From: Gemmatimonadota bacterium
Lineage (GTDB): Bacteria; Gemmatimonadota; Gemmatimonadetes; Gemmatimonadales; GWC2-71-9
Direction: 5' to 3'
Assembly (NCBI GenBank): GCA_016874005.1
Contig: VGVQ01000025.1
Span: 1 to 45,346, forward strand
DNA length: 45,346 nt
The notes under the pieces were generated by a model. The model saw nothing but the letters and a program-made list of their open reading frames with translations, was not told the origin of the DNA and made no database searches. The position numbers and the translations under genes are program-made. Numbering within the stretch: the first letter of the stretch is position 1; each line of letters begins with the position of its first letter. Below, in pieces: positions 1-45,346 of this stretch.

Positions 1-1202
1 TCCTCTTCGTGGTCGTTCGAGATGGCTCCGGCTACCTCCAGGTCGTGGTGTCGAAGAGGGATGTCTCCGAGGCGGCCTGGAATATCGGGCAGCAGCTGAC
101 CCAGGAAACTTCGCTCGCGGTGACGGGGCTGGTTCGCGAAGACGCCCGCTCCCCTGGGGGAGTCGAGCTGACGGCGACCGAACTCACGGTGCTCGGGCCG
201 AGTCTCGATTTCCCGATCACCCCGAAGGAGCACGGAACTTCCTTTTTGTTCGAGCATCGCCACCTCTGGCTTCGGAGCCGCAAACAGGTCGCCCTCGCCA
301 AGATCCGCCACCACGTCTTCCAGGCCATCCACGACTTTTTCGATGCCCGAGGATTCTACCACGTCAGTACCCCGATCCTCACGGGCAGCATCGGCGAAGA
401 GGCCGGCAACCTGTTCGCCACCGAGTACTTCGATTTGGGCCAGGCCTACCTGGCGCAAACCGGCCAGCTCTATGTCGAGGCCGCCGCGGCGGCCCTCGGC
501 AAGGTGTACTGCTTCGGTCCCACCTTCCGGGCCGAAAAGTCGAAGACCCGCCGCCACCTCACCGAGTTTTGGATGGTCGAGCCCGAAGTGGCGTTCGCGG
601 ACTCCTCGGATAACATGCGGCTGCAGGAGGACTTCGTCAGCTATCTGGTGGCGCGGGCCCTCGATCGGTGCAAGGAGGACCTCAAAGAGCTCGAGCGCGA
701 CGTGACGCCGCTGGAACGAGTGGTCCCCCCGTTTCCCCGAATCAGCTATACCGACGCGGTGGCCAAGGTCGCCCAACTCGGGTCCGACATGACGTGGGGG
801 CAGGACCTCGGCGGCGACGACGAGACTCTGTTGGCCAAGGAATATGACCGTCCGGTGTTCGTGATGAACTACCCGAAAGAGGTCAAGGCGTTCTACATGA
901 AGGAGAACCCGGACGATCCCCGCACCGTATTGAACAATGACTGCCTGGCGCCCGAGGGCTACGGCGAAATCATCGGCGGAAGTCAGCGTGAGGACGACCA
1001 TGACCGGTTGCTGGCCCGGATCAGGGCCCAGCGCCTCGATCCAGCGGCGTATGGCTGGTACCTCGACCTGCGCAAATACGGAACGTTCGTCCATTCCGGC
1101 TTCGGCTTGGGGGTCGAGCGAACCGTGGCCTGGATCGCCGGGGTGCCGCACATTCGGGAAACGATCGCCTTTCCGCGCCAGATTCACCGCCTCTATCCTT
1201 GA
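1..1202 (+). CDS. asnS: Asparaginyl-tRNA synthetase, 5'-truncated by the window edge
   Basis: Class II aminoacyl-tRNA synthetase that charges tRNA-Asn with asparagine in the cytoplasm. The reading frame is open to the left edge (in frame from base 3), so the true start and part of the N-terminal OB-fold anticodon-binding domain are missing; the GTG at base 9 is an internal Val. About 399 residues are visible. The class II catalytic core is clear: motif 2 reads [16 protein letters not shown] (about 520-570) and motif 3 reads [10 protein letters not shown] (about 1105-1135). Segments [11 protein letters not shown] and [10 protein letters not shown], and the end [17 protein letters not shown], are typical of AsnRS rather than AspRS. 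The next gene starts 3 bp downstream, suggesting cotranscription. Confidence in function is very high. Confidence 0.96.
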
Positions 1203-1205
1203 GTC

Positions 1206-2168
1206 ATGGCGGGACTAGGCCGTGGCCCCGTGGCCGGGTTCGTCCTGGCCCTGGTCGTCGGGGCCGGTTGCGACCGGGGTGCGGTTACCCTGACGCCCCT
1301 GCCGTCCGGCGCCCAAGCGGTCTCCCTGCTGGGCGACACCTTGTGGAATATGCCGCTCGAGCCGGGCCTCGGCCCACTCCTGGTCCAACAGCTTCAGGCC
1401 GCCCAGCGTCATCTCGCCGCGAGGCCCGGCGATCCGGCGGCGAAGTTGCTCGTGGCGAGACGCTCTGCCGCGCTGGGGCGGCTCCGGGAGGCGGTGGCCC
1501 TCTACAGCGAAGTCATCGCGGAGGAGCACGGGACGGCGAGAGTGTACCGGCGTCGCGGCGAGATCCTGCTGATGCTGAGAGAATTCAAGGCGGCGGCGCG
1601 CGACTACGGGCGGGCCTATCGGGACCCGGCGGGCGCGGTGGTGAAGGAGTTCGCCGAGGATTCCGCCGGCGGTCTGGTCGGTTCGCTGGTCCGTTACCAG
1701 GCCGCGTTGGGGCTCGGACTGCTTCATCAGGTCCAAGGTGATTACGACCGGGCGAGCGAGCGGTTTTTGGTGGCGCTCGAACACTCCGATGGCGCCGATG
1801 AGCTGGTCGAAAGCGGGCTGTGGCTGAGCCTGGCCCTCCGCCGGGCGGGGCGCCGGGCCGAAGCGGCTCAAGTCATCGGCGGGATCCCGAGCAACATCGA
1901 GGTCAAGAACCGGACCGCCGAGTTCGGCCTGCTCCGGATGTTGCGGGGGCAAATGGGCATCGACTCGATCCGCTCGCTGGCTGCGTCAGGCGGTCCGGAA
2001 GACGAGTCGTTGGTGCTCTACGTGCTCGGGTTCGTCCAGCTCACCCGATCGGACACCACGGCGGCCAGGGATGCGTTCGCCAAGGTGATCGAACTGGGGC
2101 AATGGACGACCCGACCCTATTTGGCCGCTGAAGGCGAGTTGATCAGGCTGGCGCCGAGGCGACGTTAG
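1206..2168 (+). CDS. TPR-repeat lipoprotein
   Basis: Protein of 320 residues with an N-terminal hydrophobic stretch ending in a lipobox, VGAGC, with the lipidated Cys at residue 22. It is therefore predicted to be a membrane-anchored lipoprotein facing the periplasm. The region from about residue 60 onward is made of helical pairs with TPR character (for example LGRLREAVALYSEVI and VYRRRGEILLMLREFKAA), then further repeats around residues 160-210 and near the C-terminus. TPR proteins act as protein-protein scaffolds; the partner cannot be told from sequence. The ATG lies 3 bp after the asnS stop, so the two are likely cotranscribed. Its 3' end overlaps the convergent mazG gene by 26 bp. The molecular role is unknown. 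Confidence 0.82.
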   Translation: MAGLGRGPVAGFVLALVVGAGCDRGAVTLTPLPSGAQAVSLLGDTLWNMPLEPGLGPLLVQQLQAAQRHLAARPGDPAAKLLVARRSAALGRLREAVALYSEVIAEEHGTARVYRRRGEILLMLREFKAAARDYGRAYRDPAGAVVKEFAEDSAGGLVGSLVRYQAALGLGLLHQVQGDYDRASERFLVALEHSDGADELVESGLWLSLALRRAGRRAEAAQVIGGIPSNIEVKNRTAEFGLLRMLRGQMGIDSIRSLAASGGPEDESLVLYVLGFVQLTRSDTTAARDAFAKVIELGQWTTRPYLAAEGELIRLAPRRR

Positions 2169-2904
2169 GCGCCGACCGCTTGACTCGTTGCCACAGGGCC
2201 TCGAGCTGCTCGAGGCCCAGCGCGGCGAGATCGCTGCCTTCCGCCTCGGCGAGACGCTCCACCCCGATGAACCGGTCGCGAAAACGGCGGTTGGCCCGCT
2301 CGAGGGCCGGCCCCGGTGGGACCCCGAGCTTCCGGGCCACGTTGACCACCGCGAAGAGGAGATCGCCGACTTCGGCCTCGAGGGCGACCCGATCGTCCCG
2401 GGCCGCCTCCACTTCGAGCAACTCCTCGCGGACCTTGGCGATCGGCCCGGCCGCGTCGGGCCAATCGAAGCCGACGGCCGCCGCCCGTTCCCCGAGGCGG
2501 TAGGCCATCAGCAGGTCCGGCAGCGACGGTGGGAGACCCGCGACCACGCTCGTGGCGCCTTCCCGCTTCTTGAGCGTCTCCCAGGGTTCCTTGGGTCCCA
2601 GGTCGAACAGATGGGGATGCCGGCGGCGCATCTTGGTTTCGAGATCCGAGGCGACTTGGTCGGCCGTGAACTCGCCAGCGTCTTCGGCCAGGACGAGCTG
2701 CCAAGCCAGGTGGAGGAGGAGGTCGCTCACCTCGCGACGGATCGCCCGGGGATCTCCCTCGCCGATGGCATGGTCGAGCTCGTGGATCTCCTCGATCAGG
2801 TACGGGCGGAGGGTCTCCCGAGTTTGCACTCGGTCCCAGGCACAGCGCTCCCGCAGATCCCGAACCATCGCCATGGCGCGCTCGAGCGCCGATATTTCTT
2901 GCAT
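2143..2904 (-). CDS. mazG: MazG nucleoside triphosphate pyrophosphohydrolase
   Basis: All-alpha NTP pyrophosphatase of 253 residues. The family hydrolyses NTPs or dNTPs to NMP plus pyrophosphate and is linked to house-cleaning and ppGpp control. Two MazG domains are visible, as in E. coli MazG (263 aa). The N-terminal one has the metal-binding pattern EEIHELDHAI...REVSDLLLHL. The C-terminal one has EELLEVEAAR...EAEVGDLLFAV. The frame is open further upstream, but the ATG at 2904 is preferred: it has AGGAGG five bases upstream, it matches the family N-terminus, and it avoids running through the divergent promoter and alr. The gene is transcribed away from alr and its 3' end overlaps the TPR lipoprotein gene. 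Confidence 0.93.
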   Translation of the reverse strand: MQEISALERAMAMVRDLRERCAWDRVQTRETLRPYLIEEIHELDHAIGEGDPRAIRREVSDLLLHLAWQLVLAEDAGEFTADQVASDLETKMRRRHPHLFDLGPKEPWETLKKREGATSVVAGLPPSLPDLLMAYRLGERAAAVGFDWPDAAGPIAKVREELLEVEAARDDRVALEAEVGDLLFAVVNVARKLGVPPGPALERANRRFRDRFIGVERLAEAEGSDLAALGLEQLEALWQRVKRSAPNVASAPA

Positions 2905-2928
2905 TGCTCCTCCTCGGGTCCGTATTGT
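2899..2928 (+). promoter_or_regulatory. Candidate alr promoter in the mazG/alr divergent spacer
   Basis: A TTGCAT hexamer (2899-2904), an 18-base spacer and TATTGT (2923-2928) fit a sigma-70 type promoter reading toward alr, with transcription expected to begin near 2935, about 19 bases before the alr ATG. The -35 hexamer overlaps the mazG start codon on the other strand. Assignment is by eye from a consensus. Confidence 0.45.
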
Positions 2929-2929
2929 A
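2924..2929 (-). promoter_or_regulatory. Candidate mazG -10 element
   Basis: On the - strand the spacer reads TACAAT, five of six matches to the TATAAT -10 consensus, about 20 bases upstream of the mazG ATG and just before its AGGAGG ribosome-binding site. It lies almost exactly on top of the candidate alr -10 on the other strand. No good -35 is visible 16-18 bases upstream (TCGCTC at 17). Confidence 0.4.
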
Positions 2930-2953
2930 CCTGCCCCTTTATCGAAGAGCGAG

Positions 2954-4042
2954 ATGACCGCGACAGGTTTCACCGCCTCGGCGGCGTTCGGACCCCGGAT
3001 GGATATCGATCTGGATGCCGTCGCGCGGAATTTCGAGCGGTACCGGGCCGCGGTCGGCGTTCCGATCCTCGCCATGGTCAAGGCGAACGGGTACGGGCTT
3101 GGCGCGGTCGCCGTCGCCCGAGCGTTGGAGAGCTCCGACCCGTGGGGTTACGGAGTGGCGACGGTGCCGGAGGCGGCGGAGCTTCGCGAGGCCGGTATCG
3201 AACGGCCGATCCTGGCGATCGTGCCGTTCACGCCGGAGGCCGCGCCGGAATACCGGCGGTGGCGGGTTCGGCCGCTGATCTCGGATCCAGCGGGCCTGGC
3301 GGCCTGGCGGAATCGGGGGGCCGGCCCGTTCCACCTCGCGATCGACACCGGGATGGCCCGCGGGGGGTGGTTGTGGCGGGATGACTCGCTCTCGGAGGTC
3401 GGTCGAACGGTGGCGGAGGCTGGTGACTTCGAGGGGGTAATGACCCACTTTCATAGCGCCGACAGCGATCTCGACGCGACCGAGCGGCAGTGGGCGCGCC
3501 TTCACGAAGCGATCGGGCGGCTTGGGACGGTGCCGCCCCTGGTGCACGCCGCCAACAGCGCGGCGGGTCGATTCGGCACCCGGTTCGCTGGGACCCTCAC
3601 CCGGCCTGGGATCTTTCTCTATGGCGGCGCCGCGGGCGACTGGATGCCGGAGCAAGTGGTCCGAATCGAGGCGAGAGTCGTGGCGGTCGAAGCCGTGGAA
3701 CCAGGTGATACGGTGAGTTACGGGGCCACCGGACGGATCGACGCCCCCGCCGAAGTGGCCGTGTTGGGCATCGGCTACGCCGACGGCGTGCTGCGCTCGT
3801 TGTCCAGCCGGGGGGCGGTCGAGATCCATGGCCGGGTTTATCCGATCGCCGGCCGGGTCACGATGGACATGACGATGGCCATCCTCCCGCGCGGTACCGC
3901 CGCGGTTGGTGACACGGCCACGATGCTGGGCGGGGCGATCGGACTCGACGCCCAGGCCGCCCGGGCCGGCACCATCTCGTACGAGCTCCTTACCGCCGTC
4001 GGGCGGCGGGTGGTCCGTCACTACCAAGGAGGGCCCCGGTGA
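2954..4042 (+). CDS. alr: Alanine racemase
   Basis: PLP-dependent racemase of 362 residues that makes D-alanine for peptidoglycan. The PLP lysine sits in MVKANGYG (K43), where the usual following His is Leu here (GYGLG). The C-terminal beta domain carries the second catalytic region GIGYADGVLR, whose Tyr is the opposing base in the family, and a GRVTMDM motif. The ATG at 2954 is the first start downstream of the candidate promoter; an ATG at 2999 (MDIDLDAV) would also match the family core. The stop overlaps the next gene's GTG by 4 bp, so it probably heads an operon with the DUF1844, deoB and cdd genes. Confidence 0.95.
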   Translation: MTATGFTASAAFGPRMDIDLDAVARNFERYRAAVGVPILAMVKANGYGLGAVAVARALESSDPWGYGVATVPEAAELREAGIERPILAIVPFTPEAAPEYRRWRVRPLISDPAGLAAWRNRGAGPFHLAIDTGMARGGWLWRDDSLSEVGRTVAEAGDFEGVMTHFHSADSDLDATERQWARLHEAIGRLGTVPPLVHAANSAAGRFGTRFAGTLTRPGIFLYGGAAGDWMPEQVVRIEARVVAVEAVEPGDTVSYGATGRIDAPAEVAVLGIGYADGVLRSLSSRGAVEIHGRVYPIAGRVTMDMTMAILPRGTAAVGDTATMLGGAIGLDAQAARAGTISYELLTAVGRRVVRHYQGGPR

Positions 4043-4290
4043 ATCCCCATTTCGCTTCAATGGTCCTGGGACTCGCCCACCAGGCCGAATCCGCTCTGGC
4101 GGGCAAGCTGCCACCCGGCAGCGAACAGATCCCCGGAGCCAACGCTCGCCAGATGGCCCAGGCGCTGATCGACACCCTGGCGATGCTGGAGGAAAAGACC
4201 CAGGGCCACCTCGACGCCGACGAGGCCCGCCTGCTCACCGAGGCCCTCACCGGGCTCCGATTTCGGTTCGTCCAGTCGGGGGGTGGGTGA
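4039..4290 (+). CDS. DUF1844 family protein
   Basis: Small 83-residue protein with a GTG start in a GTGA overlap with the alr stop. It matches the DUF1844 pattern: an N-terminal helix (FASMVLGLAHQAESALAG), then ARQMAQALIDTLAMLEEKTQGHLDADEARLLTEALTGLR in short consecutive helices. DUF1844 proteins are widespread, cytoplasmic and uncharacterised. No catalytic residues stand out. It is tightly sandwiched between alr and deoB with overlaps on both sides, so it is almost certainly translated with them. No function is proposed. Confidence 0.85.
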   Translation: MNPHFASMVLGLAHQAESALAGKLPPGSEQIPGANARQMAQALIDTLAMLEEKTQGHLDADEARLLTEALTGLRFRFVQSGGG

Positions 4291-5459
4291 CCCGCCGGGC
4301 CGCGCTGATCGTCCTCGACGGCCTGGGAATCGGGTCGGCGTCAGACCAAGCGGCTTACGGCGACGACGGCAGCAATACGCTTGGCAATGTCCTGGCCGCC
4401 GCGACTGGGGGATCGTGGCCGACCTTGGAGGCGCTCGGGCTGGGGAATTGCGCGCCGTTGGCCAGAATCCCACCGGTGGGGAGCCCTCGGGCAGCCCATG
4501 GAACGGCCCAGCCCGCGAGTCCCGGAAAGGACAGCACCACCGGTCACTGGGAACTCTGCGGGCTCGTTCTCCCGGCCCCGTTTCCGACCTTCCCGAACGG
4601 GTTTCCTGCCGACCTCATCGCAGCGTTCGCCGCCGAGACGGGGCGGGGGGTGCTGGGCAACCGGCCGGCTTCGGGCACGGCGATTCTCGACACCCTGGGG
4701 GAGCAGCACCTCGCCACCGGGGCCTGGATCGTCTACACCTCAGCGGACAGCGTCTTCCAGATTGCGGCCCACGAAGAAACCGTCCCGATCGAGGAGCTGT
4801 ACCGGGCCTGCGAGGTCGCCCGCCGCCTCTGCCGCGGCCCGACCGGCGTTTCCCGGGTCATCGCCCGGCCCTTTACCGGGACGGCCGGGCAATGGGTCCG
4901 GACGCCTCGGCGCAAGGACTTCTCCCTCCCGCCGATCGGCCCGACCCTGTTGGATCGGCTGGCCGAGGCCAACATCCCGGTCATCGGGATCGGTAAGGTC
5001 GACGACCTTTTCGCCGGCCGGGGCATCCAGAGCGTGCACACCCCAACGAACGCCGACGGGTACCGGCGGATCGGCGAAGCGCTCCGGGTGCAACCCCGGG
5101 GTTTGGTGTTCGCCAACGTGATCGAGTTCGACCAGACCTGGGGCCACCGAAACGACGTCCCGGGGTTCCTTCAGGGCCTGACCGAGTTGGACGCCGCGAT
5201 CGGTGGCCTGGTCGGTGGGGCGCAAGAGAATGACCTGATTATCTTTACGGCCGACCACGGGAACGACCCGACGACCCCCTCCACCGACCATTCGCGGGAG
5301 CGGGTGCCGGTACTCGTTGCTGGTCCCAAGGTGCGTCCGGTGTCGGTTGGAGAGCGGACCACCTTTGCCGACATCGGCCAAACGGTCGCCGAGTTTCTTG
5401 GCGTCGAGGCACTTGAGGCGGGGACGTCCTTCTTGCGCGAGGTATGGAGTGGAGGATGA
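4287..5459 (+). CDS. deoB: Phosphopentomutase
   Basis: Alkaline-phosphatase-superfamily mutase of 390 residues, interconverting (deoxy)ribose 1-phosphate and 5-phosphate in nucleoside salvage. The metal-binding Asp is in VLDGLGIG (D11). The phosphorylated Thr lies in KDSTTGHWEL, where T85 aligns with the known catalytic Thr85 of the Bacillus enzyme. SADSVFQIAAHEE and the C-terminal TADHGNDPTTPSTDHSRE supply the other metal ligands. Start is the GTG at 4287 in a GTGA overlap with the DUF1844 stop, which gives the usual family length. It precedes cytidine deaminase, consistent with a nucleoside catabolism module. Confidence 0.96.
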   Translation: MTRRAALIVLDGLGIGSASDQAAYGDDGSNTLGNVLAAATGGSWPTLEALGLGNCAPLARIPPVGSPRAAHGTAQPASPGKDSTTGHWELCGLVLPAPFPTFPNGFPADLIAAFAAETGRGVLGNRPASGTAILDTLGEQHLATGAWIVYTSADSVFQIAAHEETVPIEELYRACEVARRLCRGPTGVSRVIARPFTGTAGQWVRTPRRKDFSLPPIGPTLLDRLAEANIPVIGIGKVDDLFAGRGIQSVHTPTNADGYRRIGEALRVQPRGLVFANVIEFDQTWGHRNDVPGFLQGLTELDAAIGGLVGGAQENDLIIFTADHGNDPTTPSTDHSRERVPVLVAGPKVRPVSVGERTTFADIGQTVAEFLGVEALEAGTSFLREVWSGG

Positions 5460-5835
5460 GTTGGTAACGCTCGCCCGACGAGCCCAGGCCCGCGCCTATT
5501 CGCCCTACTCGCGGTATCGGGTCGGGGCCGCGATCGAGGGAATCGATGGCCAGCGATTCGCCGGCTGCAACGTCGAGAACGCGTCCTATGGGTTGACGAT
5601 ATGCGCTGAGCGGGTCGCGGCAGGGGCGGCCGTCGCGGCCGGCGTCCGGCAGTTCCGCCGGGTCGCGATCGTCACCGATTCGGACCCACCGGCGCCGCCG
5701 TGCGGGGCCTGTCGGCAGTTTCTTCGGGAATTCGGGCCCGACTTGGTAGTGGACTCGGTCGGGCCACAATCGCACCGTCGCTGGTCGCTCGGGGAGTTGC
5801 TCCCCGATGCCTTTGGATCGGAGTTGCTCGCTTGA
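5449..5835 (+). CDS. cdd: Cytidine deaminase
   Basis: Zinc hydrolase converting cytidine or deoxycytidine to uridine or deoxyuridine; 128 residues from the GTG at 5449. Zinc and catalytic residues are in CNVENASYGLTICAER (Cys-Ala-Glu) and PPCGACRQF (PCxxC). The start is ambiguous. The GTG at 5449 has GAGG six bases upstream and gives the family spacing of about 15 residues before AYSPYS, overlapping deoB by 11 bp. A TTG at 5461 has a stronger GGAGG at five bases and would give 124 residues. Cdd and DeoB act in the same salvage route, and the coupling supports a shared operon. Confidence 0.94.
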   Translation: MEDELVTLARRAQARAYSPYSRYRVGAAIEGIDGQRFAGCNVENASYGLTICAERVAAGAAVAAGVRQFRRVAIVTDSDPPAPPCGACRQFLREFGPDLVVDSVGPQSHRRWSLGELLPDAFGSELLA

Positions 5836-7073
5836 AACGTTGGGTGCTCACTCTCGCCCTGCTGGCTCCTCTCGCCGCCGGTTGCCAGGAAGATCTCGCC
5901 TCGCCTGGACGGTGCCCCGAGTTGTGTCCAGGAAATGCCATCGTCGTTCGGGACACCGTCATCGAGGCCACCGCCGGCGGTGACTCGTCGTACGTCGGCT
6001 ACACCCCTCGAACCGCCCGCCGAATTCTGTTGGTGTCCAATGGCCTTTCCGCGGGCGAGTACCGGTCGTTCGTGGTGTTCCCGAAGAACAAACGCGATAG
6101 CGTCAACGTCGACGGGACGAATCGGCCCTTTATCATCGATACGGTGGCCCTGTCGTTCGTGATCGAGGCTCGCGATACCCTCGCCAAGGCCCTCCGGCTC
6201 GACCTCTATCGGATTCCGATCACCACCGACACCACGGTCAGCTTCGTCGGGCTCGACACGCTGCTCAACCCCGCCGCCCTCATCGACAGCATCGTCGTGG
6301 CGGACTCGGTCAAGTCCGGGCGGGTCCAGGTCGCCATCACTGGCGATCGGATCGCCCCGTTCCTGCCGGCGGCCGCCGACAGTGGGCAGCTCGGTGTCGG
6401 CATCGCCGTGAGGGCGGACCGGCCCACCGGAGTTCGGCTTTCGATGCCGCCGGAGCTGACCACGGTGGGCGCCGCTCCCCTGTTCGAGTACCGTGGTATC
6501 GCCGAGGGGGTGGTGGACACGGCCAAACGGCGCCAGCGGATTCAGGTGCAGCCGAACCGGGTAGCCAGTACCGGATACGTGACCGACACCGACTTAGCAG
6601 CGAACCGGGATCCAGACCTCCTCTACGTTGGCGGCCCGAGCGCCGCCCGGAGCCTGCTCCGGTTTTCCATCCCGCCCTTCATTCGGGACACGGCGCAGAT
6701 CATCCGGGCCACCCTCACGCTGACCCCCGCCGGCCCGCTCGCGGGGCTCCCGAATAGCCGAGGCGGCGATTCGGTCTCGGCGTTTGGCCTGGTGGTCGAC
6801 TTGGGGGCGAAATCGCCCACAACGACGTTTGGGGCGCCCCCGCAGGGCCGATTGGCGGACGGGTCGGCTGACGAAATCCCGGTCGACGTCTTCTCGTTGG
6901 TGGCAAACTGGGGGACCACGTCGGGTTCGCCGCAGGCGATTTTCCTCCAGCTTTCGACCGAGACGTTGGGCGGCGGGTTCATGCAGCCGGTGTTTCGCTC
7001 GACCCGGTCCGCCGTCGGGAAGCCGCGCCTTCGAATCACCTACGGCATTCCGGCCAAATCGGGGCAACCATGA
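5832..7073 (+). CDS. Lipoprotein with repeated DNRLRE-like domains
   Basis: Predicted lipoprotein of 413 residues, starting at the TTG at 5832 in a TTGA overlap with cdd. Residues 1-18 form a short signal peptide ending in the lipobox LAAGC (Cys18). The rest is beta-rich. Two halves look alike: one around residues 50-130 (VGYTPRTARRILLVSNG then VALSFVIEARDTLAKALRLDLY) and one around 255-310 (YVGGPSAARSLLRFSIPPF then IIRATLTLTPAGP). This pattern resembles DNRLRE/CBM96-like surface domains, but that is inference. Its stop overlaps the start of an outer-membrane barrel gene, so the two are probably a functional pair. Substrate and role are unknown. Confidence 0.72.
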   Translation: MKRWVLTLALLAPLAAGCQEDLASPGRCPELCPGNAIVVRDTVIEATAGGDSSYVGYTPRTARRILLVSNGLSAGEYRSFVVFPKNKRDSVNVDGTNRPFIIDTVALSFVIEARDTLAKALRLDLYRIPITTDTTVSFVGLDTLLNPAALIDSIVVADSVKSGRVQVAITGDRIAPFLPAAADSGQLGVGIAVRADRPTGVRLSMPPELTTVGAAPLFEYRGIAEGVVDTAKRRQRIQVQPNRVASTGYVTDTDLAANRDPDLLYVGGPSAARSLLRFSIPPFIRDTAQIIRATLTLTPAGPLAGLPNSRGGDSVSAFGLVVDLGAKSPTTTFGAPPQGRLADGSADEIPVDVFSLVANWGTTSGSPQAIFLQLSTETLGGGFMQPVFRSTRSAVGKPRLRITYGIPAKSGQP

Positions 7074-8230
7074 TCGCCAGGGGTTCGTTCCGACCGCTCG
7101 CGTTGGCGACGCTGCTGGCGCTGCTCGGCGGCGGTGCCCTCGGGGCGCAGTCGTCTCAGTTCGGGATCCGGGGTCTTGGCATCCCGATCCGTCCGCTGTC
7201 GCCGCGCGCCCTGGCCGTCGGCGGGGCCTTCGGAATGTTCGATATCGAGTCGAGCCAGAATCCGGCCGCGACCGCCTCGACGATTCAGTTCGCGGCCCTG
7301 TTCACCAACACCCAGAACTTTCGGCGATCGAGCAACCCGTTCGGGAGCGCCAGCGGATACGACAATCGGTTCCCCCAACTGATGGTCACAGGCCCGATCG
7401 GGGGGACCAATCTCGCTGCCGCGATCAGCCTCTCGGGTTACCTCGATCGGAGCTTCTCGCTGGGAACGCGGGATACCATCGACATCCGGGGAGTCCCGGT
7501 CGGCGTGTTCGACACCCTGAGCTCGCGGGGCGGGCTCACCGACATTCGGCTGGCGACCGGCTGGCAGGTCACACCCACCTTCCATCTCGGTTTGGGTCTC
7601 CATGCGATCACCGGCCTGACCCGGTTCGAGAACCGACGAGACTTCGCGGACTCGACCTTTGCCCCGATCGTCGAGCGGAGCGAAGTCTCCTACCTGGGGC
7701 TTGGCCTGTCGGCAGGGTTCACGCTGCGGCCCGTTCGTCGTCTGACCATCGCCGGGGCCTACCGGAACGACGGCCACCTCGACATTGACCGCGACTCGAC
7801 CCGAATCGCCAAGACTGATCTGCCGGCGGGAGTCAGCGCCGGGATCCGGTGGCAGGCCAGCGAGAAAGTGATGTGGGCCGCGTCGGCCCACCGGCGTTCC
7901 TGGAAGAGCGCCGACGCCGATATCCGGGCGCAGAACGGGATTGGAGCGGAGAACACCATCGAACTCGCGACCGGCCTCGAGTTCGTGAGAGATCCCAAGA
8001 ATGCCGGCCACCGGCCCTGGCGCTTCGGGGTGCACTACGCCACCCTCCCGTTTCCGTTCACCAGCGGGGACCAGCCGACCGAGTTCGGTATCTCGGCCGG
8101 GACCGGAATCCGTTTCACCCAGGGTCGTGGTGGCCTCGACCTGACCGTGCAGCAGATCTTCCGCCGGTCGAACGGCGGGTTCAAGGAAAACGCCACGGTC
8201 GTCAGCCTCGGCGTATCGATTCGCCCCTAG
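7070..8230 (+). CDS. Probable outer-membrane beta-barrel protein
   Basis: Protein of 386 residues with a cleavable signal peptide (cleavage probably after ALGAQ, near residue 26). The mature part is a run of alternating amphipathic beta strands, for example LAAAISLSGYLDRSFSL, FHLGLGLHAITGL and VSYLGLGLSAGFTL. It ends in VVSLGVSIRP, an outer-membrane-protein-like C-terminal strand although the last residue is Pro rather than Phe. The N-terminal region (LSPRALAVGGAFGMFDIESSQNPAA) recalls the PorV/FadL-like barrel families, where a conserved NPA stretch follows the first strand. The ATG overlaps the lipoprotein stop by 4 bp. It may be an export partner or porin for that lipoprotein, but this is conjecture. 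Confidence 0.75.
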   Translation: MIARGSFRPLALATLLALLGGGALGAQSSQFGIRGLGIPIRPLSPRALAVGGAFGMFDIESSQNPAATASTIQFAALFTNTQNFRRSSNPFGSASGYDNRFPQLMVTGPIGGTNLAAAISLSGYLDRSFSLGTRDTIDIRGVPVGVFDTLSSRGGLTDIRLATGWQVTPTFHLGLGLHAITGLTRFENRRDFADSTFAPIVERSEVSYLGLGLSAGFTLRPVRRLTIAGAYRNDGHLDIDRDSTRIAKTDLPAGVSAGIRWQASEKVMWAASAHRRSWKSADADIRAQNGIGAENTIELATGLEFVRDPKNAGHRPWRFGVHYATLPFPFTSGDQPTEFGISAGTGIRFTQGRGGLDLTVQQIFRRSNGGFKENATVVSLGVSIRP

Positions 8231-8235
8231 CAGCG

Positions 8236-9546
8236 ATGAAACGCGTCTTCATCGAGACCTATGGTTGCCAGATGAACGTGGCCGATACCGAGCTGATGTT
8301 TGGCGTGCTCGGCAGCCGGGGTTTCGTACGGGTCGAGGATCCGGCTAACGCCGACGTGATGCTGGTGAACACCTGCGCCGTGCGCGATCATGCCGAGCAG
8401 CGGGTGTCCGGCCGGGTTGGCGAGTTGATGCGCCACAAGCGTCCTGGATCGGTGCTCGGGGTCGTCGGCTGCATGGCCCAGCGGCTGGGCCAGGAACTGC
8501 TCGACCAGGTGCCCCGGCTCGATCTGGTAGTGGGGCCCGACGCCTATCGGAATCTTCCCGATCTCATTCTCGATGCCAGCGCCGGCCGCCGCGCGGCCGA
8601 CACCGCGTTTCGGTCGTGGGAGCACTACGAAGACGTTCCCCCCGCGCGGGAGAGCGGTCCCACCGCGTTCGTCACCGTGCAGCGCGGCTGCGACTACAAG
8701 TGCACCTTCTGTATCGTGCCGTACACCCGAGGTCCGGAGCGGAGTCGGCAACTCGGCGATGTCGTCACCGAGGTTCGCCGGCTCGCGGAGGAGGGCACCT
8801 CGGAGGTCACCCTGCTCGGCCAGACGGTCAACTCGTATCACGACGGCGACCATGACTTCGCCGATCTGCTTCGGGCGGTGGGCGAGGTCGAGGGGATTCG
8901 GCGGCTCCGGTTCACCAGTCCATACCCGACCGATTTCACCGGCCGCGTCATCGAGGCAATGGCGACCGTCCCCGCCGTCTGCCCCCACGTCCACCTCCCG
9001 GTCCAGAGTGGCTCGAACGCGGTTCTCAAGCGGATGCTCCGCCGTTACTCCCGAGAGGAGTACCTCGAGGTCGTTCGGCGACTGCGCCAGGCCGTGCCGG
9101 GAATGACGTTTTCCACCGATATCATCGTGGCCTTTCCCGGCGAGACGGAGGCGCAGTTCCAGGACACCCTCACTCTCGTCGCCGAAGCCGACTTCGACGA
9201 CGCCTACACCTTCCGGTATTCGCCGAGGGAGGGCACCCCGGCGACCCGACTTCGGGACGCGGTGCCCGACGACGTTGCGGCCGATCGACTCGATCGACTG
9301 GTCGCCGCGGTCCGGGCCCAGACCCGGCGCAAGAACATCGGCCGCATCGGCGAGCAACACGAGGTCCTGGTCGAGCAGGTGGCCAAGCGGGGCGGGATGC
9401 TGGGCCGGACCCGAACGAACTTGCTGGTGCTGCTGGATCTCGGCGTTGAGGCCGTGGGTGACTATCTTGACGTTCGGCTGACCGCCACGACGGGGTCGAC
9501 CTTCATTGGCACGGTCGCGACACCACACGCCCTCACGGTGCTATGA
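8236..9546 (+). CDS. miaB: tRNA-2-methylthio-N6-adenosine synthase MiaB
   Basis: Radical SAM methylthiotransferase of 436 residues that adds a methylthio group to i6A37 of tRNAs reading UNN codons. The N-terminal UPF0004 domain has three cluster cysteines: C11 (YGCQMN), C47 (NTCAVRDHAEQR) and C79 (GCMAQR). The radical SAM core has the CxxxCxxC set C152, C156, C159 in GCDYKCTFC. The C-terminal 70 residues form a TRAM domain ending in GTVATPHALTVL. The NTCAVRDHAEQR segment and length favour MiaB over MtaB or RimO. It starts 5 bp after the barrel gene and its stop overlaps comFB by 4 bp. Confidence 0.95.
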   Translation: MKRVFIETYGCQMNVADTELMFGVLGSRGFVRVEDPANADVMLVNTCAVRDHAEQRVSGRVGELMRHKRPGSVLGVVGCMAQRLGQELLDQVPRLDLVVGPDAYRNLPDLILDASAGRRAADTAFRSWEHYEDVPPARESGPTAFVTVQRGCDYKCTFCIVPYTRGPERSRQLGDVVTEVRRLAEEGTSEVTLLGQTVNSYHDGDHDFADLLRAVGEVEGIRRLRFTSPYPTDFTGRVIEAMATVPAVCPHVHLPVQSGSNAVLKRMLRRYSREEYLEVVRRLRQAVPGMTFSTDIIVAFPGETEAQFQDTLTLVAEADFDDAYTFRYSPREGTPATRLRDAVPDDVAADRLDRLVAAVRAQTRRKNIGRIGEQHEVLVEQVAKRGGMLGRTRTNLLVLLDLGVEAVGDYLDVRLTATTGSTFIGTVATPHALTVL

Positions 9547-9830
9547 AACTGAAGAACGCGGTCGAGGATCACGTCGTCGAGGCCTACCAGACCCTCCGGC
9601 CGCATTTCCCCGAGTTTTGCGGCTGCGACATCTGCCGGGCCGACGTCATCGTCTACGCGCTGAATCGCCTTCCGCCCCGCTACGTCGCGACGCTCGAGGG
9701 GTCGGTCGTCACCGAAGTCAGCCTGGACAAGCAGCAAGGCCGAGCCTCCATCGATGTCGCCGTGATGGACGGTTTCCGCCGAGTCGGGCTCTCGCCGCGC
9801 TGCGGCGGGCGGGCCGCCTCGGTTTCGTAA
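9543..9830 (+). CDS. comFB: ComFB family protein
   Basis: Small 95-residue protein matching the late-competence ComFB family: an N-terminal KNAVEDHVVEAYQTL helix, a cysteine cluster FCGCDICRADVIVYALNRLPPRYV, then a strand-rich end. The Cys residues could bind zinc. ComFB homologues in cyanobacteria have been reported as cyclic di-nucleotide receptors; whether this protein binds one is unknown. It starts in an ATGA overlap with miaB and lies 86 bp before comEC, which encodes the DNA-uptake channel. That neighbourhood supports a role linked to competence or its control, though coupling to miaB also means constitutive expression is possible. Confidence 0.85.
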   Translation: MKLKNAVEDHVVEAYQTLRPHFPEFCGCDICRADVIVYALNRLPPRYVATLEGSVVTEVSLDKQQGRASIDVAVMDGFRRVGLSPRCGGRAASVS

Positions 9831-9879
9831 TCCCTCACCAAGCTTCGCGGTAATTCGGTACCGCAGGCAGCCGGATTGG

Positions 9880-9910
9880 TTGTCGGCGGTCGCGGGCGCA
9901 GGCCTAACCT
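9880..9910 (+). promoter_or_regulatory. Weak candidate comEC promoter
   Basis: TTGTCG (9880-9885) and TAACCT (9905-9910) stand upstream of the comEC GTG, but the spacer is 19 bases, longer than ideal. If used, transcription would begin about at the GTG, giving a leaderless or near-leaderless message. The 86 bp between comFB and comEC hold nothing else I recognise. Confidence 0.25.
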
Positions 9911-9916
9911 TGGGCC

Positions 9917-12157
9917 GTGCTCGATGTGCGGTCTCCATCCACCGTCGCCCGAGGCTTGGCGGCATTTGCCGCCGGTCTCGGCGCCGGTCTGTTCCTGCCG
10001 GGCCCGTGGACCGCCGTGCCAGTGATCGTCGGGCTGTGGCTCGCCGCACTCGGTCCCACCCGGGCGGTCGGGTTCGTCGTCCTGACGGGCCTTGCCCACG
10101 GCGCCCTGGCCCGTGTCAGCGATGCCAGTTCATGCGGTCGCCGGATGACAGCCGGCATCGTGCGCCTCACGGTGCGGCTCCACCATCCGGCGGTTGCCGG
10201 GCGACCGGTTCCCGCCGAGCCGGTCGGGCTCGGCTGTCGCGGGGAGGTAACGGTTCGGCACCGGGCACCGGATACCCTGGCGGCCGGGACCGCCTGGGTC
10301 GTGGAAGGACGGTGGATCCCCGACCAGGGCCGCTGGCGCCCCGCCGGCGGACTCCTGGCGATCCGCGAGGCCAGGCCGGGTCCCGAGGTCCGGCCGGGCG
10401 TGGGCCATCGTCTCCGCAACTGGATCGTGCCGACCATCGGGGAGCTCTACGGGTCCCGCGCGGGCCTGATCGAAGCCTTGGTGTTAGGCAGCCGCGGTAC
10501 TCTCGAGCCGGCCCTCTCGGCCGGCTTCGCCCGCTCGGGCCTGGTGCACCTGCTTTCGATCAGCGGATTTCACATTGGTCTGGTGTGGGCGTGGGTCGTC
10601 CTCGGGCTCGGTTTGGCCGGGCGGCGGCGGCAGGCCCCGCTGATTGCGACCGTCGCGGTGGGAAGCTACGTCGGCTTCATCGGGTTCCCGGCCCCCGCGG
10701 TTCGCGCCCTCGCGCTGGCGATCCTGGATGCCTGGCTCACCTGGCGGCAGCGGCGAGTGGCGGTCGGGGCGCTCTCGGCGACGGTCGCGTGGATCGTGCT
10801 GCTGGTCGACCCCTGGGCCCTGACAGATTTGGGGGGCTGGCTTTCCGTGGCGGCGATGTGGGGTGCCATCGCCGCAACGCGGTGGGCGGACGGAGCCGGC
10901 TGGACCAGCGGGGTCGGCACGGTCATTGCCAGCTCGGCTGGTGCCACCATGGCGACCGCCCCGTTCGCCGCCCTGGTTCTCGGGTCCGTTTCGGTCGTCG
11001 GAATCCTGCTCAACGTCGTCGCGATCCCACTGGCCGCCATCGCGATGCCGGCAGCGCTTCTGAGCGTGGTGCTCGCGGGGTTCGCTCCGCCGGTCGCGGC
11101 AGCGTTGGCGGCCGGTGGCGGGCTCCTGCTCGACGGACTCGAACGACTCGCGGTGCTGGGTGCCTGGCTCCCGGGTGCGGCGATCAGCTTCGAGCCGGGA
11201 ATCCGCTCGACGGCGTTGGCTGCCGCGGTCACTGGATCGATGGCATGGGTGTTCGGGCGCCGCAATCGTTGGCGAGAAGTGGGGCGTCGGGCCGCCTGGG
11301 TCGCGGTCGCCGGCTTGTTTCTCGGGTTGGTCAGCGGCATCCGATGGGGCGAGCCCGGCGGGCCGGCGTTACATTTTCTCGACGTTGGCCAGGGCGATGC
11401 GTTATTGGTGTCGACGGGACGAGGCCGGTGGATCCTGATCGATGCCGGGCCGGTCGACGCCCGCGGCGACGCGGGACGGCGGGTGGTGCTTCCTTATCTC
11501 TTGCGCCGAGGGGTGCGGCGACTCACCCTTGCGGTGGTGAGTCACGCCCACCGGGATCACTTCGGTGGGTTGGGCTCGGTCATCGCCCGGGTGCCGCCGC
11601 TCCTCGTGGCCGAGCCGGGATTGCCGGTGCCCGATCGGGATTACCTCGCCTTACTCGACGCGATCGACGATCGCGGCATCGAGTGGAGGCCGCTGCGGCG
11701 GGGGGACCGGTTCGTGGTGGATGAGGTGACGCTCGACGTCCTCCATCCGGACCACCGCTGGCCGGGTTTCGGAACGGACGTGAACGAAAACTCGGTGGTC
11801 ATTCATCTCCGGATTGGCCGGTTCGACGCCATCTTGACCGGCGACGCCGGGTTCCCGGTCGAAGCGCGGCTGACAGCGGCGGTGGGCCCGGTCGAGCTCC
11901 TCAAGGTGGGACACCATGGATCGCGTACCGCCACCGGCGCGGACTGGTTGACGACCCTCAGGCCCAAGTCGGCGGTCGTCAGTGTCGGGAGCAACGGGTA
12001 CGGGCACCCAGCTCCGGAGACGATCGCCCGGCTCGAAGGAGCAAAGGTGCCGGTGTGGCGCACCGACCGAGACGGGCACGTCACCGTGTGGCCGACGGGC
12101 GATTCGGCGAGGATCAGGAGTCGGCGGGGAGATCAGGTCATACCATTTCATCAGTGA
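9917..12157 (+). CDS. comEC: ComEC/Rec2 DNA internalisation channel with metallo-beta-lactamase domain
   Basis: Polytopic inner-membrane protein of 746 residues, the channel through which single-stranded DNA enters during natural transformation. Order of domains: N-terminal membrane segments and a soluble OB-like DUF4131 region (to about residue 165); the Competence membrane domain with the hallmark [19 protein letters not shown] (about 205-225) and many further helices to about residue 475; then a metallo-beta-lactamase-like domain starting [12 protein letters not shown], with the metal motif [10 protein letters not shown] near residue 543, proposed in the family to degrade the non-transported strand. 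All three parts are intact and the metal ligands are kept. GTG start; a clear ribosome-binding site is not seen. Confidence 0.94.
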
Positions 12158-12170
12158 GGATCGAAGTACG

Positions 12171-13187
12171 ATGTCGATGCTATCTGGAACGGTGGTGACC
12201 ATCGAGCGGTTCATCCTCGAGCAGGAGCGCCAGCATCCGGACGCGACCGGAGAGCTATCGAACCTGATGTACGACTTCGCTCTTGGCGCGAAGATCGTCG
12301 CGGCCGCGATTCGGCGTGCCGGGCTCATCAATGTGCTGGGTTCGGCTGGCAACACCAATGTCCAAGGCGAGGAACAGCAGAAGCTCGACGTGTTTGCCAA
12401 TAACGCGCTCACCAACGTCATGGGCCACACCGGTCGGGTCTGCGTGATGGCCTCGGAAGAGGACGAGGAGCTGATCCCGATTCCTCCCGGGTGGCCGCAG
12501 GGGAAATACGCGGTTCTCTTCGACCCGCTCGACGGGTCATCGAACATCGACGTCAACGCCGCGGTCGGGACGATATTCAGCATTTATCGCCGACGGTCGA
12601 TGGACGGCCAAGGCACCCTGGCGGACGTCCTCCAACCGGGTTCGCGGCAGGTCGCCGCGGGGTACGTCATCTACGGGTCGAGCGTGATGCTGGTCTACAC
12701 CACCGGCAACGGGGTTCATGGCTTCACCCTCGACCCGTCCCTTGGCGAATTCCTCCTGTCGCATCCCAATATCCGGATCCCGGAGGTCGGCAAGTACTAC
12801 AGCGTCAACGAGTCCAACTTCGGCCGGTGGAGCAAGGGAACCCAGCGGGCCGTTCGCGGCCTCCACGGCGATTTTCCCGACCTGATCAAGGGGAAGAACT
12901 CCCGCTACATTGGCTCGCTGGTCGCCGATTTTCATCGCAATCTGATCGCGGGTGGCATCTTCATGTATCCGGCCGATTCGAAGAATCCCAACGGCAAGCT
13001 CCGGTTGGCGTACGAAGCCAATCCGATGGCGATGATCGTCGAGCACGCGGGGGGAGCTGCCACCAACGGGCTCGAGCGGATCCTCGATCTCGAACCGCTG
13101 GCACTCCATCAACGGACCCCGCTGGTGATCGGGTCCCGCTCGGACGTGGAGTTCGTCGCCCGGGTGCTTCGGGATACCGAAGGGTGA
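12171..13187 (+). CDS. fbp: Fructose-1,6-bisphosphatase, class I
   Basis: Gluconeogenic phosphatase of 338 residues hydrolysing fructose 1,6-bisphosphate to fructose 6-phosphate. The metal-binding motif [13 protein letters not shown] is intact, with the upstream acidic loop SEEDEE and the downstream substrate-binding segments [15 protein letters not shown] and [21 protein letters not shown] (the latter near residues 265-285). The start ATG at 12171 has GAGGA ten bases upstream; an ATG two codons later is possible. It begins 13 bp after comEC and overlaps the mutase gene by 4 bp (GTGA). Pairing a gluconeogenic enzyme with methylmalonyl-CoA mutase makes sense if propionyl-CoA carbon is fed to the TCA cycle and on to sugars, but this link is inference. 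Confidence 0.96.
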
Positions 13188-14734
13188 GCGGCCAACACCC
13201 GGGGTTGCTCCCCGTCCGCGAGGTCTACGGCCCCGGCGAGTGGCGGGGAGACCCCGGCCAGCCGGGCCAATGGCCGTTCCTCCGCGGCGTGCAGCCGACC
13301 ATGTACACTGGCAAGCTCTGGACGATGCGGCAGTACGCCGGGTTTGGGACCGCGGAGCAGACCAACGAACGGTTCCGGCTGCTGCTCAGTGCTGGGCAGA
13401 CTGGGTTGTCGACGGCTTTCGACCTCCCGACGCAAATGGGCTACGATTCCGATCACCCGATGGCGGCTGGAGAGGTCGGGCGGGTGGGCGTCGCGATCGA
13501 CACCGTCGACGACCTGGCCGTCCTGTTCCGGGGCATTCCTCTCGATCGGGTATCGACCTCGATGACGATCAACGCGACGGCGGGCATCCTCCTCGCCATG
13601 TACGTCGTCGTCGCCGAGGAGCAAGGGGTGGCCCGAAAAGCCCTTTCCGGGACGATTCAGAACGACTTGCTCAAGGAGTTCATCGCCCGAGGGACCTACA
13701 TCTACCCGGTCGTGCCGTCGCTCCGCCTCATCACGGACATTTTCCGCTTCGTCGCCGACGAAGGGATGAATTTCAATCCGATCTCGATCAGCGGCTATCA
13801 CATTCGGGAAGCCGGTGCCACCGCGACCCAAGAAGTCGGGTTCACCCTCTCCAACGCGCTCGAGTATTGCCGGCGAGCGGTGGCCGCCGGGATCCCAATT
13901 GACCGATTCGGGCCGCGGTTGTCGTTCTTTTTCGCGGCCCACAACGACCTCTTCGAAGAAGCGGCGAAATTCCGGGCGGCCCGGAGGCTGTGGGCCCGCC
14001 TGGCTCGAGAGCGGTTCGGGGCTGACGATCGGACCTGCATGCTGCGGTTCCACACCCAGACCGGTGGGGTCACCCTCCAGGCCCAGCAGCCCCTCAACAA
14101 CGTGGTGCGGGTCGCGGTCCAGGCCCTGGCGGCCACCTTGGGCGGCACCCAGTCCCTCCACACCAACGGCTACGACGAAGCGTTGGCGCTCCCGACCCCC
14201 GCCGCCGCCACGTTGGCGCTCAGGACCCAGCAGATCCTGGCCCATGAAAGTGGCCTGGCTCGCACGGTCGATCCGCTCGCCGGCAGCTACTACGTGGAGC
14301 ATTTGACCGATCGGATCGAGGAGGGCGCCCGGGAGCTGATCCGGGAGGTCGACGAGATCGGCGGCGCGGTGGCCGCGGTGGAGCGGGGGTATTACCAGGA
14401 AGCGATCGGTCGCAGCGCCTACGAGTACCAGAAGGCCCAAGAGGACGGGCGGGTGGTGGTGGTCGGCGTCAACCGGTTTGCTACCGACGAGCCGCCGTCC
14501 GACCTGCCCTCACCGAACTTCGCCGCCCTCGAAGCGCGCCAACGCGACCTCGTCGCGGCGGCCCGCCAACGGCGCGATGGGGCCCGGGTGGCGGCGGCAC
14601 TGGAGGCCGTGCGGTCCGCGGCGGGCAGCGATCGCGGTCTGATGCCACATCTCATCGATGCCGTCCGAGCTCGGGCGACCCTCGGCGAGATCGCCGATTG
14701 TCTCCGAGCCCAGTGGGGGGTCTACCGGCCATGA
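13184..14734 (+). CDS. Methylmalonyl-CoA mutase catalytic subunit (no B12-binding domain)
   Basis: Acyl-CoA mutase of 516 residues comprising only the substrate-binding TIM-barrel part. The cobalamin-binding domain (DxHxxG) is absent, so a separate small subunit is needed, as in two-subunit mutases of archaea and many bacteria. By alignment to P. shermanii MCM from memory, the substrate-defining Tyr89 is kept (Y51, in RQYAGFG). Arg207 is kept (ten residues after the Gln of TIQND, in FIARGTY). The catalytic His is in [10 protein letters not shown]. Isobutyryl-CoA mutases usually have Phe and Gln at the first two sites, so methylmalonyl-CoA is the likely substrate. Start is the GTG overlapping the fbp stop; the next gene also overlaps. 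The small subunit is not in this window. Confidence 0.92.
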
Positions 14735-15393
14735 CCAACCCGGATCGGTTGAGCTACCCCGCCCATCGACTTTCCGTGCCCAGAAGCGCCCGGTACCATC
14801 TCCTCGGGGAACGCCGTGGGGCCGATGAGATCTGGGTCGTCCTCCACGGGTACAGCCAACTCGCCTCGACCTTCCTCCGCTGGTTCGAGCCGGTGGCCCG
14901 GCCGGGCCGATTGATCGTCGCCCCCGAAGCGTTGTCACGGGCGTATTTCGACGAGGGTGGGGCGCGCCGAGTCGGCGCCTCGTGGATGACCAAGGAGGAC
15001 CGCGAAGCCGAAATCGAGGACTACGTTCGGTACCTCGATGCGCTGGCGGACGAGCTGATCGGCAGCATCCCGCCGCTGCCGCGGCTCGAGGTACACGGCT
15101 TCTCGCAGGGCGCTGCGACCGCCAGCCGCTGGGTAGCGTACGGCCGGTACGCCGTGTCTCGCCTGGTGCTCTGGGGAGGAACCGTGCCGCCAGACATCGA
15201 TCTCGAACGAATGCGATCGCATCTGCGCGATGGCAAGGTGGTCGTTGCGGTTGGAGACCGCGATCAGTTCGTCACCGCGGAGCAGGTTCGCAACGAACGG
15301 GCTCGACTGCTCGGCTTGAACCTCAATCTCGACGTCCGCCAGTTCACCGGCGGCCATGTCGTCGATCGGTCGACGCTGGTCGCGATAGCCTGA
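14731..15393 (+). CDS. Phospholipase/carboxylesterase family alpha/beta hydrolase
   Basis: Serine hydrolase of 220 residues. The nucleophile elbow is GFSQG ([13 protein letters not shown]), the acid is probably the Asp in GDRDQFV, and the base is the His in FTGGHVV, giving a complete triad in normal order. The oxyanion-hole region is [12 protein letters not shown]. This layout fits the PF02230 group (carboxylesterases, lysophospholipases, acyl-protein thioesterases). No signal peptide is seen, so it is cytoplasmic. ATG start in an ATGA overlap with the mutase. The natural substrate cannot be inferred; a thioesterase role next to a CoA mutase is possible but not shown. Confidence 0.87.
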
Positions 15394-15410
15394 ATCGGGG
15401 GGGACCCGTC

Positions 15411-15920
15411 GTGGAAACCGCTTGGATCGCCCGGATGATGACCCGGGAGCTCGCCACCCTGCGCGGCGACATCGAAGCCCTGCCGGATGAGGCGAGCCTC
15501 TGGGCCACGCCACCAGGGATCAGTAACTCGATCGGGACCCTGGCATTGCATCTTGCCGGCAACCTTCAGCATTTCGTGGGAACGGTGCTCGGGAACACGG
15601 GATACCGGCGCCAGCGTGACCTCGAATTCAGCCGGCGCGGCGTTCCGCGGGCCGAGCTGCTGGCCGAGGTCGATCGGGCGGCCGCCGTCGTCGCAAAGGT
15701 GCTCACGACAGGTCCGATCGACCTCGGCGCGGACTACCCCGAGGCTGTCGGCGGCGGTTATCGAGTCGTCACCGGGGATTGGCTGATTCACCTGGCGACC
15801 CATCTGGCTTATCACGTCGGCCAGGCCGGCTACCTGCGCCGGCTCCTGACTGGCCCGGGCGCGACGCCGGTGCCCGCCATCGGCATTGGCGCCTTGGTCA
15901 CGGCCCGGAAGATCGGCTAA
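15411..15920 (+). CDS. DinB-like four-helix metalloprotein
   Basis: Protein of 169 residues with the four-helix DinB/YfiT fold pattern. It has an N-terminal helix (TAWIARMMTRELATLRGDI), a helix with spaced histidines (GTLALHLAGNLQHFVG) and a C-terminal helix with more (WLIHLATHLAYHVGQAGYLRRL). These histidines are the usual metal ligands in the superfamily. Members include metal-dependent hydrolases and mycothiol- or bacillithiol-dependent transferases; the specific function here is unknown. The GTG start at 15411 follows a G-rich stretch (GGGGGGGA) that could serve as ribosome-binding site. Its stop overlaps the convergent gene by 4 bp. Confidence 0.82.
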   Translation: METAWIARMMTRELATLRGDIEALPDEASLWATPPGISNSIGTLALHLAGNLQHFVGTVLGNTGYRRQRDLEFSRRGVPRAELLAEVDRAAAVVAKVLTTGPIDLGADYPEAVGGGYRVVTGDWLIHLATHLAYHVGQAGYLRRLLTGPGATPVPAIGIGALVTARKIG

Positions 15921-16417
15921 CGCCGCCGGTAAAGCCCGTCGAACACCACGGCCCAGGTCTTCCCCTCGTCTCGAGACGATTCCCAGAGCTGCCGCACGGT
16001 GCCATCGGCGTTCTTCAAAAAGGTCAGCCGCTGCTGGATGGGGCCGCGGGGAGTGGTCGTGGTCCCGGCGAGGCGCATCTGCCCGTCGCGAAATTCGCCG
16101 GAGAGATCGAGGGGCGACCCGGAGTTGTCGATCCAGACCTGGCGCCATCGCTTGGTCACCCGATCATAGAAGTTGAAGCTCTGCCCAGTCGCGCCCTTGG
16201 CGCCGGTCCACCGCTCGTGGATGACACAGCCGTCCTCCTCGACGCTGATCTCGTTCTTTCCGGCGGGATTCCCGTTCGAGGTCACTTCCCAGCTGCCCAC
16301 CCAGAAATCGAACTGGCGGTATTCCGGGGTGTCGCACCGAGCCTGTGGCGGAGTGGCTTGAGCCGCGAGCGAGCCAGCGACCAGGGACAGGGCGGCAAGA
16401 AGCCAGAGCGTCTTCAT
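15917..16417 (-). CDS. Secreted protein resembling the DUF1579 family
   Basis: Protein of 166 residues with a clear signal peptide (MKTLWLLAALSLVAGSLAAQA), so probably periplasmic. The mature part begins CDTPEYRQFDFWVGSWEV and continues as an antiparallel beta-rich domain with repeated Trp residues (ERWTGAKGATG, WRQVWIDNSG, QLWESSRDEGKTW). This resembles DUF1579-type or nitrobindin-like small beta-barrel proteins, but I cannot assign it firmly. The start at 16417 was chosen because the signal peptide begins there and GAGG lies eight bases upstream; the longer open frame upstream is not supported. One of only two - strand genes. Function unknown. Confidence 0.75.
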   Translation of the reverse strand: MKTLWLLAALSLVAGSLAAQATPPQARCDTPEYRQFDFWVGSWEVTSNGNPAGKNEISVEEDGCVIHERWTGAKGATGQSFNFYDRVTKRWRQVWIDNSGSPLDLSGEFRDGQMRLAGTTTTPRGPIQQRLTFLKNADGTVRQLWESSRDEGKTWAVVFDGLYRRR

Positions 16418-16553
16418 CGCGGCGACCTCGATCGAATGGTGGAGCCGAATGGGTTCGGTGACCCGCTTCTCTTCGGTACGGCAGGTTTTCGGAACGGGTT
16501 TCGGGTTGTCTGACAGTCCGTCGGAATTGGATTCGCGATCGGGCTCGGGCGGT

Positions 16554-16582
16554 TTGCCCGCCGGCTCCGAGGCTGCTAACTT
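16554..16582 (+). promoter_or_regulatory. Predicted fmdB-argS promoter
   Basis: TTGCCC (16554-16559), a 17-base spacer and TAACTT (16577-16582). Start of transcription is expected near 16589, about 32 bases before the fmdB ATG. The same spacing and similar hexamers occur before metK and before the cobalamin riboswitch. The 203-bp gap 16418-16620 otherwise holds only the inverted repeat below and the undetected promoter of the - strand gene. Confidence 0.55.
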
Positions 16583-16603
16583 GCGTCGCTGTCTAGCGTT
16601 AGC
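16575..16603 (+). repeat. Inverted repeat across the fmdB promoter start
   Basis: GCTAAC (16575-16580) and GTTAGC (16598-16603) are exact reverse complements separated by 17 bases. The left arm covers the predicted -10 element and the right arm lies in the early leader. It could be an operator or chance; arms of six bases are short. Confidence 0.3.
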
Positions 16604-16620
16604 CTTGTCCGTCTGGAGCC

Positions 16621-16971
16621 ATGCCAACCTACGATTATCGCTGCAGCAAGGGCCACGAGTTCGAGCTCTTCCAACGCATCTCTGACAAGCCCGTCGCCAA
16701 GTGCCCGACCTGCGGCGCCAAGTCGGCCCGGATGATCTCCGGTGGAGCCGGTCTCATCTTCAAAGGAAGCGGTTTCTACATTACCGACTACGGCAAGGAC
16801 GGGAAAGGACCCCGGAAGGCCGGGGACACCAGCGCCGAGTCGGGCTCCGCAGCCGCCGCCCCCGATCCCGCGGCGGGCACTGCGGCACCAGCCAAGACCG
16901 AAACGCCGGTCAAGACGGATGCGCCGGCCAAGAAGGAGCCGGCGAAGAAGGCCAAGAAGGAGGACCGTTGA
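16621..16971 (+). CDS. FmdB-family zinc-ribbon protein with Ala/Pro/Lys-rich tail
   Basis: Protein of 116 residues. The first 55 residues are a FmdB/CxxC zinc ribbon: MPTYDYRCSKGHEFE and AKCPTCGAKSARM, where the first knuckle keeps a single Cys followed by His (CSKGH) and the second is CPTC. After the GSGFYITDYG segment common to the family, the last 50 residues are low-complexity Ala, Pro and Lys (TETPVKTDAPAKKEPAKKAKK), likely disordered and basic. FmdB proteins are small putative regulators without a settled function. It is first in an operon with argS, whose TTG start overlaps its stop by 4 bp. Confidence 0.88.
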   Translation: MPTYDYRCSKGHEFELFQRISDKPVAKCPTCGAKSARMISGGAGLIFKGSGFYITDYGKDGKGPRKAGDTSAESGSAAAAPDPAAGTAAPAKTETPVKTDAPAKKEPAKKAKKEDR

Positions 16972-18605
16972 GCGCGGTGCTCCGCGACGAACTCGCCCGG
17001 ATCGCGGAGTCGCTCGGTGGAGCCGGCCTCAACTTCTCGCTCGATCGGCCCAAAGAGGCCGCCCATGGCGACCTGGCCACCAACCTCGCCATGGTCCTGG
17101 CGAAGGCCCAGGGCGCCAATCCCCGTGCGCTGGCGGCGAAGATCATATCGGCGCTGGCGCTCCCGCCCGGGGTGATCGCCAAGACCGAGATTGCCGGGCC
17201 CGGGTTCATCAATTTCTGGCTCGCCGCCGACGCGCTGACCGACTCGATCGGCCGGATCATCGCCGCTGGCGCGCACTACGGCCGCTCGTCCGGGGGGGCG
17301 AACCGCCGGGTCAACGTCGAGTTCGTCTCCGCCAATCCGACCGGGCCGCTGCACGTGGGGCATGGTCGAGGGGCGGCGCTCGGCGACGGGATCGCGTCGT
17401 TGCTCGAATGGACCGGTCACGCGGTGACCCGGGAGTTCTACATCAACGATGCCGGGTCGCAGATCGACAAGCTGGCCCAAAGCCTCTGGGCCCGGGTCCA
17501 GCAAGCCGCTGGTCGGGCGGCCGAGATTCCCGAGGGCGGATACCACGGCGAGTACCTGGTCGAGGCCGCTCGCGATCTGCTCGCGGTCGAGGGGGCCGCG
17601 TTCGCCGATCGCGACCTCAGCGCCGGATTGGCCCGGTGTCGGGCGTTCGCCCTGGCGAGCCAGCGCAAGGAGCAGGATCAGTTGCTCCGGGACTTCGGGG
17701 TCGTCTTCGACGTCCACAGCTCCGAGCAGGCGCTCTACGATTCCGGTCGGGTCGAGGCGACGCTCCGACTCTTGGCCGAACGCGGCCTGAGCTACGAGGC
17801 GGACGGGGCGGTGTGGCTGAGGACCACGGATTTCGGCGACGACAAGGACCGAGTCCTGAGGAAGCAGGATGGCTCATACACATATCTTGCACCTGACATC
17901 GGCTATCACGTCGACAAGTACGCCCGCGGCTTCGAGCATCTCATCGACGTCTGGGGCGCCGACCACCACGGATACATCCCGAGAATGCGGGCGGTGCTGG
18001 TGGCCTTGGGGCATCCGGGCGACAGCTTCGAGGTGCCGCTGGTCCAGTTGGTGAAGGTCGTCAAGGGCGGGGAAGAGGTGAAGATGTCGAAGCGGGCCGG
18101 CAACTTCGTGACCCTGCGGGACCTGCTCGACGACGTCGGCACCGACGCGGCCCGCTACTTCTTCCTGATGCGACGGGGAGATACCCCGTTCGTGTTCGAC
18201 GTCGACTTGGCCCGGCGGCAGACCGACGAAAACCCGATCTACTATCTCCAAATGGCTCACGCCCGGATGTCGGGCATATTCCGGGTCGCCGGCCGCGACG
18301 TCGAATCGGTCGGCGACCGGGCGACCATGGAAGGTCTCCCCGCGCCCCAGGACCAGGAGCTGCTCAAGGCCCTGACCGAGTTTCCCGAGGTGGTGGCCCG
18401 AGCCGCGGCCGAGCGGGAACCGCACCGGGTCACCGGCTACCTCGAAACGCTGGCGCGGCTGGCCCACGGCTGGTATCACCACTGTCGGGTGCTCGGGGAA
18501 GCGGCCGAGGTCGAGCGATCGCGGTTGGTGCTGGCCCGGGCGGCCCGGGTCGTGCTGGGGAACGGCTTGCGACTATTGGGGCTCGCCGCCCCGGATCGGA
18601 TGTAA
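16968..18605 (+). CDS. argS: Arginyl-tRNA synthetase
   Basis: Class I aminoacyl-tRNA synthetase of 545 residues charging tRNA-Arg. An N-terminal Add-1-like domain (residues 1-90) precedes the Rossmann core with the HIGH-type motif NPTGPLHVGHGRG (HVGH at 129-132) and KMSKR at 372-376. The anticodon-binding helical domain ends in the family-typical VLGNGLRLLGLAAPDRM. The start is taken as the TTG at 16968 because GGAGG lies four bases upstream, the overlap with fmdB is a coupled TTGA, and the resulting N-terminus (LSAVLRDELARIAESLG) fits the family. The next gene starts 2 bp after its stop. Confidence 0.97.
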   Translation: MSAVLRDELARIAESLGGAGLNFSLDRPKEAAHGDLATNLAMVLAKAQGANPRALAAKIISALALPPGVIAKTEIAGPGFINFWLAADALTDSIGRIIAAGAHYGRSSGGANRRVNVEFVSANPTGPLHVGHGRGAALGDGIASLLEWTGHAVTREFYINDAGSQIDKLAQSLWARVQQAAGRAAEIPEGGYHGEYLVEAARDLLAVEGAAFADRDLSAGLARCRAFALASQRKEQDQLLRDFGVVFDVHSSEQALYDSGRVEATLRLLAERGLSYEADGAVWLRTTDFGDDKDRVLRKQDGSYTYLAPDIGYHVDKYARGFEHLIDVWGADHHGYIPRMRAVLVALGHPGDSFEVPLVQLVKVVKGGEEVKMSKRAGNFVTLRDLLDDVGTDAARYFFLMRRGDTPFVFDVDLARRQTDENPIYYLQMAHARMSGIFRVAGRDVESVGDRATMEGLPAPQDQELLKALTEFPEVVARAAAEREPHRVTGYLETLARLAHGWYHHCRVLGEAAEVERSRLVLARAARVVLGNGLRLLGLAAPDRM

Positions 18606-18607
18606 TC

Positions 18608-19528
18608 ATGCCATTGCTCGTGGTGGGCAGCGTCGCGCTCGACTCGGTCTTCACGCCCTTCGGCGAGACCGCCGATGCGTTAGGCGGTTCGGCGGTCCAC
18701 TTCAGCGTCGCCGCCGCCTTGCTGTCGAAGGTCAAGGTGGTCGGGGTCATCGGGAACGACTATCCCGTCCACGAGCTCGATCGGCTGGCGCCCCGCGGTA
18801 TCGATTGGTCAGGGGTGGAGCGGGCCGACGGCGAGAGCTTTCGCTGGAAGGGCAAGTACAGCTACGACCTCCAGAGTCGGGAGACCCTGGAGACCCGCCT
18901 GGGGGTATTCGCCAGCTTCGCGCCGAAGCTGCCGGCCGACTGGCGGGAGACCCCGTTCCTCTTCCTCGGGAACATCGATCCGGTGCTCCAGCTCAACGTC
19001 CTCGAGCAGATCAAGCGACCGAAGCTCGTCGTCTGCGACACCATGAACTACTGGATCCAGGGCAAACGGCCGGAGCTGATGAAGCTCCTCGAACGAGTCG
19101 ATGTTCTCCTCGTCAACGACAGCGAAGCGCGGGAGTTGTCGGGTAACTGGAACATTCACCGCGCCGGCCGTTGGATCCTCGAGCGCGGTCCCAAGCGGGT
19201 CGTCATCAAGCAGGGCGAGTACGGCGCGTTGCTGATTCAAGCCGGCAGCACCTTCTACGTCCCGGCCTATCCGCTCGAGGAGGTCTTCGACCCGACCGGC
19301 GCCGGGGACGCCTTTGCCGGCGGGTTCATGGGCTACTTGGCCCGGGTGGGCTCGGTGGCACCGGAACAGATGCGTCGGGCGATGGTCTACGGGTCCGCGA
19401 TGGGGTCCTTCGCGGTTCAAGGATTCGGCGTCAAGGGGTTCGAGGGGGTCGACTACGATGCGGTCCAGCGGCGGGTCAAGGCGTTCGTCGACTTGACCCA
19501 TGTCCCCGCCGCCGCTCGGATTCCATGA
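18608..19528 (+). CDS. PfkB family carbohydrate/nucleoside kinase
   Basis: Ribokinase-family kinase of 306 residues. The N-terminal lid and substrate region (LLVVGSVALDSVFTPFGE, then ALGGSAVHFSVAAALL) and the C-terminal signature DPTGAGDAFAGGFMGYL (from residue 228, catalytic Asp234 in GAGD) are intact. The family phosphorylates sugars, nucleosides or related alcohols. The substrate cannot be fixed from motifs; its coupling to purM (ATGA overlap) makes a nucleoside or purine-related substrate worth testing. ATG start 2 bp after argS. No signal peptide; cytoplasmic. Confidence 0.9.
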   Translation: MPLLVVGSVALDSVFTPFGETADALGGSAVHFSVAAALLSKVKVVGVIGNDYPVHELDRLAPRGIDWSGVERADGESFRWKGKYSYDLQSRETLETRLGVFASFAPKLPADWRETPFLFLGNIDPVLQLNVLEQIKRPKLVVCDTMNYWIQGKRPELMKLLERVDVLLVNDSEARELSGNWNIHRAGRWILERGPKRVVIKQGEYGALLIQAGSTFYVPAYPLEEVFDPTGAGDAFAGGFMGYLARVGSVAPEQMRRAMVYGSAMGSFAVQGFGVKGFEGVDYDAVQRRVKAFVDLTHVPAAARIP

Positions 19529-20547
19529 CCGAGCGTCAATACGCCGCCGCCGGGGTGGACCTCTCGGCGCTCGACGCGGCCAAGCGCCGAATCGCCGGCG
19601 CGGTCGAAGCAACCCGAACCCCGCTGTCGCGCGGTCTGGTGGGCGCCTTCGGCGGCATGGTGCGGCTGCCGGAAGGGATTCGCCGACCGGTCCTCGTCAT
19701 GAGCACCGACAGTGTCGGCACCAAGGTCCTGGTCGCCCGGATGGCGGGTGTCTACGACGGCGTTGGCGAGGACATCGTCAATCACAGCGTGAACGACATT
19801 CTGGTCCACGGGGCGCGGGGCATCGCTTTCCAGGACTACATCGGCTCCAACGGACTGACCGAAGGCCAGCTCGCCGATCTCGTCGTTGGCGTCGCCCGGG
19901 GTTGCCAGCGCCATGGCATGGCCCTGACGGGCGGCGAGACAGCCTCGCTGCCGGACATCTACGCCCCCGGCGATTATGACCTGGCCGGCACGATCGTCGG
20001 TGTCGTAGAGGAAGATCTTGCCCTCCACGGCGCGGCCATCCGACCGGGTGACGTCCTGATCGGCTACCAGTCGAGCGGGCTCCACACCAACGGCTACACG
20101 CTAGCCCGGAAGATCTGCTTCGATCGACTGAAACTCGCTGTGGATTCGACAGTTAGCGACTTGGGCACGACCGTGGGCGAGGCTCTGTTGGCGGTCCACC
20201 GGTCCTATTTCACCGCCCTCGATGGGGTCCTCGACCAGGTCCATGGCATCGCCCACATCACCGGAGGCGGCATCGAGGGAAACCTGGTCCGGGTATTGCC
20301 CCCCGAGGTCGAGGCGGTCATCGACACTGGTTCGTGGCGATGGCCACCGCTGTTCACCTTTCTGATGTCGGCCGGGCAGGTCTCCGTCGAGGAGATGCGC
20401 CAGGTGTTTAACGTCGGGATGGGCCTCGTGGTGGCGGCTCCACCGGGGGCGGTCGACCGAGTTCGTCAGGCGGCGGCGGCCGTGAACATCGACACCTGGA
20501 TCGCGGGTGAACTCCGCGCCGGAACGCGAGGAGTTCGGTTCATCTGA
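19525..20547 (+). CDS. purM: Phosphoribosylformylglycinamidine cyclo-ligase (AIR synthetase)
   Basis: Purine biosynthesis enzyme of 340 residues converting FGAM to AIR with ATP. Recognised by the N-terminal YAAAGVDLSALDAAKRRI, the ATP-binding region STDSVGTKVLVAR, the conserved VNHSVNDILVHGARGIAFQDYIG, GGETASLPDIY, and GLHTNGYTLARK. The C-terminal domain has ITGGGIEGNLVRVLP and FNVGMGLVV. All are typical of PurM and complete. ATG start in an ATGA overlap with the PfkB kinase. No other pur genes are present in the window. Confidence 0.96.
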   Translation: MTERQYAAAGVDLSALDAAKRRIAGAVEATRTPLSRGLVGAFGGMVRLPEGIRRPVLVMSTDSVGTKVLVARMAGVYDGVGEDIVNHSVNDILVHGARGIAFQDYIGSNGLTEGQLADLVVGVARGCQRHGMALTGGETASLPDIYAPGDYDLAGTIVGVVEEDLALHGAAIRPGDVLIGYQSSGLHTNGYTLARKICFDRLKLAVDSTVSDLGTTVGEALLAVHRSYFTALDGVLDQVHGIAHITGGGIEGNLVRVLPPEVEAVIDTGSWRWPPLFTFLMSAGQVSVEEMRQVFNVGMGLVVAAPPGAVDRVRQAAAAVNIDTWIAGELRAGTRGVRFI

Positions 20548-20559
20548 TTGGGGGCTTTC

Positions 20560-21546
20560 GTGGCGCAGCGACTCGCGGGCGGGCTACTTCTCGCGGCAGT
20601 CGTGCTCCAGGGAGCCACCCTGGCTGCCCAGACGGACCCAACCCCCGAGCCGGCGCCGCACCCCTGCGATGCCGCGACGGGTCCAACCAAGAAGGTGTGC
20701 CGAGCCGGCTACGACGCCCTGACCCTGGCCACTCCGGCCGTCGCCCTGTTGGCCAGTCGTGGAAACCCGAGTCTCGGCTCGGCCGGCGGCGGCGGGCGGT
20801 TCGGGCAGGCCACGGTGTCGGTCCGGGGGACCTACCTGCAGGCGTTGCTCCCGGCCACTAGCTACGACGGCACCGAGGACGCCGTTCCCGCCGCCCGGCG
20901 ATTGCCGGCAGCGGTGCCGAGCCTCGACCTCCGCTTCCCGCTCCTGACCAAGGCGCTCCCGATCGGTGCCGTCTCGGTCGATTTTCTCGGCGCGATCGTG
21001 GGCCTCCCCCGGGGCGCGACGGACTTCATCCGGCTGGCCCCGGGCGTCCGTTCAGTCGGCGGGGTGGCACTGGGGTTCGGCTACGGTTTGAGAATCGGGA
21101 TGACTCCCTCCGGCCAACTCCCCACGGCGAGCCTGAACGTGACTCGGCACGACTTTCCCCGCTTCACCTTCGGCGACCTGGTCCGCGGCAGCAACTTCGC
21201 CTACACCCTATCGGCCTCGGCCATGAACGTTCGCCTGCTGGTGGGTCGTCGCTCCGGCCGCTTGGAGTTCACCGCCGGCGGGGGAGCCGATCTGATCAAG
21301 GGTGACTACTCGATCAGCTACGTCAACCAAACCACCAGGTCGCCGATTTCGGCCGACTCGACCTTGTCCGCCCTCCGGATCGTCACGGTCGCCAATGCGG
21401 CTCTCGATCTCGTCGCGGGGCTTCGGATCGGCTTCGAGGGCGGCTTCCAAGTCGGCAAGGACGACAAGCTCCCGACCCGGTTCGAGGCGGTCAACCCCAA
21501 GTCGGGACGGTTCTTCGGCGGAGTGGGGCTCGGGTTTAAACTGTAG
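20560..21546 (+). CDS. Putative outer-membrane beta-barrel protein
   Basis: Protein of 328 residues if it starts at the GTG at 20560, which has GGGGG five bases upstream and directly begins a signal peptide (MAQRLAGGLLLAAVVLQGATLAAQ); a TTG at 20548 is the alternative. After a short Pro-rich linker with two cysteines (PHPCDAATGPTKKVC), the mature part is a series of short amphipathic strands. Examples are SLDLRFPLLTKALPIGAVSVDFLG, YTLSASAMNVRLLVG and LDLVAGLRIGFEGGFQVG. It ends in FFGGVGLGFKL, a plausible C-terminal barrel strand. No family was recognised. It sits between purM and ribD with small gaps, so it may be transcribed with the riboflavin genes. Confidence 0.7.
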   Translation: MAQRLAGGLLLAAVVLQGATLAAQTDPTPEPAPHPCDAATGPTKKVCRAGYDALTLATPAVALLASRGNPSLGSAGGGGRFGQATVSVRGTYLQALLPATSYDGTEDAVPAARRLPAAVPSLDLRFPLLTKALPIGAVSVDFLGAIVGLPRGATDFIRLAPGVRSVGGVALGFGYGLRIGMTPSGQLPTASLNVTRHDFPRFTFGDLVRGSNFAYTLSASAMNVRLLVGRRSGRLEFTAGGGADLIKGDYSISYVNQTTRSPISADSTLSALRIVTVANAALDLVAGLRIGFEGGFQVGKDDKLPTRFEAVNPKSGRFFGGVGLGFKL

Positions 21547-21548
21547 GG

Positions 21549-22619
21549 GTGACCGAAGCCCAAGCCATCGCCCGAGCCCTGGAGCTTGCCCGCCAGGGAT
21601 GGGGCCGGGTGCACCCCAACCCCCTGGTTGGGGCGGTGGTGCTGGCCTCCGACGGCACGGTGACTGAGGGGTTCCATGCCGAATACGGCGGGCCCCACGC
21701 CGAGGCCATCGCGCTGGCGGCGGCCGGGGACCGGGCCCGCGGCGGAACCCTCGTTACCACCTTGGAACCTTGCGCGCACCATGGGAAACAGCCCCCATGC
21801 GCCGACCTGATCGTCCAGGCCGGGATCCGCCGGGTGGTGGTGGCGATGCCCGATCCCAACCCGATTGCGGCCGGTGGACTCGCTTCCCTCGAGCGGGCCG
21901 GCCTCGAAGTGGTCGTCGGACCGGGGCGCCGAGAGGCCGAGGATCTCAACGCGGCCTTCATTCACGGCGTCGGCCCGAGCGGCCGGCCCTTCGTGGCAGT
22001 CAAATTGGCGACCTCGTTAGACCATCGGATCGCGGACCCCGCCGGGCATTCCCGGTGGATTTCCGGCGACGAAGCCCGGGACTGGGTCCACTGGTTTCGG
22101 GCCGGATTCGACGCGATCGGTGTCGGAGGCCGGACCGCCCTCGTCGATAACCCCGCACTGACGGTCCGAGGCGCCATCGAACCGCGGACCCCGCCCCGTC
22201 GGGTGGTATTCTTGGGCAGCCGCCGCCTCTCGCTCGACTCGACCTTGGTCCGGACCGCCCGTGATATCCCGGTGGTCGCGGTGGCGGCGAGTTTGGGCCA
22301 AGCCGACTCCGCGGCGCTACTGGAGCGGGGGGTCACCGTGGTCGGTGCCAATGGCCTGGAGGAGTCGCTGGTGGGCCTCCACGCCATCGGGATCCAATCC
22401 CTCGTGGTCGAGGGAGGGGGGCGGCTGGCCGGGAGTCTGCTCGCCGGCGGTCTGGTCGATCGGTTGGCCTGGATCGTCAGCCCGGTCTGGCTGGGCGACA
22501 CCGCGATTCCCGGCACCAGAGGCTTCGTCGTGCCGTCCCTGCTGCAGGCGGAACGGTGGCGCATCGTCGAGCGCCGGCCCCTCGGTCAGGATACCCTTCT
22601 CGTCTTCGACCGACGCTGA
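21549..22619 (+). CDS. ribD: Bifunctional riboflavin biosynthesis protein RibD
   Basis: Riboflavin pathway enzyme of 356 residues doing two steps: pyrimidine deamination (N-terminal) and sugar reduction (C-terminal). The deaminase zinc site is complete: H50-A51-E52 in GPHAEAIAL and the two cysteines C75 and C84 in EPCAHHGKQPPC. The reductase half includes AVKLATSLDHRIAD, SRWISGDEARDWVH, VGGRTALVDNPALTVR and VEGGGRLAGSLL, all family hallmarks. GTG start 2 bp after the preceding gene. The stop overlaps the ribE ATG by one base (TGATG). No FMN riboswitch is seen upstream. Confidence 0.97.
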   Translation: MTEAQAIARALELARQGWGRVHPNPLVGAVVLASDGTVTEGFHAEYGGPHAEAIALAAAGDRARGGTLVTTLEPCAHHGKQPPCADLIVQAGIRRVVVAMPDPNPIAAGGLASLERAGLEVVVGPGRREAEDLNAAFIHGVGPSGRPFVAVKLATSLDHRIADPAGHSRWISGDEARDWVHWFRAGFDAIGVGGRTALVDNPALTVRGAIEPRTPPRRVVFLGSRRLSLDSTLVRTARDIPVVAVAASLGQADSAALLERGVTVVGANGLEESLVGLHAIGIQSLVVEGGGRLAGSLLAGGLVDRLAWIVSPVWLGDTAIPGTRGFVVPSLLQAERWRIVERRPLGQDTLLVFDRR

Positions 22620-23221
22620 TGTTCACGGGATTGGTCACCGCGATCGGGACTGTGGAGCGGGTTCGCGATCGGCCGGACGGCGGTCGTGACGTCGTGGTTC
22701 GGGCCGGGTATCGCGGGTTGGCGCTCGGCGAGAGCGTGGCGGTCGACGGGGTCTGTCTGACGGTCGCGCGGCGAGTCACCGGCGGGTTCGCGGTGCGGAC
22801 GGTCGCGACCACGCTCGAGCGGACCATGATCGGGCGGTATCGGCGGGGGACCCGCGTCAATCTCGAACGGGCCCTGCGGGTCGGCGATCGAATGGGTGGC
22901 CACTGGGTCCAGGGCCACGTCGACGGGGTTGGACGAGTGGTGACCGCGCGCTCCTCCGGCGACGCCTGGCTCATCGACATCGCCGTTCCCGCCGCGGTTG
23001 CTGGCTTCGTCGTGCCGCTAGGTTCCATCACGGTGAATGGGGTCAGTCTCACCGTCAACGCCATCCCTCGCGCCGGCCGGGTGCAAGTTTCCTTGATTCC
23101 CCATACTCGTCGCCACACTAACCTCGGCACCCTGGTCCCCGGGGACGCCGTCCATCTCGAGGCCGACTTGGTCGCGAAATTCCTCTCGAGGCTGGTCCCT
23201 CGCCGGCGAGTACGGCGATGA
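22619..23221 (+). CDS. ribE: Riboflavin synthase, alpha chain
   Basis: Enzyme of 200 residues dismutating two 6,7-dimethyl-8-ribityllumazine molecules into riboflavin. It shows the duplicated lumazine-binding fold. The first copy begins MFTGLVTAIGTVE with GESVAVDGVCLTV; the second has GGHWVQGHVDGVG and GSITVNGVSLTVNAI. The N-terminal MFTG residues are essential in the family. The basic tail SRLVPRRRVRR is longer than in many homologues. The ATG overlaps the ribD stop by 1 bp and its own stop overlaps ribBA by 4 bp. Confidence 0.96.
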   Translation: MFTGLVTAIGTVERVRDRPDGGRDVVVRAGYRGLALGESVAVDGVCLTVARRVTGGFAVRTVATTLERTMIGRYRRGTRVNLERALRVGDRMGGHWVQGHVDGVGRVVTARSSGDAWLIDIAVPAAVAGFVVPLGSITVNGVSLTVNAIPRAGRVQVSLIPHTRRHTNLGTLVPGDAVHLEADLVAKFLSRLVPRRRVRR

Positions 23222-24423
23222 CCTTCTCGACCATCGAACACGCGATCGCCGAGTTGCGCAACGGTCGGGTGGTGATCGTCGCCGACGACGAGGACCGGGA
23301 GAACGAGGGCGACTTCGTCTGCGCGGCGGAGTTGGTGACTCCCGACGTCATCAATTTCATGACGATCCACGGCCGCGGTCTCATCTGTCTCGCGCTGAGT
23401 CCGGACCGCTGCGATCGACTGGGGCTCGGGCCGATGACCGCCGAGAACACCGAGTCGATGGGCACCGCGTTTACCGTGAGCATCGACGCCGAACGACGGT
23501 TCGGGGTCACCACCGGCATCTCCGCCTCCGACCGCGCCACGACGATCCACGTGGCGATTCGGCCCGAAACCCTCCCCGCGGACCTCCGCCGGCCGGGCCA
23601 CATCTTTCCGCTTCGGGCCCGACCGGGTGGCGTGCTGCAACGGGTCGGCCAGACCGAGGCCAGCGTGGATCTGGCCCGGTTGGCCGGGTTGGTGCCCGCC
23701 GGGGTAATCTGCGAGATCCTCAACCCCGATGGCAGCATGGCCCGGCGACCCGAGCTTGCCCGGATCGCCGAGGAACACGGGTTGCCCTTCGTGACGGTGG
23801 CCCAATTGGTCGCTTATCGGTTGGCGACCGAACGGCTCGTCCATCGGATCGCCGAGGCCCGGTTGCCCACCGAACACGGTGCCTTTCGGATCGTGGGGTA
23901 TCGGAACGACGTCGATCGGGCCGAGCACGTCGCCCTGGTCATGGGGGAGGTCAGTGGGGCGCCGAACGTGCTGGTGCGGATGCATTCCAAATGCCTGACG
24001 GGTGACGTCTTCCACTCCCGCCGCTGCGATTGTGGCAGCCAATTGGAGGCGGCGATGCGGCAGGTCGCCGAGGCTGGCCAAGGGGTGATCGTCTACCTCG
24101 ATCAAGAAGGCCGAGGCATTGGTTTGCTCAACAAGCTCCGGGCCTACGAACTCCAGGACAATGGGGCCGACACCGTCCAAGCAAACCAGTCGCTCGGGTT
24201 CGCTCCCGACCTTCGCAACTATGGTATCGGGGCCCAAATTCTCCGCGATCTCGGTCTCTCGACGATTCGGCTGATGACCAACAATCCCCGGAAGTTGGTC
24301 GGCCTCGATGGCTACGGCTTGACCATCGTCGAGCGAGTCGGCCTCGCGGTGTCGCCCACCGCCGACAATCTGGGGTATCTCGCGACCAAGCGGGACAAGT
24401 TGGGCCACTTCATTGGCCACTGA
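23218..24423 (+). CDS. ribBA: Bifunctional DHBP synthase / GTP cyclohydrolase II
   Basis: Fused enzyme of 401 residues. The N-terminal half (to about residue 200) is 3,4-dihydroxy-2-butanone-4-phosphate synthase, with the acidic metal and substrate loop VADDEDRENEGDFV and the segment RPGHIFPLRARPGGVLQR. The C-terminal half is GTP cyclohydrolase II, with the three zinc cysteines in KCLTGDVFHSRRCDCGSQL, the catalytic region YLDQEGRGIGLLNK, and LMTNNPRKLVGL. All key residues are present in both halves, so it should supply both branches of the riboflavin pathway. ATGA overlap with ribE. Confidence 0.97.
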   Translation: MTFSTIEHAIAELRNGRVVIVADDEDRENEGDFVCAAELVTPDVINFMTIHGRGLICLALSPDRCDRLGLGPMTAENTESMGTAFTVSIDAERRFGVTTGISASDRATTIHVAIRPETLPADLRRPGHIFPLRARPGGVLQRVGQTEASVDLARLAGLVPAGVICEILNPDGSMARRPELARIAEEHGLPFVTVAQLVAYRLATERLVHRIAEARLPTEHGAFRIVGYRNDVDRAEHVALVMGEVSGAPNVLVRMHSKCLTGDVFHSRRCDCGSQLEAAMRQVAEAGQGVIVYLDQEGRGIGLLNKLRAYELQDNGADTVQANQSLGFAPDLRNYGIGAQILRDLGLSTIRLMTNNPRKLVGLDGYGLTIVERVGLAVSPTADNLGYLATKRDKLGHFIGH

Positions 24424-24444
24424 ACCAAGGGGACGACGCGCGCG

Positions 24445-24906
24445 ATGACGGAGTATCGTGGCCGGCTTGGCCAGGTTGGACGGGTGGCGATCGTGGTCAG
24501 CGGGTATCACGAGCGGATTACCCGAAAGCTGCTCGACGGCGCCCTGACGACCTGCCGAAACGCCGGGATTCCGGAGTCCGGCATCGACGTGGTCTGGGTG
24601 CCGGGCGCCTTCGAACTCGGGGCCGTGGCGAGTGCCCTGGCTCGCCGCGGGTCGCATGCGGTCCTGGTTGCGCTCGGTGCGGTGGTGCGAGGCGAGACCC
24701 CCCACTTCGACTACGTCGCCGGCGAGACCAGCCGGGTGCTGGCCGACGTCGCCCGCGCGGTGCCCTGCGGCTTCGGATTGCTGACCGTCGATACCATGGA
24801 GCAGGCCGAGGCCCGCGCCGGCGGCGCGCTGGGGAACAAGGGCGCCGAAGCCGCGGAAGCCGCCCTCCGAACGGCGGACGTGCTCGCCCAGATCGGATCG
24901 GGTTGA
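24445..24906 (+). CDS. ribH: 6,7-dimethyl-8-ribityllumazine synthase
   Basis: Lumazine synthase of 153 residues joining the RibD/RibA-derived pyrimidine with the RibB product. Substrate-binding motifs are clear: VSGYHERITRKLLDGA, VPGAFELGAVASAL, and GAVVRGETPHFDYVAGE (with the catalytic His). GNKGAEAAEAAL is the C-terminal helix of the family. Length is usual for a 60-mer-forming subunit. It starts 21 bp after ribBA (AAGGGG lies about 13 bases upstream, a little far) and ends 1 bp before nusB. Confidence 0.96.
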   Translation: MTEYRGRLGQVGRVAIVVSGYHERITRKLLDGALTTCRNAGIPESGIDVVWVPGAFELGAVASALARRGSHAVLVALGAVVRGETPHFDYVAGETSRVLADVARAVPCGFGLLTVDTMEQAEARAGGALGNKGAEAAEAALRTADVLAQIGSG

Positions 24907-24907
24907 G

Positions 24908-25318
24908 ATGGTCCGAACCGAAACCAAGGCGCGGGCCAGGGCGCTCCAGCTGCTCTATGCCGCCGAGGCCCAAGGCCGCACCGTGGCCGACGTGATCGCG
25001 GGGCTGGCCCGCCTGACCGGTCCCGAGCCGACCGTCTTGGAGGCGGCGGTGGTGCTCGCGGAGGCGGTCGAAGCCGATCGATCTGGCCTCGACGGGCTGC
25101 TCCAAGCGGCCACCGAGCACTGGCGGATCGATCGACTCGGGGCCATCGACCGCGGGATTCTCCGGATCGGTGCCGGGGAACTCAAAGGCGGTCGAGTGCC
25201 ACCGAAGGTCGCCATCGACGAAGCCCTGTGGTTGGCCCATCATTTCGGGACGCCGCAATCGCCCGGGTTCGTCAACGGCGTGCTGGACCGGGTGGCGCGC
25301 GATCTGGGACGGCTGTGA
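24908..25318 (+). CDS. nusB: Transcription antitermination factor NusB
   Basis: All-helical RNA-binding protein of 136 residues that, with NusE, binds boxA in rRNA leaders to prevent termination. The pattern RARALQLLYAAEAQG at the N-terminus, HWRIDRLGAIDRGILRIGAGEL, and PPKVAIDEALWLAHHFGTPQSPGFVNGVLDRVAR are diagnostic. The ribH-nusB order is conserved in many bacteria. The stop overlaps the GTG of the glycosyltransferase by 4 bp. Confidence 0.95.
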   Translation: MVRTETKARARALQLLYAAEAQGRTVADVIAGLARLTGPEPTVLEAAVVLAEAVEADRSGLDGLLQAATEHWRIDRLGAIDRGILRIGAGELKGGRVPPKVAIDEALWLAHHFGTPQSPGFVNGVLDRVARDLGRL

Positions 25319-26430
25319 GGATCCTGCTCGTCAATTGGCAGGACCTCGACAATCCCCAGGCTGGAGGGGCCGAGATCCACCTCTTCGAACTGTTCGGGCG
25401 GCTGGTGGGGCTTGGCCACCAGGTTCATTTGGTGTGCTCAGGCTGGAAGGGAGGCCAGCCGCGGGCGACCGTCCGGGGCCTCACCGTGGAACGCCACGGC
25501 GATCGGCACAGCTTCGCGGTGGTGGGACGCCGCGCGGTCCGTCGGGCGGCAGCGGCGTTTCGACCGGACATCGTGGTCGAGGACATCAACAAGCTGCCCT
25601 TGTACACCGCGAGCCTCACGACGGGACCCTCCGCGGTCATCGTCCCTCACCTGTTCGGCACCACGGCCTACGCGGAAGCCGGCTGGGCCATCGCGACCGC
25701 GGTGGTCGTCGCGGAACGGGCCATCCCGTGGGCGTATCGACGATCGTCGTTTCACGTCATCAGTGAGAGCACCCGGGACGACTTGGTCGCCAGGGGGATC
25801 GCGCCCGAGCGGATCGTGGTGATCCATCCGGGGGTCGATACCGTGAACCTGGTTCCCGGGCAGGAGGATCAGGTCCGGCATAACGTGTTCCTGTACCTGG
25901 GGAGACTGAAGCGGTACAAGGGTGTCGAGGTGGCCATTCGGGCCCTGGCGATCGCCCGCCGGGACCGGCCCGACTTGCGTCTGGAAATCGCTGGGGCAGG
26001 CGACGATCGGCCCCGTCTGGAAGGGCTGGTCCGCGAGCTCGGGCAACCCGACGCGGTCGAATTCCTCGGGTTCGTCCCCGATGCCGCCAAGCGACGGCTG
26101 TTCCAAACCGTGGCGGCCAATGTCTTTCCCTCGCCCAAAGAGGGCTGGGGAATTACTGTGATGGAGGCAGCCGCTTGCGGCACCCCGTCGCTGGCCTCGG
26201 ATAGTCCGGGCCTGCGGGACTCGGTCGCGCCGGGCGTCACGGGCTTTCTGGTGCCGCATGGCGATGCGGCGGCGATGGCACGGCGGATGCTCGAATTGGC
26301 CGGCAACCCGGTTCTGGCAGCGGCCATGGGGCGGGCGGCCCGATCCCGGGCCGAAGCGTGGCCGTGGGAGGCCGCCGCGACGGCCACCCTGAAGCACCTC
26401 GAACGGACCGTGACGGGCTGGGAGAGGTAA
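25315..26430 (+). CDS. Family 4 glycosyltransferase
   Basis: GT-B fold retaining glycosyltransferase of 371 residues. N-terminal acceptor domain: ILLVNWQDLDNPQAGGAEIHLFEL, where the Gly-rich GGAE loop is typical of GT4. C-terminal nucleotide-sugar domain: YLGRLKRYKGVEVAIRAL, IAGAGDDRPRLEGL and EGWGITVMEAAACGTP carrying the E-x7-E motif. No signal peptide or membrane helix, so cytoplasmic or peripheral. The sugar and acceptor are unknown; no other envelope polysaccharide genes are nearby. GTG start overlaps nusB. Confidence 0.9.
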   Translation: MRILLVNWQDLDNPQAGGAEIHLFELFGRLVGLGHQVHLVCSGWKGGQPRATVRGLTVERHGDRHSFAVVGRRAVRRAAAAFRPDIVVEDINKLPLYTASLTTGPSAVIVPHLFGTTAYAEAGWAIATAVVVAERAIPWAYRRSSFHVISESTRDDLVARGIAPERIVVIHPGVDTVNLVPGQEDQVRHNVFLYLGRLKRYKGVEVAIRALAIARRDRPDLRLEIAGAGDDRPRLEGLVRELGQPDAVEFLGFVPDAAKRRLFQTVAANVFPSPKEGWGITVMEAAACGTPSLASDSPGLRDSVAPGVTGFLVPHGDAAAMARRMLELAGNPVLAAAMGRAARSRAEAWPWEAAATATLKHLERTVTGWER

Positions 26431-26452
26431 CGTCAATCGAAGGAGTGAAGCG

Positions 26453-26770
26453 ATGTGGAGCGTAGTCACCACCCGACATGGCGAGGTCGATCCCGGTTTG
26501 CGCGAGCGCGCCGAGTCGATCCTAGAGCGCTTGGCCGAATTCGCGCGCCGCGCGGTCGAGGGTGCAGTGGTATTCGATACCGACGGCGGAGAACAAACGG
26601 CGGAACTCAAACTCCACTTGCCGGGCGGCCGGGTCTTGATCGCGACCGGTGCCGCACCCGACCATCGGTCCGCCCTCGACCGCGCCGAAGACAAGATCCG
26701 CCGGCAAATCGATCGCTCCACGACAGCGGCCAGGCGGGGTCGGCGGCCACCCACCAGCCAGGCCCAATGA
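26453..26770 (+). CDS. hpf: Short ribosome hibernation-promoting factor (HPF/RaiA)
   Basis: Small 105-residue protein that binds the 30S subunit and inactivates ribosomes in stationary phase. The fold signature (RHGEVDPGLRERAESILERL, AELKLHLPGGRVLIATGA, then DHRSALDRAEDKIRRQIDRS) is that of the short HPF form. It lacks the C-terminal dimerisation domain of long HPF. AAGGAG lies seven bases before the ATG. It leads directly into hprK (ATGA overlap), as in many proteobacterial rpoN-hpf-pts clusters; rpoN is not present here. Confidence 0.87.
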   Translation: MWSVVTTRHGEVDPGLRERAESILERLAEFARRAVEGAVVFDTDGGEQTAELKLHLPGGRVLIATGAAPDHRSALDRAEDKIRRQIDRSTTAARRGRRPPTSQAQ

Positions 26771-27729
26771 ATCTCAAACCGCGGGACCTCCTCAGTCGCC
26801 GAGGTAACCCGCTCGAGCTGGAGTCTCTCACCGGCGAAACCGGGCTCGATCGGGTCCTCCCGGAAGCCGACGTCGCCAGTCCGGGTCTGGTGCTCGCCGG
26901 CTACACCGACCGATTCGTACCCAGCCGGATCTGCGCGCTGGGTGAGACCGAGGTGAGCTACCTGGTCTCGCTCCCGGACGAGGCGCGCCGGCAGTCCATC
27001 ACCACGCTTCTCGGCTTCGATCCGCCCTGCGTCATCATCACCAAAGGGCAGAGCCCGCCCGAGCCATTGCTCACGGTCGCTCGCGAGCGGAGCATTCCGG
27101 TGCTCCGTACCAGCCTCAAGACGGCCGAGTTCTACCGCCGAATCAAACCGATTCTCGAAGGGGCCTTCGCCCCGCGGACGACGCTGCACGGATCGTTGGC
27201 GGATGTCTATGGTGTCGGGCTGTTGTTCACCGGCCGAAGCGGGATCGGCAAGAGCGAGTGCGTTCTCGACTTGGTCGAGCGAGGTCACCGACTGGTGGCC
27301 GACGACGCGGTGATCGCTACCAAGAGGGGCAGCATTCTGATGGGCCAAGGTCACGAGTTGGCGGCCCACCACATGGAGATTCGCGGGGTCGGCCTGATCG
27401 ACATCCCGTCGCTGTTCGGGGTCCGGTCGGTCCGGCACCAAAAACGCATCGAGGTGGTGGTACACCTCGAGGACTGGAACAACGCGGTCGATGCCGACCG
27501 GACCGGCCTGATGCGCCAGGAGACCACCATCCTCGACGTCGTCCTCCCCAAGGTGGTGGTGCCACTCAACCCCGGGAAGAACCTCACGGTCATTTCCGAA
27601 GTCGTCGCGATGAACCACCTGCTCCGGCTCACCGGCATCGATACGGCGGCCGTCTTCAACGATCGCCTGATCCGTCGGATGCGCGAGCAACGGGGATTGC
27701 GGGAATACCTCCAAGAAGACTTCGAATGA
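26767..27729 (+). CDS. hprK: HPr kinase/phosphorylase
   Basis: Bifunctional regulator of 320 residues that phosphorylates HPr on Ser46 with ATP or pyrophosphate and can reverse it. The N-terminal domain (to about 130) is followed by the catalytic domain with HGSLADVYGVG (H141), Walker A GRSGIGKS at 156-163, and the HprK signature MEIRGVGLIDIPSLFGV. ATGA overlaps at both ends link it to hpf and the PTS IIA gene. The HPr encoded 2.2 kb downstream keeps Ser46 in a normal context, so a substrate is present. No CcpA-like partner is in the window. Confidence 0.95.
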   Translation: MNLKPRDLLSRRGNPLELESLTGETGLDRVLPEADVASPGLVLAGYTDRFVPSRICALGETEVSYLVSLPDEARRQSITTLLGFDPPCVIITKGQSPPEPLLTVARERSIPVLRTSLKTAEFYRRIKPILEGAFAPRTTLHGSLADVYGVGLLFTGRSGIGKSECVLDLVERGHRLVADDAVIATKRGSILMGQGHELAAHHMEIRGVGLIDIPSLFGVRSVRHQKRIEVVVHLEDWNNAVDADRTGLMRQETTILDVVLPKVVVPLNPGKNLTVISEVVAMNHLLRLTGIDTAAVFNDRLIRRMREQRGLREYLQEDFE

Positions 27730-28100
27730 CCGGCGGACTTCGGGCGATCGTCGTGGCGCACGGCGGGCTCAGTTCGGCCCTCGTCCGAGCGGCCGAAGAA
27801 GTGAGCGGGATCCGGGGGGCGATGACTCCGGTGTCCAACGCGGGGTGCGATCGAGACGCCCTGGAGCGCCGGATCCTCGAAGCGATCGGCTCGGCGGCAG
27901 CGGTGGTCTTCGTGGACATGCCAAGCGGGTCGTGCCTCTTTGCCGCGATGCGGCAACTCAAGGACCGGTCCGATGTCGCGGTGGTGACCGGCGTCAACCT
28001 GCCGATGTTGCTCGACTTTCTGTTCAACCGCGACCAGAGCGCCCGCGACGCGGCGAAACGCGCGGCGGAGGTGGGCGCTCGGTCGGTGGGGGTCCGGTAA
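27726..28100 (+). CDS. PTS mannose-family enzyme IIA component
   Basis: Cytoplasmic phosphocarrier of 124 residues. The active-site His12 lies in IVVAHGGLSSALVRAAEEV, matching the IIA-Man pattern (hydrophobic strand then HG), and AAVVFVDMPSGSCLFAAM corresponds to the conserved D-x-x-GGS region, with one Gly replaced (PSGS). It receives phosphate from HPr and passes it to IIB. Joined to hprK by ATGA and to IIB by a one-base overlap (TAATG). Confidence 0.88.
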   Translation: MTGGLRAIVVAHGGLSSALVRAAEEVSGIRGAMTPVSNAGCDRDALERRILEAIGSAAAVVFVDMPSGSCLFAAMRQLKDRSDVAVVTGVNLPMLLDFLFNRDQSARDAAKRAAEVGARSVGVR

Positions 28101-28576
28101 TGCCCATCGTCGTGGCCCGGGTCGACGACCGCCTGGTACATGGCCAGGTCGTCATTGGCTGGTGCCGGCCGCTCAAGATCAACCGAATCCTGTTGGTCGA
28201 CGACGCCGTCGCGGCGAGCGAATTCGAACAGGAGCTCTACCGGATGGCGGTTCCCGAGGGGATCGGACTCGACGTCGTTTCGACCGGCGAGGCGCCGGAG
28301 CATTTGGATCGCCTGGCGGCCCTGGCGGACCGGACCCTGGTGATCACCGCGACCGTCGCGGCCATGATCGCCCTCCAGCAGGCCCGCCCGCGGCTCCTTC
28401 AGAATCTCAATCTGGGGGGGATCCACGACGGCACCGATCGCCGGGAGCGACTTCGCTACATCTATTTGACGGCGGCCGAGGCCGAGGCACTCGCTGCCGT
28501 GGAGCGAACCGGGGTATCGATTTCCGCCCAAGATCTCCCCACCACTCGCCCCGTGCCGCTGGAGGACTTGCTGTGA
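28100..28576 (+). CDS. PTS mannose/fructose/sorbose-family enzyme IIB component
   Basis: Cytoplasmic phosphocarrier of 158 residues with the IIB-Man active-site motif RVDDRLVHGQVVIGW, phosphorylated at His14. The downstream LLVDDAVAASEFEQELYRMAVP segment is typical. NLGGIHDGTDRRERLRYIYLTAAEA near residues 105-130 matches the conserved substrate-binding side. It transfers phosphate to the incoming sugar via IIC/IID. The specificity is not decidable from sequence. GTGA overlap with the IIC gene. Confidence 0.9.
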   Translation: MPIVVARVDDRLVHGQVVIGWCRPLKINRILLVDDAVAASEFEQELYRMAVPEGIGLDVVSTGEAPEHLDRLAALADRTLVITATVAAMIALQQARPRLLQNLNLGGIHDGTDRRERLRYIYLTAAEAEALAAVERTGVSISAQDLPTTRPVPLEDLL

Positions 28577-29250
28577 TCGACTCGGTCGGCCTGCTGGTGA
28601 CGCTGCTGGCCGTGGCGACCCTGGCCGGACTCGATCTCGTCAGCGTGGTGCAATCCCTGCTGTCCCGACCCGTCGTCGTCGGGACGATCGCCGGGTGGGT
28701 GCTGGGAGACATCGGTGTCGGACTTCGCGTCGGGGTGGTCCTCGAGTTCTTCGCGCTCGATGTCGTGCCGGTCGGGTCGTCGCGGTATCCCGACTTTGGG
28801 GCGGCGACGGTGGCGGCGGTACTCTACTCGGTGGGCCTTCCGGACGGCAGTGGAATTGGCGCGGCGGCCGCGTTCGGCCTCGGGTGGGCACTCGTCGCCG
28901 GGGCCACTCTGCCGGTGACTCGACGCCTCAATGCCAGAGTGGTCCGGACCTATGCCTCTCGCCTCGCGGCGGGCGATTCTCGGGCGGTCGTGGCGGTCCA
29001 CTGGACCTGCCTGGGCCATGACGCGGTCCGAAGCTTCGTGGTAGCCGCCTTCGCTCTCGGGTTGGCGCTGCTCCTTCGCGAGTTGCCGCCGGTGCCCTCC
29101 GATCTGGCTAATATCTTGAACGTGATCGTCTTGGCCGGGGCAGGGTGGGCGATCGCTCACGGGGCCGTGGCCAGCGCCCGAACCGGTCCTCGCTGGCGCT
29201 GGGCCGTGGCCGGCCTCGGTGCCGGTGCCGTGGTGGTTGCGATCCGATGA
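28573..29250 (+). CDS. PTS mannose-family enzyme IIC component (short)
   Basis: Inner-membrane sugar-translocation subunit of 225 residues, shorter than the usual 250-270. Hydrophobic segments are seen at about 4-22, 30-70, 80-110 and, after a polar stretch, 150-170 and 180-220. GLDLVSVVQSLLSRPVVVGTIAGWVLGDIGVGLRVGVVLEFFALDVVPVGSSRYPDFGAATV follows the IIC-Man order: a GDxxxGL..G turn, then PxG..PD. GTG start in a GTGA overlap with IIB; ATGA overlap with IID. The shortness lies mainly in the C-terminal half. Divergent but recognisable. Confidence 0.83.
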   Translation: MIDSVGLLVTLLAVATLAGLDLVSVVQSLLSRPVVVGTIAGWVLGDIGVGLRVGVVLEFFALDVVPVGSSRYPDFGAATVAAVLYSVGLPDGSGIGAAAAFGLGWALVAGATLPVTRRLNARVVRTYASRLAAGDSRAVVAVHWTCLGHDAVRSFVVAAFALGLALLLRELPPVPSDLANILNVIVLAGAGWAIAHGAVASARTGPRWRWAVAGLGAGAVVVAIR

Positions 29251-29978
29251 ACTCTGCACTGCGTTCGACCCTCAGGTTGCTCGTCGTCCAGGCCTCCTGG
29301 ACCTACGAGCGTCTCCAAGGGGTTGGCGTCGCCTTCGCGTCGCTGCCGCTCCTCGAGGAACTCGAGCAAGACCCGGAGCGGCACCGAGCCGCCGTCGGCC
29401 GGGCGACTGAATATTTCAACGCCCATCCCTATCTCGCGGGCGTGGCGGTCGGTGCCTCGGCCAAGGCCGAACTCACCGGCGTTCCCGGGGCGACGGTCCA
29501 GCGGCTCAAGACCGCGTTGGCTGGTCCGCTCGGCGCCTTGGGCGATCAGCTGTTCTGGATCGGCGCGGTACCGCTCGTCATGGCGGTCATCGTCGGGGCT
29601 GTCTCGCTCGGCGGTGGGGCGCCTTCGGTGGCGGTTGGCGTTGGCTGCTATTTCGTCATCCGGTGTGCCGTGACGGTGTGGGGTCTGCGCCTCGGGCTGC
29701 GATCGGGCTTGGGCGTGGCGAGGGCCCTGACGGACTCCGGGCTCCAGCAGATCACCCACCGGGTCGGCCTGGTCGCCGGGTTTGCCGTAGCCACCGCGAT
29801 TCCGCTGGCGGCCCGATGGGATCCTATGGGCCTGGGTCGGGGCGGCACTGTCGCCCTGCTGCTCGGCGTCGGCGCCGGAGCGGTTGCGGCCCTGGTTCGG
29901 CAACGGGTGCCGAGCTCGCGGTGGGTAACGCTGGTTGCGGTTGGCGGTTATCTCCTTTGGCATTGGAGCACCGGATGA
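29247..29978 (+). CDS. PTS mannose-family enzyme IID component (short)
   Basis: Membrane subunit of 243 residues working with IIC in uptake. Family landmarks in order: QASWTYERLQGVGVAFASLPLLEEL (the SxNYExxQ..G region), a His-containing segment RATEYFNAHPYLAGVAVGASAKAE, and LAGPLGALGDQLFWIG (the GPLAGIGDxxFW signature, nearly intact). Hydrophobic helices follow at about 110-150, 170-190 and 195-240. Usual length is 270-300, so it is short. ATGA overlaps join it to IIC and HPr. Confidence 0.85.
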   Translation: MNSALRSTLRLLVVQASWTYERLQGVGVAFASLPLLEELEQDPERHRAAVGRATEYFNAHPYLAGVAVGASAKAELTGVPGATVQRLKTALAGPLGALGDQLFWIGAVPLVMAVIVGAVSLGGGAPSVAVGVGCYFVIRCAVTVWGLRLGLRSGLGVARALTDSGLQQITHRVGLVAGFAVATAIPLAARWDPMGLGRGGTVALLLGVGAGAVAALVRQRVPSSRWVTLVAVGGYLLWHWSTG

Positions 29979-30241
29979 TCGAACGACGGGCCACCATCGT
30001 CAATCCGCTCGGGCTCCACGCGCGGCCCGCCGCCCAGCTGGTCAAGCTCGCCGCCACCTTCCAGTCGGAGGTCGAGCTGTGGCGGGACGGCCCGCCGGTC
30101 AACGCCAAGAGCATCATGGGGGTGATGATGCTCGCCGCGGAGCAAGGGGCCGAACTGGTCGTTCGGGCGGCCGGTCCGGATGCCGAGGCAGCCGTCGATG
30201 CCATCGCCCGCCTCATCGCCGACGGGTTCGGCGAAGCATGA
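29975..30241 (+). CDS. ptsH: Phosphocarrier protein HPr
   Basis: Central PTS phosphocarrier of 88 residues. The active-site His15 is in NPLGLHARPAAQLVKLA and the regulatory Ser46 is in NAKSIMGVMMLAAEQG, both at canonical positions. His15 takes phosphate from enzyme I; Ser46 is the target of HprK, encoded in the same cluster. ATG overlaps the IID stop, and its own stop overlaps ptsI. Confidence 0.96.
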   Translation: MIERRATIVNPLGLHARPAAQLVKLAATFQSEVELWRDGPPVNAKSIMGVMMLAAEQGAELVVRAAGPDAEAAVDAIARLIADGFGEA

Positions 30242-31998
30242 GCTCGCGAAAACTCCAAGGCATCGGGGTGTCGCCCGGTCTTGCGCTGGCGCCCGCCGTC
30301 GTGCTGGAGTGGCGGTTCCCGGAGGTTCCCGATCGATCGGTGCCGCCGGCTGCCGTGGCTGGCGAGATCGCCCGCCTGCACGAGGCGGTCGAGGCCGTGG
30401 CGTCGTACCTCGACGGACTGCGGCTCCGGGTGCTCCAGTCGGCCGGGCTCGAGGAATCCCGGATCTTCGAGGCGCAAATTCTGATGGTGCGAGACCCCGA
30501 TTTTCTGGCCGGGGTGGAGCAGTTGATCCGACAGAACAATCTGAGCGCGGAGACGGCGTTCGAGTTCAAGGCGCTGGAGCTGCGGGTGGCGTTCTCGAAC
30601 ACCACCAACCTCCGGATGCGGGAACGCCTCGCCGACTTGTCGGCGACCCAGATTCGGGTGCTTCGCCATTTGATGAATCGGCACGACGACGACCTGGCCG
30701 CGCTGAGGGAGTATCCCCAGGTGATCATCGTCGCCCACGAGCTGTCGCCGGGCCTGACCGTGCAGCTCGACCGGGACCGATTGGCCGGCTTGATAAGCGA
30801 GGAGGGAACTCGGACCTCGCACGCCGCGATTCTGGCGCATTCACTTGGGATTCCGGCCGTCATGGGTGTCAGCGACGCGGTCGAACGAATCACCGCTGGG
30901 ACCATGGTACTGATCGATGGCCAGACCGGGTCCATCGCCGTCGATCCCGACCGGGACGAGCTCGAAGCGGCCCGGGTCCAACAGACTCGCCGACACAAGC
31001 TCGACCTCGAGCTCGAAGGCGCGGCGAACCAACCAGCGACGACCCCGGATGGTGTCACGGTCACCCTGATGGGGAATGTCGACCTGCCGGACGAGATCGA
31101 GCTCGCCGCCCGATACGGGGCTCAAGGAGTAGGGCTCCTGCGAACCGAGTTCATGGTCGTTGGTCGCGCCCAATTGCCGACCGAGGACGAGCAGCTCGAG
31201 TACTTCCGGCGGATCGGGGCGGCGTTCCCCAACCACCCGGTGGTCATCCGGACCTACGACCTTGGCGGCGACAAGTTCCCGGTGGCGTTCGAAGCACCGC
31301 CCGAACCCAACCCGTTTCTCGGATGGCGCTCGATTCGAGTCTGCCTCGACCGGCCCGAGATCTTCCGGCCCCAGGTGCGAGCCATCCTGCGGGTCGCTGC
31401 CGATCGGCGAATCCAGGTGATGCTCCCGTTGGTGACGCGGGTCGACGAGGTCGAGGCCGCCAAGGCGATATTCTCCGAGGAAGCCGAGCGACTCGCTCGT
31501 GCCGGGGTTCGGGCGGCCGCCGCGGTGCCGATTGGGGTCATGGTCGAGACGCCCGCCGCGGTGGTGATGGCGGATCGGCTGGCGCGGGTGGCAGACTTTT
31601 TCAGCGTCGGCACCAACGACCTTACCCAGTACACCCTGGCGGTCGACCGGGGCAGCGCCCACCTGGCATCTCGCTTCACCTCCCACGACCCGGCCGTTCT
31701 TCGAATGCTCGACCAAGTCGCCCGGGCCGGGAGCGAGGCCGGCATTCCCACCAGCGTCTGCGGGGAGATGGCCTCGGAGCCGCTGTCCGTCCTGCTGCTG
31801 GTGGGCTTGGGCTACCACACCCTCAGCGTGGCGCCGCCAGCGCTGCCGCGAGTCAAGTGGCTCGTCCGTCAGGTGCCAGCTTCGGTTTGCCGAACAGCGG
31901 CCGCGATGGCCCTCGAGGCACCTCGCGCGGATGCCGTGGCCGCCGTCCTTCGAGCGGCGGCGCAAGACTTTGTCGACAAACGGCTTATCGACCTTTGA
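30238..31998 (+). CDS. ptsI: PTS enzyme I (PEP-protein phosphotransferase)
   Basis: Enzyme of 586 residues that autophosphorylates from PEP and feeds HPr. The HPr-binding helical domain and the swivelling domain are N-terminal; the active-site His195 lies in EGTRTSHAAILAHSLGIPAV. The C-terminal PEP-binding barrel has GVGLLRTEFM, GWRSIRVCLDRPEIFRPQ, GVMVETPAAVVMAD, FFSVGTNDLTQYTLAVDRG and the catalytic Cys in TSVCGEMAS. Complete and of standard length. ATGA overlap with ptsH. It is the last gene of the PTS run; the next gene, metK, has its own predicted promoter. Confidence 0.97.
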   Translation: MSSRKLQGIGVSPGLALAPAVVLEWRFPEVPDRSVPPAAVAGEIARLHEAVEAVASYLDGLRLRVLQSAGLEESRIFEAQILMVRDPDFLAGVEQLIRQNNLSAETAFEFKALELRVAFSNTTNLRMRERLADLSATQIRVLRHLMNRHDDDLAALREYPQVIIVAHELSPGLTVQLDRDRLAGLISEEGTRTSHAAILAHSLGIPAVMGVSDAVERITAGTMVLIDGQTGSIAVDPDRDELEAARVQQTRRHKLDLELEGAANQPATTPDGVTVTLMGNVDLPDEIELAARYGAQGVGLLRTEFMVVGRAQLPTEDEQLEYFRRIGAAFPNHPVVIRTYDLGGDKFPVAFEAPPEPNPFLGWRSIRVCLDRPEIFRPQVRAILRVAADRRIQVMLPLVTRVDEVEAAKAIFSEEAERLARAGVRAAAAVPIGVMVETPAAVVMADRLARVADFFSVGTNDLTQYTLAVDRGSAHLASRFTSHDPAVLRMLDQVARAGSEAGIPTSVCGEMASEPLSVLLLVGLGYHTLSVAPPALPRVKWLVRQVPASVCRTAAAMALEAPRADAVAAVLRAAAQDFVDKRLIDL

Positions 31999-32003
31999 GC
32001 CGG

Positions 32004-32043
32004 CCGGAAACTGCGCTGATTCCGGTTGCCGCCCCGTTGGGGC
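32004..32043 (+). repeat. Two short inverted repeats between ptsI and metK
   Basis: CCGGAA (32004-32009) pairs with TTCCGG (32020-32025) around a 10-base loop, just after the ptsI stop. GCCCC (32031-32035) pairs with GGGGC (32039-32043) around GTT, inside the spacer of the predicted metK promoter. Neither is followed by a T-run, so they are not classical intrinsic terminators. They may be a factor-linked stop or an operator. No SAM riboswitch is recognised in 31999-32095. Confidence 0.35.
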
Positions 32044-32054
32044 GCGGCTAGCTT
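32026..32054 (+). promoter_or_regulatory. Predicted metK promoter
   Basis: TTGCCG (32026-32031), 17-base spacer, TAGCTT (32049-32054). Transcription would begin near 32061, about 35 bases upstream of the metK ATG. The arrangement matches the predicted promoters before fmdB and before the cobalamin riboswitch. Confidence 0.55.
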
Positions 32055-32095
32055 TGCAACGAACCGGACGACCTTCTGCCCTAGGAAATCGCTGA

Positions 32096-33322
32096 ATGGC
32101 CCGCCCTAAACGCCACGTGTTCACCTCCGAGTCCGTCACCGAAGGTCATCCGGACAAAGTCGCCGATCAAATCTCCGATGCGGTGCTCGATGCCATCATT
32201 GGACGGGATCCCGCGGCTCGGGTGGCCTGTGAAACCCTGGTAACCACCGGTATGGCCGTGGTCGCCGGCGAGATCACGACCTCGACCTACGTCCACATCC
32301 CGGATATCGTCCGGTCCACGGTGGAACAGATCGGCTACACCGACGCCTCATTCGGCTTTGACTGCCGAACCTGCGCGGTGCTCTCGTCGATCGACCGGCA
32401 GTCGCCCGACATCGCGATGGGGGTCAACGCCTCGAAGGACAAGGCGCAAGGAGCTGGCGACCAGGGCATGATGTTCGGTTACGCGACTCGGGAAACCCGA
32501 GAACGGATGCCGTTGCCGATCATCCTCGCCCATCGAATCGCCGAGCGGCTCGCCGCGGTCCGCAAGGGGCTGAGCGGCCTCGATCAGATCGACTGGCTCA
32601 GGCCCGACGGCAAGAGTCAGGTATCGGTGGAGTACGAGGGTGATCGGCCGGTCGCGGTCAAGACGGTGGTGCTCTCCACCCAACACGCCGAACGGTACGG
32701 ACGCCGAGTGCTCTCGAACGGAACGATTCGCGACGCCATGATCAGCGAGGTGATTCGTCCGGTGTTGGAGCGAGCCGGCTTCGAATCCCGCCGGGTCAAA
32801 TTCCTGATCAACCCCACCGGCCGCTTCGTCATCGGCGGTCCCCACGGTGACGCCGGTCTGACCGGCCGGAAGATCATCGTCGACACCTACGGCGGGATGG
32901 CCCGTCACGGCGGGGGCGCATTCAGCGGAAAAGATCCCTCGAAGGTGGACCGGTCGGCGGCGTACGCGGTGCGCTGGGTCGCCAAGAACATCGTCGAAGC
33001 CAGGCTCGCCCGGCGCTGCGAGGTCCAGGTCGCCTATGCGATCGGCGTGGCCGAGCCGGTCTCGGTCATGGTGGACACTTTCGGGACCGGGATCTTACCC
33101 GACCAGCGGCTCGAACGAATCGTGTCCGAGCTGTTCGACCTCACCCCGGCCGGCATCATCTCCTCGCTCAAACTCAGGCGGCCGATCTACCGCGCCACGG
33201 CGGCCTATGGTCACTTCGGGCGGCGAGCGACGGTCGTCAAGATCGACGGCAAACGGACGACGCTGTTCCCGTGGGAGGAGACCACCCGGGTTCGCGACCT
33301 GCTGGTCGCGGCAAAGCTGTAG
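32096..33322 (+). CDS. metK: S-adenosylmethionine synthetase
   Basis: Enzyme of 408 residues making SAM from methionine and ATP. Diagnostic segments: [24 protein letters not shown] at the N-terminus (His and Asp catalytic residues), [13 protein letters not shown], the ATP-binding [21 protein letters not shown], and [19 protein letters not shown]. Length is slightly above the 380-400 norm. It is preceded by its own predicted promoter, and its SAM product would feed the MiaB enzyme encoded elsewhere in the window, among others. Confidence 0.97.
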
Positions 33323-33337
33323 GGAACGAGGCGAATC

Positions 33338-33823
33338 GTGGTCCGGGTGACGGTGGCGCAGCTCGCGGTCGATCGGAACACCAACACCCCGGTGGTCGTG
33401 CTCCAGGACGAAAGCGGCGAGCGCACGCTGCCCATCTTCATCGGGTCGGCGGAGGCCGCCGCGATCGCCATCGAGCTTAGGGGCGACGCGCCGTCTCGCC
33501 CGATGACCCACGACCTGCTCAAGTCGTTGCTGCTGGGGCTAGGCGGTGAGCTTCGCCGGGTGTACATCGCGGGGCTCAAGGACAACACTTACTACGCCCA
33601 ACTCGTGATTGGCCGGGGGTCCGATTTGTTCGAGGTCGATGCCCGGCCCTCGGACAGCATCGCCCTGGCCCTCCGAACCCGGTCGCCGATCTTCGTTCAC
33701 GACGATCTCTTCGACAACGGTGCCGGCGAGGTGGCGCCGCCGGAGCCGCCGGCCGGGGCGGAAGCGCTGCGGCAATTCCTCTCCAAGCTCAATCCCGAAG
33801 ACTTGGGTCGTTTTCACCCGTGA
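33338..33823 (+). CDS. Bifunctional nuclease (DUF151/BFN) domain protein
   Basis: Protein of 161 residues with the BFN (DUF151) domain: VTVAQLAVDRNTNTPVVVLQDESGERTLPIFIGSAEAAAIAIEL, PMTHDLLKSLLLGLGGELRRVYIAGLKDNTYYAQLVI, and VDARPSDSIALALRTRSPIFV, the three conserved blocks in order. Some family members have DNase/RNase activity; many are uncharacterised. GTG start with GAGG six bases upstream, 15 bp after metK. The C-terminus is a short acidic-Pro linker and helix. The stop overlaps the next gene by 4 bp. Confidence 0.88.
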   Translation: MVRVTVAQLAVDRNTNTPVVVLQDESGERTLPIFIGSAEAAAIAIELRGDAPSRPMTHDLLKSLLLGLGGELRRVYIAGLKDNTYYAQLVIGRGSDLFEVDARPSDSIALALRTRSPIFVHDDLFDNGAGEVAPPEPPAGAEALRQFLSKLNPEDLGRFHP

Positions 33824-34914
33824 TCACCTGGCTGGTGGCGCTCGCCGCCGCCGGGGCGAGCGTGACGCAACCACCGGGGCGCGCTGGCGGCACGGTGCGG
33901 CGGCCGGCACCCGACGGCGGGACGATCCCGGTTCCCGCGGTGCGGGTGGTGCTCCACAAAGTCGGTCGAGCCACCCAGGGGCCGGTGGATTCCGCGGTGA
34001 CGGATCCCGCCGGTCGGTTCCGCTTTCGATTCACCGGTGATAGCACCGCGAGCTTCCTGGTCAGTGCCCGATTCGCGGGGATCGAATATTTCTCCACCCC
34101 GTTGGCGACCAACCCAGCCCGCCCAGACACCGCGATCGCGCTGATCGTCTACGATACTAGCGCCGCGGTCGCGGTCGGCACCCGCAGCCGCACCCTGATC
34201 GTCGCCGCCCCGGATGCGGTCGGCGCCAGAACGGTCATCGATTGGCTGGTGATCTCGAACCGGGGCCGGGCCACCCGCGTCGGCGTGGACAGTCTCGGGG
34301 GCACCTGGTCGGCCGTCCTTCCGATCGGGGCTCGCAATCCACAACTCGGCGACCCGCGGCTGTCGCAGATCTCTCCCGAGGCGGTGGCATTTCGGGGTGA
34401 CTCGGTCGTGGTGACGGCGCCGATCGCGCCGGGAGACAAGGAGCTGCTGCTCCAGTACGAGTTGCCGGCCAGCCGGCCGAAGTTGGAGCTCGACCTCGCG
34501 GCGATCGACTCGGTCGACCTCTTCCTCGAGGAGACCGCGACCGCCGCCCCTCCCGGCTGGGCGGTCAGCGATTCGCAGGCATTCGAGGGGCGGCGCTTCC
34601 GGCGCCTAACGAAGGGGCAGGGCGCCGGCCCGTCCCTGGCGCTCCGCTTTCCGGGGATGGGCCTGGCGCCGGAGCGAGTCCTCCCAGGCCTGGTGGGTCT
34701 GGTCGCGCTGGGCCTCACCCTGCTGGGCTGGCGGTTGCTGAGCCGGCCGGCGAACCAGCGGGTGGACGACCCGGTAGCCCTGGCCGATCAGATCGTCGCA
34801 GTTGACCGGCAGCTCGAGGTTCCCGGCGCCGATCGGGACGCGTTGATGGCGGAGCGGGCGGGAGCGCTCAGCCGCCTCCGCGACGCCCTTGCCGCCTCGG
34901 ACCGGCGGTCCTAA
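33820..34914 (+). CDS. Unknown protein with Ig-like N-terminal domain and C-terminal membrane anchor
   Basis: Protein of 364 residues with a short N-terminal signal-like stretch (MITWLVALAAAGASV). Next is a beta-rich domain in which IPVPAVRVVLHKVG...DSAVTDPAGRFRFRFTGDS resembles a carboxypeptidase-regulatory-like domain. A second soluble region follows (residues about 115-280). A single hydrophobic helix comes at about 290-310 (VLPGLVGLVALGLTLLGWRLL). A roughly 50-residue charged tail completes it. This gives one predicted C-terminal anchor with the bulk outside the cytoplasm. No catalytic motif. GTG start in a GTGA overlap with the BFN gene. The predicted B12-operon promoter overlaps its last codons. 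Function unknown. Confidence 0.7.
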   Translation: MITWLVALAAAGASVTQPPGRAGGTVRRPAPDGGTIPVPAVRVVLHKVGRATQGPVDSAVTDPAGRFRFRFTGDSTASFLVSARFAGIEYFSTPLATNPARPDTAIALIVYDTSAAVAVGTRSRTLIVAAPDAVGARTVIDWLVISNRGRATRVGVDSLGGTWSAVLPIGARNPQLGDPRLSQISPEAVAFRGDSVVVTAPIAPGDKELLLQYELPASRPKLELDLAAIDSVDLFLEETATAAPPGWAVSDSQAFEGRRFRRLTKGQGAGPSLALRFPGMGLAPERVLPGLVGLVALGLTLLGWRLLSRPANQRVDDPVALADQIVAVDRQLEVPGADRDALMAERAGALSRLRDALAASDRRS

Positions 34915-34917
34915 GTT
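34889..34917 (+). promoter_or_regulatory. Predicted promoter of the cobalamin operon
   Basis: TTGCCG (34889-34894), 17-base spacer, TAAGTT (34912-34917), with transcription expected near 34924, about 20 bases before the riboswitch core. The -35 lies inside the end of the preceding gene. Third example of the same pattern in the window. Confidence 0.5.
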
Positions 34918-34943
34918 CGCAGCGTCGGCAACCTTTTCGCGAA

Positions 34944-35077
34944 GGTCGAAGCACTCGGAAGCCGGTGTGATTCCGGCGCGGCCCCGCCACTGTGATGGGC
35001 ACTCAAGTCCGCTCTCGTAGCCACTGGGAAACCGGGAAGGCGAGCGAACTGCCCGAAGCCAGGAGACCTCTTCGATC
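34944..35077 (+). promoter_or_regulatory. Cobalamin riboswitch
   Basis: Adenosylcobalamin-type riboswitch. Landmarks in order: the GCCGGTGTGATTCCGGCGCG hairpin region (34961-34980), GCCCCGCCACTGTGATGGG (34981-34999), the CCACTGGGAAACCGGGAAGG segment (35021-35040), and the B12 box AGCCAGGAGACCTC (35057-35070). The closing P1 stem is GGTCGAAG (34944-34951) with CTTCGATC (35070-35077), eight pairs including one G-U. It lies in the 196-bp gap before btuF, in the right orientation. With B12 bound, expression of the operon is expected to fall, as in the family. Confidence 0.93.
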
Positions 35078-35091
35078 TCGTCCACCCAATT

Positions 35092-35105
35092 CCCTCGGGG
35101 GAGGG
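35092..35105 (+). promoter_or_regulatory. Ribosome-binding-site hairpin, probable riboswitch expression platform
   Basis: CCCTC (35092-35096) pairs with GAGGG (35101-35105) around GGGG. The right arm and loop are the btuF Shine-Dalgarno sequence, and the GTG start follows five bases later at 35111. This predicts control by hiding the ribosome-binding site rather than by transcription termination. No T-run follows. Confidence 0.6.
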
Positions 35106-35110
35106 CCACG

Positions 35111-35992
35111 GTGGTCACTGGTCGTTCACTCGGTATCGCGGCAACCGCCGCGCTGTTGGCCTGTCGAGCATCGCCGCCCGGCCGCGCTCCGGGCGGCATC
35201 GAGCTCGTCGACGATCGAGGGGCGATCACCCGGCTCGAACGGCCCGCGACCCGGGTCGTCTCCCTGATACCCGCCGCGACCGAGTTGGTCTTTGCCATCG
35301 GAGCCGGCGATGCCCTGGTCGGCCGAACCCGATGGTGTGACTATCCGGCCGAGGCGCGGCAAGTACCCTCCGTGGGCGACGGAATCGGGCCGAACGTCGA
35401 AGCCGTGGTGGCGGCCCGCCCGGATCTCGTCTTGATGTACTCGAGCCCGAGCAACGTGGCGGCGACCTCGACGCTGCGCGGTCTCGGTGTCCCGGTTCTC
35501 GAACTCGTCATCGACCGATATGCCGATTTTCGCCGCGGGCTTCGGCTGGTGGCGACCGCCGTCGGACGCGAGGCGGCCGGCGACAGCGTGGCTCGCGCGA
35601 CCGAAACGGCCGTCGCCGAGGCGTCGGTCGTCGAGGCAACCCGACCAACCGTCCTGATCGTGGCCTGGACCGATCCGCCGATGACCATCGGCGGGGCCAG
35701 CTTCCTCGACGAGATCCTCGACCGGGCCGGAGCCCGCAACCTGTTCGCCGACGTCGATCGCCCGTCGTTCCCGGTGTCGCTCGAGGCCGTCGCGGCCCGT
35801 AACCCGGACTGGGTGCTGGTGGTCGACGACCTGAACCCCGAGTTCGTCGACAGCCCGTCCTGGCAGGCGATCGCCGCGGTGCGCGAACGCCGCTTCGTCC
35901 GGGTGAGCGGCTCGATGTTCAACCGGCCCAGCCCTCGCATGGGGCAGGCCATCACCACCCTCCGGGCCGCGCTGCGACGAGGCGACCGGTGA
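35111..35992 (+). CDS. btuF: Cobalamin-binding lipoprotein of ABC transporter (BtuF-like)
   Basis: Periplasmic-facing binding protein of 293 residues with a signal peptide and lipobox LLAC (Cys18), so membrane-anchored rather than free. It has the class III binding-protein fold: RVVSLIPAATELVFAIGAGDALVGRTRWCDYPAEA, where the CDYP segment is a BtuF hallmark, VEAVVAARPDLVLMYSS, and a C-terminal domain ending PSPRMGQAITTLRAAL. The GTG start sits directly behind the sequestering hairpin and B12 riboswitch, supporting cobalamin as the ligand. GTGA overlap with the permease gene. Confidence 0.92.
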   Translation: MVTGRSLGIAATAALLACRASPPGRAPGGIELVDDRGAITRLERPATRVVSLIPAATELVFAIGAGDALVGRTRWCDYPAEARQVPSVGDGIGPNVEAVVAARPDLVLMYSSPSNVAATSTLRGLGVPVLELVIDRYADFRRGLRLVATAVGREAAGDSVARATETAVAEASVVEATRPTVLIVAWTDPPMTIGGASFLDEILDRAGARNLFADVDRPSFPVSLEAVAARNPDWVLVVDDLNPEFVDSPSWQAIAAVRERRFVRVSGSMFNRPSPRMGQAITTLRAALRRGDR

Positions 35993-36954
35993 AGCATCTG
36001 GCGCTGGTGGTCGCCGCCCTGGTCGCGATGGCGATCGGGATCGCGGCCGGCGCCGCCGCCCTGCCAAGCGCTGATGTCTGGCGCGGCCTGGTCGACCCAG
36101 CCTCGCCAGCCGGCCCGATCGTCTGGCAGCTGCGGTTGCCCCGAGTGTTGCTGGCGTTTCTGGTCGGGGGCGCCTTGGGACTGTCTGGCACCGCCCTCCA
36201 GGCGATGATCCGCAATCCGCTCGCGGAGCCGTATCTGCTCGGGATCAGTGGCGGGGCGGGACTGGGTGCCGTCCTGGCCATTTCGCTCGGGCTGGGCGGG
36301 GTCGGCGTGATCCCCGCGGCCGCGTTGGTCGGTGCCCTGGTCGTCTCGGCCGCGGTGTATTGGGTCGCCACCATTCGCGGAAGCCGGCTCGAGCCCCGGA
36401 TTCTGGTGCTCGTCGGGGTGGTGTTCGCGGCCCTGTGCGGTGCGCTCATCTCGGCCCTGCTCGCCCTCTCCGAAGCCGCCCAGCTTCGCAATGCCTTCCT
36501 CTGGCTGCTCGGCGGGTTCGGGAATGCCGACTGGCCGGCGGTGTCATCGTTCGCCCTCTATGGCGCCCTGCCCGCCGTCCTCGTCGTCGCCATGGCCAGC
36601 CGACTCGACGTCCTCTCGCTCGGTGACGAGACGGCCCACGGATTGGGCGTCGACATCGTCGCGACTCGCCGGCTGGTCTACGGCGCGACGGCACTGCTGA
36701 CCGCGGCCAGCGTCGCCGTCAGCGGCATGATCGGCTTCGTCGGCCTGATCGTGCCGCATGCCATGCGTGGCTTCGTCGGCCCGATCCACCGGCGGCTCCT
36801 GCCGGCGGTGTTCGTCGCGGCCGGCGGGCTCCTGGTGCTCGCCGATGTCGTGGCTCGCACGGTGATGCGTCCGGCCGAGTTGCCGATCGGGACCATCACG
36901 GCGTTGCTTGGCGTCCCGATGTTCGCCGTTCTGTTGCGCCGGAGCCTGCGCTGA
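35989..36954 (+). CDS. btuC: Cobalamin ABC transporter permease (BtuC-like)
   Basis: FecCD-family inner-membrane permease of 321 residues with about ten hydrophobic helices. Key segments: LRLPRVLLAFLVGGALGLSGTALQAMIRNPLAEPYLLGISGGAG, the helix-loop that contacts the binding protein and ATPase, and MIGFVGLIVPHAMRGFVGPIHRRLLP near the end. Works as a dimer with BtuD. The permease family alone does not separate B12 from iron-siderophore transport; the riboswitch and BtuF decide it. Overlaps btuD by 1 bp (TGATG). Confidence 0.93.
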   Translation: MKHLALVVAALVAMAIGIAAGAAALPSADVWRGLVDPASPAGPIVWQLRLPRVLLAFLVGGALGLSGTALQAMIRNPLAEPYLLGISGGAGLGAVLAISLGLGGVGVIPAAALVGALVVSAAVYWVATIRGSRLEPRILVLVGVVFAALCGALISALLALSEAAQLRNAFLWLLGGFGNADWPAVSSFALYGALPAVLVVAMASRLDVLSLGDETAHGLGVDIVATRRLVYGATALLTAASVAVSGMIGFVGLIVPHAMRGFVGPIHRRLLPAVFVAAGGLLVLADVVARTVMRPAELPIGTITALLGVPMFAVLLRRSLR

Positions 36955-37769
36955 TGCTGGTCGCCTCCGACCTCACGGTCCGTTACCGCGAAGCGCCTTC
37001 CCGTGCCCTCGAAGGTGTCGACCTCGCCGTTTCAGCAGGTGAGGTACTCTGCCTGGTGGGGCCGAACGGGAGCGGAAAGACGACCTTGGCGCGGGCCCTG
37101 CTCGGGCTGGTCGGGGCCGAACGCGGCCAGGTCGTGCTCGATGGGCGACCGGTGAAAGCCTGGCGGGCCGCCGAACGCGCCAAGCGGATCGGGATCCTGC
37201 CCCAGCGGGAGGAACTGCCCTTCAGCTGGCGGGTGGACGAGGTGGTCGGTTTCGGCCGCTACGCCTGGATGCCTCCGTTGGCGTCCCTCGGCCGCCGCGA
37301 CCGGGAGATCATCGAGCGGTCGATGGAGCGGGCCGACGTCTTGACCCTGGCGCAGCGCCGGGTGGATACCCTCTCGGGCGGCGAGTGGCAGCGGGTTCGC
37401 ATCGCGAGAGCGCTGGCCCAGGAGCCGGCAGTGCTGGTATTGGACGAGCCAACCGCGGCGCTCGACCTCGGTCATGAGATGGAGATCTTCGAGTTGATCC
37501 GGACCCTGGTGCGGGATGGCCTGGCGACCGTGGTTGTGACCCACCAGCTCAACCTCGCCGCCCGGTTTGCCGATCGAATGATCCTCCTCGAACGGGGTCG
37601 GGTCGCGGCCGCTGGCCCGCCGATGGAAGTCATGGAGGCGGCTTTGCTCGAGCGCGTCTTCGGTTGGCCCGTGATCATCTCTACCCTCGCCGATGGCACC
37701 CCGCAGTTCAGCCCGGAACGGGGCACGGCGGGAAGGCCCCGGACGTTGCCGCCCGAGGCTGCCCGCTGA
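36954..37769 (+). CDS. btuD: Cobalamin ABC transporter ATPase (BtuD-like)
   Basis: ATP-binding subunit of 271 residues. Walker A is GPNGSGKT, the signature is LSGGEWQRVRIARAL, Walker B is VLVLDEPTAALD, and the switch His is in TVVVTHQLN. About 20 residues beyond the core form a variable tail. It drives B12 import through BtuC. Coupled to btuC by a one-base overlap. The beta-propeller lipoprotein gene starts 14 bp downstream. Confidence 0.94.
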   Translation: MLVASDLTVRYREAPSRALEGVDLAVSAGEVLCLVGPNGSGKTTLARALLGLVGAERGQVVLDGRPVKAWRAAERAKRIGILPQREELPFSWRVDEVVGFGRYAWMPPLASLGRRDREIIERSMERADVLTLAQRRVDTLSGGEWQRVRIARALAQEPAVLVLDEPTAALDLGHEMEIFELIRTLVRDGLATVVVTHQLNLAARFADRMILLERGRVAAAGPPMEVMEAALLERVFGWPVIISTLADGTPQFSPERGTAGRPRTLPPEAAR

Positions 37770-37783
37770 TATTGTTCGCCGCG

Positions 37784-38863
37784 ATGGAGCGCATGTTTCG
37801 GGGTTCGTTCGCGGCGGTGCTCGGGTGGGTGCTCGGTGGTTGCGCGGCGACGACCGCGCCGAGCCCGCCGCCGGCCGAGCGCCTCGTCATCCTCAACGCT
37901 GGCGATAACACCCTCACCGTCGTTCCGGTCGACACCACGGAGCCGGCCCGGCTCATTCCGGTGGCTCTCGGGGCGCCTGCCACCGCCGTGGCGGCGCGGC
38001 GGGACATTGCGGTTGTGGCCGGCGGCACCGCCGACGAAGTCGTGGTGGTCAGCTTGGTCGCGGGCCAGGTCTTCCGGCGCATCGCGCTCCCCCCGGGGAG
38101 CCGACCGGCGGCGGTGGTAATGCTCTCGGATCGAATCGGCTTCACCGCCAACGCCGGTCGCAACGTCGTGACCCGCTTCGACGTCGCGACTGGCGACACG
38201 GTGAGTGTGGCGGCCGGACAGTTTCCCCGCGACCTCGTCCTCGCCCGGGGGCGTCTCTTCGTCGTCAACGGGAACGTCGAACCGTGTCAGGCCGGAACCT
38301 GCTCACTCGGACCGAGCTGGCTGACGGTCATCGATCCGCTCACGACCACGCGGGCCTCGGGGGTAGACTCCATCGCCATGCCCGCGCAGGGCAATGCTCG
38401 GCGGGCGGTTCTCGGGGCCGACGGCCTCATCTACGTGGTGAATACCGGCGACGTCGCGACCCCGACGGCGGGCCGGCTGACGATCGTCGATCCGGTCCAA
38501 CGCCAGGAGGTCGGGAGCTTCGGCGGTTTTGGTTTCTTGCCGGTGGCGGTCGCGACCGACCGAGGCGAACGGCTCTACGTGGGATCGACCAGCGACGGGC
38601 TGATGGAGTTCAATACCAGGACCCGGCGGGTCGTCCGAGGGGCCGGCGAGGGCGTCGCGATCAGCAATGCGGTCGCGGTGGCGGTTGACGGGCGCGGACG
38701 GATCTACGCGATCGAGGCCGGTAGCTGCGCGCCGGGGAGCCGCGGCCGGCTGCGGATCTACCGAACGGATCTCACCGAGGCCCGAGGCGTCGAGGTTGGT
38801 TCCTGTCCGGTGGCCGCGACCTTCGTTCAACTCGCGGAGTCCGATCCGGGCACCAGTCCCTAA
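37784..38863 (+). CDS. YncE-like beta-propeller lipoprotein in the cobalamin operon (BtuG-like candidate)
   Basis: Protein of 359 residues with a signal peptide and lipobox VLGGC (Cys20; Cys17 if the ATG at 37793 is used). The mature part is built of about seven beta-propeller blades, each with a strand pattern such as RLVILNAGDNTLTVVPVD, IGFTANAGRNVVTRFDVATG, IYVVNTGD and LYVGSTSDGLMEFNTRTRRV. Four Cys residues (EPCQAGTC, AGSC, VGSC) could form disulfides. Such YVTN/YncE propellers have no fixed function. Placement 14 bp after btuD, under the B12 riboswitch, suggests a role in B12 capture. In Bacteroides the surface lipoprotein BtuG is a beta-propeller that binds B12 very tightly; the similarity here is of fold and context only, and homology is not shown. 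Confidence 0.75.
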   Translation: MERMFRGSFAAVLGWVLGGCAATTAPSPPPAERLVILNAGDNTLTVVPVDTTEPARLIPVALGAPATAVAARRDIAVVAGGTADEVVVVSLVAGQVFRRIALPPGSRPAAVVMLSDRIGFTANAGRNVVTRFDVATGDTVSVAAGQFPRDLVLARGRLFVVNGNVEPCQAGTCSLGPSWLTVIDPLTTTRASGVDSIAMPAQGNARRAVLGADGLIYVVNTGDVATPTAGRLTIVDPVQRQEVGSFGGFGFLPVAVATDRGERLYVGSTSDGLMEFNTRTRRVVRGAGEGVAISNAVAVAVDGRGRIYAIEAGSCAPGSRGRLRIYRTDLTEARGVEVGSCPVAATFVQLAESDPGTSP

Positions 38864-38892
38864 CTCACGCGGCGTCTTGCCGTGTCGCCCCG

Positions 38893-39654
38893 ATGGCCCT
38901 CGTCGAAACTGTTGGCACCGTGCTCTCGACCATGCCCTACGGCGAGACCTCGAAGATCGCCCGGTTGGCGACGGCCGAACTCGGCGTGGTGAGTGTCATC
39001 GCCAAAGGGGCCAAACGGCCGCGCAGCAAGTTCGGTGTCGCCCTCGCCAGCCTGAGCAGCGGCCATGCCGCGATCTACCTCGCCCGGCAATCGGACTTGC
39101 ACACCCTCGCCTCCTTCGAGGCGGTAACGGTTCCCGAAGCGCTCGCCCGGCCGATCGAGCGCTACGCGATCGCCACCGTCCTGGCCGAAATGATGCTGCA
39201 CTTTGCGCCGCACGAGCGAAACCCGGATCTCTATCGTTTCTTCGCTCACGCCCTCGACGTGTTGGCAGCGGTCCCGGTCGACGGGGTCGCGGTCGTGGGC
39301 CTTCGGTCCGTCTGGGGCTTGGTCGGGGCCCTTGGCTTCGCTCCGACGTTGGACCGCTGCGCCAAAGACGGCGTGGCTGTCGCCCGAACGGGAAGCATCG
39401 CGTTTTCGCCAGGCCACGGGGGAGTCCTTTGCCCGGCGTGCTCGCGAGGCGTCGACGCGGCGACGCTCCAGCCCCGCGACCTCGCTGATCTAGAGGCCCT
39501 GGTACACGGAAGAGGAGACCTACCAGCGCTGACCGACCGGTACCTGGTGGCGCACCGTCGCCTGGCCGGTCGGTACCTGCGACACCACCTGACTGACGGC
39601 GGTAGCCTCCCGGCGGTCTCCTTGTGGCTCGATCCGTCGGTGGGGTCGGGATGA
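38893..39654 (+). CDS. recO: DNA repair protein RecO
   Basis: Recombination mediator of 253 residues that helps load RecA at gaps. The N-terminal OB fold starts VETVGTVLSTMPYGETSKIARLATAELGVVSVIAKGAKRPRSKFG, a strong RecO signature. The C-terminal helical domain carries a reduced zinc finger: one Cys in LDRCAKDG and two in LCPACSRG, where many RecO proteins have four. ATG start, 29 bp after the propeller gene; that gap shows no clear promoter or ribosome-binding site. ATGA overlap with selB. Confidence 0.9.
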   Translation: MALVETVGTVLSTMPYGETSKIARLATAELGVVSVIAKGAKRPRSKFGVALASLSSGHAAIYLARQSDLHTLASFEAVTVPEALARPIERYAIATVLAEMMLHFAPHERNPDLYRFFAHALDVLAAVPVDGVAVVGLRSVWGLVGALGFAPTLDRCAKDGVAVARTGSIAFSPGHGGVLCPACSRGVDAATLQPRDLADLEALVHGRGDLPALTDRYLVAHRRLAGRYLRHHLTDGGSLPAVSLWLDPSVGSG

Positions 39655-41477
39655 TCATCGGAACGGCGGGCCATATCGACCATGGCAAGTCTGCTTTGGT
39701 CACGGCGCTCACGGGTCGGCCGGTCGATCGGCTGGCCGAAGAGCGACGTCGGGGAATCACGATCGATCTGAACTTCGCTCCGCTCGAGCTGCCCGGGACT
39801 CCCCCGGCGGGGCTGGTCGACGTTCCGGGCCACGAGGACTTCGTTCGGACGATGGTCGCCGGCGCGACTGGGATCGACTTGGTCCTTCTCGTGATCGACC
39901 TTGGCGAGGGGCCACGCCCCCAGACCGAGGAGCACCTGACCATTGTCGAACAGCTGCGGATCCCCCGCGGGATTCCGGTGTTCACGAAAGCCGATCTGGT
40001 CGATCCGGACTGGGCGGAACTGGTGATCGCCGATTTTCTCGAGCGGCTGGCGGGTTCGCCGGTTCATTGGGAGGCGCCCGCAGTCGTATCGGCGATTCGC
40101 GGCGATGGGATCGCCGCCCTGCGGGACCGCCTTGGCGAGGCGATTCGGCAACATCGTCAGACGATGACCGCGGATCCGTTCCGGCTCCCGGTCGACCGGG
40201 CGTTCAGCGTGGCGGGCGTCGGCACCGTGGTAACCGGCACGGCCTGGTCGGGCCGGTTAGCGGTCGGCGACCAGGTTATCATCCTCCCGGGCCGACGCCC
40301 CGCCCGGATTCGTTCGGTCGAAGCCTACGGCAACCCGCGAGCGGGCGCGGAGCCAAGCACCCGGATTGCGTTAGGCCTCTCCGGGGTCGACCGGGAGGAC
40401 ATCCGCCGCGGGGACGTGGTCGTCACCGGGGATTGGCGCACCACCTCGCTCATCGATGTCGCGATCGAGCTGGCAAAGACCGCGGCTGGTCCACTGGCCC
40501 GGCGGACTCGACTCAGGGTGCACCATGGCACCGCGGAGGTCATGGGGTACGCCCAGCCGCTCACGCCGATCGCTCCCGGGGGCCGAGGCCTGGCCAGGCT
40601 TCGGCTCGACCAGCCGCTCGCGGCCCGAGGCGGTGATCGGTTCGTGGTTCGGAGCATGAGCCCGGTGGCGACCATCGGTGGCGGCGAGGTTCTCGACCCC
40701 TGGCCGCCACCGCGGTCCCGGCTCGAGCCAGGCGTCGACGATCCCGACCCGGTGAGACGAGTGGTGGCGTTGGCGGCAAGACGCTCGGTAGGAATTCCGG
40801 ACCATGAGATTCACCAGCTCTTGCCCACGGCCGGTTCCGAGGCCGTTCGCCGTTCCGGCCTCCTCGAGGTGGCGGGCTGGTGGGTCCTCCCGGATCGGCT
40901 GGACCAAGTCGGTCTAACGATCAAGGCCGCGGTGAAACAGCACCACCAGTCGGCGCCTTCCGAGGCCGGCCTGTCGCTCGAGACCCTCCGCCAGGTCGTC
41001 GGGCTCCCGGCGGGCATCGTCGACGTGGTCGTGGACGGCCTGGTCAGGCGGGGCGGCATCCGCCTCCGGGATGGCGTCGTGGCGCTCAGCGGATTCACGC
41101 CGACTTTCGCCGGCGGCGAGGCCGCCGTCACCGATCTGGTGGCCAAAGTCCAAGCGGCCCACCTCAGCTTGCCGACCGCCGATGAACTGGCGGCGCAACT
41201 GGGCCTGCCGCAGGTCGGGCCTCCACTGCGTCGAGCCATCATGGATGGACTCGTCGTGTCCGTTGGCCGAGAGCACTATGCCAGTCCGACCGCGCTCGAC
41301 CACTTCCGAGCCGTCCTGGAGGAGGTCGGAGGGGTAGGCGATATCACCCCGGCGGTGCTCCGGGATCGTCTCGGCCTTTCTCGCAAGTACCTCATCCCTT
41401 TGCTCGAATGGGCCGATCGGCAGGGGATTACTCGAAGGGTAGGCGACACCCGGCTCCTCGTCCAAAAAGGCAGATGA
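39651..41477 (+). CDS. selB: Selenocysteine-specific elongation factor SelB
   Basis: GTPase of 608 residues that delivers Sec-tRNA to UGA codons marked by a SECIS hairpin. The EF-Tu-like part has the P-loop GHIDHGKSAL (residues 7-16), the effector region RRGITIDLNF, and DVPGHEDF. The EF-Tu Asn-Lys-x-Asp motif is replaced by TKADL. Domains 2 and 3 follow. The last 240 residues are winged-helix repeats (for example LRQVVGLPAGIVDVVVDGLVRRGGI and LRDRLGLSRKYLIPLLEWADRQGITRRVGD), which bind SECIS RNA. This C-terminus separates it from EF-Tu. No selA, selD or tRNA-Sec is seen in the window. Confidence 0.94.
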   Translation: MIIGTAGHIDHGKSALVTALTGRPVDRLAEERRRGITIDLNFAPLELPGTPPAGLVDVPGHEDFVRTMVAGATGIDLVLLVIDLGEGPRPQTEEHLTIVEQLRIPRGIPVFTKADLVDPDWAELVIADFLERLAGSPVHWEAPAVVSAIRGDGIAALRDRLGEAIRQHRQTMTADPFRLPVDRAFSVAGVGTVVTGTAWSGRLAVGDQVIILPGRRPARIRSVEAYGNPRAGAEPSTRIALGLSGVDREDIRRGDVVVTGDWRTTSLIDVAIELAKTAAGPLARRTRLRVHHGTAEVMGYAQPLTPIAPGGRGLARLRLDQPLAARGGDRFVVRSMSPVATIGGGEVLDPWPPPRSRLEPGVDDPDPVRRVVALAARRSVGIPDHEIHQLLPTAGSEAVRRSGLLEVAGWWVLPDRLDQVGLTIKAAVKQHHQSAPSEAGLSLETLRQVVGLPAGIVDVVVDGLVRRGGIRLRDGVVALSGFTPTFAGGEAAVTDLVAKVQAAHLSLPTADELAAQLGLPQVGPPLRRAIMDGLVVSVGREHYASPTALDHFRAVLEEVGGVGDITPAVLRDRLGLSRKYLIPLLEWADRQGITRRVGDTRLLVQKGR

Positions 41478-41478
41478 T

Positions 41479-41553
41479 GCTGCCAAGGCGGCGGGCAGCC
41501 AGGGCATGTGGGTTGCCCCCGCAGGGGGTATTCGGTATCAAGGAGTTTGAACG
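41479..41553 (+). promoter_or_regulatory. selB-clpB intergenic region: hairpins and possible promoter
   Basis: GCTGCC (41479-41484) pairs with GGCAGC (41494-41499). CCCCC (41516-41520) pairs with GGGGG (41524-41528) around GCA. TTGCCC (41513-41518) lies 17 bases before TATCAA (41536-41541), a possible promoter. However, its start would fall past the clpB AAGGAG (41540-41545), so it may not be the functional one. No CIRCE (TTAGCACTC) element is seen. Confidence 0.35.
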
Positions 41554-44665
<3,112 letters not shown>

Positions 44666-44688
44666 TGTCTCTCGCACTCCGGACCCCA

Positions 44689-45346
44689 ATGCCGTTTCGT
44701 TCTCGCGCCCTTGCGGCCCTCGGCCTGTTCGCTCTGGCCGGCCCGGCCCTCCTCGCCCAGCCACTACCCGAGCCCGTTCGCGCCATCGACGACCGGGCGG
44801 CTCGCTACGCCGCGCTTGCCGATCGGATTTGGTCGTTCGCGGAAGTCGGCTATCAGGAGGTCCAGAGCAGTCAGGCCTTGCAAGAGGAACTCCGCGCCGC
44901 CGGCTTCACCGTCGAGGCAGGGGTCGGGGGGATGCCGACCGCCTTCGTGGCAAGCTACGGTCGTGGCAAGCCGGTGATCGGGATTCTCGGCGAGTTCGAC
45001 GCCCTCCCGGGCCTTTCGCAACGGGCCGTTCCCACCCGGGAAGCGATCGCCGAAGGGGGTCCCGGTCACGGCTGCGGCCACCACCTATTCGGGACCGCCT
45101 CGGCGGCGGCGGCCATCGCCGTCAAGGAATGGCTCGGCAAGGCTGGCCGCTCAGGGACAGTGAAGTTCTACGGCACCCCGGCCGAGGAAGGTGGCGGTGG
45201 CAAGATCTACCTGATCCGCGCCGGCTCGTTCGCCGACGTCGACGCGGTGGTCGCCTGGCACCCCGGCGACATCAATCAAGTGACCAAGGCCACCACCCTG
45301 GCGAACATCACTGCCAAATTCCGGTTTCGGGGGGTGAGTGCCCATA
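44689..45346 (+). CDS. M20-family amidohydrolase (AbgB-like), 3'-truncated by the window edge
   Basis: First 219 residues of a metal-dependent peptidase/amidohydrolase. A signal peptide (MPFRSRALAALGLFALAGPALLAQ) predicts export to the periplasm. Metal-binding motifs are kept: GEFDALPGL, GHGCGHHLFG (His and Cys ligands of the family), TPAEEGGGGK and AWHPGD. The visible end, FRFRGVSAH, begins the lid or dimerisation domain. It most resembles the p-aminobenzoyl-glutamate hydrolase B / aminoacylase group; the substrate is uncertain. The gene is open to the right edge. No clear ribosome-binding site is seen in the 23 bases before the ATG. Confidence 0.88.
   Translation, partial: MPFRSRALAALGLFALAGPALLAQPLPEPVRAIDDRAARYAALADRIWSFAEVGYQEVQSSQALQEELRAAGFTVEAGVGGMPTAFVASYGRGKPVIGILGEFDALPGLSQRAVPTREAIAEGGPGHGCGHHLFGTASAAAAIAVKEWLGKAGRSGTVKFYGTPAEEGGGGKIYLIRAGSFADVDAVVAWHPGDINQVTKATTLANITAKFRFRGVSAH

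Follow-up and report, generated by a model that had tools for sequence, protein, structure and literature searches.

The locus described here raises the question of whether a beta-propeller lipoprotein, encoded at the end of a B12-uptake operon in a Gemmatimonadota genome, may act in the manner of BtuG, the surface lipoprotein that captures vitamin B12 for the outer-membrane receptor BtuB in Bacteroides. The window, that is, the whole 45,346-nucleotide stretch of DNA that was analyzed, is one contig of a 3.88-Mb genome that is 97% complete. CbiC, a marker of corrin-ring synthesis, was not found in this genome, which encodes four proteins with B12-binding domains; both observations agree with a published account of the phylum, in which cultured Gemmatimonadota require B12 and pathways for its de novo synthesis are absent (PMC10581226). 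A published search with a BlastP cut-off detected no homologs of BtuG outside Bacteroidetes (PMC6143338), and lipoprotein-capped receptors have been called apparently exclusive to Bacteroidetes (PMC10404256). The B12-binding DUF4465 lipoproteins show that capture proteins occur beyond Bacteroidota (PMC13398666). A search of the open-access literature gave no paper describing a BtuG-like protein from Gemmatimonadota and none dealing with YncE in B12 loci. The first-pass annotation of this DNA had supposed a phylum distant from that of Bacteroides, which overstates the separation: NCBI taxonomy places Gemmatimonadota within the FCB group, which also includes Bacteroidota, and the two are thus less remote than was assumed.

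Organization of the operon

The operon is headed by a cobalamin riboswitch aptamer at 34957-35067 on the plus strand (Rfam RF00174, 72.5 bits, E 4.4e-16), followed on the same strand by btuF, encoding the corrinoid-binding protein (35111-35992; Peripla_BP_2, PF01497, 6.1e-29; NCBIfam BtuF model, 1.2e-26), btuC, encoding the permease (35989-36954; FecCD, PF01032, 2.4e-83; NCBIfam BtuC models, 9e-67), and btuD, encoding the ATPase (36954-37769; ABC_tran, PF00005, 2.1e-32; corrinoid ABC transporter ATPase model, 7.3e-69). The ends of these three genes overlap by a few bases, and vitamin B12 BtuF and BtuC models are among the top NCBIfam matches for the transporter proteins. After a gap of 14 bp comes the gene for a 359-aa protein, which runs on the plus strand from ATG (37784) to TAA (38863) and begins with a signal peptide, MERMFRGSFAAVLGWVLGGC, and the lipobox LGGC (37784-37843, plus strand; Cys20 is codon 37841-37843). 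Lipobox, AlphaFold2 fold, Foldseek matches and conserved B12-uptake context together mark it as a BtuG-like, seven-bladed beta-propeller lipoprotein. The order riboswitch-btuF-btuC-btuD-lipoprotein, as first annotated, is borne out by these matches. The gene recO lies 29 bp downstream of the propeller gene, a position that it also holds in relatives of the same family. Scanning of the operon region gave no internal promoter, and terminators were no more frequent than expected by chance. The N-terminal region of the window BtuF (35111-35170) carries a lipobox-like sequence, LLAC, so that BtuF may be a lipoprotein as well. Directly upstream of the riboswitch, a position kept in most same-family relatives, lies a gene (33820-34914) whose 364-aa product, a protein of unknown function, contains a weak carboxypeptidase-regulatory-like stretch.

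The first-pass annotation had noted that the window holds no TonB-dependent BtuB, and none is encoded on its contig; how B12 would cross the outer membrane had therefore been a puzzle. Two cobalamin riboswitches scored above threshold in the genome, and the second (contig C1, 22731-22861; 71.4 bits) lies directly upstream of a gene for a TonB-dependent receptor. The best NCBIfam model for this receptor is the B12 receptor TIGR01779, at 202 bits and thus below its equivalog cut-off of 599.7, and its best PDB match is E. coli BtuB (8.8e-34). Judged by its sequence, the receptor is a riboswitch-controlled BtuB, with which the puzzle of outer-membrane crossing dissolves. Its orthologs in five genomes of the same genus, at 48-53% identity, each lie directly behind a riboswitch of their own, and other genomes with split loci likewise encode BtuB elsewhere, either immediately after an RF00174 riboswitch of its own or one gene further on; in two fragmented MAGs with split loci (G061 and G063) a second riboswitch was not found. 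The predicted control elements thus keep the split loci co-regulated through separate cobalamin riboswitches. In the window's genome the ORF after btuB carries an SSGKDA motif fused to DUF1289, and at L082:6369-7986, at similar loci of genus g17 and at L060:6837-7694, the genes between btuB and the propeller encode a further BtuF-like protein and an ATPase of the Diphthami_syn_2 family (PF01902). A PP-loop ATPase may be part of corrinoid uptake or salvage.

Genomic context in relatives

Homologs of the propeller were collected by sequence homology alone, at order and phylum level, and wide flanking regions were compared; those relatives that carry an organism name are Gemmatimonadota MAGs. Of 60 loci mapped, the 54 with more than 2.5 kb upstream form the counted set, and in every one of these the propeller gene lies within a B12-uptake locus, so that the link to B12 uptake seen in the window holds among its relatives. 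A TonB-dependent receptor is encoded just upstream of the propeller in 43 of the 54 loci, a count made up of 38 found by script (at most 2.5 kb upstream) and five found by resolving ORF overlaps (L094, L103, L106, L109 and L111), in which the receptor adjoins the propeller but overlaps an open frame and was missed by the script; the receptor of L071 was read individually. The gene directly upstream is btuD, as in the window, in ten loci, and in the remaining one (L118) btuFCD comes after the propeller. An upstream riboswitch motif was found in 42/54 loci, which is a lower bound, as the pattern used was a simple one. The gene orders encountered are riboswitch-btuFCD-btuB-propeller, riboswitch-btuB-propeller without btuFCD, and split loci. 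For all six receptors tested the best NCBIfam match is the B12 receptor TIGR01779; the nearest PDB match is B. theta BtuB1 for the receptor of L104 and E. coli BtuB for that of L096. From these gene orders and the predominance of the receptor as neighbor, btuB looks to be the ancestral neighbor of the propeller gene and the arrangement in the window a derived, split state. Plasmid searches by tblastn gave no match. The only propeller among the genome-contig hits that is attributed to a “Bacteroidetes bacterium” (L135, JAHEEH010000353.1) was rejected as binning contamination, being 100% identical to a Gemmatimonadota MAG protein from the same series (L134). Two divergent propeller genes stand in tandem behind a BtuB-type receptor at L103:7992-10243 and L106:2060-4314, and several riboswitch loci, mostly of genus g4 (L073, L074, L075, L076, L078, L099 and L100), start at btuC-btuD with no recognized btuF at the start.

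Predicted structure and sequence features

The AlphaFold2 model of the window propeller (pLDDT 91.3) comprises seven four-stranded blades, closed by N- and C-terminal strands. The likeness to BtuG that had been supposed is recovered by Foldseek, where ranks 1-14 are all BtuG (BtuG1/2/3, 3DSM), making 14 of the best 15 matches, with a best E of 3.7e-16, whereas for one control YVTN propeller from Gemmatimonadota, modeled in the same way, the list starts with 1L0Q and includes no BtuG in the top 50. However, VIA-align Z scores for BtuG (30-33) fall inside the range of generic propellers (36.9 for 1L0Q), so that the distinction rests on the Foldseek combined score together with that one control. 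A search of a viral fold library with the window propeller returned generic propellers only.

At the level of sequence, Pfam gave no family above cut-off for the window propeller and a single chance match below it, while NCBIfam gave a weak match to TIGR03866 (8.6e-5); the description of the blades as YncE-like is thus only loosely right. The propeller has no match to DUF5074, the Pfam family matched by Bacteroidota BtuG homologs, 4/5 of which pass its cut-off among those tested; within the Gemmatimonadota family, DUF5074 matches 3/31 homologs at E up to 0.01. A PDB search with the window propeller as a single sequence gave no match. The lipobox Cys is invariant across the homologs in an alignment (A1) for which homolog starts were picked with the lipobox in view. 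The Bacteroidota-type acidic lipoprotein export signal is absent after the Cys of the window propeller, where AATTA stands, and many relatives have at least one acidic residue following the lipobox Cys. This signal is a Bacteroidota feature that may not apply in Gemmatimonadota, and its absence is weak evidence because the SusD-like proteins of the same genome likewise have no classical export signal following Cys. The strong negative charge of BtuG2 is described as drawing in B12 (PMC10404256); the mature window propeller has a net charge of +1 vs -19 for BtuG2, so that electrostatic capture as in BtuG2 cannot be assumed, and several of its class-level relatives stand at -19 to -32. For the corrinoid contacts of BtuG2 (Trp194, Trp272, Tyr316 and Tyr335), an alignment of 16% identity shows no clear aromatic counterparts in the window propeller, and in a test of ligand-face conservation the top-face loops were no more conserved than the bottom loops (p 0.41). 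Since Pfam match, negative charge and export signal are all wanting, the window propeller is not to be filed as BtuG proper.

Ancestry of the propeller family

In a profile comparison, the propeller family matched BtuG at E 4.8e-29 and the YVTN controls at 1.6e-27, and the BtuG model scores the YVTN controls higher than it does the propeller family. A profile-profile match to BtuG (99.5%) was therefore set aside as proof of membership, since the YVTN controls score alike, and profile similarity is read here as a sign of superfamily kinship only. A family-profile search of a supposed Bacteroidota class returned mostly btuB-adjacent BtuG homologs and was not counted, as it may mirror the abundance of BtuG there. 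A maximum-likelihood tree was built from 29 rows of the Gemmatimonadota family and 23 BtuG rows; its outgroups were 1L0Q and hydrazine synthase beta. The Gemmatimonadota family and BtuG each form one clade and are sisters with support of 100/99, a grouping with long stems that invite artefact, and the Gemmatimonadota YVTN controls form a separate group.

It is possible, if somewhat doubtful, that the same function has a separate ancestry, a YVTN-type propeller having been recruited by Gemmatimonadota independently of BtuG; this concerns descent only and overlaps with a role of the propeller in B12 capture. Such recruitment would be consistent with the equal profile similarity to the YVTN controls, with the absence of the BtuG2 charge and of clear equivalents to its contact residues, and with the AU test, which does not reject the grouping of the family with its nearest YVTN group (p 0.079). 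However, that constraint costs 15 log units relative to the well-supported BtuG sisterhood, and Foldseek puts BtuG first for the window propeller and not for the YVTN control. Common descent with BtuG is thus favored by the tree, though not proven, given the p value of 0.079 for the alternative.

Discussion

Taken as a whole, the data make a role of the propeller gene in B12 uptake very probable. Because relatives almost always encode the propeller beside the B12 importer, it is most likely a BtuG-like capture lid, predicted to bind corrinoids and to be exposed at the surface. In the reading that we prefer, the window propeller is probably an outer-membrane, BtuG-like lipoprotein that works with BtuB in corrinoid uptake. 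What the first-pass annotation proposed is well supported as far as a BtuG-like propeller lipoprotein in B12 uptake is concerned, by virtue of the context in 54/54 loci and of the BtuG-specific Foldseek ranking with its negative control; this support does not extend to membership of the BtuG family proper. A model can be constructed in which low B12 would lead the two cobalamin riboswitches to release expression of btuFCD and the propeller from the window and of btuB from contig C1, presumably in this direction of control. The propeller would then capture corrinoids at the cell surface and, in a putative complex, pass them to BtuB, which would import them with TonB energy, and BtuF together with BtuCD would carry them into the cell.

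A counterpoint to the lid reading is the likeness of this genome's BtuB to that of E. coli, a receptor that operates with no lid. The same genome holds seven SusC-SusD type pairs, in which a SusD homolog is encoded ~1.6-1.8 kb downstream of a SusC-like receptor (contigs C2, C3, C4, C11, C13 and C40); going by these pairs, lidded receptors seem to exist in Gemmatimonadota, and a lid on a receptor is thus feasible there. An accessory lipoprotein that faces the periplasm, taking corrinoid from BtuB or docking BtuF at the outer membrane, is an unlikely account of the propeller, although it would suit the place of the gene in the window's genus (immediately after btuD, with btuB elsewhere), the net charge near zero, the missing export signal, and a BtuB of a type that requires no lid. 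Against it, the partner gene across the class is mostly a BtuB-type receptor and not btuF, BtuG is the closest Foldseek match, and the SusD-like proteins of the genome share the missing signal. That the propeller is a generic lipoprotein with an unrelated role, co-transcribed by chance, is highly improbable, for although propellers have many functions and corrinoid binding is a prediction, the linkage to B12 genes holds in 54/54 loci, in several families, through rearranged orders, and with or without btuFCD.

If the propeller is a lid for BtuB, it may be proposed, tentatively and with the balance still leaning toward doubt, that lid-assisted B12 import is not an invention of Bacteroidota, the BtuB-propeller pair either predating the split between Gemmatimonadota and Bacteroidota or having passed between them. 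Along the lineage of the window, the gene for the lid would have come to lie apart from btuB and the lid, without an acidic capture face, would act in trans, with two riboswitches keeping the loci in step. If several Gemmatimonadota families pair a BtuG-like lipoprotein with BtuB, the strategy would reach beyond Bacteroidota and the gut, and its age would become testable. The differing charges and operon layouts would provide a natural series in which to ask which features a B12 lid needs. A likely protein is also named for the uptake route in a phylum reported to need B12 without synthesizing it.

Comparison with known systems

The closest known counterparts are BtuG1/2/3 of Bacteroides thetaiotaomicron (PMC6143338, PMC10404256; 3DSM, 8BMY, 8OKV, 8BLW), which share with the window propeller the seven-bladed lipoprotein architecture, the placement in cobalamin-riboswitch loci, a gene next to btuB in most relatives, the top Foldseek ranks and the sister position in the tree. 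Unlike them, the window propeller, at ~16% identity, has no DUF5074, no negative net charge, no Bacteroidota export signal and no recognizable contact aromatics, belongs to a different phylum, and comes from a genus with btuB in a separate riboswitch locus. Propellers of the YVTN/YncE type (the archaeal surface-layer protein 1L0Q and E. coli YncE) have the same fold and repeat type and comparable profile similarity, but in the tree the Gemmatimonadota controls of this type stand apart as a group of their own, and their Foldseek ranking is different. With the SusD lids of SusCD transporters, pairs of which are present in the genome, the propeller would share the role of lipoprotein partner to a TonB-dependent receptor, whereas SusD lids have a helical, TPR-like fold and glycan substrates. 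Finally, BtuH and the DUF4465 protein BtuJ are likewise lipoproteins encoded in B12-uptake loci (PMC8941943, PMC13398666), but they are built of other domains and not of a propeller, and BtuG1 combines both.
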